From Pseudomonadota bacterium (GTDB taxonomy: Bacteria > Pseudomonadota > Gammaproteobacteria > Burkholderiales > Burkholderiaceae_C), in assembly GCA_020161145.1 (NCBI GenBank), contig JAIUPQ010000001.1:62001-126000 (forward strand): a DNA stretch of 64,000 nt, read 5' to 3'. The notes under the pieces are model-generated. The model made no database searches, had not been told where the DNA came from, and saw only the letters and a list, made by a program, of their open reading frames with translations. Shown here one piece after another: positions 1-64,000 of this stretch (the stretch's first letter is position 1; each line of letters starts with the position of its first letter). The position numbers and the translations under genes were made by a program.

Positions 1-230
1 TGGCCTCGGCTCAGGAGGCCGCCTTCCTCAAGCCCATGCTGCCTCGCGATGCGCTCATCGTGACGCCGGGCATCCAACTCGGTGACGGCGCACCGCCCGA
101 TCAGGTGCGTGTGGCCACGCCTGGGCAGGCCAGGCAGAACGGGGCCACGCACATCGTCATGGGGCGCTCAATCACCCAGGCGGCAGACCCGCTGGTGGCC
201 TACAGGGCGGCGGCTCGCGCCATGGGCTGA
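1..230 (+). CDS. pyrF: Orotidine 5'-phosphate decarboxylase, C-terminal fragment
   Basis: This is the 3' end of a gene that starts before the window; the reading frame is open from base 3 and ends in TGA at 228-230. The visible ~75 residues carry the closing signature of OMP decarboxylase: TPGIQLGDG (the phosphate-binding loop), DQVRVATPGQA, and then GATHIVMGRSIT followed by a DP pair. The enzyme converts OMP to UMP in the last step of de novo pyrimidine synthesis in the cytoplasm. The catalytic Lys/Asp region lies outside the window. The next gene runs toward it on the other strand. Confidence 0.9.
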   Translation, partial: ASAQEAAFLKPMLPRDALIVTPGIQLGDGAPPDQVRVATPGQARQNGATHIVMGRSITQAADPLVAYRAAARAMG

Positions 231-233
231 GGG

Positions 234-620
234 TCACTGCCCCGGCGGCGGCTGCCAGAGCTCGACCTTGTTGCCCTCGGGGTCCATCACCCAGCCGAAG
301 CGGCCCAGCGTGGGGTCGTCGGTCATCTCCAGCACCTCGCAGCCCTCGTCGCGCAAGGTCTGCATCAAGGCCGCCAGGTCGGCGACGCGGTAGTTGATCA
401 TGAAGGGCGCCGTGCTGGGGGCAAAGAGGCCGTTGTCGGCCGCGCCGATGGACCAGACGGTGGTGCCCGCCGTCGGCTGGCCGGCGGCATCGGCCCAGCT
501 GAACGCGGCGCCGCCCCAGGCCTGCACATCGATGCCCAGGTGCCGCTGGTACCAGGCCCGCAGCGCCACCGGGTCGCGGGCGTGAAAGAAGATGCCGCCT
601 ATGCCTGTGACGCGCGCCAT
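234..620 (-). CDS. VOC (glyoxalase/bleomycin-resistance) family protein
   Basis: A 128-residue single-domain VOC protein. It opens with GIGGIFFHARDP, continues with LRAWYQRHLGI and closes with GRFGWVMDPEGNKVELWQP, the usual beta-alpha-beta-beta-beta metal-site layout with a terminal Glu. I start it at the ATG at 620 because AGGAG sits 8 bases upstream; an in-frame ATG ten codons earlier lacks such a site. The substrate cannot be read from sequence. It follows pxpBC on the same strand after a 77-bp gap, so it could be co-transcribed, and it converges on pyrF. Confidence 0.8.
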   Translation of the reverse strand: MARVTGIGGIFFHARDPVALRAWYQRHLGIDVQAWGGAAFSWADAAGQPTAGTTVWSIGAADNGLFAPSTAPFMINYRVADLAALMQTLRDEGCEVLEMTDDPTLGRFGWVMDPEGNKVELWQPPPGQ

Positions 621-697
621 GCCGGACTCCTGTGGGGTGGGGATGCGCAAGGGTAGCGGCTTTGGCTGCGTGCGGCGGCAACCCCCCGCGACGGACC

Positions 698-1783
698 TCA
701 GGGTTGCCGCGCGTTGACCACGCCGCTGACCAGATTGCCGCCATACAGCGCCGCCTCATCCAGCGCGGGCGCATCGGGCGGCATGGGCGGCAGCGGGGTC
801 AGGGCCGCGAGCCGGGCCAGCCAGGCCTGCGCCGCCTCTCGCGCCAAGGCCTGTGCGGCGGCGGCGGTGACGGGCGCAAAGCGCAGTACGGCGCCTGGCG
901 CGGCCACGGCCAGACGGGGCAGGTCGGCGGTGCAGACGGTGGCGATCTTGGGGTAACCGCCCGCCGTGTGGCCGTCGGCCAGCAGCACGATGGGCTGGCC
1001 GTGGCCGGGCACCTGGATGGCGCCGGGCACGGTGGCGTCGGTGACGATCTCCGCCCCTTTGTGCGGATCGTCCTGGCGGTGGGCCAGCACCGGGCCGGCC
1101 AGCCGCAAGCCCATGCGGTCGGCGTCGCGGGTCAGCGTCCAGGCGGCGGCCCAGAACGCGGCCTGCTGGTCAGGCGCGAAGTGGTCGGCCTGGGGGCCGG
1201 GCACGGCGCGGATGGGGGCGGCGGTGGCATCCCATTCGGCAGCCTCGGGCGGCGCGGCCAGCGCCTGCAGGCCGGCGCGGGCATCGGCGGCCAGCGCGGG
1301 CAGGGTGTCGCCCGCGCGCAGCAGGCGGCCTTCCTGCGGCACATGGCCGCCAAAGCCGGCGCGCAGGCAGGTGCTGGCGCTGCCCAGCATGGCGGGCAGG
1401 GCGAGCCCGGCCGCGGCCAGGTAGGCCACGCGGCCCACGGCGGGGGCAGCCAGCCGCAGCCGCTGGCCGGGGTAGAGGGTGAGGCTGCGCCAGGGGGCGA
1501 GCCGGCGCGGCGGTTGGCCCTCGGCCAGCAGCTCCATCGTGCAGGGGCCGGCCACGGCCAGCCGCAGCGGGGCGCCGCGCGCCTCGGCCACCAGGCCGCC
1601 GCCGATCAGCTCGATGGCTGGCGCGCCAGGTGGCTGGCCGGCCAGCACGTTGGCCGCCTGCAGGCCTGGCGGATGCAGGGCGCCGCTGGCCGGCACGCCC
1701 TGGCCGCGCCAGCCGGGGCGCCCCAGGTCTTGCACGCTGGCAAAGGCGCCGGGCTGGAGGATGTGCAGCACCGCCTGGCTCAT
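698..1783 (-). CDS. pxpC: 5-oxoprolinase subunit PxpC (KipA-type carboxyltransferase-like protein)
   Basis: A 361-residue protein of the CT_A_B / AHS2 family (Bacillus KipA, E. coli YbgK). The N-terminal [20 protein letters not shown] motif is typical of the family. In characterised bacteria PxpA, PxpB and PxpC together hydrolyse 5-oxoproline with ATP to give glutamate. The start codon overlaps the pxpB stop (ATGA, 1780-1783), so the pair is translationally coupled. No pxpA (LamB/YcsF family) is seen in the neighbouring genes, so it must be elsewhere or the pair does another job. The family assignment is secure; the exact reaction follows from the family. Confidence 0.85.
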
Positions 1784-2514
1784 GGCGCCTCGGCATAGGT
1801 TTGCGCATCCACCTCGCCACGCGCCACGGCGGCCAGCAGGGCGGCGTGTTCACCGGGACTGATGGGGTCGAAGCGCACGGCATCGCCCGGCGCCAGCAGG
1901 CTGGGCGGGGTGAGCGCGGGGTTGAACAGCGGCAGCGGGCAGTTGCCCAGCAGGTGCCAGCCGCCGGGGCTGGCCCAGGGGTAGACGGCGCTCATGCCGC
2001 CGGCCACGGCCACGCTGCCGGGCGGCACGCGCAGGCGCGGCTCGCGGCGGCGCGGCAGGTGCAGCGCGGGCGCCAGGCCCGTGAGAAACGCAAAGCCGGG
2101 CAGAAAGCCCAGCATGGCCACGCGCAGGTCGCTGCCGCTGTGCAGCCGCACCACGTCGTCGGTGCTGGCGTCCAGTGCGCGGGCCACCTCGGCCAGGTCG
2201 GCGCCCAGCTGGGCGTCGTAGCAAGCCGGCAACCGCCAGCGGCGGGTGGGCGGCGCGGCCTCGGCGGGCGCGGCGTCCAGCGCCAGCAGAAGGGCGGCCA
2301 GGGCGTCGCGGTCGGTGGTCAGCGGGTCGAAGCACACGGTCAGCGAGCGCAGCGTGGGCACCACGTCGGTCACGCCGGGCAGCGCGCCCTGGGCCTGGGC
2401 CTCGTGCAGCGCGGTGGCGGCAGCGGCCACGCGGGCGACCAGCGCGGGGGCTATGGTGTGGCCGAACTCCAGGGTGCAGGCGGCGTCGCCGAGATCGAGC
2501 AGGCGGGTGGGCAT
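1780..2514 (-). CDS. pxpB: 5-oxoprolinase subunit PxpB (KipI-type)
   Basis: A 244-residue protein of the CT_C_D / AHS1 family (KipI, YbgJ). Visible signatures are the N-terminal LLDLGDAACTLEFG strand, VTDVVPTLRSLTVCFDP, the central FLPGFAFLTGL segment, and the C-terminal SPGGWHLLGNCPLPLF loop characteristic of KipI C-domains. It is the first gene of the minus-strand unit pxpB-pxpC-(VOC). Its start lies 49 bp from the perfect FNR-type box at 2563-2576, but no good -10 lies at FNR spacing on this strand, so regulation of pxpB by that box is uncertain. Confidence 0.87.
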   Translation of the reverse strand: MPTRLLDLGDAACTLEFGHTIAPALVARVAAAATALHEAQAQGALPGVTDVVPTLRSLTVCFDPLTTDRDALAALLLALDAAPAEAAPPTRRWRLPACYDAQLGADLAEVARALDASTDDVVRLHSGSDLRVAMLGFLPGFAFLTGLAPALHLPRRREPRLRVPPGSVAVAGGMSAVYPWASPGGWHLLGNCPLPLFNPALTPPSLLAPGDAVRFDPISPGEHAALLAAVARGEVDAQTYAEAP

Positions 2515-2562
2515 GTCGCAAGCCTACCTGCACGGTGGCCATCGCACCAGCGACCACTGAGG

Positions 2563-2576
2563 TTGATCTGGATCAA
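2563..2576. promoter_or_regulatory. Perfect FNR/ANR/DNR-type operator
   Basis: The sequence TTGATCTGGATCAA matches the FNR-family consensus TTGAT-N4-ATCAA at all ten defined positions. It lies in the 130-bp divergent region between pxpB and the unknown gene at 2645. On the plus strand a CACAAT at 2618-2623 could be a -10; the implied start near 2630 puts the box centre close to -61, the usual class I position. Nothing comparable is visible at matching spacing toward pxpB. Site identity is seen directly; which gene it controls is inferred. Confidence 0.75.
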
Positions 2577-2644
2577 CGCCGGGGTGAGGCGCGGCCCTGA
2601 CCCGAGGGGCGGCGGGACACAATGCGCGCTTTCCTGCCCTGCCC

Positions 2645-3886
2645 ATGTCATCTCACGCCACTTTGTTGCCAACCCCGCTGCGCCTGGTGGTCTGGACCGT
2701 GCTGCGCGCGGGGGCGGTGCCGCTGGTGGCGGGCCTGCATGCGCGCGCGGGGCTGCCGGCGCAGCCGGCCCGTTCGCTGGCGCCGGGCGGCAGCCAGGGG
2801 GCCACCACGCTGCACTGGCTGCGGCGGCACGACGCGGCGACGCTGCAGGCGGGCGTGGCGTCGCTGTGCGCGCAGCCAGGCGTCATCGTTCACCCCCTGG
2901 ATGCCGTGCCCTGGCCGGTGACGGCCGCGCTGCTGGCGCACAGCACGGCGGCGGGGTACGTGCACCTGTTCTGGTATCCGCAGGACGCGGCCGCGCGCAT
3001 GCAGGGCTTGCAGGCGGCGCTGGGTGCAGAGGCCCCCGAGCGGGCCCGCCTGGTCGAGCACACGCAAGGCGGCGAGGTGCGTCTGCAGACGGTCTGGGAC
3101 GCGCTGGTGGCGGCCGGCACGCAGCCGCTGGCGCTGACCGTGGAGGCGGTGTGCCAGGCCAAGCCGGCCGATGCCGTGGCGGCGCTGCGGCCCGTGCTGG
3201 CGCGGCTGGGCCTGCCGGCAGCCACGGCGGCCGACAAGGCCTGGGCGGCGCGGGTGCAGGCCGCGCAGCCGGTGGCGGGCGACGGCGCGGCGGTGGGTGT
3301 GGCGCACTTCGCGCCGGCTTCGGTCTGGCGCGCGCTGCGTGTCACGGCCTTGCCGCTGCCGCCGTCGTGCGACGTGATGCACGCCGTCATCGACACCTGG
3401 CCCCAGGCCTTTGGCCCCACCGACCTGACCCGGCTGGGCGGCGTGGTGGTCACCCGCAGCGACGCGGCCCCGGCGCAGCTGGTGGCCCAGGACGGCCAGG
3501 GCCGCCCGCTGCCGCCGGTGACCTGGCGCCTGCCCTCGCCGCGCATGCGCACGCGCTTTGCCGACAGCGGCAACGCCGACGCGGCGCGCTTTTTCTGGCG
3601 CATGGCCGGGCCGCCCGCCCAGGTTCGGCTGTTGCTGCTGCCTGGCGGCGACGCCTCGCCAGTGCCGCTGTTCGATTGCCACTGGCAGCCGGCCACGCTG
3701 GCCGACGTGGCGCTGTGGCTGGCCGCCCAGGCCGACGCGCCCGACCCACTGGCGCTGGCGGCGCTGCGCCGCACGCTGGATGGCTTGCCGCGCGACGCCG
3801 GCTGGGCCGAGGCCGACGCCACCTGGCAGGCGCTGCGCGTGCGCGCAGCACCGTTTCTGACCGCCACCGAGACCCCCCATGTCTGA
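2645..3886 (+). CDS. Conserved hypothetical protein, function unknown
   Basis: A 413-residue, Ala/Leu-rich, predicted cytoplasmic protein that I do not recognise. The N-terminal half (LRLVVWTVLRAG, then GYVHLFWYPQDAAARM, then a stretch near residue 160-190 ending VLARLGLPA) faintly recalls the layout of Stf0-type sulfotransferases, but the phosphate-loop signatures are not convincing and I do not assign it. The second half (residues ~215-390) carries FGPTDLTRLGGVVVTR and FFWRMAGPPAQVRLLLLPGG. It has no signal peptide and no clear Shine-Dalgarno site. The stop overlaps the next gene by 8 bases, so it is the head of a coupled unit, downstream of a perfect FNR-type box. The matching downstream overlap supports this frame over the long antisense frame. 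Confidence 0.7.
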   Translation: MSSHATLLPTPLRLVVWTVLRAGAVPLVAGLHARAGLPAQPARSLAPGGSQGATTLHWLRRHDAATLQAGVASLCAQPGVIVHPLDAVPWPVTAALLAHSTAAGYVHLFWYPQDAAARMQGLQAALGAEAPERARLVEHTQGGEVRLQTVWDALVAAGTQPLALTVEAVCQAKPADAVAALRPVLARLGLPAATAADKAWAARVQAAQPVAGDGAAVGVAHFAPASVWRALRVTALPLPPSCDVMHAVIDTWPQAFGPTDLTRLGGVVVTRSDAAPAQLVAQDGQGRPLPPVTWRLPSPRMRTRFADSGNADAARFFWRMAGPPAQVRLLLLPGGDASPVPLFDCHWQPATLADVALWLAAQADAPDPLALAALRRTLDGLPRDAGWAEADATWQALRVRAAPFLTATETPHV

Positions 3887-4631
3887 CCGCTGGAGCCCAC
3901 CCTACACCCCACCCGGGCAGCGCGATGCCGCACTGCGCGCCCACGGTTTTGCCGTGCTGGCGCCGGACGCGCTGCCCGCGCCGCTGCCGCTGGCCCGCTG
4001 GGCGCCGCTGTGGGCACAACTGCCGCCCGATGGCTATCTGCGCGATGGTGGGCGCTACCGCTACCGCCGCCACGGCAGCTTCGTCGTCGAGGGCGACTCG
4101 GTGCGCCTGGTGCCGCAGCGCCCGCATTGGCAGCCCACCAGCTACAACGCGCTGCACGGCGGCATCCTGCGCCACTACGAGCCGCTGCCTGCCGCCTTGC
4201 GGCAGGACGCCGCGTGGGCGCAGTGGCTGGCTGCCTGGGGCCGCTGCGCCAGCGCGCTGCACGGCGAGCGGCCGTGGTACGTCGAAGCCCACCCGTTTCG
4301 CATCGACACCGCCCACGGCATCGGCCGCCCCACGCCCGAGGGTGCTCACCGCGACGGCGTGCAGCTGGTGGTGGTCACGCTGATGGACCGCCAGCACGTG
4401 CAGGGCGGCGAGACCCGCGTCTTCGAGGCGGCCAGTCCGCATGGTCAGCGCTTTACCCTGGTGGCGCCAGGCAGTACGCTGGTGCTGGACGACGAGCGCA
4501 TGATTCACGAAACCACCCCCATCCAGCCCGCCGCCGAAGGCGCCGGCCACCGCGATACGCTGGTGCTGACCTACCGCGCCGGCGGCTTCCAGGGCCCCGA
4601 TTCATCTGAAGACCAAGGAGACCATGCATGA
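3879..4631 (+). CDS. 2OG-Fe(II) dioxygenase family protein (2OG-Fe_2 / BsmA-IDO type)
   Basis: A 250-residue protein resembling the 2OG-Fe_2 (former DUF2257) family, whose characterised members hydroxylate free amino acids using 2-oxoglutarate and O2. The iron facial triad is visible: AHRDGVQLVVVTLMDR supplies the H-x-D pair and DDERMIHETTPI supplies the distal His. An Arg near the C-terminus (TYRAGGF) could bind the 2OG carboxylate. GGETRVFEA and LVLDDERM are family-like. It overlaps the preceding gene by 8 bp and the following VOC gene in ATGA fashion. The substrate is unknown. Placing an O2-requiring enzyme behind an FNR-type box is notable. Confidence 0.82.
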   Translation: MSDRWSPPYTPPGQRDAALRAHGFAVLAPDALPAPLPLARWAPLWAQLPPDGYLRDGGRYRYRRHGSFVVEGDSVRLVPQRPHWQPTSYNALHGGILRHYEPLPAALRQDAAWAQWLAAWGRCASALHGERPWYVEAHPFRIDTAHGIGRPTPEGAHRDGVQLVVVTLMDRQHVQGGETRVFEAASPHGQRFTLVAPGSTLVLDDERMIHETTPIQPAAEGAGHRDTLVLTYRAGGFQGPDSSEDQGDHA

Positions 4632-5164
4632 GCCTGATTCGCAAAATCCACCACGTGGCCTACCGCTGCAAAGACGCCAAGCAGACGGTGGAGTGGTACG
4701 GCAAATACCTGGACATGGGCTTTGTCCTGGCCATTGCCGAGAACGAAGTGCCCTCTACCAAAGAACCCGATCCGTACATGCACATCTTCCTGGACGCGGG
4801 CCAGGGCAACGTGCTGGCCTTTTTCGAGCTGCCGGGCAGCCCCGAGATGGACCGCGACCGCCAGACCCCCGCCTGGGTGCAGCACCTGGCGCTGGAGGTG
4901 GACTCCATGGAGACCATGCTGGCCGCCAAGGCGCGGCTGGAGGCTGATGGCATCGAGGTGCTGGGGCCCACCAACCACACCATCTTCAAGTCCATCTACT
5001 TTCGCGACCCCAGCGGCCACCGCATCGAGCTGGCCGTCAACACCGCCACGCCCGACATGAACCGGCGGCTGGACGAGGTCAAGTGGGAGATGCTGGACGA
5101 GTGGGCGCGCACCAAGCGGGCGCCCACCCACGCCCAGTGGATGCACGACGGCAGCCACGCCTGA
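4628..5164 (+). CDS. VOC (glyoxalase) family protein
   Basis: A 178-residue VOC protein. It begins IRKIHHVAYRCKDAKQTVEWYGKYL, has a second half starting WVQHLALEVDSMETM, and ends its fold with SIYFRDPSGHRIELAVN. Candidate metal ligands are the His in HHVAYR, the Glu in LAFFELPG, the His in VQHLALEV and the Glu in RIELAV, as in two-repeat glyoxalase/dioxygenase folds. The ATG at 4628 overlaps the upstream TGA, and AAGGAG at 4615-4620 provides a good ribosome site. It is part of the unassigned operon starting at 2645. The reaction is unknown; lyase, isomerase and extradiol dioxygenase chemistry are all possible in this superfamily. Confidence 0.82.
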   Translation: MSLIRKIHHVAYRCKDAKQTVEWYGKYLDMGFVLAIAENEVPSTKEPDPYMHIFLDAGQGNVLAFFELPGSPEMDRDRQTPAWVQHLALEVDSMETMLAAKARLEADGIEVLGPTNHTIFKSIYFRDPSGHRIELAVNTATPDMNRRLDEVKWEMLDEWARTKRAPTHAQWMHDGSHA

Positions 5165-5166
5165 CC

Positions 5167-5985
5167 GTGAACCCGGATCCGGCGCTGCGCGCGCTCGACA
5201 TCGACCTGCCGGCCAGCCCGGCGGCGCTGGCGCGGCTGGGCGCCGTGATGGCCGATGAAGACGCCAGCGTGGCCCAGCTGGCGGCGGTGGTCGAGAGCGA
5301 CATGGCGCTGGCCTCGGCCGTGGTGCGCACCGTCAACTCGGCCATGTTCGGCCTGTTGCGCCGCGTGGAAACGGTGACCGAGGCAGTGCAGTACCTGGGC
5401 CTGCGCGAGGTGGCCGCCATCACCTTCGAGATGGGGCTGCGCACCCGCTTCCCGGCCGACCCACTGCTCGATGCGCTGTGGGACGCCGCGCGCGTGCGCG
5501 GCCTGCTGATGGGGCGGGTGGCCGCGCGCCTGGGCCTGCACGCCTGGCGCGCGCACTCGGCAGGCCTCTTTGCGCAGACGGGCCAGGCGGTGCTGTTTTT
5601 GCACGACCGCGCCTCGTTTGCCGCACTGGAGGCCGGTTGGCCGCCGGGTACGCCGGCGCATGTGCAGGCCCAGGACGAGGCCCGCAGCTTTGGCGTGGAC
5701 CACGCGGTGCTGGGCGCGGCGCTGTGCCGCGCCTGGGGGCTGGCGGCCGACGTGGCCGATTGCGTGCGCGAGCGCCCGTTCGAGAGCCGCTGGACCGCGC
5801 GCCCGCAGTCGGTGCGCGAGCTGCTGTGCGTGGGCGCGGTGGTGGACGAGGCGTGCGCCGAGGGCGCGAGCCTGACGGCCGACCGGGTGGCGCCGCTGGC
5901 CGGCCTCGCCGCGTCGGCGCTGACCAGCGCGCTGGCGCAGGTGCGGGCGCAGTTGAATGAGGGCGGCGGCGAGGCGTCAGCCTAG
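5167..5985 (+). CDS. HDOD-domain protein
   Basis: A 272-residue protein made almost entirely of an HDOD domain: LPASPAALARLGAVM, VESDMALASAVVRTVNSAMFGLLRRVETVTEAVQYLGLREV and a later helical bundle with HSAGLFAQTGQAVLF. HDOD domains are HD-like folds without the full metal-dependent phosphohydrolase motif, and they usually act in signalling. I chose the GTG at 5167, two bases after the VOC stop, because it begins where homology begins; the frame is open further upstream inside the VOC gene. It has no strong Shine-Dalgarno site, so coupling to the upstream gene is likely. Its 3' end overlaps the convergent apbE gene by 9 bp. Confidence 0.8.
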   Translation: MNPDPALRALDIDLPASPAALARLGAVMADEDASVAQLAAVVESDMALASAVVRTVNSAMFGLLRRVETVTEAVQYLGLREVAAITFEMGLRTRFPADPLLDALWDAARVRGLLMGRVAARLGLHAWRAHSAGLFAQTGQAVLFLHDRASFAALEAGWPPGTPAHVQAQDEARSFGVDHAVLGAALCRAWGLAADVADCVRERPFESRWTARPQSVRELLCVGAVVDEACAEGASLTADRVAPLAGLAASALTSALAQVRAQLNEGGGEASA

Positions 5986-6957
5986 CTGGCGCTGCATGCC
6001 TGGCGTGGCCCAGGGCGCGGCGTCGCGCTCAAAGACCAGCGCATCGACACCGGGGACCATGAGGCTGCGGCCGTGGCGGCTGCCCGTCACCATCAGCGCG
6101 GCGCCCAGGCCGTTGAGCGCCGCCAGGTCGCGCCCCACCAGCGCCACGCCATGCGGCCCGGCGGTGGGCTGACCGGTGCGTGGGTTCAGGATGTGGTGGT
6201 AGCGCTGGCCGTTCAACTCGAAGCAGCGCTCGTAATCGCCCGACGAGGCGACGAAACCTTCGGTCAGCGCCAGCGTGCCGGCCAGCCGTGCGGGCGCGCG
6301 CGCATCGCGCACGCCGATGCGCCAGGGGCGGCCCTGCAACTGCCCGGCCACCAGCACGTCGCCGCCGCCGTTGAGCATGGCGTGGCGCACGCCATGCGCT
6401 TGCAGCGTGGCCAGTCCGGCGGCCAGGATGGGCAGCTTGGCGATGCCGCCCAGATCCAGCTTCATGCCGCGCTTGCGCAGTTGCGCCGTGCCCGGGGCCA
6501 GATGCAGGTCGTCGTGGCCCACCAGCGTCAGGGCGCGGGCGACGTCGGCGCGGCTGGGTGCGCGCGGATGGCCGGGGTCGAAGTCCCAGCCGTCCAGTGC
6601 ACCCACGGTGACGTCGAACGCGCCGTCGCTGCGCCGGGCCATGGCCTGGGCGGCGCTCAACACGGCGTGCAGCTCGGGCGGCACGGCCAGCGGCGCACCG
6701 CCGGCCGCATGGGCCAGCGCGGCCACCGGGTTGCCGGCGCGGTAGCGGCTGAGCAGGGCTTCGAGTCGCTGCATCTCGGCCCAGGCGGCGCCCAGCGCGG
6801 CCAGGCGGCGCCCCGGGTCGGGCTCGTCCAGCGTGATGTCCACGCGCGTACCCATCAGCACCCGGCTGTCGCGCTGCACGCCGGGGGCGGCCCGCAGGGC
6901 CTGGGGCAGGGCGGTGACCACCAGCCCGCCCGCCAGCAGATGGCGACGGCGCAACAT
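5977..6957 (-). CDS. nosX: FAD:protein FMN transferase (ApbE family), probable NosX
   Basis: A 326-residue ApbE/NosX flavinyltransferase that transfers FMN from FAD to a Thr in exported proteins; in nos clusters its target is NosR. Signatures are VLMGTRVDITL, MQRLEALLSRY, RSDGAFDVTVGALDGWDF, KLDLGGIAK, AMLNGGGDVLVAG and HHILNPRTGQP with a C-terminal Ala/Asn-rich helix. The N-terminus RRRHLLAGGLVVTALPQALRA is a twin-arginine-like export signal, agreeing with a periplasmic site. The ATG at 6957 lies 5 bp after the stop of the upstream cytochrome gene, so the two form one minus-strand unit divergent from nosZ. The NosX role is inferred from context and from the SGAT motif in the nearby NosR. Confidence 0.85.
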   Translation of the reverse strand: MLRRRHLLAGGLVVTALPQALRAAPGVQRDSRVLMGTRVDITLDEPDPGRRLAALGAAWAEMQRLEALLSRYRAGNPVAALAHAAGGAPLAVPPELHAVLSAAQAMARRSDGAFDVTVGALDGWDFDPGHPRAPSRADVARALTLVGHDDLHLAPGTAQLRKRGMKLDLGGIAKLPILAAGLATLQAHGVRHAMLNGGGDVLVAGQLQGRPWRIGVRDARAPARLAGTLALTEGFVASSGDYERCFELNGQRYHHILNPRTGQPTAGPHGVALVGRDLAALNGLGAALMVTGSRHGRSLMVPGVDALVFERDAAPWATPGMQRQLG

Positions 6958-6962
6958 GGCGA

Positions 6963-7373
6963 TCACTGGTTGATGGAGACCTGGTAATCGACGGCCATCT
7001 TGACCTCGTCGTCCGACAGCGAGGTGTTGCCGCCGCGCGCGGGCATCATGCCCTTGGCGCCGGTATAGCCCTCGATGGCGTGTTTGTAGAGCACGTCCTT
7101 GCCCTGGGCAATGCGCGGTGCCCAATCGGCCTTGTCGCCGCTCTTGGGGGCGCCGCCCACGCCGGCGCTGTGGCACAGCGCGCAGGTCTTGTTGTAGATG
7201 GCCTTGCCGGCATCGGCCGTGGGCGAGGGGGTGGGGGTCGGCGCGGGGGCCGGGGTGGCGGCCGGAGCCGGCGTGGGTGCGGGCGCGGGCGCCTCGTCTT
7301 TTTTGCCGCAGGCGGCAAGCACCAGGGTGCAGGCGGCCAGGGTGGCCAGGGTCAGTTGGCGGGAGGTGGGCAT
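6963..7373 (-). CDS. Lipoprotein c-type cytochrome (c5-like)
   Basis: A 136-residue monohaem cytochrome c. The signal peptide ends in LVLAACGK, a lipobox whose Cys would be lipidated. A Pro/Ala/Thr linker of about 30 residues follows, then a compact haem domain with the CALCH haem-binding motif, the conserved GVGGAPKSGDKADWAPR segment, and GMMPARGG carrying the axial Met. This pattern matches cytochrome c5-type carriers that move electrons in the periplasm. Because it is paired with nosX and lies divergent from nosZ, it may deliver electrons to NosZ; that role is inferred. Confidence 0.87.
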   Translation of the reverse strand: MPTSRQLTLATLAACTLVLAACGKKDEAPAPAPTPAPAATPAPAPTPTPSPTADAGKAIYNKTCALCHSAGVGGAPKSGDKADWAPRIAQGKDVLYKHAIEGYTGAKGMMPARGGNTSLSDDEVKMAVDYQVSINQ

Positions 7374-7471
7374 GGGGGAGCGCTCCAGTGGCTATGACAG
7401 CAGGCCATTGTTGAAGACGCGCCCGCCGGGCGCAAGCCGAACGTGGCCCAAGCGCGTCAGCAGGGCAGAAC

Positions 7472-7485
7472 TTGAACTGGATCAT
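7472..7485. promoter_or_regulatory. FNR/DNR-like operator in the nos divergent region
   Basis: TTGAACTGGATCAT matches eight of ten consensus positions of an FNR-family site and shares CTGGATCA with the perfect box at 2563-2576. It lies between the cytochrome c gene (minus strand, starting 7373) and the DUF2946-like gene plus nosZ (plus strand). Denitrification genes are commonly controlled by FNR, DNR or NNR regulators through such boxes. No strong -10 element stands out in either direction, so its exact target is inferred. Confidence 0.55.
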
Positions 7486-7522
7486 GGCTCGCGCCCGCCA
7501 CGCTGCCGAACATGCCGGGGCC

Positions 7523-7867
7523 ATGCCAGCCGCCCTCACGCTCCGCCACTTGCGCCTGACGCTGATGCTGGCGTTTGCGGCGGCGATGCTGCTGGTGGGC
7601 CTGCCGGCCCGTGCGCCGCAGATACCCTGGCTGGCCGACATCTGTACCGCCAGTCTGGATGCCACGCTGCCGGCGCAGGCGATGGTGCCCCATTGCCCCG
7701 ACTGCCTGCCGGCCGCGCTGATGCCACCGGCCGCCTATGTGCCTGCGCTGCGCCACGAACTGCGCCACGTGCGCCTGCCCGTCGCCACGGCCTTGCTGGC
7801 GCCGGTGCGGGCGGCGGCCTGGTCGCTGGCGCGCGGTCCGCCCATTGTTTTCTCCTTCGAACCCTGA
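7523..7867 (+). CDS. DUF2946-like small secreted or membrane protein preceding nosZ
   Basis: A 114-residue protein with a hydrophobic N-terminal segment (LRLTLMLAFAAAMLLVGL), then DICTASLDA, a central HCPDCLPAAL motif and a C-terminal RGPPIVFSF. The ICTA / HCxxC / C-terminal RAPP-like arrangement resembles DUF2946 proteins, which are often found near metal-transport genes. The two Cys and the His could bind copper. I use the ATG at 7523; in-frame starts at 7472 (TTG) and 7484 (ATG) would overlap the FNR-like box. It ends 9 bp before nosZ, so the two are probably co-transcribed. A role in copper handling for NosZ is a guess. Confidence 0.6.
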   Translation: MPAALTLRHLRLTLMLAFAAAMLLVGLPARAPQIPWLADICTASLDATLPAQAMVPHCPDCLPAALMPPAAYVPALRHELRHVRLPVATALLAPVRAAAWSLARGPPIVFSFEP

Positions 7868-7876
7868 GGTTTCGCC

Positions 7877-9796
7877 ATGAACGACAAGACCACTCCTGAA
7901 GCGCCCCTGCAACTGGGTCGCCGCCGTTTCATCAACAGCACCGCACTGGCCGGCCTGACGCTGGGTGTGGCGGCCTGCAGCGACAAGGGCAGCCCGGCCG
8001 CCGCTGCCGCCGGCAGTGCGCCGGCCGCGGCCGGGGACAGCAACCTGCACGTCCACCTCAAGCCCGGTGAGCTGGACAGCTACTACGGGCTGTGGAGTGG
8101 TGGCCACACCGGCGACATGCGCGTGCTGGGCATGCCCTCGGGGCGCGAGCTGCTGCGCATCCCGTGCTTCGTGCCCGATGCGCTGGTGGGCTGGGGCATC
8201 ACCAATGAGTCCAAGGCCGTGATGGGCACCAAGGCCGACGGCTCGCTGCGCTACACCGTGGGCGACACCCACCACGTGCACGCCAGCTACAAGGATGGCA
8301 ACTACGACGGCCGCTACGCCTGGGTCAACGACAAGATCAACAGCCGCCTGGCCCGCGTGCGGCTCGACTATTTCGTCTGCGACAAGATCACCGAGCTGCC
8401 CAACGTGCAGGGCTTTCACGGCATCTTCCCCGACAAGCGCGACCCGGTGGATCCGGCCATCAACTACACCACGCGCGTGTTCTGCGGCACCGAGTTCGCC
8501 ATTCCGCTGCCCAACAACGGCGTCAACGCCGACAAGCCCGAGACCTACCACTCGGTGATGACCTGCGTGGACGCCGAGACCATGGACGTGCGCTGGCAGA
8601 TCGTGATCGACGGCAACTGCGACCTGCTGGCCACCTCGTTCGACGGCAAGCTGGCGGCCACCAACCAGTACAACACCGAGATGGGCGTGCACTACGAGGA
8701 CATGATGTCCGCCGAGCGCGACGCCTGCCTGTTCTACAACATCGCCCGCATCGAGCAGGCGGTCAAGGACGGCAAGTTCAAGACCTATGGCGACTCCAAG
8801 GTGCCCGTGGTGGATGGCACCAAGGCCGCCAACCAGGACCCGAAGACGGCGCTGACCTGCTATGTCTCGGTGCCCAAGAACCCGCACGGCGTCAACGCCT
8901 CGCCCGACGGCAAGTACTTCATCTGCTCGGGCAAACTCTCGCCCACGGCCACCGTGATCGATCTCGCCAAGGTGCTGGAGTGGTTCGACGGCAAGCTGGA
9001 CAAGGCCGATGCGGCCATCGTGGCCGAGGTGGAGCTGGGCCTGGGCCCGCTGCACACGGCCTTCGACGGGCGCGGCAACGCCTTCACCACGCTGTTCCTC
9101 GACAGCCAGGTGGTCAAGTGGAACATCGACGCGGCCATCAAGTTCACCGGCGGCGACAAGAACGCCCAGTACGTGGTGGACCGCCTGGACGTCAGCTACC
9201 AGCCCGGCCACCTGAACGCCACCCAGTCCGAGACCACGGCGGCCAACGGCCAGTTCCTCTGCGTGGGCTGCAAGTTCTCCAAGGACCGCTTCCTGCCGGT
9301 GGGCCCGCTGCACCCCGAGAACGAACAGATCATCGACATCAGTGGCGAGAAGATGGTGCTGGTGGCCGACCACCCGGTGCGCGGCGAGCCGCACGATTTC
9401 ATCATCTTCAAGCGCGACCTGGTGCACCCCAAGCAGGTCTATCAGCTCGATGACTTCCCGTTGGCGCTCAAGGATGCCAAAGAGGCCGGCGTGACCCGCA
9501 ACGGCAAGAAGGTGACGGTGCGCATCGCCTCGCAGGCGCCGGCCTTCTCACCGCGCGAGTTCACGGTCAAGAAGGGCGACGAGGTCACCATCATCCTGAC
9601 CAACCTGGACAAGGTGGAAGACCTGACGCACGGCTTTGCCATCCCCAAATACAACGTCAACTTCATCGTCAACCCGCAGGAGACGCAGTCGGTGACCTTC
9701 ATCGCCGACCGGCCAGGGGTGTACTGGTGCTACTGCACCCACTTCTGCCATGCCCTGCACCTGGAGATGCGCTCGCGCATGATTGTTGAGGCGTAA
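7877..9796 (+). CDS. nosZ: Nitrous-oxide reductase NosZ (clade I, Tat-exported)
   Basis: A 639-residue copper enzyme that reduces N2O to N2 in the periplasm. The N-terminus LGRRRFINSTALAGLTLG is a twin-arginine signal, the mark of clade I. The seven-bladed domain supplies CuZ histidines, starting with DTHHVHASYKDGNYDGRY. The C-terminal cupredoxin domain has THGFAIPKYNVNFIV (the CuA His) and the CuA loop CTHFCHALHLEM. In the well-studied enzymes the second position after the first loop Cys is Trp (a backbone ligand); here it is His, and the residue two before that Cys is also Cys (WCYC). It is the first enzyme gene of a nosZRDFYL unit, preceded by GAGG 10 bases before ATG. Confidence 0.97.
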   Translation: MNDKTTPEAPLQLGRRRFINSTALAGLTLGVAACSDKGSPAAAAAGSAPAAAGDSNLHVHLKPGELDSYYGLWSGGHTGDMRVLGMPSGRELLRIPCFVPDALVGWGITNESKAVMGTKADGSLRYTVGDTHHVHASYKDGNYDGRYAWVNDKINSRLARVRLDYFVCDKITELPNVQGFHGIFPDKRDPVDPAINYTTRVFCGTEFAIPLPNNGVNADKPETYHSVMTCVDAETMDVRWQIVIDGNCDLLATSFDGKLAATNQYNTEMGVHYEDMMSAERDACLFYNIARIEQAVKDGKFKTYGDSKVPVVDGTKAANQDPKTALTCYVSVPKNPHGVNASPDGKYFICSGKLSPTATVIDLAKVLEWFDGKLDKADAAIVAEVELGLGPLHTAFDGRGNAFTTLFLDSQVVKWNIDAAIKFTGGDKNAQYVVDRLDVSYQPGHLNATQSETTAANGQFLCVGCKFSKDRFLPVGPLHPENEQIIDISGEKMVLVADHPVRGEPHDFIIFKRDLVHPKQVYQLDDFPLALKDAKEAGVTRNGKKVTVRIASQAPAFSPREFTVKKGDEVTIILTNLDKVEDLTHGFAIPKYNVNFIVNPQETQSVTFIADRPGVYWCYCTHFCHALHLEMRSRMIVEA

Positions 9797-9862
9797 AGCC
9801 TTGCCGCCCACGGCGCCAGGTCCGATGCGCCGTGGGCGGCTTTTTCCTTGATTGACTTGTGC

Positions 9863-12430
9863 ATGTCGCTTCGCAACCTCCTCTTCTGGCTGGCCCTGCT
9901 GCTGGCCCCTGCCGCCCAGGCCGCCACCGGCGCTTACGAGGCCGAGTTGCCGGCCGAGCTGGCCGCCACCAAAGACATGTGTGCGCTGCTGCCCTGCGCC
10001 GAGGTCTTCCCCGGCGCCGCGCGGTTTTCCGAGCGCATGGGCCAGCCGCCCTACGTGCAGGCGCTGGACGCGGCCGGCCAGGTGCTGGGCTATGTGATGC
10101 TCTCCACCGACATCACCGACACGCCGGCCTACTCCGGCAAACCGGTGGTCACGCTGATCGGCATGGACGCCAGCGGCACCTATGTGGGCGTCAAGGTGCT
10201 CAAGCACTCGGAGCCCATCCTGCTGCTGGGCATTCCCGAGTCGGCGCTGATTGCCTTCAACAACCAGTACCTGGGCAAGTCGGTCAAGGACGCCATCGAG
10301 GTGGGCCCGGCGCGGCCCGACGAGGGTGTGCTGGGCGTGGACGCCATCTCGGGCGCCACGGTGACGGTGATTGCGCAAAACCAGGTCATGCACCTGGCGG
10401 GCAGCGCGGTGGCGCGCCAGGTGGGCATCATCGCGCCTGCCGTGCGCGAGCCGGCGCGCTTCAAGGTCACGGGCCAGCGCTGGAGCTGGGCCCAGCTGGT
10501 GGATCAGGGACTGGTCCAGCGCCTGCTGGTCAAGCCCGAGCAGGTGGGCTTGCCCAGGGGGCAGGGGCCGTTCATCGAGCTGTGGTTCGGTGACCTCAAC
10601 CACCCCGACGTGGGCGCCAGCGTGCTGGGCCAGGCCGGCTACGACAGCCTGCACAGCCGGCTGCAGCCGGGCGAGAGTGCGCTTTTCGTGGTGCGCACGG
10701 CGGGCAGCGAGTCGTTCAAGGGCTCGGGCTTTGTGCGCGGCGGCATCTACGACCGCGTGCAGGTCAAACAGGCCGATGAGGGCTACACCTTCCGCGACCT
10801 CGACTACCTCAACCTCTACGGGCTGGAGGCAGCGGGTGCGCCGGCCGTGACCGAATCGGCCCTCTTCATCATCCGCAACAAAGGCTTCTCGGCGGCCTAT
10901 CCGTGGCGCCTGCAGTTCCTGGGCAACCGCATCGACGCGGCCACCGGCGCGCGCAGCTTTGCCAACTTCGATGCCGAGTACTGGCTGCCCGCCGCGCTGC
11001 TCGAAGGCGGGCGGCCCAAGGTGGTCAAGCCCGACGCACCGTGGAAGAAAGTCTGGCAGCAACGCGCCGTGCCCATTGCGCTGTTTGCGTTGCTGCTGGT
11101 GACGGTGGGCGTGGTCTATGCGCTGCGCGAGCGGCTGACGCGGCTGGCCACGCACAAGAACAAGTGGCCGGTGGAGGGCTTCAAGTACACGGCCTGGGCG
11201 CTGGCCGTCGTCTGGGTGGGCTTTGGCCTGATGGCCCAGCCCTCCATCACCCAGGTGCTGACCTGGTTCCACGCGCTGCTGTTCCAGTGGACGTGGTCGC
11301 TGTTCCTCTCCGACCCCTTCATCTTCCTGTTCTGGGTCTTCATCATCGTCACCGTGTTCCTGTTCGGGCGCGGCCTGTTCTGCGGCTGGCTGTGCCCGTT
11401 CGGCTCGCTGTCGGAGGCCATCTACAAAGTGGCCGGCCACCTGGGGCTGGCGCGCTTCCAGGGTCACTTGCCACTGGCCTGGCACCACCGGCTCAAGTGG
11501 GTCAAGTACGCGGTCTTCGTGGGCCTGCTGGCGGTGTCGCTGTTCTCCATGGGGCTGGCCGAGAAGCTGGCCGAGGTGGAGCCGTTCAAGACCACCTTCC
11601 TGGTGGGCGTGACCAACCGCGCCTGGCCCTATGGCCTCTTCGTCGCGGCCATCCTGGGCGTGTCCATCTTCATCGAGCGGCCGTACTGCAAATACCTGTG
11701 CCCGCTGGGCGCCGCGCTGGCCATGCCCAGCACCTTCCGCTGGTGGGGGCTCAAGCGCAAGCAGGACTGCAACAGCTGCAAGGCCTGCGCCAAGGGCTGC
11801 GGCTCGCTGGCCATCGATGCCGATGGCCGCATCGACCACCGCGAGTGCCTGCACTGCCTGGACTGCATGATTCTCTACACCGACGAGAAAGGCTGCCCGC
11901 CGCTGGCCCTGGAGCGCAAGCGGCGCGCCAAGGACGGGCTGCTGATCACGCCCATCGGCGCCAACGGCTACTACATCCCGCTGCTGCCGGCGGCCGAGCC
12001 CGCCCACATCAATGCCAAGGTGATGAGCGGCCCCGATCCGCGCATGCCCACCGACCCGGTGACGGCGCCGCGCGGCTGGCTGGCCCAGCTGTGGGATCAC
12101 CTGTGGCCCTGGAGTGCGGCCGGCTGGCGCAGCGCGCGTGGCCTGCAGGCGGCGGGCATTGGCCTGGCGGCGGCGGCCACGCTGGCCTGGCTGCTGGCGG
12201 CGCAGGGTACGCTGTCGGCCATGGCGCTCATCGGCTGGTGGTTTGGCTGGAGCGTCTATGAGGTGCTGATCCGCATGGCCGGCAAGCGCCACGTCAAGGA
12301 TGGCCCGTGGTGGCAGTCGCACTACCGGGTCGCCACGGCCATGGATATGCTCAGCTACGTGGGATTCAAGAACTTGCTGATTGGCGCCACCCTGTTCCTG
12401 CTGCTCAAGGCACTGGGAGTGCTGGCTTGA
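9863..12430 (+). CDS. nosR: Nitrous oxide reduction regulatory/electron-transfer membrane protein NosR
   Basis: An 855-residue polytopic flavo-iron-sulfur protein that feeds electrons to NosZ and supports nos expression. A signal peptide (NLLFWLALLLAPAAQA) precedes a periplasmic FMN-binding domain with the flavinylation motif SGATVT at residues 163-168. Transmembrane segments carry two cytoplasmic CxxxCP motifs (CGWLCP ~507, CKYLCP ~609), followed by ferredoxin-like clusters CNSCKACAKGC (~636) and CLHCLDC (~662). The last ~150 residues add further hydrophobic helices, making it longer than the ~720-780 usual for NosR. I chose the ATG at 9863 because it begins the signal peptide; the frame is open to a TTG at 9848. 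Here it follows nosZ rather than preceding it. Confidence 0.93.
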   Translation: MSLRNLLFWLALLLAPAAQAATGAYEAELPAELAATKDMCALLPCAEVFPGAARFSERMGQPPYVQALDAAGQVLGYVMLSTDITDTPAYSGKPVVTLIGMDASGTYVGVKVLKHSEPILLLGIPESALIAFNNQYLGKSVKDAIEVGPARPDEGVLGVDAISGATVTVIAQNQVMHLAGSAVARQVGIIAPAVREPARFKVTGQRWSWAQLVDQGLVQRLLVKPEQVGLPRGQGPFIELWFGDLNHPDVGASVLGQAGYDSLHSRLQPGESALFVVRTAGSESFKGSGFVRGGIYDRVQVKQADEGYTFRDLDYLNLYGLEAAGAPAVTESALFIIRNKGFSAAYPWRLQFLGNRIDAATGARSFANFDAEYWLPAALLEGGRPKVVKPDAPWKKVWQQRAVPIALFALLLVTVGVVYALRERLTRLATHKNKWPVEGFKYTAWALAVVWVGFGLMAQPSITQVLTWFHALLFQWTWSLFLSDPFIFLFWVFIIVTVFLFGRGLFCGWLCPFGSLSEAIYKVAGHLGLARFQGHLPLAWHHRLKWVKYAVFVGLLAVSLFSMGLAEKLAEVEPFKTTFLVGVTNRAWPYGLFVAAILGVSIFIERPYCKYLCPLGAALAMPSTFRWWGLKRKQDCNSCKACAKGCGSLAIDADGRIDHRECLHCLDCMILYTDEKGCPPLALERKRRAKDGLLITPIGANGYYIPLLPAAEPAHINAKVMSGPDPRMPTDPVTAPRGWLAQLWDHLWPWSAAGWRSARGLQAAGIGLAAAATLAWLLAAQGTLSAMALIGWWFGWSVYEVLIRMAGKRHVKDGPWWQSHYRVATAMDMLSYVGFKNLLIGATLFLLLKALGVLA

Positions 12431-13680
12431 GGCATTGGCTGGGGCTGGGGGCGTTGGTGCTGGCGCTGGGGGCGCCGGCGGCGGTGCTGCGCGTGCAGCC
12501 GGGCGAGTCCATCCAGGCCGCCATCGACGCCGCCGCGCCCGGCGACACGGTGGCGGTGGCGCGCGGCCACTACCTGGGCGCGCTGCGCATCGCCAAGCCG
12601 CTGCGCCTCATTGGCGAGGGCCGGCCCACGGTGGACGGGGCGCTGGCCGGCGACGTGATCCGCGTGGCCGCACCCGACGTGGTCATCGAGGGGTTGATCG
12701 TGCGCGACTCGGGCGACAGCCTCAAAGACCAGCACGCCGGCATCTACATCCAGCCCGGCTCTCACCGCGCCCAGGTGCGCCGCTGCGACCTGACCTACAA
12801 CCTCTTCGGCCTGTGGATCGAGAAGGCCGACGACGTGGTCGTCGAGGCCAACCTCATCACCGGCAAGCGCGACTACCTGTCGTCCCAGCGCGGCAACGGC
12901 ATCCAGCTCTACAACACCAAAGGCGCGCGCATCCTGGGCAACCGCATCGGCTTTGTGCGCGACGCGCTTTACGTGGACGTCTCTCACCACGCCGTCTTCA
13001 AGGGCAACCAGTTGCACCACAGCCGCTACGGCACGCACTACATGAACTCCTACTACAACCTGTGGGAGGACAACGACGCCTGGGCCAACCGGGGCGGCCT
13101 GGCGCTGATGGAGGTGCGCGAGCAGACGGTGCGCGGCAACCGCACCTGGGGCAATGCCGACCACGGCATCATGCTGCGCACGCTGCAGGACTCGGTGGTC
13201 GAGGACAACGTGGTGGCCGGCAGCGCGCGCGGCTTCTTCATCTACGACGTGGAGTACGCCACCCTGCGGCGCAACCTCGTGGTGGGCAATCAGGTCGGCG
13301 TGCACCTGGCGGCGGGCTCCACCCGCAACGTGGTGCAGGGCAACGACTTCATCGCCAACCGCGAGCAGATCCGCTACCTGGGCTCGCGCGAAGAACACTG
13401 GGGTGGCGCACCCGGCCAGGGCAACCACTGGAGCAACTACCAGGGCTGGGACCGTGACGGCGACGGCGTGGGCGACGTGCCCTACGAGGCCAACGACGTG
13501 GTGGACCGGCTGCAATGGCAACATCCGGCCATGGCGCTGCTGCTGGGCAGCCCGGCGGTGCAGGCGCTGCGACTGGTGGCCCAGCAGTTTCCGCTGCTGC
13601 GCGTGCCCACTGTGGTGGACGAGCACCCGCAGATGCGCCCCCAACACACGGACTGGAGCCGCTGGCTTGAGCGACGCTGA
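12427..13680 (+). CDS. nosD: Copper-site maturation protein NosD (periplasmic beta-helix)
   Basis: A 417-residue periplasmic right-handed beta-helix protein needed for CuZ assembly together with the NosFY transporter. A hydrophobic export signal (LGLGALVLALGAPAAV) is followed by the Pfam NosD/CASH repeats: GESIQAAIDAAAPGDTVAVARG, then successive N-x-I/V/G turns such as YNLFGLWIEKADDVVVEANLI and GNGIQLYNTKG. The end has GNHWSNYQGWDRDGDGVGDVPYE, a hallmark of the family. The only sensible start is a TTG at 12427 overlapping the nosR stop (TTGA), since an ATG is lacking before the signal peptide. It overlaps nosF downstream. Confidence 0.93.
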   Translation: MRHWLGLGALVLALGAPAAVLRVQPGESIQAAIDAAAPGDTVAVARGHYLGALRIAKPLRLIGEGRPTVDGALAGDVIRVAAPDVVIEGLIVRDSGDSLKDQHAGIYIQPGSHRAQVRRCDLTYNLFGLWIEKADDVVVEANLITGKRDYLSSQRGNGIQLYNTKGARILGNRIGFVRDALYVDVSHHAVFKGNQLHHSRYGTHYMNSYYNLWEDNDAWANRGGLALMEVREQTVRGNRTWGNADHGIMLRTLQDSVVEDNVVAGSARGFFIYDVEYATLRRNLVVGNQVGVHLAAGSTRNVVQGNDFIANREQIRYLGSREEHWGGAPGQGNHWSNYQGWDRDGDGVGDVPYEANDVVDRLQWQHPAMALLLGSPAVQALRLVAQQFPLLRVPTVVDEHPQMRPQHTDWSRWLERR

Positions 13681-14572
13681 CGACCCGCTGGTGCTCGACG
13701 GGCTGCACAAACACTATGGTGCCGTGCGCGCCGTGGACGGCGTGAGCCTGCGCGTGGCGCGCGGCGAGCTGTTTGGCCTCATCGGTCACAACGGCGCGGG
13801 CAAGAGCACGCTGTTCAAGCTGATGCTGGGCCTGATCGCGCCCACCCAGGGCAGCCTGCGCGTGGCCGGTGGCCCGGTGCGCGGCCCGGCGTTTCGCGCC
13901 GCGCGGCGGCGCATCGGCTACCTGCCCGAAAACCTGGTGCTCTACGACAACCTCAGCGGCCTGGAGACGCTGCGCTTTTTTGCCCGCCTCAAGGGCGCCG
14001 ACGCGGCGCAGTGCGCGCCGCTGCTGGCGCGCGTGGGGCTGACGGCCGCCGCAGACCGCGCCGTGCGCGAATACTCCAAAGGCATGCGCCAGCGGCTGGG
14101 CTTTGCGCAGGCGCTGCTGGGGCAGCCCCAGCTGCTCTTTCTGGACGAGCCCACCACCGGGCTGGACCCCACCGCCACGCGCGACTTCTACGTGCTGCTG
14201 GATGGCTTGCGCGCCCAGGGCGTGACGCTCATCGTCACCTCCCACGTGCTGGCCGAGCTGCAGGCGCGGGTGGATCGGCTGGCCATCATGGCCAGCGGCA
14301 AGGTGGTGGCCGAGGGCAGCGTGGCCGCGCTGCGTGCCCGCGCCCGGCTGCCGCTGACACTGACCGTCACCGCGCCCGCCAGCGTGCTGGCCGCGCTGCG
14401 CGCGGTGGCGCCCGATTTGACGCCCACACCGCAGGGTGCGCGCCTGACCTGCGTGCCCGAGGCCAAGCTGGCGCTGCTGGCCGCGCTGGCGGCCGTGCCG
14501 GGCGTCGCCGACGTGCAGGTGCAGGAGCCCACACTGGAAGACCTGTTCTTTGGCCTGGAGGGCGCCGCATGA
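13667..14572 (+). CDS. nosF: ABC transporter ATP-binding protein NosF
   Basis: A 301-residue ATPase of the NosDFY complex. From the TTG start at 13667, Walker A is GHNGAGKST (residues 40-48), the ABC signature is YSKGM (136-140), Walker B is LLFLDEP (from 156) and the switch His is in TSHVLAEL. The C-terminal ~80 residues are a typical NosF/YhbG-like tail. A GTG at 13691 is an alternative start that also precedes the fold. The gene overlaps nosD by 14 bp, and its stop overlaps the nosY ATG, so translation is coupled through nosD-F-Y-L. It is thought to power copper or sulfur delivery for NosZ maturation. Confidence 0.93.
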   Translation: MSDADDPLVLDGLHKHYGAVRAVDGVSLRVARGELFGLIGHNGAGKSTLFKLMLGLIAPTQGSLRVAGGPVRGPAFRAARRRIGYLPENLVLYDNLSGLETLRFFARLKGADAAQCAPLLARVGLTAAADRAVREYSKGMRQRLGFAQALLGQPQLLFLDEPTTGLDPTATRDFYVLLDGLRAQGVTLIVTSHVLAELQARVDRLAIMASGKVVAEGSVAALRARARLPLTLTVTAPASVLAALRAVAPDLTPTPQGARLTCVPEAKLALLAALAAVPGVADVQVQEPTLEDLFFGLEGAA

Positions 14573-15390
14573 TCGAGCCGCGCCAGGTGGCCGCCGTGGC
14601 CGGCAAGGAGTTTCGCGACCGCCTGCGCAACCGCTGGGTGCTGGCCGTGGCCGTGGTGTTCACCGTGTTCTCGCTGGCCATCACCTGGTTCGGCGGCGCT
14701 GCGCAAGGGCAGTTGGGGCCGCGCTCCATCGAGTTCACCGTCACCAGCCTGGTCAGCCTGGTCATCTACCTGATTCCGCTGATTGCGCTGCTGCTGGGGT
14801 TTGACGCCATCGTCGGCGAGCGCGAGCGGGGCTCGCTGGACTTGCTGCTGGCCCTGCCCATCACCCGCACCGAACTGCTGCTGGGCAAATACCTGGGGCT
14901 GGCCGGCGCGCTGCTGCTGTCCACGCTGGCCGGTTTTGCACTGGCCGGCGCGCTGCTGGCCCAGCGCTTTGGCGGTGCGGCGCTCTACCACTACGGCGGT
15001 TTCGTGCTCAGCGCCAGCCTGCTGGGGCTGGCGTTTTTGAGCCTGGCGGTGCTGATCTCGGTGCTGGCGCGCGACCGCACGCGGGCCTCGGGCCTGGCCA
15101 TCGCGCTGTGGTTTGCGCTGGTGCTGGTGTTCGACCTGCTGCTGCTGGGGCTGCTGGTGGCCAGCGGCGGCGCCTTTGGCGGCGACCTGCTGGCCTATGC
15201 GCTGCTGGCCAACCCCACCGACATCTTCCGTATCCTCAACGTGTTTTCACTGGACGACGTGCGCAGCCTCTACGGCCTGGCCCGCATCGTGCCGCCGGCC
15301 CTGGGCAACCTGTGGCTGATGGGTGGCGCCATGGTGGGCTGGATCGTGCTGCCGCTGGTCGTTGCCGCCTGGAGGTTTCGCGCCCGATGA
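14569..15390 (+). CDS. nosY: ABC transporter permease NosY
   Basis: A 273-residue ABC-2 type permease partnering NosF. It starts EPRQVAAVAGKEFRDRLRNRWVL, the cytoplasmic coupling helix, followed by about six hydrophobic helices, including LVSLVIYLIPLIALLLGFDAI, the signature GERERGSLDLLLALPITRTELLLGKYLGL, and a C-terminal NLWLMGGAMVGWIVLPLVVAAW. The start ATG lies inside the nosF end (ATGATC; TGA at 14570) and its stop overlaps the nosL ATG. It acts in the inner membrane to support CuZ assembly with NosD and NosL. Confidence 0.93.
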   Translation: MIEPRQVAAVAGKEFRDRLRNRWVLAVAVVFTVFSLAITWFGGAAQGQLGPRSIEFTVTSLVSLVIYLIPLIALLLGFDAIVGERERGSLDLLLALPITRTELLLGKYLGLAGALLLSTLAGFALAGALLAQRFGGAALYHYGGFVLSASLLGLAFLSLAVLISVLARDRTRASGLAIALWFALVLVFDLLLLGLLVASGGAFGGDLLAYALLANPTDIFRILNVFSLDDVRSLYGLARIVPPALGNLWLMGGAMVGWIVLPLVVAAWRFRAR

Positions 15391-15890
15391 CTGCCCGCTA
15401 CACAATGCTTGTCGCCCTGGCCCTGGCCGCCTGCGGCCAGGCGCCCGAGGCCCCGCCCGCGCCGCTGGAGATTGCCGCCGGCAGCACCTGCGACCTGGAC
15501 GGCATGCTGCTGGCCGACTACCCCGGCCCCAAAGGCCAGATCCACTACAAGGACGACGTCCAGCCGCACTGGCTGTGCGACACGCTGGAGGTGCTGGCCA
15601 TGCTCAAGAAGCCCGAGCAGGTCCGCGTCGTGCGCGCCGCCTACGTGCAGGACATGGCCCAGACCGACTGGGCGCGGCCGCACGGCCACTGGATCGATGC
15701 GCGCACCGCCTGGTACGTGCTGGGCAGCAAACGCCATGGCTCCATGGGCCCCACGGCGGCCAGCTTTGCCACCGAGGCCGCCGCCAAGGCCTTTGCGGCC
15801 GAGCAGGGCGGCCGCGTGCTGGCCTATGACGCCATCACGCCCGAGCTGACCGACCTGTCGGGCGGCGCCCAGCACGACGGCAAGATGTAG
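15387..15890 (+). CDS. nosL: Nitrous oxide reductase accessory lipoprotein NosL
   Basis: A 167-residue periplasmic copper chaperone of the nos cluster. The signal ends ALALAACGQ, so the Cys is a lipidation site. The NosL fold follows, with TCDLDGMLLADYPGPKGQIHYKD, in which the Cys and Met are the expected Cu(I) ligands, and GHWIDARTAWYVLGSKRHGSMGPTAASFAT near the end. It is the last gene of the nosZRDFYL unit, overlapping nosY (ATGA at 15387). Known NosL proteins deliver Cu(I) to apo-NosZ. No terminator was seen in the 16 bp before the next gene, so read-through is possible. Confidence 0.94.
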   Translation: MTARYTMLVALALAACGQAPEAPPAPLEIAAGSTCDLDGMLLADYPGPKGQIHYKDDVQPHWLCDTLEVLAMLKKPEQVRVVRAAYVQDMAQTDWARPHGHWIDARTAWYVLGSKRHGSMGPTAASFATEAAAKAFAAEQGGRVLAYDAITPELTDLSGGAQHDGKM

Positions 15891-15906
15891 GCGCTGCCAC
15901 CGGCCC

Positions 15907-16407
15907 ATGCGCCTGCACGGCCTGCCTCCGGTCGCCGATGCCCGCACCCGCGTGGTGGTGCTGGGCAGCTTCCCGGGCGCCGCCTCGCTGGCGGCGCGGC
16001 AGTACTACGCCCACCCCCGCAACCAGTTCTGGCCGCTGCTGGGCGGCGTGCTGGGGGAGGACCTGCCGGCGCTGCCCTATGCCCAGCGGCTGGCGGCGCT
16101 GCTGGCGCACGGCATCGGGCTGTGGGACGTGTACGCCAGCTGCGAGCGGGTGGGCAGCCTGGACGCCGCCATCCGCGCGCCGCAGTGGCAGGACTTTGCG
16201 CGGCTGCGCGCGCTGGCGCCGCAATGGGCGGCGGCGCTGCACAACGGCCAGGCCTCGGCGCGGGTGGCGCCGCAACTGGCGGCGCTGGGGCTGGCCACGG
16301 CCGTGCTGCCCTCGACCAGCCCGGCCCATGCGGCGCGCACGCTGGCCGACAAGCAGGCGGCCTGGCGCGCGGCGCTGTTGGCGCATGGGGCGACACTGGC
16401 GGCATGA
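15907..16407 (+). CDS. DNA-deoxyinosine glycosylase (hypoxanthine-DNA glycosylase, UDG superfamily)
   Basis: A 166-residue UDG-superfamily protein. Motif 1 is VVLGSFPGAASLAARQYYAHPRNQFWPLL and motif 2 is LPSTSPAHA, as in the hypoxanthine-DNA glycosylase family that removes deaminated adenine from DNA. Between them GIGLWDVYASCERVGSLDAAI is also family-like. Hypoxanthine in DNA can arise from nitrosative deamination, so a location directly after a denitrification cluster is suggestive, though neighbouring may be accidental. It overlaps the following yihY-like gene (ATGA at 16404). Confidence 0.85.
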   Translation: MRLHGLPPVADARTRVVVLGSFPGAASLAARQYYAHPRNQFWPLLGGVLGEDLPALPYAQRLAALLAHGIGLWDVYASCERVGSLDAAIRAPQWQDFARLRALAPQWAAALHNGQASARVAPQLAALGLATAVLPSTSPAHAARTLADKQAAWRAALLAHGATLAA

Positions 16408-17279
16408 AGCTCTCTGGCCTTGGCGCACTGGTGGCGCAAACGGTGCGCGCCTGGGTTGATGACAAAGCACCCAGCCGCGGCGCGGCGCTGGCCTATTACA
16501 CGCTGTTCTCGATGGCGCCGCTGTTGCTCATCGTGGTGGCCGTGGCGGGCCTGTGGCTGGGGCCGGAGGCGGCGCGCGGCGAGGTGTTCGCCCAGGTGCG
16601 CGACATGGCGGGTGAGCCCGCTGCCCTGGCGGTGGAGGGGGCGCTGCGCAGCGTGAGCCGGCCTGAAGACGGTGTGGTGGCCACGCTGGTGGGCCTGGTG
16701 CTGATGCTGGTGGGGGCCACCACGGTGTTTGCCGAGTTGCAGGCCACACTGGACCTCATCTGGCGCGCGCCGCCGCCCAAGGCCACCAGCCTGTGGTCGC
16801 TGCTGCGGGCTCGGGTGCTGTCGTTCGGGCTGATTCTGGGGCTGGGTTTTTTGCTGGTGGTGTCGCTGGCGCTGGGTGCGCTGGTGGCCATGCTGCAAAA
16901 GTGGTGGATGCCCCATCTGGCGGGCTGGGTCTGGGTGCATCAGGTGCTGGACCTGGTGTTGGGTCTGGGGCTGATGACGCTGCTGTTCGCGCTGATCTAC
17001 AAGGTCATGCCGCGCGTGCAGTTGGGCTGGCGCGACGTGTGGGTGGGGGCGCTGGTGACGGCGGTGCTGCTGACGCTGGGGCGCTGGGGCATCAGCTTTT
17101 ACCTGGGCCATGCGGCGGTGGCCTCGGGCTATGGCGCGGCGGGCTCGCTGGTGGCGGTGCTGGTGTGGGTGTATTACTCGGCGCAGATCTTTCTGTTGGG
17201 GGCTGAATTCACGGCGGTGTGGGCGCGCACGGTGGGCTCGCATCGGGGGCGGGCGGGCCGAGAATCCACAGGGCTTTGA
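16404..17279 (+). CDS. YihY/virulence factor BrkB family inner-membrane protein
   Basis: A 291-residue polytopic protein of the YihY/BrkB (former RNase BN) family. The N-terminal DDKAPSRGAALAYYTLFSMAPLLLIVVAVAGL is the family signature, followed by a loop with GATTVFAELQATLDLIWRAP and about five further membrane segments, ending SLVAVLVWVYYSAQIFLLGAEFTAVWA. The function in bacteria is unsettled; the old RNase BN assignment was withdrawn. It overlaps the stop of the DNA glycosylase gene. Confidence 0.9.
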   Translation: MKLSGLGALVAQTVRAWVDDKAPSRGAALAYYTLFSMAPLLLIVVAVAGLWLGPEAARGEVFAQVRDMAGEPAALAVEGALRSVSRPEDGVVATLVGLVLMLVGATTVFAELQATLDLIWRAPPPKATSLWSLLRARVLSFGLILGLGFLLVVSLALGALVAMLQKWWMPHLAGWVWVHQVLDLVLGLGLMTLLFALIYKVMPRVQLGWRDVWVGALVTAVLLTLGRWGISFYLGHAAVASGYGAAGSLVAVLVWVYYSAQIFLLGAEFTAVWARTVGSHRGRAGRESTGL

Positions 17280-17418
17280 TGGGGCACGCGCCGCCATGCA
17301 GCGTGATGCGGTAGGCTCGGCAATGACGGGGCGCCAGGCCGCCCGTGCCCAAGGGCACGGACGTGGGGCCTGGCGGCAACCGTGTCCTTGCCCATCCATT
17401 TCATTCAGGAGGTTCCCC

Positions 17419-17796
17419 ATGCAGCAACCCACCACCCCCAACGTTCAAGCCAAAACCCAAGAGGTTGCCGACAAGGCCGAGCAAGCCCTGGACGCGACCC
17501 GGCGTGCGGCCGGCGATGCCATGGGGCGCGCACAAGAGGCGCTGGATTCCGCCCGCACCCGCGTGCCCGAGGCCTTCTCCGACGCGGCCCATCGCATGGA
17601 AGAGCTGGCCCGCGACGGCATCCATCGCGCCCGCGAGTTCGGCCACGACGTGCGCGAACGCGCCCACCGCGCCGGTGACAGCACGGTGACCTACATCCGC
17701 GACGAGCCCGTCAAGTCGGTGCTGATTGCGGCGGCGGTGGGCGCGGCCATCGCCACGGTGGCCAGCCTGCTGGCCCGCTCGCGTTCGGACCGCTGA
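17419..17796 (+). CDS. DUF883-like (ElaB/YqjD-type) tail-anchored protein
   Basis: A 125-residue protein with a long charged helical part rich in Ala, Glu, Arg and Lys (AKTQEVADKAEQALDATRRAAGDAMGRAQEALDSA, quoted in part) and a C-terminal membrane anchor (SVLIAAAVGAAIATVASLLARS) preceded by IRDEPVK, as in DUF883 proteins. E. coli relatives bind ribosomes at the membrane in stationary phase. AGGAGG at 17407-17412, seven bases from the ATG, is a near-perfect ribosome site. It heads a trio with the next two small membrane genes, resembling the yqjD-yqjE-yqjK arrangement. Confidence 0.8.
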   Translation: MQQPTTPNVQAKTQEVADKAEQALDATRRAAGDAMGRAQEALDSARTRVPEAFSDAAHRMEELARDGIHRAREFGHDVRERAHRAGDSTVTYIRDEPVKSVLIAAAVGAAIATVASLLARSRSDR

Positions 17797-17812
17797 GGCG
17801 GGACGGGTGGCC

Positions 17813-18199
17813 ATGATCCATCCGTTCTACCGGCTGCTGGCGACGCGGCCGCAACTGCTGCTGGAGCACCTGGGCGGCTACGCCGACCTGGCGGCCGCCC
17901 AGTTGCAGCTGACGCTGGGCATCGTGCTGGCGCGCGCCGCCCTGGTGGGCTGTTTTGCGGGGCTGCTGCTGCTGGCCACCCTGCTGGGCGGCGCGGCGCT
18001 GTTGCTGGTGGGGGCCATTCCGGTGGCCCAGATGCCCATGCCCTGGCTGCTGTGGCTGACGCCGCTGGTGCCCCTGCTGGGTGCGCTGGTGTGCCTGGTG
18101 TTGCTCAAGCAGCGGCCGCTGATGATGCCGATGGATGCATTGCGCGAGCAGGTGGCGCTGGATGCGGCCCTGTTCCGTGACCTGGGGGCCAAGCCATGA
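17813..18199 (+). CDS. Phage holin family/YqjE-like membrane protein
   Basis: A 128-residue protein with two long hydrophobic segments (VLARAALVGCFAGLLLLATLL and LLLWLTPLVPLLGALVCLVLL region) separated by a short polar turn, and a charged C-terminus. Size, topology and position after a DUF883-type gene match the YqjE-like 'phage holin family, superfamily III' proteins, which are not truly phage. The ATG at 17813 follows the previous stop by 16 bp. Its TGA overlaps the ATG of the next gene. The role is unknown. Confidence 0.7.
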   Translation: MIHPFYRLLATRPQLLLEHLGGYADLAAAQLQLTLGIVLARAALVGCFAGLLLLATLLGGAALLLVGAIPVAQMPMPWLLWLTPLVPLLGALVCLVLLKQRPLMMPMDALREQVALDAALFRDLGAKP

Positions 18200-18783
18200 G
18201 CGAAGAAACCGCGAACGGCCGGCCGGCCGGCCGGGCCGCGCCCGCCGTCACCTCGCGCGACCCCATGCGTGCGGCCATGCTGCGGCTGGCGGCCAGCCGC
18301 TCGCAGTTGCAGATCGCCATGACCCCGGTGCCGCACCGCAGCTTTGCCAGCGTCAGCGCGGCGCAGGGCGCGAACGGGCTGGACCCCACCGCCTGGCTGG
18401 CGGCGCTGCGCGAGTACCTGTCGCAGTGGCCCCTGGTGCGCACGGCGCTGGATGCGCTGGGTGGCTACTGGTCGGCGCATCCGCTGCGCGCCAGCAGTGA
18501 GGCCACGCTGGCCGAGGTCGAGCAGGCGGTGGCGCCCGTGGTGCGCCGCCATCCGGTGACGGCCGTGGCGGTGGCTGCTGGCGCTGGTGCGCTGCTGGTG
18601 GCGCTGCGGCCCTGGCGCTGGCTGGCCGGGCCGCTGAAGGCGGCGCCGCGCAAGGCCTCGCGCTGGGCGCTGGCTCAACTGACGCAGCCGGCGGTGCAGA
18701 CGGCGCTGGTGGGCCTGCTGGCCAGCCAGCTGGCGCGCGGCAACCGCTCCGCCACGCGGCGCGGCCCCGGCGCAGGCCCCTGA
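18196..18783 (+). CDS. Hypothetical membrane-associated protein (YqjK-position)
   Basis: A 195-residue protein with one hydrophobic helix (PVTAVAVAAGAGALLVAL) and a second weaker one near VGLLASQLA, flanked by basic residues. The N-terminus is polar and disordered-looking. I do not recognise a domain. It is coupled to the upstream holin-like gene (ATGA at 18196) and occupies the place of yqjK in enterobacterial yqjD-E-K clusters, so it is probably part of the same membrane-linked unit. The gene ends 25 bp before the trpE leader ORF. Confidence 0.65.
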   Translation: MSEETANGRPAGRAAPAVTSRDPMRAAMLRLAASRSQLQIAMTPVPHRSFASVSAAQGANGLDPTAWLAALREYLSQWPLVRTALDALGGYWSAHPLRASSEATLAEVEQAVAPVVRRHPVTAVAVAAGAGALLVALRPWRWLAGPLKAAPRKASRWALAQLTQPAVQTALVGLLASQLARGNRSATRRGPGAGP

Positions 18784-18793
18784 CCCTGTGGGC

Positions 18794-18799
18794 TACACT
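18794..18799 (+). promoter_or_regulatory. Candidate -10 element for trpLE
   Basis: TACACT lies nine bases before the leader-peptide ATG at 18809. Transcription would start about 18805-18807, almost at the ATG, so the leader could be translated as a leaderless or nearly leaderless mRNA. No good -35 is seen. The layout (A-T-rich hexamer, GCCC, CC, ATG) closely parallels the trpG leader at 23374. Confidence 0.45.
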
Positions 18800-18808
18800 G
18801 CCCGCGCC

Positions 18809-18880
18809 ATGTTTACCGCACCCGCGCATCGGTCACAAGGCCAGGGAGCCTGGCCCTGGCGACGCGGCTTCACTGCCTGA
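18809..18880 (+). CDS. trpL: trp leader peptide upstream of trpE
   Basis: A 23-codon ORF with ATG at 18809 and TGA at 18878. It carries two Trp codons spaced as Trp-Pro-Trp (18851-18853 and 18857-18859), far above the background frequency of Trp. It has no Shine-Dalgarno site; with the -10 at 18794 it could be leaderless, as reported for alphaproteobacterial trpL. Ribosome stalling at the Trp codons when charged tRNA-Trp is scarce would change folding of the following hairpins and favour trpE expression. The ORF and codons are seen directly; the mechanism is inferred from known trp attenuators. Confidence 0.75.
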   Translation: MFTAPAHRSQGQGAWPWRRGFTA

Positions 18881-18906
18881 AGCCGTGGCGGCGCGTGGGC
18901 GCCGCC
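18839..18906 (+). promoter_or_regulatory. trpE attenuator hairpins
   Basis: Consecutive inverted repeats follow one another. GGCCAGG/CCTGGCC (18839-18845 with 18849-18855), or alternatively CCAGGG/CCCTGG (18841-18846 with 18854-18859), overlaps the Trp codons. CGGCTTCA/TGAAGCCG (18865-18872 with 18878-18885) overlaps the leader stop. GGCGGCGC/GCGCCGCC (18887-18894 with 18899-18906) could be the terminator-side hairpin. Extended pairing of 18860-18872 with 18878-18890 would compete with the last hairpin. A U-run after the last hairpin is poor, so termination could be factor-dependent or the hairpin could act on translation. Confidence 0.6.
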
Positions 18907-18932
18907 TCCGTCATGTCGTTGCCAGGACTGCC

Positions 18933-20414
18933 GTGATCACCGAAGCCGAATTCCAACGCCTTGCAGCCCAGGGCTGCAACCGCATCCCCCTGATCAGCGA
19001 GACCCTCGCCGATCTCGACACCCCCCTCTCGCTGTACCTCAAGCTCTGCGCCGGCGCGGGCGCCAACAGCTTTTTGCTGGAGTCCGTGGTGGGCGGCGAG
19101 CGCTTTGGGCGCTACTCGTTCATCGGCCTGCCGGCGCGCACGCTGGTGCGGGCCACCGGCACGGTGTGCGAGGTGGTCACCGATGGCGTGGTGGTGGAGC
19201 GCCACGAGGGCAATCCGCTGGACTTCATCGCGGCCTACCAGGAGCGCATCAAGCCCAGCATTCCGGCCGGCCTGCCGCGTTTTTGCGGCGGCCTGGCCGG
19301 CTACTTCGGCTACGAGGCCGTGCGCGCCATCGAGGGGCGGCTGGCGGCCGCGCCCAAGAGCGGTGGCCTGGGCACGCCGGACATCCTGCTGCTGCTGGCC
19401 GAGGAGGTGGCGGTCATCGACAACCTCTCGGGGCGGCTCTACCTCATCGTCTGGGCCGACCCGCGCGAGGCGGGCGCCTATGCGCGCGCCCAGGCCCGCC
19501 TGGCCGAGCTGGGCCAGCGGCTGACGCGGCCGGTGGTGGCGCCCCCGGTGGCGCGGCGCGAGCCGCAGCCGGTGCAGCGCGCCTACGCCAAGGCCGACTA
19601 CCTGGCGGCCGTGGCGCGGGCCAAGGACTACATCGCCGCCGGCGACGTGATGCAGGTGGTCATCGGCCAGCGCCTGGCCAAGCCCTATGCGGCCGAGCCG
19701 CTGGCGCTGTACCGCGCGCTGCGGGCACTGAACCCCAGCCCCTACATGTACTTCTACGATTTGGGCGACTTCCAGGTGGTGGGCGCCAGCCCCGAAATCC
19801 TGGTGCGCGAGGAGCATGCGGGCGACGGCAGCCGCAAGGTCACCATCCGCCCGCTGGCCGGCACCCGGCCGCGCGGCACCACGCCGCAGCAGGACGCGGC
19901 GCTGGAGGCCGAACTCACCGCCGACCCCAAGGAGCGCGCCGAGCACCTGATGCTGATCGACCTGGCGCGCAACGACATCGGCCGCATCGCCCGCGCAGGC
20001 AGCGTGGCGGTGACGCAGGCGTTTGCGGTGGAGCGTTACTCGCACGTCATGCACATCGTCTCCAACGTGGAAGGCGTGTTGCGCCCCGAAGTGGGGCAGC
20101 TTGACGTGTTCAAGGCCACGTTCCCGGCCGGCACCCTGACCGGCGCGCCCAAGGTGCGGGCGATGGAGCTGATCGACGAGCTGGAGCCCGTGCAGCGCGG
20201 CGTCTACGGCGGCGCCTGCGGCTACCTGAGTTTTGCGGGCGACATGGATCTGGCCATCGCGATTCGCACCGGCATCGTCAAGGACGGCATGCTGTACGTG
20301 CAGGCGGCGGCCGGCATCGTGGCCGACTCGGTGCCCGAACTGGAATGGCAGGAGACCGAGGCCAAGGCGCGGGCGCTGCTGCACGCGGCCGATCGGGTGG
20401 AAGAAGGGTTCTGA
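18933..20414 (+). CDS. trpE: Anthranilate synthase component I
   Basis: A 493-residue TrpE that, with the TrpG glutaminase, makes anthranilate from chorismate. The N-terminal part has LLESVVGGERFGRYSFIG, including the tryptophan feedback site region (the LLES motif), and the catalytic half has DVMQVVIGQRL, NPSPYMYFYDLG, the IRPLAGTRPRG loop, LIDLARNDIGRI, HVMHIVSNVEG and FPAGTLTGAPKVRAMELIDELE. The start is GTG at 18933 with AGGA five bases upstream, giving the usual ITEAEFQRLAAQG N-terminus. It is separated from trpGDC by mscS and fic genes and has its own leader peptide at 18809. Confidence 0.96.
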   Translation: MITEAEFQRLAAQGCNRIPLISETLADLDTPLSLYLKLCAGAGANSFLLESVVGGERFGRYSFIGLPARTLVRATGTVCEVVTDGVVVERHEGNPLDFIAAYQERIKPSIPAGLPRFCGGLAGYFGYEAVRAIEGRLAAAPKSGGLGTPDILLLLAEEVAVIDNLSGRLYLIVWADPREAGAYARAQARLAELGQRLTRPVVAPPVARREPQPVQRAYAKADYLAAVARAKDYIAAGDVMQVVIGQRLAKPYAAEPLALYRALRALNPSPYMYFYDLGDFQVVGASPEILVREEHAGDGSRKVTIRPLAGTRPRGTTPQQDAALEAELTADPKERAEHLMLIDLARNDIGRIARAGSVAVTQAFAVERYSHVMHIVSNVEGVLRPEVGQLDVFKATFPAGTLTGAPKVRAMELIDELEPVQRGVYGGACGYLSFAGDMDLAIAIRTGIVKDGMLYVQAAAGIVADSVPELEWQETEAKARALLHAADRVEEGF

Positions 20415-20488
20415 CGCCGGGCCTGTGGCCCCCGGCGCTGCGCCACAATGCAGCGCGCCCCCAACTCCTGCCCGAAGGATGCGTTGCC

Positions 20489-22123
20489 ATGGCGATTCTG
20501 CGCACCTTGACCCTGGCCTGGTTGCTTGCCACCAGCTTGTTGGCCGCCCCGCCAGCGCACGCCATCGATCCGCCAGCCCCGGCCGCCGCGCCGGCTGCGG
20601 TGGCCGATGACCAGGCGGGCGAGTTGCGGCTGTTCAACCGGCCGGTGATGCGGTTTCGGACCCCCTTCTTCGGCGTCTCGGCCCAGACCCGGGCGTTGCG
20701 CACGCAGGCCTTGTTCGACGACATCGTGCAGCAAGGCGGCCCGCTGGCGGTGACCGTGCGGTCCCATGCCGAGGGGCAGTTGGTGCTGCTCGACGGGCGG
20801 CTGCTGTTCGTCGTTGCGCCGGGCGATGTGGATGCGCTGGCCGGCCAGACGCCGCAGGCTGTGGCGCACGAGGCCGCCGCCCGGCTGGAGCGGGTCATTG
20901 CCGACACCCGCGAGTCGCGCGACACACGGGCGCTGCTCCACGCGCTGGCCGCCACGGCCGTGGCCACGCTGGTGTTCGGGCTGCTGCTGTGGGGGCTGGG
21001 CTGGCTGCGGGCGGCGCTGGTGCGGGTGCTGACCCGGCTGGCCGAGCGCAAGGCCGCCAACCTGCGGCTGGGCAGCCTGCAGGTGGTGGAGAGCGAGCAC
21101 CTGGCGCAGCTCATCGGCCGCCTGCTGCTGGGGCTGCGCTGGCTGCTCATCCTGGTGCTGAGCTATGAATGGGTCAGTTTCGTGCTCTCGCGCTTTCCGT
21201 ACACCCGGCCCTGGGGCGAGCAGTTGAACGGCTACCTGCTGCGGCTGGCCAGCAGCCTGTTCACCGCCGTGGTGGACGCCCTGCCTGGGGTGGGTGTGGC
21301 GCTGGTCATCTTCGTGCTGGCGCGGCTCTTCATCGGCCTGTCGGGCCGCTTCTTCAAGCGCCTGTCGAGTGCCCGGGATGCCGTGGGCTGGCTGAACCCG
21401 GACACCATGCCGACCACGCGGCGGCTGTTCAGCATCGGCGTCTGGCTGTTCGCCATCGCCATGGCCTACCCCTACCTGCCCGGCGCGCAGACCGATGCCT
21501 TCAAAGGGCTGTCGGTGCTGATCGGCCTGATGGTGTCGCTGGGGGCATCCAGCGTGGTGGGCCAGGGCGCGGCCGGCCTCATCCTGACCTACTCGCGCAC
21601 GCTGCGCAAAGGCGACTACGTGCGCGTGGGCGACCACGAGGGCACGGTGATCGAGACGGGCATGTTCACCACCCGGCTGCGCACCGGCGTGGGCGAGGAG
21701 TTGACGCTGCCCAACTCGCTGATCACCGGCGGCGTCACCAAGAACTACTCGCGCCGGGGCGCCGGCTACCTGGTGGAGACCACCGTCACCATCGGCTACG
21801 ACACGCCGTGGCGCCAGGTGCAGGCCATGCTGCTGGAGGCGGCCGCGCGCACGCCCGGCATCCTGACCCAGCCGGCGCCCATGGTGTTGCAGACCGAGCT
21901 GTCCGACTTCTACCCGGCCTACCGACTGGTGGCCCAGGCCCAGCCCGCACCGCCCGCCACCCGCGCCGATGTCCTCTCGGCGCTGCACGCCGAGATCCAG
22001 GACGTCTTCAACACCTATGGCGTGGCCATCATGTCGCCCCACTACGTGGGTGACCCGGACCAGGCCAAGATGGTGCCACCCGAGCAATGGCATCTGGCGC
22101 CGGCCAAGGGGCAGGAGGGGTGA
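20489..22123 (+). CDS. MscS-family mechanosensitive channel
   Basis: A 544-residue membrane protein with a cleavable signal (TLAWLLATSLLAAPPAHA) and a periplasmic N-terminal domain, then four or so membrane helices. The MscS pore/beta domain follows: LSVLIGLMVSLGASSVVGQGAAGLILTYSRTLRKGDYVRVG (pore helix TM3 and the start of the beta domain, quoted in two parts in the literature), EGTVIETGMFTTRLRTGVGEELTLPNSLI and TTVTIGYDTPWRQVQAMLLEAA. Such channels open under membrane tension and protect against osmotic downshock. AAGGA lies ten bases before the ATG at 20489. Its position between trpE and trpG has no known functional meaning. Confidence 0.92.
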   Translation: MAILRTLTLAWLLATSLLAAPPAHAIDPPAPAAAPAAVADDQAGELRLFNRPVMRFRTPFFGVSAQTRALRTQALFDDIVQQGGPLAVTVRSHAEGQLVLLDGRLLFVVAPGDVDALAGQTPQAVAHEAAARLERVIADTRESRDTRALLHALAATAVATLVFGLLLWGLGWLRAALVRVLTRLAERKAANLRLGSLQVVESEHLAQLIGRLLLGLRWLLILVLSYEWVSFVLSRFPYTRPWGEQLNGYLLRLASSLFTAVVDALPGVGVALVIFVLARLFIGLSGRFFKRLSSARDAVGWLNPDTMPTTRRLFSIGVWLFAIAMAYPYLPGAQTDAFKGLSVLIGLMVSLGASSVVGQGAAGLILTYSRTLRKGDYVRVGDHEGTVIETGMFTTRLRTGVGEELTLPNSLITGGVTKNYSRRGAGYLVETTVTIGYDTPWRQVQAMLLEAAARTPGILTQPAPMVLQTELSDFYPAYRLVAQAQPAPPATRADVLSALHAEIQDVFNTYGVAIMSPHYVGDPDQAKMVPPEQWHLAPAKGQEG

Positions 22124-22136
22124 GGGCGGCGGGGTG

Positions 22137-22216
22137 TTGAAAGCGGGCTTTCAATCCGCCGATTCAAATTAAAGTAATCTTTAGTATGATGGTGCGCCAT
22201 TCAAGCCGCTTTTCAA
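22137..22216. promoter_or_regulatory. fic promoter framed by inverted repeats
   Basis: An A+T-rich island in GC-rich DNA. TTCAAA (22164-22169) and TATGAT (22186-22191) are 16 bp apart, a good sigma-70 promoter. The spacer holds the palindrome TAAAG-TAAT-CTTTA (22171-22184). The whole is framed by TTGAAAAGCGG (22137-22147) and its exact reverse complement CCGCTTTTCAA (22206-22216); a further half-site GCTTTCAA is at 22148-22155. The arrangement suggests an operator, possibly bound by the HTH-like C-terminus of the Fic protein itself. Confidence 0.6.
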
Positions 22217-22219
22217 ACC

Positions 22220-23365
22220 ATGCGCAGCACCGGCACCATCGTCACGACGACCACCCTGGGCGAGTCGGTGCGCGCTTTTGTGCCGTACGCACTGCCGCCT
22301 TCGCGGCCTGTGCTGGCTGCGGCCTCCTATGAAGCGGGCGTGCGCGCGGCCGAACTGGCGCTGGCGCGCCTGTCGGGTGTCGCCGGGCTGGTGCCGTCGG
22401 TGGAGTGGTTGCTGTACAGCGCCATCCGCAAAGAGGCACTGCTGACCTCGCAGATCGAGGGCACGCAGGCCACGCTGACCGACTTGTTCGACGACGAAGC
22501 TGGCCTGGCCGTGGCCAACACCGACGACGTGGCGGAGGTCACCAACTACCTGCGCGCCTTCCGTTGCGTGCGCGAGCAACTGCGCAGCCCGCGTGGGCTG
22601 CCGATCTCGGTGCGCCTGCTGTGCGAGGCCCATGCGTTGTTGCTGGCGGGGGCGCGTGGCGCCGGTAAGCAGCCCGGCGAGCTGCGCCGCTCGCAGAACT
22701 GGATCGGCGGCACGCGGCCCGGCAACGCGGCCTTCGTGCCGCCGCCGCCCGAGCGGGTGCCGGGGTTGCTGGCCGATCTGGAGCGGTTCATTCACGACCC
22801 CGACCCCCAGTTGCCGGCGCTGGTGCGGGTGGCGCTGGTGCACGCGCAGTTCGAAACCATCCACCCTTTTCTCGACGGCAATGGCCGGATCGGGCGCTTG
22901 TTGATCGCGGCGCTGATGGAGCAGTGGAGCCTGCTGCCCGAGCCGTTGATGTATCTGAGCCGGGCACTGAAGGCGCATCAGCGTGAGTACTACCGCCGGT
23001 TGTCCGCCGTGCGCACCGACGGCGATTGGGAGGGCTGGCTGCGCTTCTTCCTGGAGGCCGTCGAGGCCTCGGCCAGCGAGGCGGAGCGGGGCATCGTGGC
23101 CGTGGCCAGTCTGGTGGCGGCCGACCGTCGGCGGTTGCTGGCGGCACCCCGTGTCGGCGCGATTGCGCTGCGGCTGTTTGAACTGCTGCCGGTGATGCCG
23201 CGCTTCACCATCGAGCAGGTTCGGCAGCGGCTGGACACCACCTTCCCTACGGCCACGGCGGCGGTGAGGTTGCTTGAGGCGCTGGCAGTCGTGGTCGAGC
23301 TGACGGGGCAAAAGAAGAACCGCACCTACAGCTACCAAGCTTATGTGGACCTGCTGGCGCGGTGA
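22220..23365 (+). CDS. Fic-domain AMP/NMP-transferase, class II, with C-terminal winged-helix-like region
   Basis: A 381-residue Fic protein. The catalytic loop HPFLDGNGRIGR (residues 215-226) is intact, so adenylyl (or other nucleotidyl) transfer to protein hydroxyls is expected. An inhibitory-helix motif T-x-x-x-E-G (TSQIEG, residues 76-81) precedes the Fic core, the class II arrangement in which the Glu blocks the active site until released. The C-terminal ~70 residues (RFTIEQVRQRL, TATAAVRLLEALAVVVEL) look like a winged helix, consistent with DNA binding and autoregulation. It lies alone between mscS and trpG with an A+T-rich promoter, so it may have been acquired. The target is unknown. 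Confidence 0.9.
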   Translation: MRSTGTIVTTTTLGESVRAFVPYALPPSRPVLAAASYEAGVRAAELALARLSGVAGLVPSVEWLLYSAIRKEALLTSQIEGTQATLTDLFDDEAGLAVANTDDVAEVTNYLRAFRCVREQLRSPRGLPISVRLLCEAHALLLAGARGAGKQPGELRRSQNWIGGTRPGNAAFVPPPPERVPGLLADLERFIHDPDPQLPALVRVALVHAQFETIHPFLDGNGRIGRLLIAALMEQWSLLPEPLMYLSRALKAHQREYYRRLSAVRTDGDWEGWLRFFLEAVEASASEAERGIVAVASLVAADRRRLLAAPRVGAIALRLFELLPVMPRFTIEQVRQRLDTTFPTATAAVRLLEALAVVVELTGQKKNRTYSYQAYVDLLAR

Positions 23366-23373
23366 AGCCCAGC

Positions 23374-23379
23374 CATAAT
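23374..23379 (+). promoter_or_regulatory. Candidate -10 element for trpLGDC
   Basis: CATAAT lies seven bases before the second trp leader ATG (23387), so transcription would start at or next to that ATG. The -35 region is poor. The context CATAAT-GCCC-ACC-ATG mirrors TACACT-GCCC-GCGCC-ATG before the trpE leader, supporting a shared design. Confidence 0.5.
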
Positions 23380-23386
23380 GCCCACC

Positions 23387-23452
23387 ATGTCTGCGACCCC
23401 CCCGATCACCGCAGCGCGCTTGGGTTGGCGTTGGCGCAAGCCATCGATCTGA
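23387..23452 (+). CDS. trpL: trp leader peptide upstream of trpG
   Basis: A 21-codon ORF (ATG 23387, TGA 23450) with Trp-Arg-Trp encoded at 23426-23428 and 23432-23434. Like the trpE leader it lacks a Shine-Dalgarno site and begins at the expected transcription start, so it may be translated leaderless. The following 135 bp before trpG contain competing inverted repeats and a T-run. The ORF is seen directly. Its role as an attenuator sensor for trpGDC is inferred from the Trp codon pair, the position and the parallel element before trpE. Confidence 0.75.
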   Translation: MSATPPITAARLGWRWRKPSI

Positions 23453-23491
23453 CGGCCTCTTTTTGCGCCCGCCCCTCTGTGGCCCGGGCGC
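23418..23491 (+). promoter_or_regulatory. trpGDC attenuator hairpins
   Basis: A composite hairpin, GGCGT (23427-23431) with ACGGCC (23452-23457, one bulge) enclosing TGGC-GCAA-GCCA (23432-23443), overlaps both Trp codons and is followed at once by TCTTTTT (23458-23464), the form of an intrinsic terminator that a stalled ribosome would melt. Alternatives are GCTTG/CAAGC (23418-23422 with 23437-23441), GGCGCAA/TTGCGCC (23433-23439 with 23463-23469) and GCGCCCG/CGGGCGC (23465-23471 with 23485-23491). Several of these are mutually exclusive. Which forms in vivo cannot be decided by eye. Confidence 0.55.
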
Positions 23492-23587
23492 CCCAAGCTC
23501 CCCCGCCCACCGCGCCAGCGGCTGATGCAGCGGGCGCCCTCTGAATGGCCTGATGTGGCCTCATGGATTCAACCGGAAAGCGCACCC

Positions 23588-24181
23588 ATGCTGCTGATGA
23601 TCGACAACTACGACAGCTTCACCTACAACCTCGTGCAATACGCCAGCGAGCTGGGCGCCGAGGTCAAGGTGGTGCGCAACGACGCCATCACGCTGGATGA
23701 AATTGCGGCGCTGCGGCCCTCGCACCTGATGCTGTCGCCCGGGCCGTGTACGCCCAACGAGGCCGGCGTGTGCGTGCCGGCGCTGCAGCGCTTCATGGGG
23801 CAGTTGCCCATACTGGGCGTGTGCCTCGGCCACCAGAGCATGGGGGCGGCGCTGGGCGGGCGCATCGTGCGGGCGCCGGCGCCCATGCACGGCAAGACCA
23901 GCACGTTGACGCACGACGGGCAAGGCGTGTTTGCCGGCCTGCCCTCGCCGATGACGGTGGTGCGCTACCACTCGCTGGTGATCGAGGAGGCCACGTTGCC
24001 GGCCGAGCTGACGGTGACGGCGCGCAGCGAGGATGGCCTCATCATGGCCGTGCGCCACCGCGCCTATGTGGGTACGGCCACGCCGGTGGAGGGGGTGCAG
24101 TTCCACCCCGAGTCCATCCTGTCTGAGCACGGCCACGCGATGCTGAAGAACTTTTTGGCCATGGGCACCGTGGCGGCATGA
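23588..24181 (+). CDS. trpG: Anthranilate synthase component II (glutamine amidotransferase)
   Basis: A 197-residue class I glutaminase that supplies ammonia to TrpE. The N-terminus [18 protein letters not shown] is the family signature. The nucleophile Cys is in [11 protein letters not shown], and the His-Glu pair is in VQFHPESIL; the oxyanion region is [12 protein letters not shown] start it at the ATG at 23588 with GGAAAG seven bases upstream; an earlier in-frame ATG at 23525 would add 21 residues not found in the family. In many bacteria the same subunit also serves folate synthesis (PabA role), which cannot be excluded. The stop overlaps the next gene (ATGA). Confidence 0.95.
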
Positions 24182-24699
24182 GGCTGCGCCTGGCCGATCA
24201 CGAGGCCGACCGGGCGGCGCTGGCGGCGCTGTGGCTGGAATACCTGGGCTGGGCCAACGACGCGCTGGAGGCCGCCTGCGGCCTGCGCCTGGGCGACGCG
24301 GCCACCACTGTGGCGGCCGACCTGGCCCACCTGGAGGCCTATGCGCCGCCGCTGGGCGCGCTGCTGCTGGCGCAGGACGATGCGGGGGCGCTGGTGGGCT
24401 GCGCCGCCTTGCGCGCCAGCGCACCCGGCGCGGGCGAGTTCAAGCGCTTTTACGTGCGGCCGGCGGCGCGCGGCCAGGGTGTGGGCGCGGCCCTGGTGCA
24501 GGCGCTGCTGGCGCGGGCTCAGCAGGCCGGCTACCGCACGGTGCGGCTGGACAGCGCGCGCTTCATGACCGCCGCGCATGCCATGTACCGCGCTCACGGC
24601 TTCGAGCCCACGGCGCCCTATGCCGAAAGCGAAATTCCCCCCGCCTACCAGCCGCACTGGGTGTTCATGCAGCGGCCATTGACCACGTTCGAGGAGTAA
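24178..24699 (+). CDS. GNAT family N-acetyltransferase
   Basis: A 173-residue GNAT protein. The acetyl-CoA loop is [20 protein letters not shown] (the R-x-x-G-x-G/A motif), followed by [30 protein letters not shown], the beta-6/alpha-4 region. The substrate is unknown. It starts inside the trpG stop (ATGA at 24178) and ends 4 bp before trpD, so it is embedded in and co-translated with trpGDC. This placement is either passive hitchhiking or reflects acetylation of an aromatic or amine metabolite; the sequence does not say which. Confidence 0.85.
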
Positions 24700-24703
24700 T
24701 GCC

Positions 24704-25726
24704 ATGTCCATCACCGACGCCGACGCGCTGACCCGCGTCATCGAGCACCGCGAGATCTTCCACGACGAGATGGTGGGCCTGGTGCGCCGCATCATGACGG
24801 GCGAGATGTCGCCGGTCATCGCGGCGGCGCTGCTGATCGGGCTGCGTGTGAAGAAAGAGACCATAGGCGAGATCAGCGCCGCCGCCGAGGTGATGCGCGA
24901 GCTGTCACTGAAGGTGGCGCTGCCGCCGCTGCCGCATCTGGTGGACGTGGTGGGCACCGGGGGCGATGGCGCACACACGTTCAACATCTCCACCTGTTCG
25001 ATGTTCGTGGCCGCCGCCGCCGGTGCGCAGGTGGCCAAGCATGGCGGGCGCAGCGTCTCCAGCAAGACCGGCAGCGCCGACGTGCTGGAGAGCCTGGGCG
25101 CCAACATCATGCTGACGCCCGAGGCCATTGCGCGCTGCGTGAGCGAGGTGGGCATCGGCTTCATGTTCGCGCCCAACCACCACCCGGCCATGAAGCACAT
25201 CGCGCCTGTGCGGCGCGAGCTGGGCGTGCGCACGCTGTTCAACATCCTGGGCCCGCTGACCAACCCGGCCGGTGCGCCCAACATCTTGATGGGCGTCTTC
25301 CACCCCGACCTGGTGGGCATCCAGGTGCGCGTGCTGCAAAGCCTGGGCGCCCAGCATGCACTGGTGGTCTACGGCAAGGACGGCATGGACGAGATCTCGC
25401 TGGGCGCCGCCACGCTGGTGGGCGAACTCAAGGACGGCCAGGTGCGCGAGTACGAAATCCACCCCGAGGACTTTGGCCTGGCCATGGCCAGCAACCGCAG
25501 CCTGCGCGTGGACGGGCCCGAGGCGTCCAAGGCCATGCTGCTGGGCGTGCTGGCGGGGCAGGCCGGCCCGGCGCTGGACACGGTGTTGCTCAACGCAGGC
25601 GCCACGCTGTATGCGGCCAATGTGGTGCCCGGCATTGCCGAAGGCCTTGCGGCCGCGCGCGCGGCCGTGGCCAGCGGCGCGGCGCGGGCCCGGCTGGATG
25701 CGTTCGTGAAGGCCACCCAGGCATGA
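24704..25726 (+). CDS. trpD: Anthranilate phosphoribosyltransferase
   Basis: A 340-residue TrpD that joins anthranilate to PRPP in the second committed step of tryptophan synthesis. The PRPP-binding [18 protein letters not shown] and [21 protein letters not shown] motifs, [36 protein letters not shown], and the DE metal pair in [11 protein letters not shown] are all intact. It begins four bases after the GNAT stop, with GAGG-like purines (gaggag) in the end of that gene. The stop overlaps trpC as ATGA. Confidence 0.96.
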
Positions 25727-26514
25727 GCAGCGACATCCTGCGCCGCATCGAGGCCGTCAAGCACGAGGAAGTGGCCGCTGCCCGCAGCGCGCGGCCCTAC
25801 ACGGCCGTGCGCGCCCAGGCCGAGGCGCGGCGCGACACGCGGGGCTTTGCCGCGGCGTTGCAGACCAAGGTCGCGGCCGGTGCCAGCGCGGTGATTGCCG
25901 AGATCAAAAAAGCCAGCCCCAGCAAAGGCGTGCTGCGCGAGACCTTCGATCCGCCCGCCATTGCCGCCAGCTACGCCCGCCATGGCGCCGCCTGCCTGAG
26001 CGTGCTCACCGACGAGCGCTTCTTCCAGGGCAGTGCCGCTTACCTTGAGGCGGCCCGCGCGGCCTGTGCGCTGCCGGTGCTGCGCAAGGACTTCATCGTC
26101 GATGCCTACCAGATCGCCGAGGCCCGGGCCATGGGCGCCGATGCCATCCTGCTGATTGCAGCGAGCCTGGATGACGCGCAACTGGCCGACTTCGAGGCCG
26201 AGGCCGTGGCATTGGGGCTGGACGTGCTGGTGGAGGTGCACGACGCGCCGGAGCTTGAGCGCGCGCTGCGCCTGGCCACGCCGCTGATCGGCATCAACAA
26301 CCGCAACCTGCGCACCTTCGAGGTCACGCTGGAGACCACGCTGGCGCTGCGTGCCGACGTGCCGGCCGGGCGGCTGCTGGTGACCGAATCCGGCGTGCTG
26401 GCCCCGGCCGACGTGGCACGGCTGCGCGCAGCCGACGTGCACGCCTTTCTGGTGGGCGAGGCCTTCATGCGCGCCGCCGATCCGGGTGAGGCGCTGCGCG
26501 AGCTGTTCCGGTGA
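25723..26514 (+). CDS. trpC: Indole-3-glycerol phosphate synthase
   Basis: A 263-residue TIM-barrel enzyme converting CdRP to indole-3-glycerol phosphate. Signatures are [21 protein letters not shown] with the catalytic Lys, [28 protein letters not shown] with the second catalytic Lys, [12 protein letters not shown], and [17 protein letters not shown] with VGEAFMRA at the end for phosphate binding. No TrpF domain is fused. It overlaps trpD by 4 bp and its stop overlaps the ung start (GTGA), extending the operon to ung. Confidence 0.96.
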
Positions 26515-27167
26515 ACTGGAATCCCCTGCTGGCGGCGTTTGAGGCCTCGCCCGAAGGGCAGGCGCTGCACGCCTTCCTGGCCCAGCGCCGCGCGGCCGGT
26601 GCCGTCATCTACCCGCCCGAACCGCTGCGCGCGCTGCAGCTGACACCGCCCGAAGCGGTGCGCGTGGTCATCCTGGGGCAGGACCCTTATCACGGCCCTG
26701 GCCAGGCCGAAGGGTTGGCGTTCTCGGTGCCGCCGGGCGTCAGGCCACCGCCCAGCCTGCGCAACCTCTTCAAGGAGCTGGCGCGCGACCTGGGTCAGCC
26801 GGTGCCGGCCAGCGGCAGTCTGACTGCCTGGGCCGCGCGCGGCGTGCTGCTGCTCAATACCGTGCTCACCGTGGAGGACGGCCAGCCCGCCAGCCACGCG
26901 GGGCGCGGCTGGGAGGTGCTGACCGACGCGCTGATAGCCCACTGCGCCGACCTGCCGCAGCCGGTGGTCTTCATGCTGTGGGGCGCGCATGCACAGAAGA
27001 AGGCAGCGCGCATCGGCCCGCACCACCTGCTGCTGACGGCCAACCATCCCTCGCCGCTGTCGGCCACGCGGGGGCCGCAACCCTTCATCGGCTGCGGCCA
27101 CTTCGGCCAGGCGCAGCGCTGGCTGGACGCGCGCGGCGTGGCCTGGCATTGGGGCCTGGAGGCCTGA
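26511..27167 (+). CDS. ung: Uracil-DNA glycosylase (family 1)
   Basis: A 218-residue Ung that removes uracil from DNA. The water-activating loop [22 protein letters not shown] is complete with the catalytic Asp, the uracil-binding [12 protein letters not shown] is present, and the leucine-loop [10 protein letters not shown] closes the set. The start is GTG at 26511, overlapping the trpC stop, so the gene is translationally coupled to trp genes; this implies joint expression with the attenuated trpGDC unit unless an internal promoter exists. It ends just before a palindromic repeat. Confidence 0.95.
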
Positions 27168-27185
27168 CGTGAAACGGCCCCCCAC

Positions 27186-27250
27186 GCTCGCTTCGCTCGC
27201 TGCCCCCATGGGGGCTGTCAGCACCTTCGGAACGGCCGGGCGGTGCTGAC
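27186..27250. repeat. REP-like palindromic element between ung and arfB
   Basis: Three palindromic blocks in a row: the direct/inverted GCTCGCTTCGCTCGC block (27186-27200), CCCCCATGGGGG (27203-27214), and GTCAGCACC (27217-27225) with its exact reverse complement GGTGCTGAC (27242-27250). The last arm directly abuts the arfB start codon. The block order (TCGC palindrome, C5..G5 palindrome, then a GC-rich stem) resembles the element at 47400-47480. It may double as a terminator-like structure after ung. Confidence 0.55.
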
Positions 27251-27637
27251 GTGCTGGAAGACGAGGTCGAGTTCACCGCCATCCTGGCCCAGGGGCCGGG
27301 CGGGCAGAACGTGCACAAGGTGGCCAGCGCGGTGCAGCTGCGCTTCGACATCCGCGCCTCGTCGCTGCCGCCCGAGGTGAAAGCGCGGCTGCTGGCGCTG
27401 GCCGACCAGCGTGTCACCAAGGACGGTGTCATCGTCATCAAGGCCCAGACCACGCGCAGTCAGCAGCAAAACCGCGCCGAGGCGCTGGCGCGGCTGGCCG
27501 AGATGGTGGCCGAGGCTTCGCAGGTGCCGCGCAAGCGCCGACCCACCCAGCCCACCTATGGCGCCCGCCAGCGCCGTCTCAAGGCCAAGGCGCAGCGCGG
27601 CGAGGTCAAGGCAGGGCGGGGCAAGGTGCAGGCGTAA
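27251..27637 (+). CDS. arfB: ArfB-type peptidyl-tRNA hydrolase (ribosome rescue), 5'-shortened
   Basis: A 128-residue release-factor-like protein that hydrolyses peptidyl-tRNA on stalled ribosomes. The catalytic AQGPGGQNVHKVASAVQLRFD and DGVIVIKAQTTRSQQQNR motifs and the basic C-terminal tail (PRKRRPTQP, KAKAQRGEVKAGRGKV) that enters the empty mRNA channel are intact. The usual first ~12 residues (a strand ending in LPEDE or similar) are missing: the frame starts at GTG 27251, reading VLEDEVEF, exactly at the edge of a palindromic repeat. No good ribosome site precedes it. Either translation begins at an unusual codon within the repeat or the protein is truncated; activity is uncertain. Confidence 0.75.
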   Translation: MLEDEVEFTAILAQGPGGQNVHKVASAVQLRFDIRASSLPPEVKARLLALADQRVTKDGVIVIKAQTTRSQQQNRAEALARLAEMVAEASQVPRKRRPTQPTYGARQRRLKAKAQRGEVKAGRGKVQA

Positions 27638-27664
27638 ATGTGCAGCGCACCCACCGTCAGATGC

Positions 27665-27692
27665 TTGCCGCCTTCAAAAATACTGCTATAGT
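27665..27692 (+). promoter_or_regulatory. Sigma-70 promoter of the tRNA-tuf operon
   Basis: TTGCCG (27665-27670) and TATAGT (27687-27692) are 16 bp apart. Transcription would start near 27699, nine bases before tRNA-Tyr. The sequence after the -10 (GAGCGGC) is GC-rich, like the discriminator of stringently controlled stable-RNA promoters. Confidence 0.65.
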
Positions 27693-27707
27693 GAGCGGCT
27701 TCGCTGC

Positions 27708-27793
27708 GGAGGGGTGCCCGAGTGGCTAAAGGGGGCAGACTGTAAATCTGTTGGCTTACGCCTACGCTGGTTCGAATCCAGCCTCCTCCACCA
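27708..27793 (+). tRNA. tRNA-Tyr: tRNA-Tyr (GTA)
   Basis: An 86-base class II tRNA with encoded CCA. Acceptor GGAGGGG pairs with CTCCTCC, the anticodon loop reads CTGTAAA-type with GTA, the variable arm is long, and the T-arm GCTGG-TTCGAAT-CCAGC is perfect. First gene of the conserved tRNA-Tyr/Gly/Thr-tuf operon. Confidence 0.97.
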
Positions 27794-27829
27794 GCGAGAC
27801 CTTTTTCGAACGATTCCTGGCATGCCCGG

Positions 27830-27903
<74 letters not shown>

Positions 27904-27966
27904 GTTGGATCAGGCCGTCGTCGCTACAGCACTGGGCATCCGTGTGGTGCCCAATGCTGTGTCGAT

Positions 27967-28041
27967 GCCCATGTGGCTCAGTGGTAGAGCACCCCCTTGG
28001 TAAGGGGGAGGTCGGCAGTTCGATCCTGCCCATGGGCACCA
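27967..28041 (+). tRNA. tRNA-Thr: tRNA-Thr (GGT)
   Basis: A 75-base tRNA with encoded CCA. Acceptor GCCCATG pairs with CATGGGC, the anticodon stem is CCCCC/GGGGG and its loop TTGGTAA presents GGT. It is followed after 41 bp by tuf, the order known from E. coli thrT-tufB and conserved in betaproteobacteria. Confidence 0.97.
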
Positions 28042-28082
28042 CCTCTTTTCTTTCCCATTCGATCCCCTAGAGGAGCAACACA

Positions 28083-29273
<1,191 letters not shown>

Positions 29274-29359
29274 GCGGGTTAGGCAAAGTTTGAAGGCGCC
29301 TTGGCTGCGCACCGAGCAACCGGGATCGGGTTGGGCGGTGAGCGGGCGAGGTGATCGAT

Positions 29360-29435
29360 AGGGGTATAGCTCAATTGGCAGAGCGCCGGTCTCCAAAACC
29401 GGAGGTTGTAGGTTCGATTCCTACTGCCCCTGCCA
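29360..29435 (+). tRNA. tRNA-Trp: tRNA-Trp (CCA)
   Basis: A 76-base tRNA with encoded CCA. Acceptor AGGGGTA pairs with TGCCCCT, the anticodon loop CTCCAAA presents CCA and the T-arm GTAGG-TTCGATT-CCTAC is perfect. It lies between tuf and secE, as in other betaproteobacteria. Its charging level is what the two trp leader peptides at 18809 and 23387 would sense. Confidence 0.97.
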
Positions 29436-29462
29436 CCCACCGGGTGGCTTGAATTTTTGCGC

Positions 29463-29468
29463 TATAAT
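29463..29468 (+). promoter_or_regulatory. -10 element upstream of secE
   Basis: A perfect TATAAT sits 28 bp after tRNA-Trp and 77 bp before secE. No convincing -35 is found at 16-18 bp (that DNA is the tRNA 3' end and CCGGGT), so it may be a weak or activator-assisted start; secE-nusG could also be read through from the tuf operon. Confidence 0.4.
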
Positions 29469-29544
29469 CACTAGCTTTGCCGGTGCGGCAGCCCGCCGTG
29501 GCCACCTGATGGCCCTGCGGGCGTTGCCGTTTTGAAGAAAGAAC

Positions 29545-29931
29545 ATGTCCTCATCCCCCCAAGTCGAAACCGTGGCCACGGGTGCCGAGAAGGCCTTGCT
29601 GGCGGCGGCGGCCCTGTTGCTGGTGGCTGGTGTCGCGGGCTATTACCTGCTGCAAGACCAGGGCCTGCCGGCACGGCTGGGTGCGCTGGCGGCGGGCATC
29701 GTGCTGTCGCTGGTGGCATTTTTCACCTCGCATACGGGCAAGCGCCTGATCGCCTTCAGCCGCGACTCCTGGCGCGAGGTGGGCAAGGTGGTCTGGCCCA
29801 CGCGCAAGGAAGCCGGCCAGATGACGCTCTATGTGTTCGCCTTCGTCGTGGCCATGGCGCTCTTTCTGTGGCTGACCGACAAGACGCTGGAATGGGTGCT
29901 GTACGACCTGGTCCTGGGCTGGCGCAAGTGA
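29545..29931 (+). CDS. secE: Preprotein translocase subunit SecE
   Basis: A 128-residue inner-membrane SecE with three hydrophobic segments ([52 protein letters not shown]), the longer proteobacterial form. The conserved cytoplasmic hinge [20 protein letters not shown] precedes the last helix, which clamps SecY in the SecYEG channel. nusG follows after 7 bp, the usual secE-nusG pair. Confidence 0.95.
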
Positions 29932-29938
29932 GATTGAT

Positions 29939-30508
29939 ATGAGCGACACCGCAATCACCGACACCGCCGCCACGCCCGCCCTGCGCTGGTATGTGGTGCA
30001 CGCCTACTCCGGCATGGAGAAAGCCGTTGAGCGCAACCTGCGCGAGCGCATCGACCGCGCCGGCATGCAGGCCAAGTTCGGCCGCATCCTGGTGCCCACC
30101 GAAGAGGTGGTCGAGATCAAGAACGGCAAGAAGACGGTCACCGAGCGCCGTTTCTTCCCGGGCTATGTGCTGGTGGAGATGCTGCTGGACGACGAGTCCT
30201 GGCACCTGGTCAAGCACACCAGCAAGGTCACCGGCTTCGTGGGCGGCGCGCGCAACCGCCCGGCCCCGATTTCCGAGGCCGAGGTGATGAAGATCGTCAA
30301 CCAGATGCAAGAGGGCGTGGAGAAGCCCCGGCCCAAGGTGGAGTGGCAGGTGGGCGAGCTGGTGCGCGTCAAGGACGGCCCGTTCACCGACTTCAACGGC
30401 GCCGTCGAGGAAGTCAACTACGAGAAGTCCAAGGTGCGGGTGTCCGTCACCATCTTCGGCCGGGCGACCCCGGTGGAACTCGATTTCGCGCAGGTCGAGA
30501 AGGTCTGA
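29939..30508 (+). CDS. nusG: Transcription termination/antitermination protein NusG
   Basis: A 189-residue NusG. The N-terminal NGN domain starts [19 protein letters not shown] and includes [16 protein letters not shown], which binds the clamp helices of RNA polymerase; the C-terminal KOW domain has [37 protein letters not shown] and binds Rho or S10. It follows secE by 7 bp and precedes rplK by 107 bp. Confidence 0.97.
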
Positions 30509-30515
30509 GTTTTTG

Positions 30516-30546
30516 ACGGCGCGCCGCCGCAGCCCCGGCGCGCCGT
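30516..30546. promoter_or_regulatory. Large inverted repeat between nusG and rplK
   Basis: ACGGCGCGCC (30516-30525) and GGCGCGCCGT (30537-30546) form a perfect 10-bp stem with an 11-base loop. The T-run (TTTTT, 30510-30514) lies on the upstream side, so it is not an obvious plus-strand terminator. It may partly insulate nusG from rplK or belong to the rplKA leader, where L1 autoregulates in other bacteria; no L1-site match is claimed. Confidence 0.45.
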
Positions 30547-30615
30547 GTCACTCCAGGGCTGAGGTGCGAGGAGCTGGCCGCCAGGCCGGCGTTTGAACTC
30601 GATAGGAGTTGCCCC

Positions 30616-31047
30616 ATGGCAAAGAAAATCGTCGGCTTGATCAAGCTGCAGATCCCGGCCGGTAAGGCCAACCCGTCGCCCCCGGTGGGTCCGGCGCTGG
30701 GTCAGCGTGGTCTGAACATCATGGAGTTCTGCAAGGCGTTCAACGCGCGCACGCAGAGCATGGAGCCGGGGCTGATGCTGCCGGTGGTCATCACGGCGTT
30801 TGCCGACAAGTCGTTCACGTTTGAGCTCAAGTCGCCGCCCGCCACGGTGCTGATCAAGAAGGCCATCGGCCTGGGCAAGGGCTCGGACAAGCCCCACCTG
30901 ACCAAGGTCGGCAAGATCACCCGGGCCCAGCTCGAAGAGATCGCCAAGGCCAAGGAAAAAGACCTGACGGCGGCCGATCTGGACGCGGCGGTCAAGACCA
31001 TTGCCGGTTCTGCCCGCTCGATGGGCGTCATCGTGGAGGGCGTGTGA
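30616..31047 (+). CDS. rplK: 50S ribosomal protein L11
   Basis: A 143-residue L11 that, with 23S rRNA, forms the GTPase-associated centre and the thiostrepton site. The N-terminal [40 protein letters not shown] region carries the conserved Pro residues, and the C-terminal RNA-binding domain ends [20 protein letters not shown] precedes ATG 30616. rplA begins one base after its stop. Confidence 0.98.
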
Positions 31048-31048
31048 G

Positions 31049-31759
31049 ATGGCCAAGCTGACCAAGAAAGAAAAAACCCAGTCCGGCGCGGTCGACAGCC
31101 TCAAGCTGTACCCCATCGGTGAAGCCCTGGCGCTGGTCAAGCAGTTCGCCACCGCCAAGTTCGATGAGTCCATCGACGTGGCTGTGCAACTGGGCGTGGA
31201 TGCCAAGAAGTCGGATCAGGTGGTGCGTGGCGCCGTCGTGATGCCCAACGGCACCGGCAAGACCAAGCGCGTGGCCGTGTTCGCTCAGGGCGCCAAGGCC
31301 GAGGAAGCCAAGGCTGCCGGCGCCGACATCGTGGGCATGGAAGACCTGGCCGAGCGCGTCAAGGCCGGCGACATGCCGTTCGACGTGGTCATCGCCTCGC
31401 CCGACACCATGCGTGTGGTCGGTACGCTGGGCCAGATCCTGGGCCCGCGCGGCCTGATGCCCAACCCCAAGGTCGGCACGGTGACGCCGGACGTGGCCAC
31501 GGCGGTGAAGAACGCCAAGGCCGGCCAGGTGCAGTTCCGCGTCGACAAGGGCGGCATCATCCACGGCACCATCGGCCGTCGCTCGTTCGACGACGACAAG
31601 CTGGTGGGCAACCTGGCCGCGCTGCTGGATGCGCTGAACAAGGCCAAGCCGGCGTCGAGCAAAGGCGTGTACCTGCGCAAGGTGGCGGTGTCGTCCACCA
31701 TGGGTGTGGGCGCGCGGGTGGATATCGCTTCGGTGACGCAGGCTGCTGCGGCGGCCTGA
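31049..31759 (+). CDS. rplA: 50S ribosomal protein L1
   Basis: A 236-residue L1, the stalk protein that helps eject deacylated tRNA. Visible landmarks are [28 protein letters not shown], the central [19 protein letters not shown] and the end [16 protein letters not shown] at 31049 is one base after the rplK stop; its N-terminus AKLTKKEKT fits the family. In other bacteria L1 represses the rplKA mRNA. Confidence 0.98.
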
Positions 31760-32001
31760 GCCAACGGGGTTTGAAGAATTGGTGGGCCGTGCGGGGCGCA
31801 AGCACCGCACGGGCCGTCCAAGACCGCTGGTGGCGTGTACCCCACACGCCTTAATGGCCAGCGCAGATGGCGTCCCCGCCGTGAAGGTTGCGAGGGCTTC
31901 GGCAACGAGGCCATCGCGCGTGATCGGTAAGGTCGCTGCAACGTGGTGCGGGGCAATGGGTGGCAACACCCGGCGCTTCGCGAACTAGTGAGGAACAGAC
32001 C
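31760..32001 (+). promoter_or_regulatory. rplJ leader (L10-leader-like structured region)
   Basis: The 242-bp gap holds no ORF that I trust. A stem CCGTGCGG (31784-31791) / CCGCACGG (31802-31809) lies near the start, and further short repeats follow. In other bacteria L10-L7/L12 binds a leader RNA here to repress rplJL translation; position and structure fit, but I cannot confirm the kink-turn core by eye. The end contains TGAGGA as ribosome site for the TTG start of rplJ. Confidence 0.5.
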
Positions 32002-32520
32002 TTGAGTCTCAACCGCAACGAAAAGGCGGCCGTGATCGAGGACGTGTCGGCGCAAGCCGCCAAGTCCGTGACCCTGGCGCTGGCCGAGTACCGTGGCCTC
32101 ACCGTCGCTGACCTGAACAAGCTGCGCGTGGATGCGCGCAGCAAAGGTGTGTACCTTCACGTGCTGAAGAACACGCTGGCGCGCCGTGCCCTCGCGGGCA
32201 CGTCGTTTGAGGTCGCTTCGGAGCACATGGTCGGCCCGCTGATCTATGGCTTTTCAGAGGACGCCGTCGCCGCGGCCAAAGTCATCGCCGACTTTGCCAA
32301 AGGCAACGACAAGCTGGTCATCAAGGCCGGCGCCTACGACGGCAAGGCGCTCGACGCCGCTGGCGTCAAGGTGCTGGCGGCCGTGCCCAGCCGCGAAGTC
32401 CTGCTGGCCCAGATCGCCGGTCTGCTGCTGTCGCCCGTCCAGCGTATGGCTGGCGTGCTGGCGGCCCTGGCCGAGAGCAAGGGTGGCAGCGCTGAAGAAG
32501 CGCCGGCCGCCGCCGCCTGA
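32002..32520 (+). CDS. rplJ: 50S ribosomal protein L10
   Basis: A 172-residue L10, the stalk base that holds L7/L12 dimers. The start is TTG at 32002 with GAGG nine bases upstream, giving [22 protein letters not shown], the normal N-terminus; there is no ATG at the right place. [35 protein letters not shown] is the RNA-binding signature and the Ala-rich C-terminus the L7/L12-binding helix. The rare start codon is a common betaproteobacterial trait for this gene. Confidence 0.96.
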
Positions 32521-32560
32521 ACCCTGTCAACGCATACAAACCTTCTAGAGGAAAACCAAA

Positions 32561-32941
32561 ATGGCTTTCGATAAAGACGCCTTCCTGACCGCCCTGGACA
32601 GCATGTCCGTGATGGAACTCAACGACCTGGTCAAGGCAATTGAAGAGAAGTTCGGCGTGTCCGCCGCCTCCATGGCCGCTCCGGCTGCCGGTGGCGCCGC
32701 CGGCGGTGGCGCAGCCGCCGTCGAAGAGAAGACCGAATTCAACGTGATGCTGCTGGAAGCCGGCGCCAACAAGGTGTCGGTCATCAAGGCCGTGCGCGAG
32801 CTGACCGGTCTGGGCCTGAAAGAAGCCAAGGACATGGTCGATGGCGCGCCCAAGGCCGTCAAGGAAGCCGTGGCCAAGGCCGACGCCGAAGCCGCTGTGA
32901 AGAAGCTGGTCGAGGCCGGCGCCAAAGCAGAGATGAAGTAA
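32561..32941 (+). CDS. rplL: 50S ribosomal protein L7/L12
   Basis: A 126-residue stalk protein that recruits translation GTPases. The N-terminal dimerisation domain ([31 protein letters not shown]) is followed by an Ala/Gly hinge and the C-terminal factor-binding domain with [28 protein letters not shown]. It has a strong ribosome site (AGAGGA) before ATG 32561. A small terminator-like hairpin and a 336-bp leader separate it from rpoB. Confidence 0.98.
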
Positions 32942-32993
32942 TTCATCCGCAGCGGCCTGCCTTTGGGTGGGTCGCGCGCTGTGAGAGCAGCGC

Positions 32994-33014
32994 AAAGCCC
33001 GCCAAGCGGGTTTT
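32994..33014 (+). terminator. Attenuator/terminator between rplL and rpoB
   Basis: AAAGCCCGC-CAA-GCGGGTTTT forms a nine-pair stem (one G-T) ending in T4. A partial terminator at this place is known from E. coli, where it lowers rpoBC relative to ribosomal genes. The remaining DNA to 33277 holds no gene that I can support; it looks like a long rpoB leader with several short inverted repeats. Confidence 0.65.
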
Positions 33015-33277
33015 GCAGTGTTCTCTGATCCGACTGCAGAGAGCCGGTTTGGTCGGACCCTGGTGCAACGCCAGGGTTGTCCGCCAGCGGCAGGTAGTGG
33101 CCTGTCACCAAGCATTCGGGTGCCTACCCAAGGTCGATGACGGGTCCTTCGCCCGCGTCGATCAGCCCTCTTTGGGGGTGGTGGCTGCGCAGCAGCCGTC
33201 TTGTGGGGCGCCCAAATCGCCAGTCGCCGACGAGGGGTGTGCCTGGGCCCGGCCACCCCGTCGATACGGAGTGTTCC

Positions 33278-37396
<4,119 letters not shown>

Positions 37397-37451
37397 CGCG
37401 CCCACCCGCCCACGTTCTCGCATCCAACCGATACCCAACTAGGAGTCAGCC

Positions 37452-41675
<4,224 letters not shown>

Positions 41676-41714
41676 ACCCTGCGCCGTGAGCCGGGTTCCT
41701 CCGGCTCAGCATGA

Positions 41715-41742
41715 AAAACGGCGGCCCGTGGGCCGCCGTTTT
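41715..41742. terminator. Bidirectional intrinsic terminator after rpoC
   Basis: AAAACGGCGGCCC (41715-41727) and GGGCCGCCGTTTT (41730-41742) form a perfect 13-bp stem with a two-base loop. A-runs on one side and T-runs on the other let it end both rpoBC (plus) and the convergent PNGase-like gene (minus, stop at 41779). Confidence 0.9.
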
Positions 41743-41778
41743 GTTGGTGGCGCACAGTGGCGCCAAACCCGCCTGGGG

Positions 41779-43584
41779 TCACCAGGCCGACACGATGGCG
41801 TTCATCAGCCCCGAGTCAGGCGCCGCGTCGGGCAGGCTGACCCAGTTGATCTGGTTGCCGCCGTTGCAGTCGGTGCCGTTGGTGATGCCCGTCAGGGTGC
41901 TGAGGGCGGCGGTGGTCGCACGGTCGAAGCAGGTGCCCTCGCTGTCGGTGTGGCGCAGGTGCTGGCTGACGCTGCTGGACAGGCGCGTGACGGTGCCGTC
42001 GGCGTTGAACTGGAGCTTGGCGTCGGCCTCGTGGCGGTTGCGGTGCTGGCTCTCGAAGGCCACGCCCTTGCGGGTGACCTCGCGCTGGGCGTCGCGGTCC
42101 AGTGCGTGCGCGATGTGCAGGGTCTGCGTGCTGGCGACGTTGTCCCAGTTGTAGGTCATGGTCAGCGGGTAGTGCATGACCCAGCGATCCACGGTCTGGC
42201 CACGCTTGCTGGTGGTGGTCGTGGTCTGGGTGACGTCGGTCATGGTGTCCACGTCCTGCGCCCAGCGCGTGGCGTCGACGACGTAGTGCTGGTCGTTGCG
42301 GAAAGCCACGTCCTGCTGCACGGTGGTGGTGACGGGGCCACGCGAGGTCATCAGCACGCCGGCGATCTGGTACTGGCGCTGCGCCTTCATGTTGACGTCA
42401 CCACTGACTTTGCCGTCGGCATCGACGACGATGGTGTTGCTGTCCTGCTCGCCGCCGCCTACCTGCCCCTTGAGGGTGTTCTTCAGCAGCTTGCCCGAGG
42501 TGGCGATGCTGCCGGCGTCGAGGTAGACCAGCATGTTGCCGCTGACCGAGAAGCCGCTGCGCGCGCCGGGCACGCTGATGGCGATTTCATGCGCCCGGCC
42601 GTCACCCAGGCGCGCCGCAAACGGCGTCAGGTCCAGCCGGTAGGGCATGAAGTTCAGGGCCTGCACGCCGGGGGTGGGGCGCCAGGCACCGGGATCGATG
42701 GCGCCGGTGAACAGCCAGGGGTAGGCCGGCGCAACGCCAGCCGGCTCGCCGTCGATGGTCAGCCAGGCCTCGCGCCAGGTGCCGCCGCCGCAGTTTTGCA
42801 GGATGGTGGCCAGGCTGTCGGGCACGCAGCTCCAGAAGAACTCGTCGCTGGACTGGGGCTGGGCGATGACGTCGGCGTAGATGCGCTCGACGTTGCGCGG
42901 CAGCGTGACCCTGATGGCCAGCTTGGCATTGCCATCGGACAGGAAGTACGGCCCGCCCTTGATGGGATCGCCCGACAGGGCCACCACGCGGTCGGCCACC
43001 TGGGTGGCGGCGGGCGCCTGCGGCTCCAGGGCCGGGTAGAACACCAGGCGGGCGCTGCTGGTGATGATGCCGGTGTAGGTGTCGTCCACGATGGTGCCCA
43101 GATGCACCATGCCGGGCTGGGCCTGGTTGAAGAGGTTGGCGTACTCGGTGACGTCGCGCTCGACGCGCCAGCGGGGCGCCACCAGGCCGGCGGGCTCCTG
43201 GGTGGTGCCGAAATACAGGTTGGCGCCGCCGATGGAGATCAGCGCGGTGCGGTCGAACTGGCGGCCCATGGTGACGTCAAAGTCGGCTTCCAGCACGACC
43301 TTGGCCCAGGGGCCGGCGCAGGCGGCATCGGGGGTGTAGCTGAACGGGTGCTCGCGCCAGTCGATGAAGGGCTCGCTCTCATACAGCGAGACCGTGCAAG
43401 GGGTAACGGGCGGGCGCGTCAGCGGGGCGGTGGCATCGGCCACCCCCATGGCGCCGACCTGGGGCGAGGTGGTGACGGCGACGGGCTCGCCCAACTCGAC
43501 CCCCAGGCCGATACACGCGGCCAGCAAGGTGGTGGCTGCCAGCGGACCGGCAAGGCGGCGCAGGCGCCGGGTGAAACGGGACAT
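41779..43584 (-). CDS. Peptide-N-glycosidase A (PNGase A)-like lipoprotein
   Basis: A 601-residue exported protein. The signal peptide ends TTLLAAC with a lipobox Cys at residue 24. Residues ~63-185 match the N-terminal domain of PNGase A (peptide-N4-(N-acetyl-beta-glucosaminyl)asparagine amidase A), known mainly from plants and fungi: [50 protein letters not shown] and [15 protein letters not shown]. The rest has beta-rich, Thr-rich stretches. The known reaction is release of N-glycans from glycopeptides; activity here is inferred. The catalytic residues of bacterial forms are not established to my knowledge. CAGGAG lies before the ATG. It forms a minus-strand pair with the upstream PIN gene. 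Confidence 0.75.
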
Positions 43585-43640
43585 GGCAATCTCCTGGAGT
43601 GGCTGTTTTCAGCCAATTGGACGCTTGTCCTTCTACGCCG

Positions 43641-44102
43641 TCAGTGAGGACATTCCCGCACCCACGTGGTCGCCGAGGTGATGCGCACCCCGTGCAAGGC
43701 CGCGCGGCGCGCCAGCCTGAGCAGTGCCTTGTCGCGGGTGAGCAACGCACTGCCGGGATGGGCCAGGGCCAGGTCGAGGAATTTCTGGTCGTCGCCGTCG
43801 AGGCAGCGCAGGGGAGCCGGGGCGGGCTGGGCCGCAAAAGTCGCCCAGCGGCGGGGGGTGTCCAGGTTGGCGAGCGCCAACTGGCGCGCCGGCTCCCAGC
43901 GGGCCGCAATCGGTCGCGCCAGCGTGTAGACCCATTCGGCCCACAGCGGCTCGCTGCACAGCCACCGTACGGTGCCAGCCTGAGCGGCAGCCCCCACGGC
44001 ACAGGCGGCGGGCTCGGCAAACACCAACCAGTCAAAGAGGGTGTTGCTGTCCAGGATCAGCAGGGGAATGGGGGCCGTGCCTGGGGTGGCTTGTGCGTTC
44101 AT
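43641..44102 (-). CDS. PIN-domain protein (VapC-like putative RNase)
   Basis: A 153-residue PIN-fold protein. The first acidic motif is [15 protein letters not shown], the middle has [12 protein letters not shown] with the conserved Glu, and the third is [32 protein letters not shown], giving the Asp/Glu set for metal-dependent ribonuclease activity. I chose the ATG at 44102 because it starts just before the first strand. No antitoxin gene is adjacent: upstream is the divergent rpsL promoter, downstream the PNGase-like gene. It may be an orphan toxin or a housekeeping nuclease. Confidence 0.75.
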
Positions 44103-44119
44103 CGGGCCGTGAATATAAT
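44091..44119 (+). promoter_or_regulatory. Sigma-70 promoter of the str operon
   Basis: TTGTGC (44091-44096) and TATAAT (44114-44119) are exactly 17 bp apart; the start would be near 44126, with a ~90-base leader before rpsL that includes the stem CCAGCC/GGCTGG. It overlaps the 5' end of the divergent PIN gene. Confidence 0.8.
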
Positions 44120-44216
44120 GGAAGGCTTTCCAGCCTTTGGGCTGGTCTTTGCCGTGGGCGCTCAAGGCGGTGCCCTCGGCGCTTATCACGTAACTTCAAA
44201 CGGGAACAAGTTACCC

Positions 44217-44594
44217 ATGCCAACCATCAACCAGCTCGTGCGCCAAGGCCGTCAGGTCGAAGTCACGAAGTCCAAGTCGCCTGCGATGCAGGATTGTCCG
44301 CAGCGCCGCGGCGTCTGCACCCGCGTCTACACCACCACGCCCAAGAAGCCGAACTCGGCGCTGCGCAAGGTGGCCAAGGTGCGCCTGACCAACGGTTTCG
44401 AGGTCATCTCCTACATCGGCGGTGAAGGCCACAACCTGCAAGAGCACAGCGTGGTGCTGGTGCGCGGCGGCCGGGTCAAGGACCTGCCCGGCGTGCGCTA
44501 CCACATCGTGCGTGGCTCGCTCGACCTGCAAGGCGTCAAAGACCGCAAGCAGTCGCGCTCCAAGTACGGTGCCAAGCGCCCCAAGAAGGCCTAA
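44217..44594 (+). CDS. rpsL: 30S ribosomal protein S12
   Basis: A 125-residue S12 at the decoding centre. The N-terminus [11 protein letters not shown], the loop [19 protein letters not shown] (streptomycin-type Lys wild-type) and [18 protein letters not shown] (Asp for methylthiolation in KDLPG) are normal. It heads rpsL-rpsG-fusA-tuf-rpsJ. Confidence 0.99.
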
Positions 44595-44616
44595 GAACCC
44601 ATCCCCCCATTTGCGG

Positions 44617-44635
44617 TGCACGCACCGCAGTAAGT
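44617..44635 (+). promoter_or_regulatory. rpsL-rpsG intergenic hairpin
   Basis: TGCGGTG-CACG-CACCGCA makes a seven-bp stem early in the 117-bp space between rpsL and rpsG. In E. coli S7 binds the mRNA here to repress the operon; the position fits, but the S7 recognition bases cannot be confirmed by eye. Confidence 0.4.
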
Positions 44636-44711
44636 GGCTGGCCCGTCCGTCGTGGCCGGTCGCGGCGCCCGCAGCAGTTGCGGCGCCAACTGAAGAGCAA
44701 AGGAAATCATC

Positions 44712-45182
44712 ATGCCGCGTCGTCGCGAAGTCCCCAAGCGCGAGATCCTGCCCGACCCGAAGTTCGGCTCGGTCGATCTGTCCAAGTTCATGAACGTCAT
44801 CATGGAGTCCGGCAAGAAGGCCGTGGCCGAGCGCATCATCTATGGTGCGCTGGAGCAGGTCGAGAAGAAGGCCGCCAAGGACCCGCTGGAGGTGTTCATG
44901 ACCGCGCTGAACAACATCAAGCCGATGGTCGAGGTCAAGAGCCGCCGCGTTGGCGGTGCGAACTACCAAGTTCCCGTGGAAGTTCGCCCCGTTCGCCGCA
45001 TGGCTCTGGCCATGCGCTGGCTCAAGGAATCGGCGCGCAAGCGTGGTGAGAAGTCCATGGCCCAGCGCCTGGCCAACGAGTTGCTGGAGGCCAGCGAAGG
45101 CCGTGGCGGCGCGATGAAGAAGCGCGACGAAGTCCACCGCATGGCCGAGGCCAACAAGGCCTTCTCGCACTTCCGCTTCTAA
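44712..45182 (+). CDS. rpsG: 30S ribosomal protein S7
   Basis: A 156-residue S7, the primary organiser of the 30S head. [19 protein letters not shown], then [45 protein letters not shown] and the C-terminal [17 protein letters not shown] are all canonical. AAAGGAA lies before ATG 44712. fusA follows after 98 bp. Confidence 0.99.
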
Positions 45183-45280
45183 ACGGTTGTCAAGCGGCCC
45201 TCGGGCCGCCTCGATCCTCAGGCCGCAGCATCCGGGTTAACCCGGGACCAGCGGCCTTGACCCTTTCTGGAATTCCCATC

Positions 45281-47383
45281 ATGGCCCGCAAAACTCCCAT
45301 CGAGCGTTACCGCAACATCGGTATCTCGGCGCACATCGACGCCGGCAAGACGACGACCACCGAGCGCATCCTGTTCTACACCGGCGTCAACCACAAGATC
45401 GGCGAAGTGCACGATGGCGCCGCCACGATGGACTGGATGGAGCAGGAGCAGGAGCGGGGCATCACCATCACCTCCGCCGCCACCACGGCGTTCTGGAAGG
45501 GGATGGATCTGTCCTACCCCGAGCACCGCTTCAACATCATCGACACCCCCGGGCACGTGGACTTCACCATCGAGGTCGAGCGCTCCATGCGCGTGCTGGA
45601 CGGCGCCTGCATGGTCTATTGCGCCGTGGGCGGCGTGCAGCCGCAGTCCGAGACGGTCTGGCGTCAGGCCAACAAGTACAAGGTGCCCCGCCTGGCGTTC
45701 GTCAACAAGATGGACCGCACCGGCGCCAACTTCTTCAAGGTCCACGACCAGATGAAGCTGCGCCTGAAGGCCAACCCCGTGCCCATCGTCATCCCCATCG
45801 GTGCGGAAGAGCACTTCAAGGGCGTGGTCGATCTGCTCAAGATGAAAGCCATCATCTGGGACGAGGCCTCGCAGGGCATGAAGTTCGACTACCAGGACGT
45901 CCCGGCTGATCTGCTCGAGACGGCCAAGGAGTGGCGCGAGAAGATGGTCGAGGCGGCGGCCGAGGCCAGCGAAGAGCTGATGAACAAATACCTCGAGGAC
46001 GGTGAGCTGTCCGAGGAAGAGATCAAGCTCGGCCTGCGCACGCGCACCATCGCCACCGAAATCCAGCCCATGCTGTGCGGCACCGCGTTCAAGAACAAGG
46101 GTGTGCAGCGCATGCTGGACGCGGTGATCGACTTCCTGCCCAGCCCGGTGGACATCCCGCCCGTGGGCGGCACCGATGAGGACGACAAGGAAGTCGTGCG
46201 CAAGGCCGACGACGCCGAGAAGTTCTCGGCGCTGGCGTTCAAGCTGATGACCGACCCCTTCGTGGGCCAGTTGACCTTCGTGCGCGTGTACTCGGGTGTG
46301 CTGCACTCGGGCTCCACCGTGTACAACCCCATCAAGGGCAAGAAGGAGCGCATCGGCCGAATTCTGCAGATGCACGCCAACCAGCGTGAAGAGATCAAGG
46401 AAATTCTGGCCGGCGACATCGCCGCCTGCGTGGGCCTGAAGGAAGTCACCACGGGCGAAACCCTGTGCGACCCCGACGCCATCATCACGCTGGAAAAGAT
46501 GGTCTTCCCCGAGCCCGTGATCTCGCAGGCCGTGGAGCCCAAGACCAAGGCCGACCAGGAGAAGATGGGTATCGCGCTGGGCCGCCTGGCTGCAGAAGAT
46601 CCGTCCTTCCGCGTGCGCACCGACGAAGAAAGTGGCCAGACCATCATCTCCGGCATGGGCGAGCTGCACCTGGAGATTCTGGTCGACCGCATGAAGCGCG
46701 AATTCGGCGTGGAAGCCAACGTGGGCAAGCCGCAAGTGGCCTACCGCGAAACCATCCGCAAGAGCGTCAGCGATGTGGAAGGCAAGTTCGTGCGCCAGTC
46801 GGGCGGCAAGGGTCAGTACGGCCACGTGGTGCTGACCGTCGAACCGCAGGAGCCGGGCAAGGGCTTCGAGTTCGTTGACGCCATCAAGGGCGGCGTGGTG
46901 CCGCGCGAGTACATCCCGGCGGTGGAAAAAGGCGTCATCGACACCCTGCCCAACGGCGTGCTGGCCGGCTACCCGGTGGTGGACGTCAAGGTCACGCTGA
47001 CCTTCGGTTCGTACCACGACGTGGACTCCAACGAGAACGCCTTCAAGATGGCCGCCTCGATGGGCTTCAAGGACGCCTGCCGCAAGGCCAGCCCGGTGAT
47101 TCTGGAGCCCATGATGGCCGTTGAGGTGGAAACGCCTGAAGACTACGCCGGCACGGTGATGGGCGACTTGTCCAGCCGTCGCGGCATGGTGCAGGGCATG
47201 GACGACATGGTCGGTGGCGGCAAGGTCATCAAGGCCGAAGTGCCGCTGTCGGAGATGTTCGGCTACTCCACCTCGCTGCGTTCGGCCACGCAAGGCCGTG
47301 CCACGTACACGATGGAGTTCAAGCACTACGCAGAAGCCCCGAAGAACGTGGCGGACGCGATCATCACCGCTCGGGCGAAGTAA
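45281..47383 (+). CDS. fusA: Elongation factor G
   Basis: A 700-residue translocase GTPase. G1 [16 protein letters not shown]2 [12 protein letters not shown]3 DTPGHVDFT and G4 NKMDRTGA are present, followed by domains II-V; domain IV has [15 protein letters not shown] and the tip region, and the end is [29 protein letters not shown] at 45281 gives [14 protein letters not shown]. It is the housekeeping EF-G by operon position. A palindromic repeat element lies between it and the second tuf. Confidence 0.99.
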
Positions 47384-47399
47384 GGAGCCCACCCCCTAC

Positions 47400-47480
47400 G
47401 CGATCGCAGATCGCGCCCCCTCAAGGGGGCACCGCTGGCGGACCGGCAGAGCCGGATCCGCGGCGGCTGCTGGGTTGGGG
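47400..47480. repeat. REP-like palindromic element between fusA and tuf
   Basis: Successive palindromes: GCGATC-GCA-GATCGC (47400-47414), GCCCCCTCAAGGGGGC (about 47414-47429), and CCGGC-AGA-GCCGG (47443-47455) within a larger imperfect CCGCTGGCGGA...TCCGCGGCGG stem. The succession resembles the element at 27186-27250, and such C5..G5 palindromes are frequent in Comamonadaceae intergenic DNA as I recall. The rest of the 214-bp gap holds no gene that I can support. Confidence 0.5.
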
Positions 47481-47597
47481 TGATGCGTATTTCTGGTCTT
47501 TGGCGCCTCGTAGATGAGGTTGGTGTGCTGCCCGTGGCAGCCAGTGCTGGAGACCTAAAACCCACACGGGCGATTGTTCTTTTCTGGAGAATTTGAA

Positions 47598-48788
<1,191 letters not shown>

Positions 48789-48800
48789 GGCAGACCGGTT

Positions 48801-49112
48801 ATGTCCAAGCAAAAAATCCGCATCCGCCTCAAGGCCTTCGACTACAAGCTGATCGACCAATCGGCGCTGGAGATCGTGGACACCGCCAAGCGCACCGGCG
48901 CCATCGTCAAGGGCCCCGTGCCCCTGCCGACGCGCATGCAGCGTTTTGACATCCTGCGCTCGCCGCACGTCAACAAGACCAGCCGCGACCAGTTCGAGAT
49001 CCGCACCCACCAGCGTCTGATGGACATCGTGGACCCCACCGACAAGACCGTGGACGCGCTGATGAAGCTCGACCTGCCGGCCGGCGTCGACGTGGAGATC
49101 AAGCTGCAGTAA
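48801..49112 (+). CDS. rpsJ: 30S ribosomal protein S10
   Basis: A 103-residue S10 (NusE), also a partner of NusB and Nus[33 protein letters not shown] and [33 protein letters not shown] are canonical. It starts 12 bp after tuf and is followed by a strong terminator, so it belongs to the str transcript and is cut off from rplC, its usual neighbour. Confidence 0.98.
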
Positions 49113-49137
49113 GCGGCTCCTGCGACAGCCCACAAGA

Positions 49138-49163
49138 GGGCGCCCATCAGGGCGCCCTTTTTT
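49138..49163 (+). terminator. Intrinsic terminator after rpsJ
   Basis: GGGCGCCC-ATCA-GGGCGCCC followed by T6 (49158-49163). A textbook strong terminator that closes the rpsL-G-fusA-tuf-rpsJ unit and separates rpsJ from the downstream S10-operon genes. Confidence 0.92.
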
Positions 49164-49186
49164 CTTGTGCGCGACACTGTGCGCCC

Positions 49187-50041
49187 ATGTCCGACGCCCC
49201 GCTCGCTGCCCTGGAGGCCTTCGTTCGCCGCCACCCACGCCTGTTCGTGTTGACGGGCGCGGGCGTCAGCACCGCGTCGGGCATTCCCGACTACCGCGAC
49301 GAGGGCGGGCAGTGGAAGCGCCCGCCGCCGATGACGCTGCAGGCCTTTTTGGCCACCGAGGCGGCCCGCCGCCGCTATTGGGCGCGCAGCTTTGCCGGCT
49401 GGACGGTGATGGGCCGGGCGCAGCCCAATACCGCCCACCATGCGTTGGCGCAGTTGCAGCGCCAGGGTTGGGTCGCGGCTTTGGTGACCCAGAACGTGGA
49501 CGGCATGCACGAGGCCGCCGACAGCCAGGGCGTGATCGACTTGCACGGCCGCATCGATACCGTGGTCTGCCTGGCCTGCGGTGAGCGCACGCCGCGAGCG
49601 GCGCTGCAGGAGCGGCTGGCGGCGGCCAACCCGGGTTGGGTGGCGCGGGTGGTGGCCATTGCGCCCGATGGCGATGCCGAGCTGACCGATACCGATACCG
49701 CCGGCTTTGCGGTGCCGCCCTGCGCACGCTGCGGCGGTCTGCTCAAGCCCGACGTGGTGTTCTTTGGCGAGCAGGTGCCGCGCGAGCGCGTGCACCAGGC
49801 GTTCGAGGCGCTGGCCGCAGCCGATGCGGTGCTGGTGGTGGGTTCGTCGCTGATGGTCTGGTCGGGTTACCGCTTCGTCCATGCCGCCGCCCAGGCCGGG
49901 CAGCCGGTGGCGGCCCTCAACCAGGGCCGCACGCGTGCCGATGACCTGCTGGCGCTGAAGCTGGCGGCGCCGGCGGGCGCCGTGCTCGCAAGCCTGGCTG
50001 CGGCGCTGGCCAAGCCACCCGTCAGCGCAGCGTCATCGTGA
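49187..50041 (+). CDS. Sirtuin, NAD-dependent protein deacylase (class II-like)
   Basis: A 284-residue Sir2-family protein. NAD binding is by [23 protein letters not shown], the catalytic part has [14 protein letters not shown] and the His in [15 protein letters not shown], and a zinc ribbon is formed by CLACG and [14 protein letters not shown] and [14 protein letters not shown] are also family signatures. [14 protein letters not shown] resembles SIRT4/class II sirtuins, whose activities include removal of various acyl groups. It is placed between rpsJ and icd; acyl control of isocitrate dehydrogenase by sirtuins is known elsewhere, so the neighbourhood with icd is suggestive only. Confidence 0.9.
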
Positions 50042-50108
50042 CTGGCGACAGTCCATCGGTTGCCCGCCTGGCGCCGCCCCCTACACCGGCTTTCAAGGAC
50101 AATGCCGC

Positions 50109-52343
<2,235 letters not shown>

Positions 52344-52360
52344 CACCAACCCGGTCCACC

Positions 52361-52412
52361 GACAGCCGGCCTAAAACAGGCCGGCTGTCGGCGGCACGGC
52401 ACATCGCCGTGC
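52361..52412 (+). terminator. Two hairpins after icd
   Basis: GACAGCCGGCCT-AAAAC-AGGCCGGCTGTC (52361-52389) is a perfect 12-bp stem, and GCACGGC-ACATC-GCCGTGC (52394-52412) follows. Neither has a T-run, so they may stop polymerase only with help or protect the icd mRNA end. They separate icd from the S10 promoter. Confidence 0.6.
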
Positions 52413-52420
52413 AGTCCAGC

Positions 52421-52449
52421 TTGGCAGTTCGCTGTGAAGCTGCTATGAT
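52421..52449 (+). promoter_or_regulatory. Sigma-70 promoter of the rplC-rpsQ operon
   Basis: TTGGCA (52421-52426) and TATGAT (52444-52449) are 17 bp apart. The expected start near 52456 leaves a ~110-base leader with stems CCCGGC/GCCGGG and GCTTCTC/GAGAAGC just before rplC. The latter resemble a target for L4-type autoregulation in position only. Confidence 0.8.
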
Positions 52450-52564
52450 CAATAGCTTTTCCGCCATTGGGTCAACCCTAGGCGGAGAAAACCGCACCCG
52501 GCCAATCGATGCCGGGCGACGTCAACGATTGCTTCTCGCCCCTGGATGAGAAGCGGAGCACATC

Positions 52565-53236
52565 ATGAGTCTTAGCAATCGCCTCGGATTGCTGGGCCGC
52601 AAAGTTGGCATGATGCGCGTGTTCACGGACGATGGCGACGCCATTCCCGTGACCGTGCTGGACGTGTCCAACAACCGCGTGACCCAGGTCAAGACCGTTG
52701 AAACCGACGGCTACAGCGCCCTTCAAGTGGCGTTCGGTACGCGCAAGGCGTCCCGTGTCACCAAGCCCGAAGCGGGTCACCTGGCCAAGGCCGGCGTGGA
52801 AGCCGGCACCATCCTCAAGGAATTCCGCGTCGATGCCGACGTGGCTGGTCAGTACGCTACCGGCGCCACCGTGCCGGTGACGCTGTTTGCCGTGGGCCAG
52901 AAGGTGGACGTGCAGGGCACCTCCATCGGTAAAGGCTTTGCCGGCACCATCAAGCGCCACAACTTCAGCTCGCAGCGCGCGTCGCACGGCAACAGCCGTT
53001 CGCACAACGTGCCGGGCTCGATCTCCATGGCGCAGGACCCGGGCCGTGTGTTCCCGGGCAAGAAGATGACCGGTCACATGGGCGACGAAACCGTCACCAC
53101 GCAGAACCTGGACATCGTGCGCGTGGACGAAGCCCGCCAGCTGCTGCTGGTGCGCGGCGCCGTCCCGGGCAGCAAAAACGGCCATGTGGTCGTGCGTCCG
53201 GCCGTCAAGGCCCGCGCTGCGAAAGGAGCCAACTGA
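52565..53236 (+). CDS. rplC: 50S ribosomal protein L3
   Basis: A 223-residue L3 near the peptidyl-transferase centre. It starts [23 protein letters not shown] and has the long loop [36 protein letters not shown] that reaches the catalytic centre. It is the first gene of the S10-type operon here because rpsJ lies 3.4 kb upstream behind a terminator. Its stop overlaps rplD (TGATG). Confidence 0.98.
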
Positions 53237-53856
53237 TGCAACTCGAGCTCCTCAATGAACAAGGCCAGGCCACCGCGAAGGTGGACGCGCCCGACACCGT
53301 GTTCGCCCGTGATTACAACGAGGCGCTGGTGCACCAGATCGTCGTGGCCTACCAGGCCAACGCCCGTCAAGGCACGCGCAAGCAGTTGACGCGCGCCGAA
53401 GTGCACCACTCGACCAAGAAGCCGTTCCGCCAGAAGGGCACCGGCCGCGCTCGCGCCGGTATGACCTCCTCGCCGCTGTGGCGTGGGGGTGGTCGCATCT
53501 TCCCGAACACGCCGGACGAGAACTTCTCGCACAAGGTCAACAAGAAGATGTACCGCGCCGGTATGGCCACCATCCTCTCGCAGCTGGCCCGTGACGGCCG
53601 TCTCGCGGTGGTGGACTCCATCACGGTCGATGCGCCCAAGACCAAGCTGCTGGCCGACAAACTCAAGGCCATGGGCCTGGATTCGGTGATGGTCATTGCC
53701 GATCAGATCGACGACAACCTGCTGCTGGCTTCGCGCAACCTCAAGGGTGCGCTGATCATCGAGCCGCGTTACGTCGATCCGATGTCGCTGGTCTTCTACA
53801 AGAAGGTGCTGGTGACCAAGGCCGCCATCGAGCAGCTCAAGGAGATGTTCGCATGA
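53236..53856 (+). CDS. rplD: 50S ribosomal protein L4
   Basis: A 206-residue L4 lining the exit tunnel. [43 protein letters not shown] is the tunnel-loop region, including the KGTGRAR segment where macrolide resistance changes occur (wild-type here). In E. coli L4 represses the S10 operon. Overlaps rplC by one base and rplW by 4. Confidence 0.98.
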
Positions 53857-54164
53857 GCACGCAATTCAACGAGGGCCGTCTGGCCCAGGTGCTGGTGGCG
53901 CCGGTGATCTCCGAGAAGGCCACCCAGGTCGGCGAGCAGAACAACCAGGTGCTGTTCAAGGTGCTGCGCGACGCGACCAAGCCCGAGATCAAGGCGGCCG
54001 TGGAGCTGCTGTTCAAGGTCGAAGTCGCCGCCGTGTCCGTGGTCAACACCAAGGGCAAGGTCAAGCGCTTCGGTGGCCGCATCGGCCGCCGCGACCACGT
54101 CAAGAAGGCCTATGTCTCGCTCAAGGCGGGCCAGGAGCTGAACTTCTCCGGGGAGGCTGCGTAA
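53853..54164 (+). CDS. rplW: 50S ribosomal protein L23
   Basis: A 103-residue L23, the docking site for SRP and trigger factor at the tunnel exit. [29 protein letters not shown] and [29 protein letters not shown] are standard. It overlaps the rplD stop by 4 bp (ATGA). Confidence 0.98.
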
Positions 54165-54166
54165 TC

Positions 54167-54991
<825 letters not shown>

Positions 54992-55001
54992 GGCCTAGAA
55001 C

Positions 55002-55277
55002 ATGGCACGTTCACTGAAAAAAGGTCCGTTCGTGGACCACCACCTGATGATCAAGGTCGAAAAGGCCACGGTCAACAAGGACAAGAAGCCGATCAAGACC
55101 TGGTCGCGCCGCTCCACCATCCTGCCCGACTTCATCGGCCTGACCATTGCCGTGCACAACGGCAAGCAGCACGTGCCGGTGTATGTGACCGACCAGATGG
55201 TGGGTCACAAACTCGGCGAGTTCGCCCTGACCCGTACGTTCAAGGGTCACCCGGCGGACAAGAAAGCCAAGAAGTAA
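55002..55277 (+). CDS. rpsS: 30S ribosomal protein S19
   Basis: A 91-residue S19 of the 30S head. [51 protein letters not shown] and [18 protein letters not shown] are canonical. Ten bp after rplB. Confidence 0.98.
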
Positions 55278-55289
55278 GGAGCCGCGCAT

Positions 55290-55619
55290 ATGGAAACCAA
55301 AGCAAGCGTTCGCGGCGTGCGCCTGTCCGTGGACAAAGGCCGCCTCGTGGCCGACCTGATCCGTGGCCAGAGCGTGGCTCAGGCGCTGAACACGCTGGCC
55401 TTCACGCAAAAGAAGGCCGCCGGCATCGTCAAGAAGGCACTCGAGAGCGCCATCGCCAATGCCGAGCACAACGACGGCGCGGACATCGACGAGCTCAAGG
55501 TCACCTCGATCTACGTCGAGCAGGGCACCACGCTCAAGCGGTTCTCGGCGCGCGCCAAGGGCCGGGGCAACCGCATCAGCAAGCCGACCTGTCACATCTA
55601 TGTGACCGTGGGCAACTAA
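55290..55619 (+). CDS. rplV: 50S ribosomal protein L22
   Basis: A 109-residue L22 whose beta-hairpin lines the exit tunnel. [48 protein letters not shown] and the hairpin [23 protein letters not shown] are typical. AAGGAG precedes ATG 55290. Confidence 0.98.
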
Positions 55620-55629
55620 GAGGAAGACC

Positions 55630-56490
55630 ATGGGACAAAAAATCCATCCGACCGGCTTCCGTCTGCCCGTCACGCGCGCCTGGTCGTCGCGCTGGTATGC
55701 CAACCAGCGCAACTTCGCCGGCATGCTGGCCGAAGACCTGGACGTGCGTGAGTATCTGAAGACCAAGCTGAAGAACGCCGCCGTCTCGCGCATCCTGATC
55801 GAGCGCCCCGCCAAGAACGCCCGCATCACCATCTACTCGGCGCGTCCGGGCGTGGTGATCGGCAAGAAAGGCGAGGACATCGAGAACCTCAAGGCCGAGC
55901 TGACCAAGCGTCTGGGCGTGCCGGTGGCCGTGAACATCGAAGAGGTGCGCAAGCCCGAAGTCGATGCGCAGCTGATTGCCGACTCCATCACCCAGCAGCT
56001 GGAAAAGCGCATCCAGTTCCGTCGCGCCATGAAGCGTGCGATGCAGAACGCCATGCGTCTGGGTGCCCAAGGCATCAAGATCATGAGCGCTGGCCGTCTG
56101 AACGGCATCGAGATCGCCCGTACCGAGTGGTACCGCGAGGGCCGTGTGCCCCTGCACACCCTCAAGGCCGACATCGACTACGGTTTCTCGGAAGCCAAGA
56201 CCACCTACGGCGTCATCGGCGTCAAGGTCTGGGTCTACCGCGGTGACCGCCTGGCCAATGGCGAGGCGCCCGTGATCCAGACCCCGCCCGGTGCCGAAGA
56301 CGATCGCCGCAACCGCCGTGGCCCGCGCCCCGGCGCGCCCGGCGACCGCCGTGGCCGCCCGGGTGACCGCGGCGCCCCGCGTGGCGACGCCCGTCCCGAC
56401 GCTGGCGCACCCGCCAAGCGCGCGGGCGTCGTGCGCAAGGTGGCAGCCGCCCCCGCTGCGCCCGCCGCCGCTCAAGGCAAAGGAGAGTAA
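55630..56490 (+). CDS. rpsC: 30S ribosomal protein S3 with extended C-terminal tail
   Basis: A 286-residue S3; E. coli S3 has 233. [24 protein letters not shown], the KH motif [18 protein letters not shown] and [22 protein letters not shown] are standard. The last ~60 residues form an Arg/Gly/Pro/Ala-rich, probably disordered tail ([21 protein letters not shown] and onward), an extension common in Comamonadaceae and related families. S3 sits at the mRNA entry channel, where the basic tail could touch mRNA. Confidence 0.98.
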
Positions 56491-56492
56491 CC

Positions 56493-56909
56493 ATGCTGCA
56501 ACCTGCACGTCGCAAGTACCGCAAGGAGCAGAAAGGCCGCAACACCGGCGTCGCCACCCGTGGCGCCCAGGTGTCGTTCGGCGATTTCGGCCTCAAGGCC
56601 ACCGAGCGCGGCCGCATCACGGCCCGCCAGATCGAAGCCGCGCGTCGCGCCATCTCGCGCCACATCAAGCGCGGTGGCCGCATCTTCATCCGCATCTTCC
56701 CGGACAAGCCGATTTCGCAAAAACCGGCCGAAGTGCGTATGGGTAACGGCAAAGGCAACCCCGAGTACTACGTGGCCGAGATTCAGCCCGGCAAGGTGCT
56801 GTACGAGATCAACGGTGTGCCCGAGGAACTGGCCCGCGAAGCGTTCACGCTGGCGGCCGCCAAGCTGCCGCTGCGCTGCACGTTCGTCACCCGCCAGATT
56901 GGCGCCTGA
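56493..56909 (+). CDS. rplP: 50S ribosomal protein L16
   Basis: A 138-residue L16 near the A-site. [76 protein letters not shown] and KLPLRCTFV are canonical. Starts two bases after rpsC, with AGGAGA upstream. Confidence 0.98.
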
Positions 56910-56926
56910 GACGAGGAAGGCAACAC

Positions 56927-57127
56927 ATGAAAGCATCTGAACTGCGCGCCAAAGACGTGGCCGCGCTGGAAAAAGAAGTGAACGAGCTGCTCAAGGCGCA
57001 CTTCAACCTGCGCATGCAAAAAGGCACCCAGCAGCTGTCCAACACCGCCGCGCTGGGTGACGCACGCCGTGACATCGCGCGCGCCAAGACCATCCTGGCG
57101 CAAAAGAAGAAGGAGTCGCAGCAATGA
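56927..57127 (+). CDS. rpmC: 50S ribosomal protein L29
   Basis: A 66-residue two-helix protein at the tunnel exit. [56 protein letters not shown] (in part) matches L29. Its stop overlaps the rpsQ start (ATGA at 57124). Confidence 0.97.
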
Positions 57128-57402
57128 GCGACGCGCAAGAACAAGCCGTCAAGAACACGCGCACCCTGGTGGGCCGCGTGGTCAGCGACAAGCGCAACAA
57201 GACCGTCACCGTGCTGGTCGAGCGCCGCGTCAAGCACGAGCTGTACGGCAAGATCGTCGCCCGCTCGCGCAAGTACCAGGCCCATGACGAACAGGGCGAG
57301 TACAAGCTGGGCGATACCGTCGAGATCGCCGAGGGCCGTCCCATCTCCAAAACCAAGAGCTGGGTCGTCACCCGTCTGGTGGAAAAAGCGCGCCTGGTCT
57401 GA
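57124..57402 (+). CDS. rpsQ: 30S ribosomal protein S17
   Basis: A 92-residue S17 with the OB-fold signature [42 protein letters not shown] and [22 protein letters not shown]. Last gene of this transcript: a composite hairpin and a new promoter follow at 57417-57480. Confidence 0.98.
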
Positions 57403-57416
57403 CGGCCGGCGCCCAG

Positions 57417-57451
57417 GCCCTTGCCGCGTTGCTCGGCAACGTCGCAAGGGC
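57417..57451 (+). terminator. Composite hairpin after rpsQ
   Basis: Outer stem GCCCTTGC (57417-57424) / GCAAGGGC (57444-57451) encloses CGTTGC-TCG-GCAACG (57427-57441). The following TTGACTTTC is only moderately T-rich and doubles as the -35 of the next promoter. It probably reduces read-through between the S10-type and spc-type operons. Confidence 0.65.
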
Positions 57452-57480
57452 TTGACTTTCTGTTTGAGGCTCACCATAAT
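57452..57480 (+). promoter_or_regulatory. Sigma-70 promoter of the rplN (spc-type) operon
   Basis: TTGACT (57452-57457) and CATAAT (57475-57480) are 17 bp apart, giving a start near 57487 and a ~150-base leader before rplN. The leader to 57638 holds no ORF that I trust; its length leaves room for autoregulation. Confidence 0.8.
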
Positions 57481-57638
57481 AGTGGGCTTCACCAAACGCA
57501 AAGCGCAGTGCTGTTTGCAGTGCTGCGCGGTGCGGTGAATTCAGCCTCAGGTCTGGCGCTTGCGTGCCGGGCCACAACGAGACCAATACTGACCGCAGGC
57601 CATCTCACGGTGCAGCGGGAGCAAGTTGGGGAATATTC

Positions 57639-58007
57639 ATGATCCAAATGCAATCGCGGCTTGATGTCGCGGACAACACGGGCGCGAAATCCGTCATGTG
57701 CATCAAGGTGCTCGGCGGCTCCAAGCGTCGGTATGCCGGCATTGGCGACATCATCAAGGTCAGCATCAAAGAAGCTGCGCCGCGTGGTCGCGTCAAGAAG
57801 GGCGAGGTCTATTCGGCCGTCGTCGTGCGTACCGCCAAGGGTGTGCGCCGCCAGGATGGCTCGCTGGTCAAGTTCGACGGCAATGCCGCCGTGCTGCTCA
57901 ACGCCAAGCTTGAGCCCATTGGCACCCGCATCTTCGGCCCGGTCACGCGCGAGCTGCGCTCGGAGCGGTTCATGAAGATCGTCTCGCTCGCCCCCGAAGT
58001 GCTCTAA
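57639..58007 (+). CDS. rplN: 50S ribosomal protein L14
   Basis: A 122-residue L14 at the subunit interface. [49 protein letters not shown] and the end [19 protein letters not shown] are canonical. ATG at 57639 is preceded by a weak GGGGAA ribosome site. Confidence 0.98.
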
Positions 58008-58027
58008 CGCGGCAAAGGAATCCAGCG

Positions 58028-58351
58028 ATGAACAAGATTCGCAAAGGCGACCAGATCGTCGTGCTGACCGGCCGTGACAAAGGCAAGCGTGGCACCGTGA
58101 CGGCGCGCGTCGATGCCGACCACCTGCTGGTCGAGGGCATCAACCTGGTCAAGAAGCACGTCAAGCCCAACCCGATGACGGGCGTGACCGGCGGCGTGGT
58201 GACCAAGGCCATGCCCATTCACCAATCCAACGTGGCCATCTGGAATGCGGCCGCGGGCAAGGGCGATCGCGTCGGCATCAAGGTGCTGACCGATGGCAAG
58301 AAGGTCCGCGTCTTCAAGTCCAGTGGCGAAGAAGTCAAGGCGGGAGCGTGA
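58028..58351 (+). CDS. rplX: 50S ribosomal protein L24
   Basis: A 107-residue KOW-domain protein that initiates 50S assembly. [47 protein letters not shown] is the signature. AAAGGAA precedes ATG 58028. Confidence 0.98.
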
Positions 58352-58353
58352 CC

Positions 58354-58914
58354 ATGGCCCAGCAACAAGCGCAATTGGCGCGCCTGCAGCAGTTCTACCG
58401 CGAAAAAGTGGTGCCCGACATGGTGGCCAAGTTCGGCTACCAATCGGTGATGCAGGTGCCGCGCCTGACCAAGATCACGTTGAACATGGGTGTCAGCGAG
58501 GCGGTGGCCGACAAGAAGGTCATGGACCACGCCGTCAGCGACCTGACCAAGATCGCTGGCCAGAAGCCCGTGATCACCAAGAGCCGCAAGGCGATTGCCG
58601 GCTTCAAGATCCGTGACAACGTGCCCATTGGTTGCATGGTGACGCTGCGCGGCGCGCGTATGTTCGAATTCCTGGACCGTTTTGTGACCGTGGCCCTGCC
58701 GCGCGTGCGCGACTTCCGGGGTATCTCGGGCCGCTCGTTCGATGGTCGTGGCAACTACAACATCGGTGTGAAAGAGCAGATCATCTTTCCGGAAATCGAG
58801 TACGACAAGATCGACGCGATCCGCGGGATGAACATCTCCTTCACGACCACCGCGAAGACGGACGACGAGTGCAAGGCCTTGCTGGCTGCGTTCCGCTTCC
58901 CCTTCAAGAACTGA
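58354..58914 (+). CDS. rplE: 50S ribosomal protein L5
   Basis: A 186-residue L5 that binds 5S rRNA and contacts P-site t[64 protein letters not shown] and [22 protein letters not shown] are standard. I take ATG 58354 ([10 protein letters not shown]) with GGGAG seven bases upstream; a GTG at 58348 overlapping the rplX stop is a possible alternative. Confidence 0.97.
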
Positions 58915-58922
58915 GGTGCCCC

Positions 58923-59228
58923 GTGGCCAAACTTTCCCTCATTGAACGCGAAGCCAAGCGCGAGCGCCTGGTGGCCAAGTACGCCAAGAAATACAGCGAA
59001 CTCAAGGCCATCATCGACGACGCCAAGAAGTCCGACGAAGAGCGCTACCTGGCTCGCCTGGAGCTGCAGAAGCTGCCGCGCAACGCCAACCCCACGCGCC
59101 TGCGCAATCGCTGCGAGTTGACCGGCCGCGCGCGCGGCACGTTCCGCCAATTCGGCCTGGGCCGCAGCAAGATCCGTGATCTCGCCTTCAAGGGCGACAT
59201 CCCCGGCGTCATCAAGGCCAGCTGGTAA
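58923..59228 (+). CDS. rpsN: 30S ribosomal protein S14
   Basis: A 101-residue zinc-free S14. The start is GTG at 58923 with GAGG upstream, giving [27 protein letters not shown]; the C-terminal [46 protein letters not shown] has only one of the zinc-type Cys, as in the long form. 8 bp after rplE. Confidence 0.97.
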
Positions 59229-59244
59229 GCGAAGGAGAAACACG

Positions 59245-59640
59245 ATGAGCATGAGTGATCCCATCGCCGATATGCTGACCCGCATCCGCAACGCCCAGGC
59301 CGTCGAGAAGGCCTCGGTGCAGATGCCGGCGTCCAAGCTCAAGGTCGCGATCGCCCAGGTGCTGAAGGACGAGGGCTATATCGACGCCTTCTCCATCAAG
59401 CAAGACGGCAGCAAGCGCGAGCTGGATATCGCGCTCAAGTACTACGCTGGGCGTCCGGTGATTGAGCGCATCGAGCGCGTCAGCCGTCCCGGCCTGCGCA
59501 TCTACCGCGGTTCTTCCGCCATCCCACAGGTCATGAACGGCCTGGGTGTTGCCATCGTCACCACGCCCAAGGGTGTGATGACCGATCGCAAGGCCCGCGC
59601 CGATGGCGTGGGTGGCGAAGTGCTGTGCTACGTGGCCTAA
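59245..59640 (+). CDS. rpsH: 30S ribosomal protein S8
   Basis: A 131-residue S8; in E. coli it represses the spc operon by binding mRNA at rpl[46 protein letters not shown] and the end [15 protein letters not shown] are canonical. AAGGAG lies before ATG 59245; a second ATG six bases later would also serve. Confidence 0.98.
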
Positions 59641-59656
59641 GGAAGGAGAGCAAAGC

Positions 59657-60190
59657 ATGTCCCGAGTTGGAAAAATGCCGATCTCCGTGCCGCAGGGCGT
59701 GGAAGTCAAGATTGGCGCGACCGATATCACCGTCAAAGGCAGTGGCGGCACGCTGACGCGCGCGCTGCACAGCCTGGTCACCGTCAAGCAAGAAGGTGCC
59801 GTGCTCAGCGTGGCGCCGACGAGCGAGACCCCCGAAGCCAACGCCATGAGCGGCACCATGCGTGCCAACCTGGCCAATATGGTGGGTGGTGTCAGCAAGG
59901 GCTTCGAGAAGAAGCTCAACCTGGTCGGCGTGGGCTTTCGCGCTCAGGCCCAGGGTCAGAAGCTGAACCTGCAGATCGGGTTTTCGCACCCTGTGGTCAA
60001 AGAGATGCCTGCCGGCATCACGGTGACCACGCCCACGCCGACCGAAATCCTGATCAAGGGTGCCGACCGTCAGGTCGTCGGTCAGCTGGCCGCCGAGGTG
60101 CGCGCCTTCCGTCCGCCCGAGCCCTACAAGGGCAAGGGTATCCGCTACGCCGATGAGCGCGTGGTCATCAAAGAGACGAAGAAGAAGTAA
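59657..60190 (+). CDS. rplF: 50S ribosomal protein L6
   Basis: A 177-residue L6 near the sarcin-ricin loop. [42 protein letters not shown] and the C-terminal [26 protein letters not shown] are canonical. AAGGAG lies upstream of ATG 59657. Confidence 0.98.
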
Positions 60191-60201
60191 GGAGCACGGC
60201 C

Positions 60202-60561
60202 ATGTTGAACAAGAAAGAACAGCGGCTGCGCCGCTCGCGCCAGACGCGCCAGCGCATCGCCAACCAGGGCGTGGCCCGGTTGACGGTGTTCCGCTCCAAC
60301 GCCCACATCTACGCCAGCGTCATCTCCGGCTGCGGCCAGAAGGTGGTGGCCTCGGCCTCCACCGTCGAGAAAGACGTGCGTGGCGAGTTGAACGGCAAAG
60401 GCAGCGATGTCGCCGCCGCCGCCCTGGTGGGCAAGCGCGTGGCCGAGAAGGCCAAGGCGGCTGGCATCGAGAAGGTGGCGTTCGATCGCGCTGGCTTCGC
60501 TTATCACGGTCGCGTCAAGGCGCTGGCGGACGCGGCTCGCGAAGCCGGTCTGCAGTTCTGA
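60202..60561 (+). CDS. rplR: 50S ribosomal protein L18
   Basis: A 119-residue 5S-rRNA-binding protein. [39 protein letters not shown] and the end [29 protein letters not shown] are typical. AAGGAG before ATG 60202, 11 bp after rplF. Confidence 0.98.
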
Positions 60562-60585
60562 TCGCGGCAGGCAAAGGATACGCAA

Positions 60586-61104
60586 ATGGCAAAGTTTCAA
60601 GCACGCGCCCAGACCGAAGGCAATGACGACGGCCTGAAGGAAAAGATGATCGCCGTGAACCGCGTGACCAAAGTGGTCAAGGGCGGTCGCACGCTGTCGT
60701 TCGCCGCGTTGACCGTGGTCGGTGACGGCGATGGCCGCGTCGGCATGGGCAAGGGCAAGGCCAAGGAAGTGCCGGTGTCGGTGCAGAAGGCCATGGAAGC
60801 GGCGCGCCGCAACATGGTCAAGGTCAGCCTGAAGAATGGCACCATCCACCACCGTGTCGAGGGCCAGCACGGCGCCGCACGTGTGCTGATGATGCCGGCG
60901 CCGGCGGGTACGGGCATCATTGCCGGTGGCCCGATGCGCGCCGTCTTCGAGGTGCTGGGCGTGACCGACATCGTGGCCAAGAGCCACGGCACGTCGAACG
61001 CCTACAACATGGTGCGCGCCACGCTGGACGCGCTGCGCCGCTGCACGACGCCCGCTGAAGTGGCGTCCAAGCGCGGCAAGTCGGTTGAAGAGATCTTCAA
61101 CTGA
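60586..61104 (+). CDS. rpsE: 30S ribosomal protein S5
   Basis: A 172-residue S5 that helps decoding accuracy. [58 protein letters not shown] is the signature double-stranded-RNA-binding-like domain; the spectinomycin loop KVVKGGR is wild-type. The end is GKSVEEIF. Confidence 0.98.
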
Positions 61105-61124
61105 GCAGCCAAGGAGATCAGGCA

Positions 61125-61310
61125 ATGACCCAAGCAAAGAAAACTCTGACCGTCAAGCTGGTGCGCAGCCCCATTGGCTGCAAGCAGTCGCACCGCGACA
61201 CCGTGCGCGGCCTGGGCCTGCGCGGCGTGAACAGCGTGCGCGAGCTGGAAGACACCCCGTCCGTGCGCGGCATGATCAATACCGTTCCGTACCTGGTTCG
61301 GGTGCTCTGA
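61125..61310 (+). CDS. rpmD: 50S ribosomal protein L30
   Basis: A 61-residue L30. [54 protein letters not shown] (in part) is the family pattern. AAGGAG before ATG 61125, between rpsE and rplO as in the standard spc order. Confidence 0.97.
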
Positions 61311-61329
61311 AGACGGCAAGGAAGACCTC

Positions 61330-61770
61330 ATGGAACTGAACAACCTCAAGCCGGCAACGGGCGCCAAGCACGCCAAGCGCCGCGTGGGACGGGGCATTGG
61401 CTCCGGCCTGGGCAAGACCTGCGGCCGCGGCCACAAAGGCCAGAAGTCCCGTGCGGGCGGCTACCACAAGGTGGGCTTTGAAGGCGGCCAGATGCCCATG
61501 CATCGCCGTCTGCCCAAGCGTGGCTTCAAGTCGGCCAAGCTCAAGTACAACGCCGAGATCACGCTGACCGAACTGGGCGCGCTGGGTCTGGCCGAGGTGG
61601 ACCTGCTGGCACTGAAGTCGGCGGGTCTGGTCTCGCAGATGACGCGCAACGTCAAGGTCATCAAGTCGGGCGAGTTGAGCGCCAAGGTTCAACTGCGCGG
61701 CATCGGTGCCACGGCGGGTGCCAAGGCGGCCATCGAGGCCGCCGGTGGCCAAGTCGAGCAAGCAGCCTGA
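61330..61770 (+). CDS. rplO: 50S ribosomal protein L15
   Basis: A 146-residue L15 with the Gly/Arg-rich N-terminus [28 protein letters not shown] and [21 protein letters not shown]-terminal [32 protein letters not shown] is standard. secY follows after 35 bp. Confidence 0.98.
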
Positions 61771-61805
61771 CCCACCACCTCGTCTAGAAAAAGCGACCCC
61801 CTCAC

Positions 61806-63116
61806 GTGGCGACTTCCCCTCAACAACTGGCACGCAGCGGCAAATTCGGCGACTTGCGTCGTCGGCTGGTTTTCCTGCTGATGGCGCTGGTGGTTTACCG
61901 CATCGGTGCGCACATCCCTGTGCCTGGCATCAATCCGGACCAGCTCCAGCAGCTGTTCCAGGGCCAGCAGGGCGGCATCCTGAACCTGTTCAACATGTTC
62001 TCGGGTGGTGCACTGTCGCGCTTCACGGTGTTTGCGCTGGGCATCATGCCCTACATCTCGGCGTCCATCATCATGCAGTTGATGACGCATGTGGTGCCCA
62101 GCCTGGAAGCGCTGAAGAAAGAGGGCGAGGCGGGTCGCCGCGTCATCACCAAGTACACCCGCTATGGCACGTTGCTGCTGGCGCTGTTCCAGTCGCTGGG
62201 CATTGCCATGGCGCTGGAAGGTTCGCCCGGCCTCGTGATTGCACCGGGCTTCGGTTTCCGCTTCACGGCGGTGGTCAGCCTGGTGGCGGGCACCATGTTC
62301 CTGATGTGGCTGGGTGAGCAGATCACTGAGCGTGGTCTGGGCAACGGCATCTCCATCCTGATCTTCGCCGGCATCGTGGCCGGACTGCCCAGCGCCATTG
62401 GTGGTCTGTTCGAGCTGGTGCGCACCGGTGCGATGAGCATCATCGTGGCCTTGTTCGTCATCGTGCTGGTGGTGGCCGTGACCTATGCGGTGGTGTTTGT
62501 CGAGCGGGGTCAGCGCAAGATCCTGGTCAACTACGCCAAGCGGCAGGTGGGCAACAAGGTCTATGGTGGCCAGTCGTCGCACCTGCCCTTGAAGCTGAAC
62601 ATGTCGGGTGTGATTCCGCCGATCTTTGCGTCGTCCATCATCTTGCTGCCGGCCACGGCGGTGGGCTGGTTTGCCACCGGCGAGCACATGCGCTGGCTGC
62701 GTGACCTCTCGGCCGCCCTGTCGCCGGGTCAGCCCATCTACGTGATGCTGTACGCGGCGATGATCATCTTCTTTTGCTTCTTCTACACGGCGCTGGTGTT
62801 CAACAGCCGTGAGACGGCGGACAACCTGAAGAAGAGCGGCGCCTTCATTCCCGGCATCCGTCCGGGTGACCAGACGGCCCGCTACATCGACAAGATCCTG
62901 GCTCGCCTGACGCTGGCCGGTGCGGTCTACATCACGGCGGTGTGTCTGCTGCCCGAGTTCCTGCATCTGCAGTACAACGTGCCGTTCTACTTTGGGGGCA
63001 CCTCGCTGCTCATCATCGTGGTGGTGACCATGGACTTCTGGGCTCAGGTGCAGTCGTACGTGATGAGCCAGCAGTACGAATCGCTGCTGAAGAAGGCCAA
63101 TTTCAAACCCAGCTGA
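61806..63116 (+). CDS. secY: Preprotein translocase subunit SecY
   Basis: A 436-residue, ten-helix channel protein. It begins at GTG 61806 ([41 protein letters not shown]). The plug and TM2 region [38 protein letters not shown], the cytosolic loop [21 protein letters not shown] and the TM10-end are intact. The purine-rich TAGAAAAAGCGA upstream is a weak ribosome site. Confidence 0.98.
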
Positions 63117-63154
63117 GCCCGCAAGGCTCGACCCAAGAGAAACCAACCAAACGA

Positions 63155-63373
63155 ATGGCAAAAGACGACGTCATCCAGATGCAGGGCGAGGTGCTCGAGA
63201 ACCTGCCCAACGCCACCTTCCGCGTCAAGCTGGAAAACGGACACGTCGTGCTCGGCCATATCTCGGGCAAGATGCGGATGCACTACATCCGTATCCTGCC
63301 GGGTGACAAGGTCACCGTTGAATTGACGCCGTACGACTTGAGCCGTGCGCGCATCGTGTTCCGCGCCAAGTGA
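63155..63373 (+). CDS. infA: Translation initiation factor IF-1
   Basis: A 72-residue S1/OB-fold protein. [69 protein letters not shown] (in part) is canonical. It lies between secY and rpmJ. AAGAGAAACC precedes ATG 63155. Confidence 0.98.
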
Positions 63374-63407
63374 CGCGGCGATAGAAAAGTAGGTCTAGGA
63401 GAAGATC

Positions 63408-63521
63408 ATGAAAGTTGCAGCTTCGGTCAAGAAGATGTGCCGTCATTGCAAGGTCATTCGCCGCAACGGCGTCGTGCGCGTGATTTGTACCGATCCGCGT
63501 CACAAGCAGCGTCAGGGCTGA
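63408..63521 (+). CDS. rpmJ: 50S ribosomal protein L36
   Basis: A 37-residue zinc-binding protein: [20 protein letters not shown], then [16 protein letters not shown]. Metal ligands are Cys11, Cys14, Cys27 and His32, so this is the zinc-dependent (C+) form. TAGGAGAAG lies before ATG 63408. Short genes such as this are easily missed. Confidence 0.96.
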
Positions 63522-63561
63522 GCCCCCGGCGTTGGCACCTGAGAGCGTATAAGGAAACCCC

Positions 63562-63927
63562 ATGGCACGTATTGCTGGCATCAACATCCCCCCGCACAAA
63601 CATGCGGAAATCGGCCTGACCCACATCTTCGGGATCGGCCGCACGACCGCGCAGAAGATCTGCGACGCGGTGGGGATTGCCCATTCCAAGAAGATCAAGG
63701 ACCTGACCGACGCGGATCTGGAAAAGATCCGTGACGAGGTGGGCAAGCTGACCATTGAGGGCGACCTGCGTCGCGAGACCTCGATGAACATCAAGCGCCT
63801 GATGGACCTGGGCTGCTACCGCGGCTTCCGTCATCGCCGCGGTCTGCCGATGCGTGGTCAGCGCACCCGCACCAACGCCCGCACCCGCAAAGGCCCGAAG
63901 AAGGGCCCCATCGTCGGCAAGAAGTAA
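63562..63927 (+). CDS. rpsM: 30S ribosomal protein S13
   Basis: A 121-residue S13 contacting P-site tRNA and forming intersubunit bridges. [32 protein letters not shown] and the basic tail [24 protein letters not shown] are canonical. First gene of the alpha-type operon, 40 bp after rpmJ. Confidence 0.98.
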
Positions 63928-63954
63928 GCTGCACTGCAAGAGAGCAATTGACAC

Positions 63955-64000
63955 ATGGCCAAATCCCCTGCCAATAACGCCGCGCGTCGCGTCAGCAAGA
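63955..64000 (+). CDS. rpsK: 30S ribosomal protein S11, N-terminal fragment
   Basis: The first 15 codons (AKSPANNAARRVSK after the Met) of S11, cut off by the window end. Start ATG at 63955, 27 bp after rpsM. Order rpsM-rpsK is the expected one; rpsD, rpoA and rplQ should follow outside the window. Confidence 0.9.
   Translation, partial: MAKSPANNAARRVSK

Follow-up and report, generated by a model that had tools for sequence, protein, structure and literature searches.

Layout of the locus and the trpG leader ORF

In the window, i.e., the whole 64,000-nt stretch of DNA analysed here, trpE is separated from trpG by an MscS-type channel gene and a Fic-family gene, and both trpE and trpG are preceded by a short ORF containing Trp codons. 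The features of the locus, all on the forward strand (+), are as follows.

18794..18799, +, -10-like hexamer TACACT of the trpE leader, read from the sequence; the identical hexamer lies upstream of many relatives' trpE leaders
18809..18880, +, trpE leader peptide MFTAPAHRSQGQGAWPWRRGFTA, of leaderless design; ATG at 18809, 9 nt after TACACT
18933..20414, +, trpE, with a GTG start
20489..22123, +, MscS-type channel gene in the trpE-trpG gap; start picked by eye, frame open from 20345
22220..23365, +, Fic-family gene; PADLOC SoFic match near full length (E 3.6e-106); ends 8 nt before the -10-like hexamer of the trpG leader
23374..23379, +, -10-like hexamer CATAAT of the trpG leader; in the alignment, the relatives' homology starts at about CCATAAT
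23387..23452, +, trpG leader peptide MSATPPITAARLGWRWRKPSI, stop codon included in the span
23426..23434, +, Trp-Arg-Trp codons of the trpG leader (Trp codons 23426-23428 and 23432-23434)
23433..23439, +, segment GGCGCAA, predicted by folding to pair with 23463-23469 when the ribosome is absent
23465..23491, +, post-stop hairpin, arms 23465-23471 and 23485-23491; a hairpin lies here in most relatives
23502..23587, +, remainder of the module, with homology to the right ends of islands and with decayed integrase-arm-like repeats; GGAAAG at 23575-23580 precedes trpG
23588..24181, +, trpG; its first 18 nt match the direct repeat (core) of the island ends exactly
24178..24699, +, GNAT-family gene within the trpGDC block
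24704..25726, +, trpD
25723..26514, +, trpC
26511..27167, +, ung, found after trpC in many relatives

Since the frames from trpG through the GNAT-family gene, trpD and trpC to ung are tightly packed, tryptophan control that reaches the GNAT-family gene and ung is plausible. The gene ung lies closely 3' of trpC in the window and in nine mapped related loci, which defines a conserved trpGDC-ung cluster; the GNAT-family gene gave no tblastn match in the mapped related loci. At the curated Rfam threshold, four tRNAs were the only matches in the window, and the leader was unmatched.

The original prediction described a 21-codon ORF with Trp-x-Trp codons, built like the trpE leader, and both points hold: the ORF (23387-23452) starts 7 nt after CATAAT without a ribosome site, and both ORFs are hexamer-led and leaderless. 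When all leaderless ORFs reading W.?W were searched on both strands of the 64 kb (ATG start, 9-40 codons, hexamer matching at least 4 of 6 positions), exactly two were recovered, the trpE leader and the trpG leader; 40 first-order Markov sequences yielded 0.075 on average. At the level of sequence, the trpG leader has what is expected of a Trp attenuator, a small ORF upstream of trp genes in which Trp codons cluster (translation predicted), and what is expected of a leaderless ORF, a -10 box 6-9 nt before an ATG lacking a ribosome site (start predicted). Transcription would begin at the leader ATG, and the leader would confer a response to tryptophan. Counting against the explanation that we favour, a conserved -35 box is absent from the leader alignment.

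RNA structure and the proposed termination step

The terminator proposed earlier was a composite hairpin that overlaps the Trp codons, with TCTTTTT (23458-23464) immediately after it, which would make the leader a classical attenuator. We rejected this candidate. A scan of 18500-24200 returned no terminator-like site (2.2 expected by chance), and a simple rule found none within 95 nt past the stop codon in any of 22 trpG leaders, a result that also counts against our best explanation. The T5 run is present at 23460-23464, where it adjoins the 5' arm (23465-23471) of the next hairpin; with the Trp codons only about 25 nt away, a ribosome stalled there would presumably cover much of the composite hairpin. 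Folding and comparative alignment had been suggested as checks. The folded leader showed no added stability over shuffled sequences (z 0.00 and +1.05); the alignment upheld the 21-codon leader, which is kept in relatives, but not the T run, which is private to the window genome (0 of 20 other aligned copies). A classical attenuator of this kind is thus very improbable.

By the same rule (95 nt after the stop codon), a terminator-like site was found in 2 of 18 trpE leaders, and one further site, in the trpE leader of L016, was missed by it. Related trpE leaders are likewise mostly without U-tract terminators (18 loci), and this scarcity suggests an unusual termination step. As no intrinsic terminator is visible, termination at the trpG leader may be Rho-dependent or otherwise unusual. 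The lack of an intrinsic terminator after all 22 trpG leaders, and the few after related trpE leaders, would also suit a leader that works without premature termination, through the translation of trpG or the stability of its mRNA, with stalling reshaping the RNA or the coupling and so raising or lowering trpG translation. The distance of about 85 nt between the post-stop hairpin and the trpG ribosome site speaks against such an action, and we regard it as rather unlikely.

The predicted fold of the window leader contains two hairpins that could represent attenuator segments 1:2 and 3:4. The first, which pairs across the stop codon, is dominant in 6 of the 21 copies folded without a ribosome (the window, L005, G002, G222, G215 and G114); the relatives' folds extended 48 nt past the stop codon's first base. 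The post-stop hairpin, GCGCCC/GGGCGC, is located in most copies 10-15 nt past the stop codon, and 84.6% of its cells are paired. Judged by eye, it appears in the minimum-energy folds of 14 of the 21 unoccupied copies, of 18 when a ribosome sits at the first Trp codon and of 20 when it sits at the stop codon; the last two figures mean that stalled and finishing ribosomes leave nearly identical structures. A clear ribosome-driven switch was not seen in the predicted folds of the 21 copies, which counts against the explanation favoured here.

Covariation was examined in two ways. With the plain alignment, RNAalifold recovered only the hairpin over the Trp codons, and none of its pairs had both sides changed. 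When the post-stop hairpin was supplied as a named structure, three of its six pairs showed double changes, in four cells; MAFFT misplaces this hairpin in several rows, and three of the four cells stand in two rows that seem misaligned (G190 and G222), leaving G117, with a change from GC to AU, as the sound case. The covariation score was 0.108 for the hairpin vs 0.136 for a control slid by +3. Covariation in these sequences thus gives weak support for the post-stop hairpin.

Conservation of the leader, its link to trpE-trpG separation and islands at the trpG start

In relatives the leader takes the form MSAIRPITAARSGWRWRKPSA, and it has 21 codons in all 21 aligned copies, a set that includes the window copy and some second copies from one genome. 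Two Trp codons are present in 19 of the 21, and one in G114 and G217; other trpG leaders also have a single Trp codon, so the Trp codons are not strictly kept, contrary to what our explanation would favour. The -10 hexamer lies 6, 7 or 8 nt from the ATG in 15 of 15 copies, although the pattern search had itself required a spacing of 5-9 nt; L005, L006 and L024 came independently through the TrpG search. The pattern search of 399 family genomes gave matches in 51, many unrelated to trpG, among which a near-identical leader ORF recurs. Pattern and DNA searches of the same 399 genomes together place this leader type in 17 genomes of 12 genera, by hand count (G000, G001, G002, G061, G068, G108, G114, G117, G133, G190, G215, G217, G222, G224, G287, G294 and G385). 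Among the named records it occurs in L005, L006 (Rhizobacter sp. OV335) and L024; matches lying within genes (e.g., in L011, L049, L055, L063 and L077) were passed over in the leader listing.

Across 16 copies before an intact trpG, codons 13-22 carry 14 synonymous vs 9 other changes, with third positions the most variable. Over the whole ORF, 63 changes are non-synonymous vs 31 synonymous in the same 16 copies, which counts against the favoured explanation and means that only the C-terminus shows clear coding constraint. Diverged leaderless trpG leaders end in (R/H)WRKPxx with one Trp codon near the end (L213, L184, L185, L195, L183, L187, L289, L314 and L323); in these, WRKP is better kept than the Trp pair.

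The presence of a leader follows the separation of trpG from trpE. Of 80 named loci, 49 have trpE no more than 600 nt away, and none of these has an ATG-start Trp leader before trpG; five of the other 31 do (L002, L005, L006, L024 and L042), some of these 31 having little upstream sequence; GTG- or TTG-start matches in L036, L052 and L065 were judged spurious and dropped. In 60 family trpG loci, scored with a rule of one Trp in the last 12 codons, a leader was found in all seven loci without trpE within 1.2 kb and in none of the 53 others, of which 49 have trpE within 600 nt and four at 641-710 nt; control stretches further upstream gave 0 of 59. These 60 loci are the subset of DNA-search rows that matched the trpG start exactly, and one of the seven (G396) also matched part of the leader query. 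Fisher's exact test, worked by hand, gives 1 in C(60,7), about 3e-9, for genomes that are related and not independent. Within the family, then, a trpG cut off from trpE has its own Trp leader. The seven leaders belong to other types (RWRKP, RWWR and, once, RWRRS), and the left-end search found an island left end in none of the seven genomes, which counts against our best explanation and implies that the separation rule extends beyond the islands found.

The 21-codon ORF is real. That it is a chance ORF without function, an idea invited by its very small size in a GC-rich genome, is practically untenable in the face of its conservation in 12 genera (by hand count), the rule count in the window and the separation rule.

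Identity of the leader region was compared with that of trpG in 36 pairs from nine genomes, G190 having dropped out of the table. The leader region is the more alike in G224-G068 (95% vs 80% for trpG; 73% above the -10), G061-G224 (90% vs 77%; 60% above) and G061-G068 (90% vs 81%; 66% above); the remaining pairs have 57-72% identity above the -10 and a smaller leader excess or none. These identities show that this leader type has been transferred between some genera.

In several relatives the leader module forms the end of an integrated island. On the minus strand of contig C16 of G385, ATGCTGCTGATGATCGAC begins 2 nt past the trpE stop codon and gives way to foreign DNA; L004, whose junction is uninterrupted, has the same sequence as far as the island and then runs into trpG. 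The 18-nt ATGCTGCTGATGATCGAC recurs 20.6 kb further on, directly behind a leader module and before an intact trpG. The 20.6-kb island thus sits in the first codons of trpG, and its far end supplies the -10, the Trp leader and the trpG start. It contains a tyrosine recombinase, a type I restriction system and an ATPase. The layout of G068 is the same: two leader copies lie 18.9 kb apart, with recombinase and type I restriction genes between them, and the second leader precedes the left end. Direct target repeats of ATGCTGCTGATGATCGAC flank both islands, and integrase-arm-like repeats lie inside both ends of each. Upstream of the leader, G294/L006 has a Fic gene, and G068 has Fic remnants before its left leader.

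The relatives' islands carry a recombinase of their own. That of G385 is 69-70% identical to that of G068, which matches PF12834 and PF12835 and has homologues in G224 and G385; it is presumably this recombinase that performs the insertion into trpG. Seven recombinase homologues of 55-60% identity had no arm repeats nearby, and a strict arm-plus-trpG pattern was found in none of 274 genomes of the class. Three ORFs near the G385 recombinase and left end (L198:26-2860) have no Pfam or NCBIfam match, and one of them matches phrog_3482, of unknown function.

A search of the 399 genomes with the G385 left end matched five, the fifth being G340, whose left end adjoins an assembly gap and was excluded from the count. 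Five left ends at trpG starts, in four genera, remain (G385, G068, G224 and G287): G224 has two, one directly behind trpE on the short contig C110, and G287 has one with Dsr1-like genes alongside. A second kind of island, in G117 (L199/L200, G117:C11:94060-120830), encodes a PF00589/Arm-DNA-bind_3 integrase, RadC and McrBC-type genes and is located behind an older leader and trpG start. Its right end bears a GTG-start ORF reading W-G-F-R-R-W; G288 has a similar right end with one Trp codon. A viral origin of the leader was considered and rejected: the Trp-codon stretch had five matches in IMG/VR, but all five have in common a single coding-like segment, which, on visual inspection, is something other than the leader. 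The left island junction had no match in IMG/VR.

Origin of the window copy and comparison with known systems

The window module aligns with the island right ends along its length, with its arm repeats decayed, and scores 132.9 bits against a right-end profile that includes the window copy among its own sequences. Several results count against an island origin: the window and its genome yielded no recombinase of this kind (E up to 1e-30), no left end (E up to 1e-6) and no direct repeat; the window holds no second trpG start behind trpE; and its copy is 70-78% identical to relatives in the leader region and 72-78% in trpG, i.e., without a leader excess. The leader's neighbour is the SoFic-type Fic gene. 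Because the recombinase and left end are gone and the arm repeats have decayed while the leader remains, we read the window leader as, most likely, a domesticated island end.

Fifteen genomes of the window genus have a clear trpG. The leader is present in 3 of them, and in 6 trpE lies no more than 86 nt from trpG; of the others, G006 has retained just the final part of the module, and five show neither feature within the stretch examined. A sixteenth genome, G003, was left out for its weak TrpG match. In G006 (L158, G006:C1:835686-837488), two in-line ORFs lie between trpE and trpG, the first by eye an ATPase, with no Trp leader.

The trpG leader might instead belong to the host: perhaps copied from the trpE leader, it would have become fixed when an ordinary rearrangement separated trpE and trpG and been captured later by islands that target trpG, the window copy being vertically inherited. 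The C-terminus of the Thiomonas trpG leader, AWPWRKPAA, falls between the trpE and trpG leader types; RWRKPxA or RWWR leaders precede separated trpG in genomes without a detected left end; the trpE-trpG gap holds ordinary genes in some leader-bearing genomes (e.g., cobalamin genes in G133); and the lack of excess similarity in the window copy points the same way. The window genus, with its six close trpE-trpG pairs, fits this poorly, as do the leader regions that are more alike than trpG between some genera and the match of the trpG-adjoining part of the window module to island ends. We consider such a host origin possible but improbable.

Our preferred reading, which we hold to be probable, is that 23374-23587 is a compact Trp control module corresponding to the right end of trpG-targeting islands and domesticated in the window. 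Its -10 box, leaderless 21-codon Trp leader, hairpin and trpG ribosome site would give the separated trpGDC(-ung) block its own tryptophan-responsive start. Islands with a tyrosine recombinase and defence cargo would insert within the first six trpG codons, behind trpE, severing trpGDC from the trpE promoter and leader and substituting their own leader and first trpG codons; in the window, the recombinase and left end would have been lost and the arm repeats decayed, with the leader kept. When charged tRNA-Trp is short, ribosomes would stall at Trp-Arg-Trp and trpG expression would rise. The anatomy of the module, its conservation, the island junctions, the passage of this leader type between some genera and the presence of a leader before separated trpG genes can be read from the sequences compared, and the odds of the island reading never rested on the post-stop hairpin. 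The broader proposition, that defence islands target trpG and carry a substitute Trp-sensing leader, which keeps the split operon in step, that such leaders persist as lasting host regulation after the island decays, the window being a fossil, and that the G117-type island uses the same site with an unrelated-looking Trp leader, we believe on balance, with only slight confidence.

If so, an island-borne gene start would include what looks like a metabolite-sensing regulator. This would explain how a core biosynthetic operon can repeatedly be cut in two with its control kept, and how a new attenuator may arise in one step via horizontal transfer; the rule proposed for the family is simple, a trpG separated from trpE carrying its own Trp leader.

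In the open-licence literature, we found no paper that joins a Trp leader with an integrative element or names trpG as an insertion site, and the P. aeruginosa pyocin cluster was the only match for trpG and islands. Several components are already known: trpE and trpGDC attenuated separately, a leaderless trpL, and elements that integrate into a conserved gene at its 5' end. Dual attenuation of trpE and trpGDC was reportedly described by Olekhnovich and Gussin in 2001 for Pseudomonas putida, and we know of no link between it and integrative islands. The likeness lies in split trp genes with trpE and trpGDC attenuated separately; P. putida, however, is a Pseudomonas and not a Burkholderiales relative. 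In P. aeruginosa, passages of PMC7344871 place a pyocin cluster between trpE and trpG, an interesting parallel, and PMC8297930 reports premature 3' ends of trpGDC next to a potential GTG uORF.

The trpL of Sinorhizobium meliloti is leaderless, its mRNA beginning at the ATG of a short Trp-codon ORF; in contrast to the module described here, it stands before trpE(G), is drawn with a terminator hairpin and is not at an island end, as far as the relevant sections of PMC7298713 present it. Burkholderiales trpE leaders of the GAWPWR type are likewise leaderless with Trp codons near the end, but they encode another peptide before another gene and are present whether trpE and trpG are adjacent (L004) or apart (L002). 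Mobile elements that land in gene starts are known, and the SXT/R391 element, once inserted, provides the promoter and first codons of prfC. SXT/R391 elements use a tyrosine recombinase and are inserted in the 5' end of prfC, according to sections of PMC2791158; the islands described here, in contrast, land in a biosynthetic operon, and the start that they substitute has a leader with amino-acid codons.
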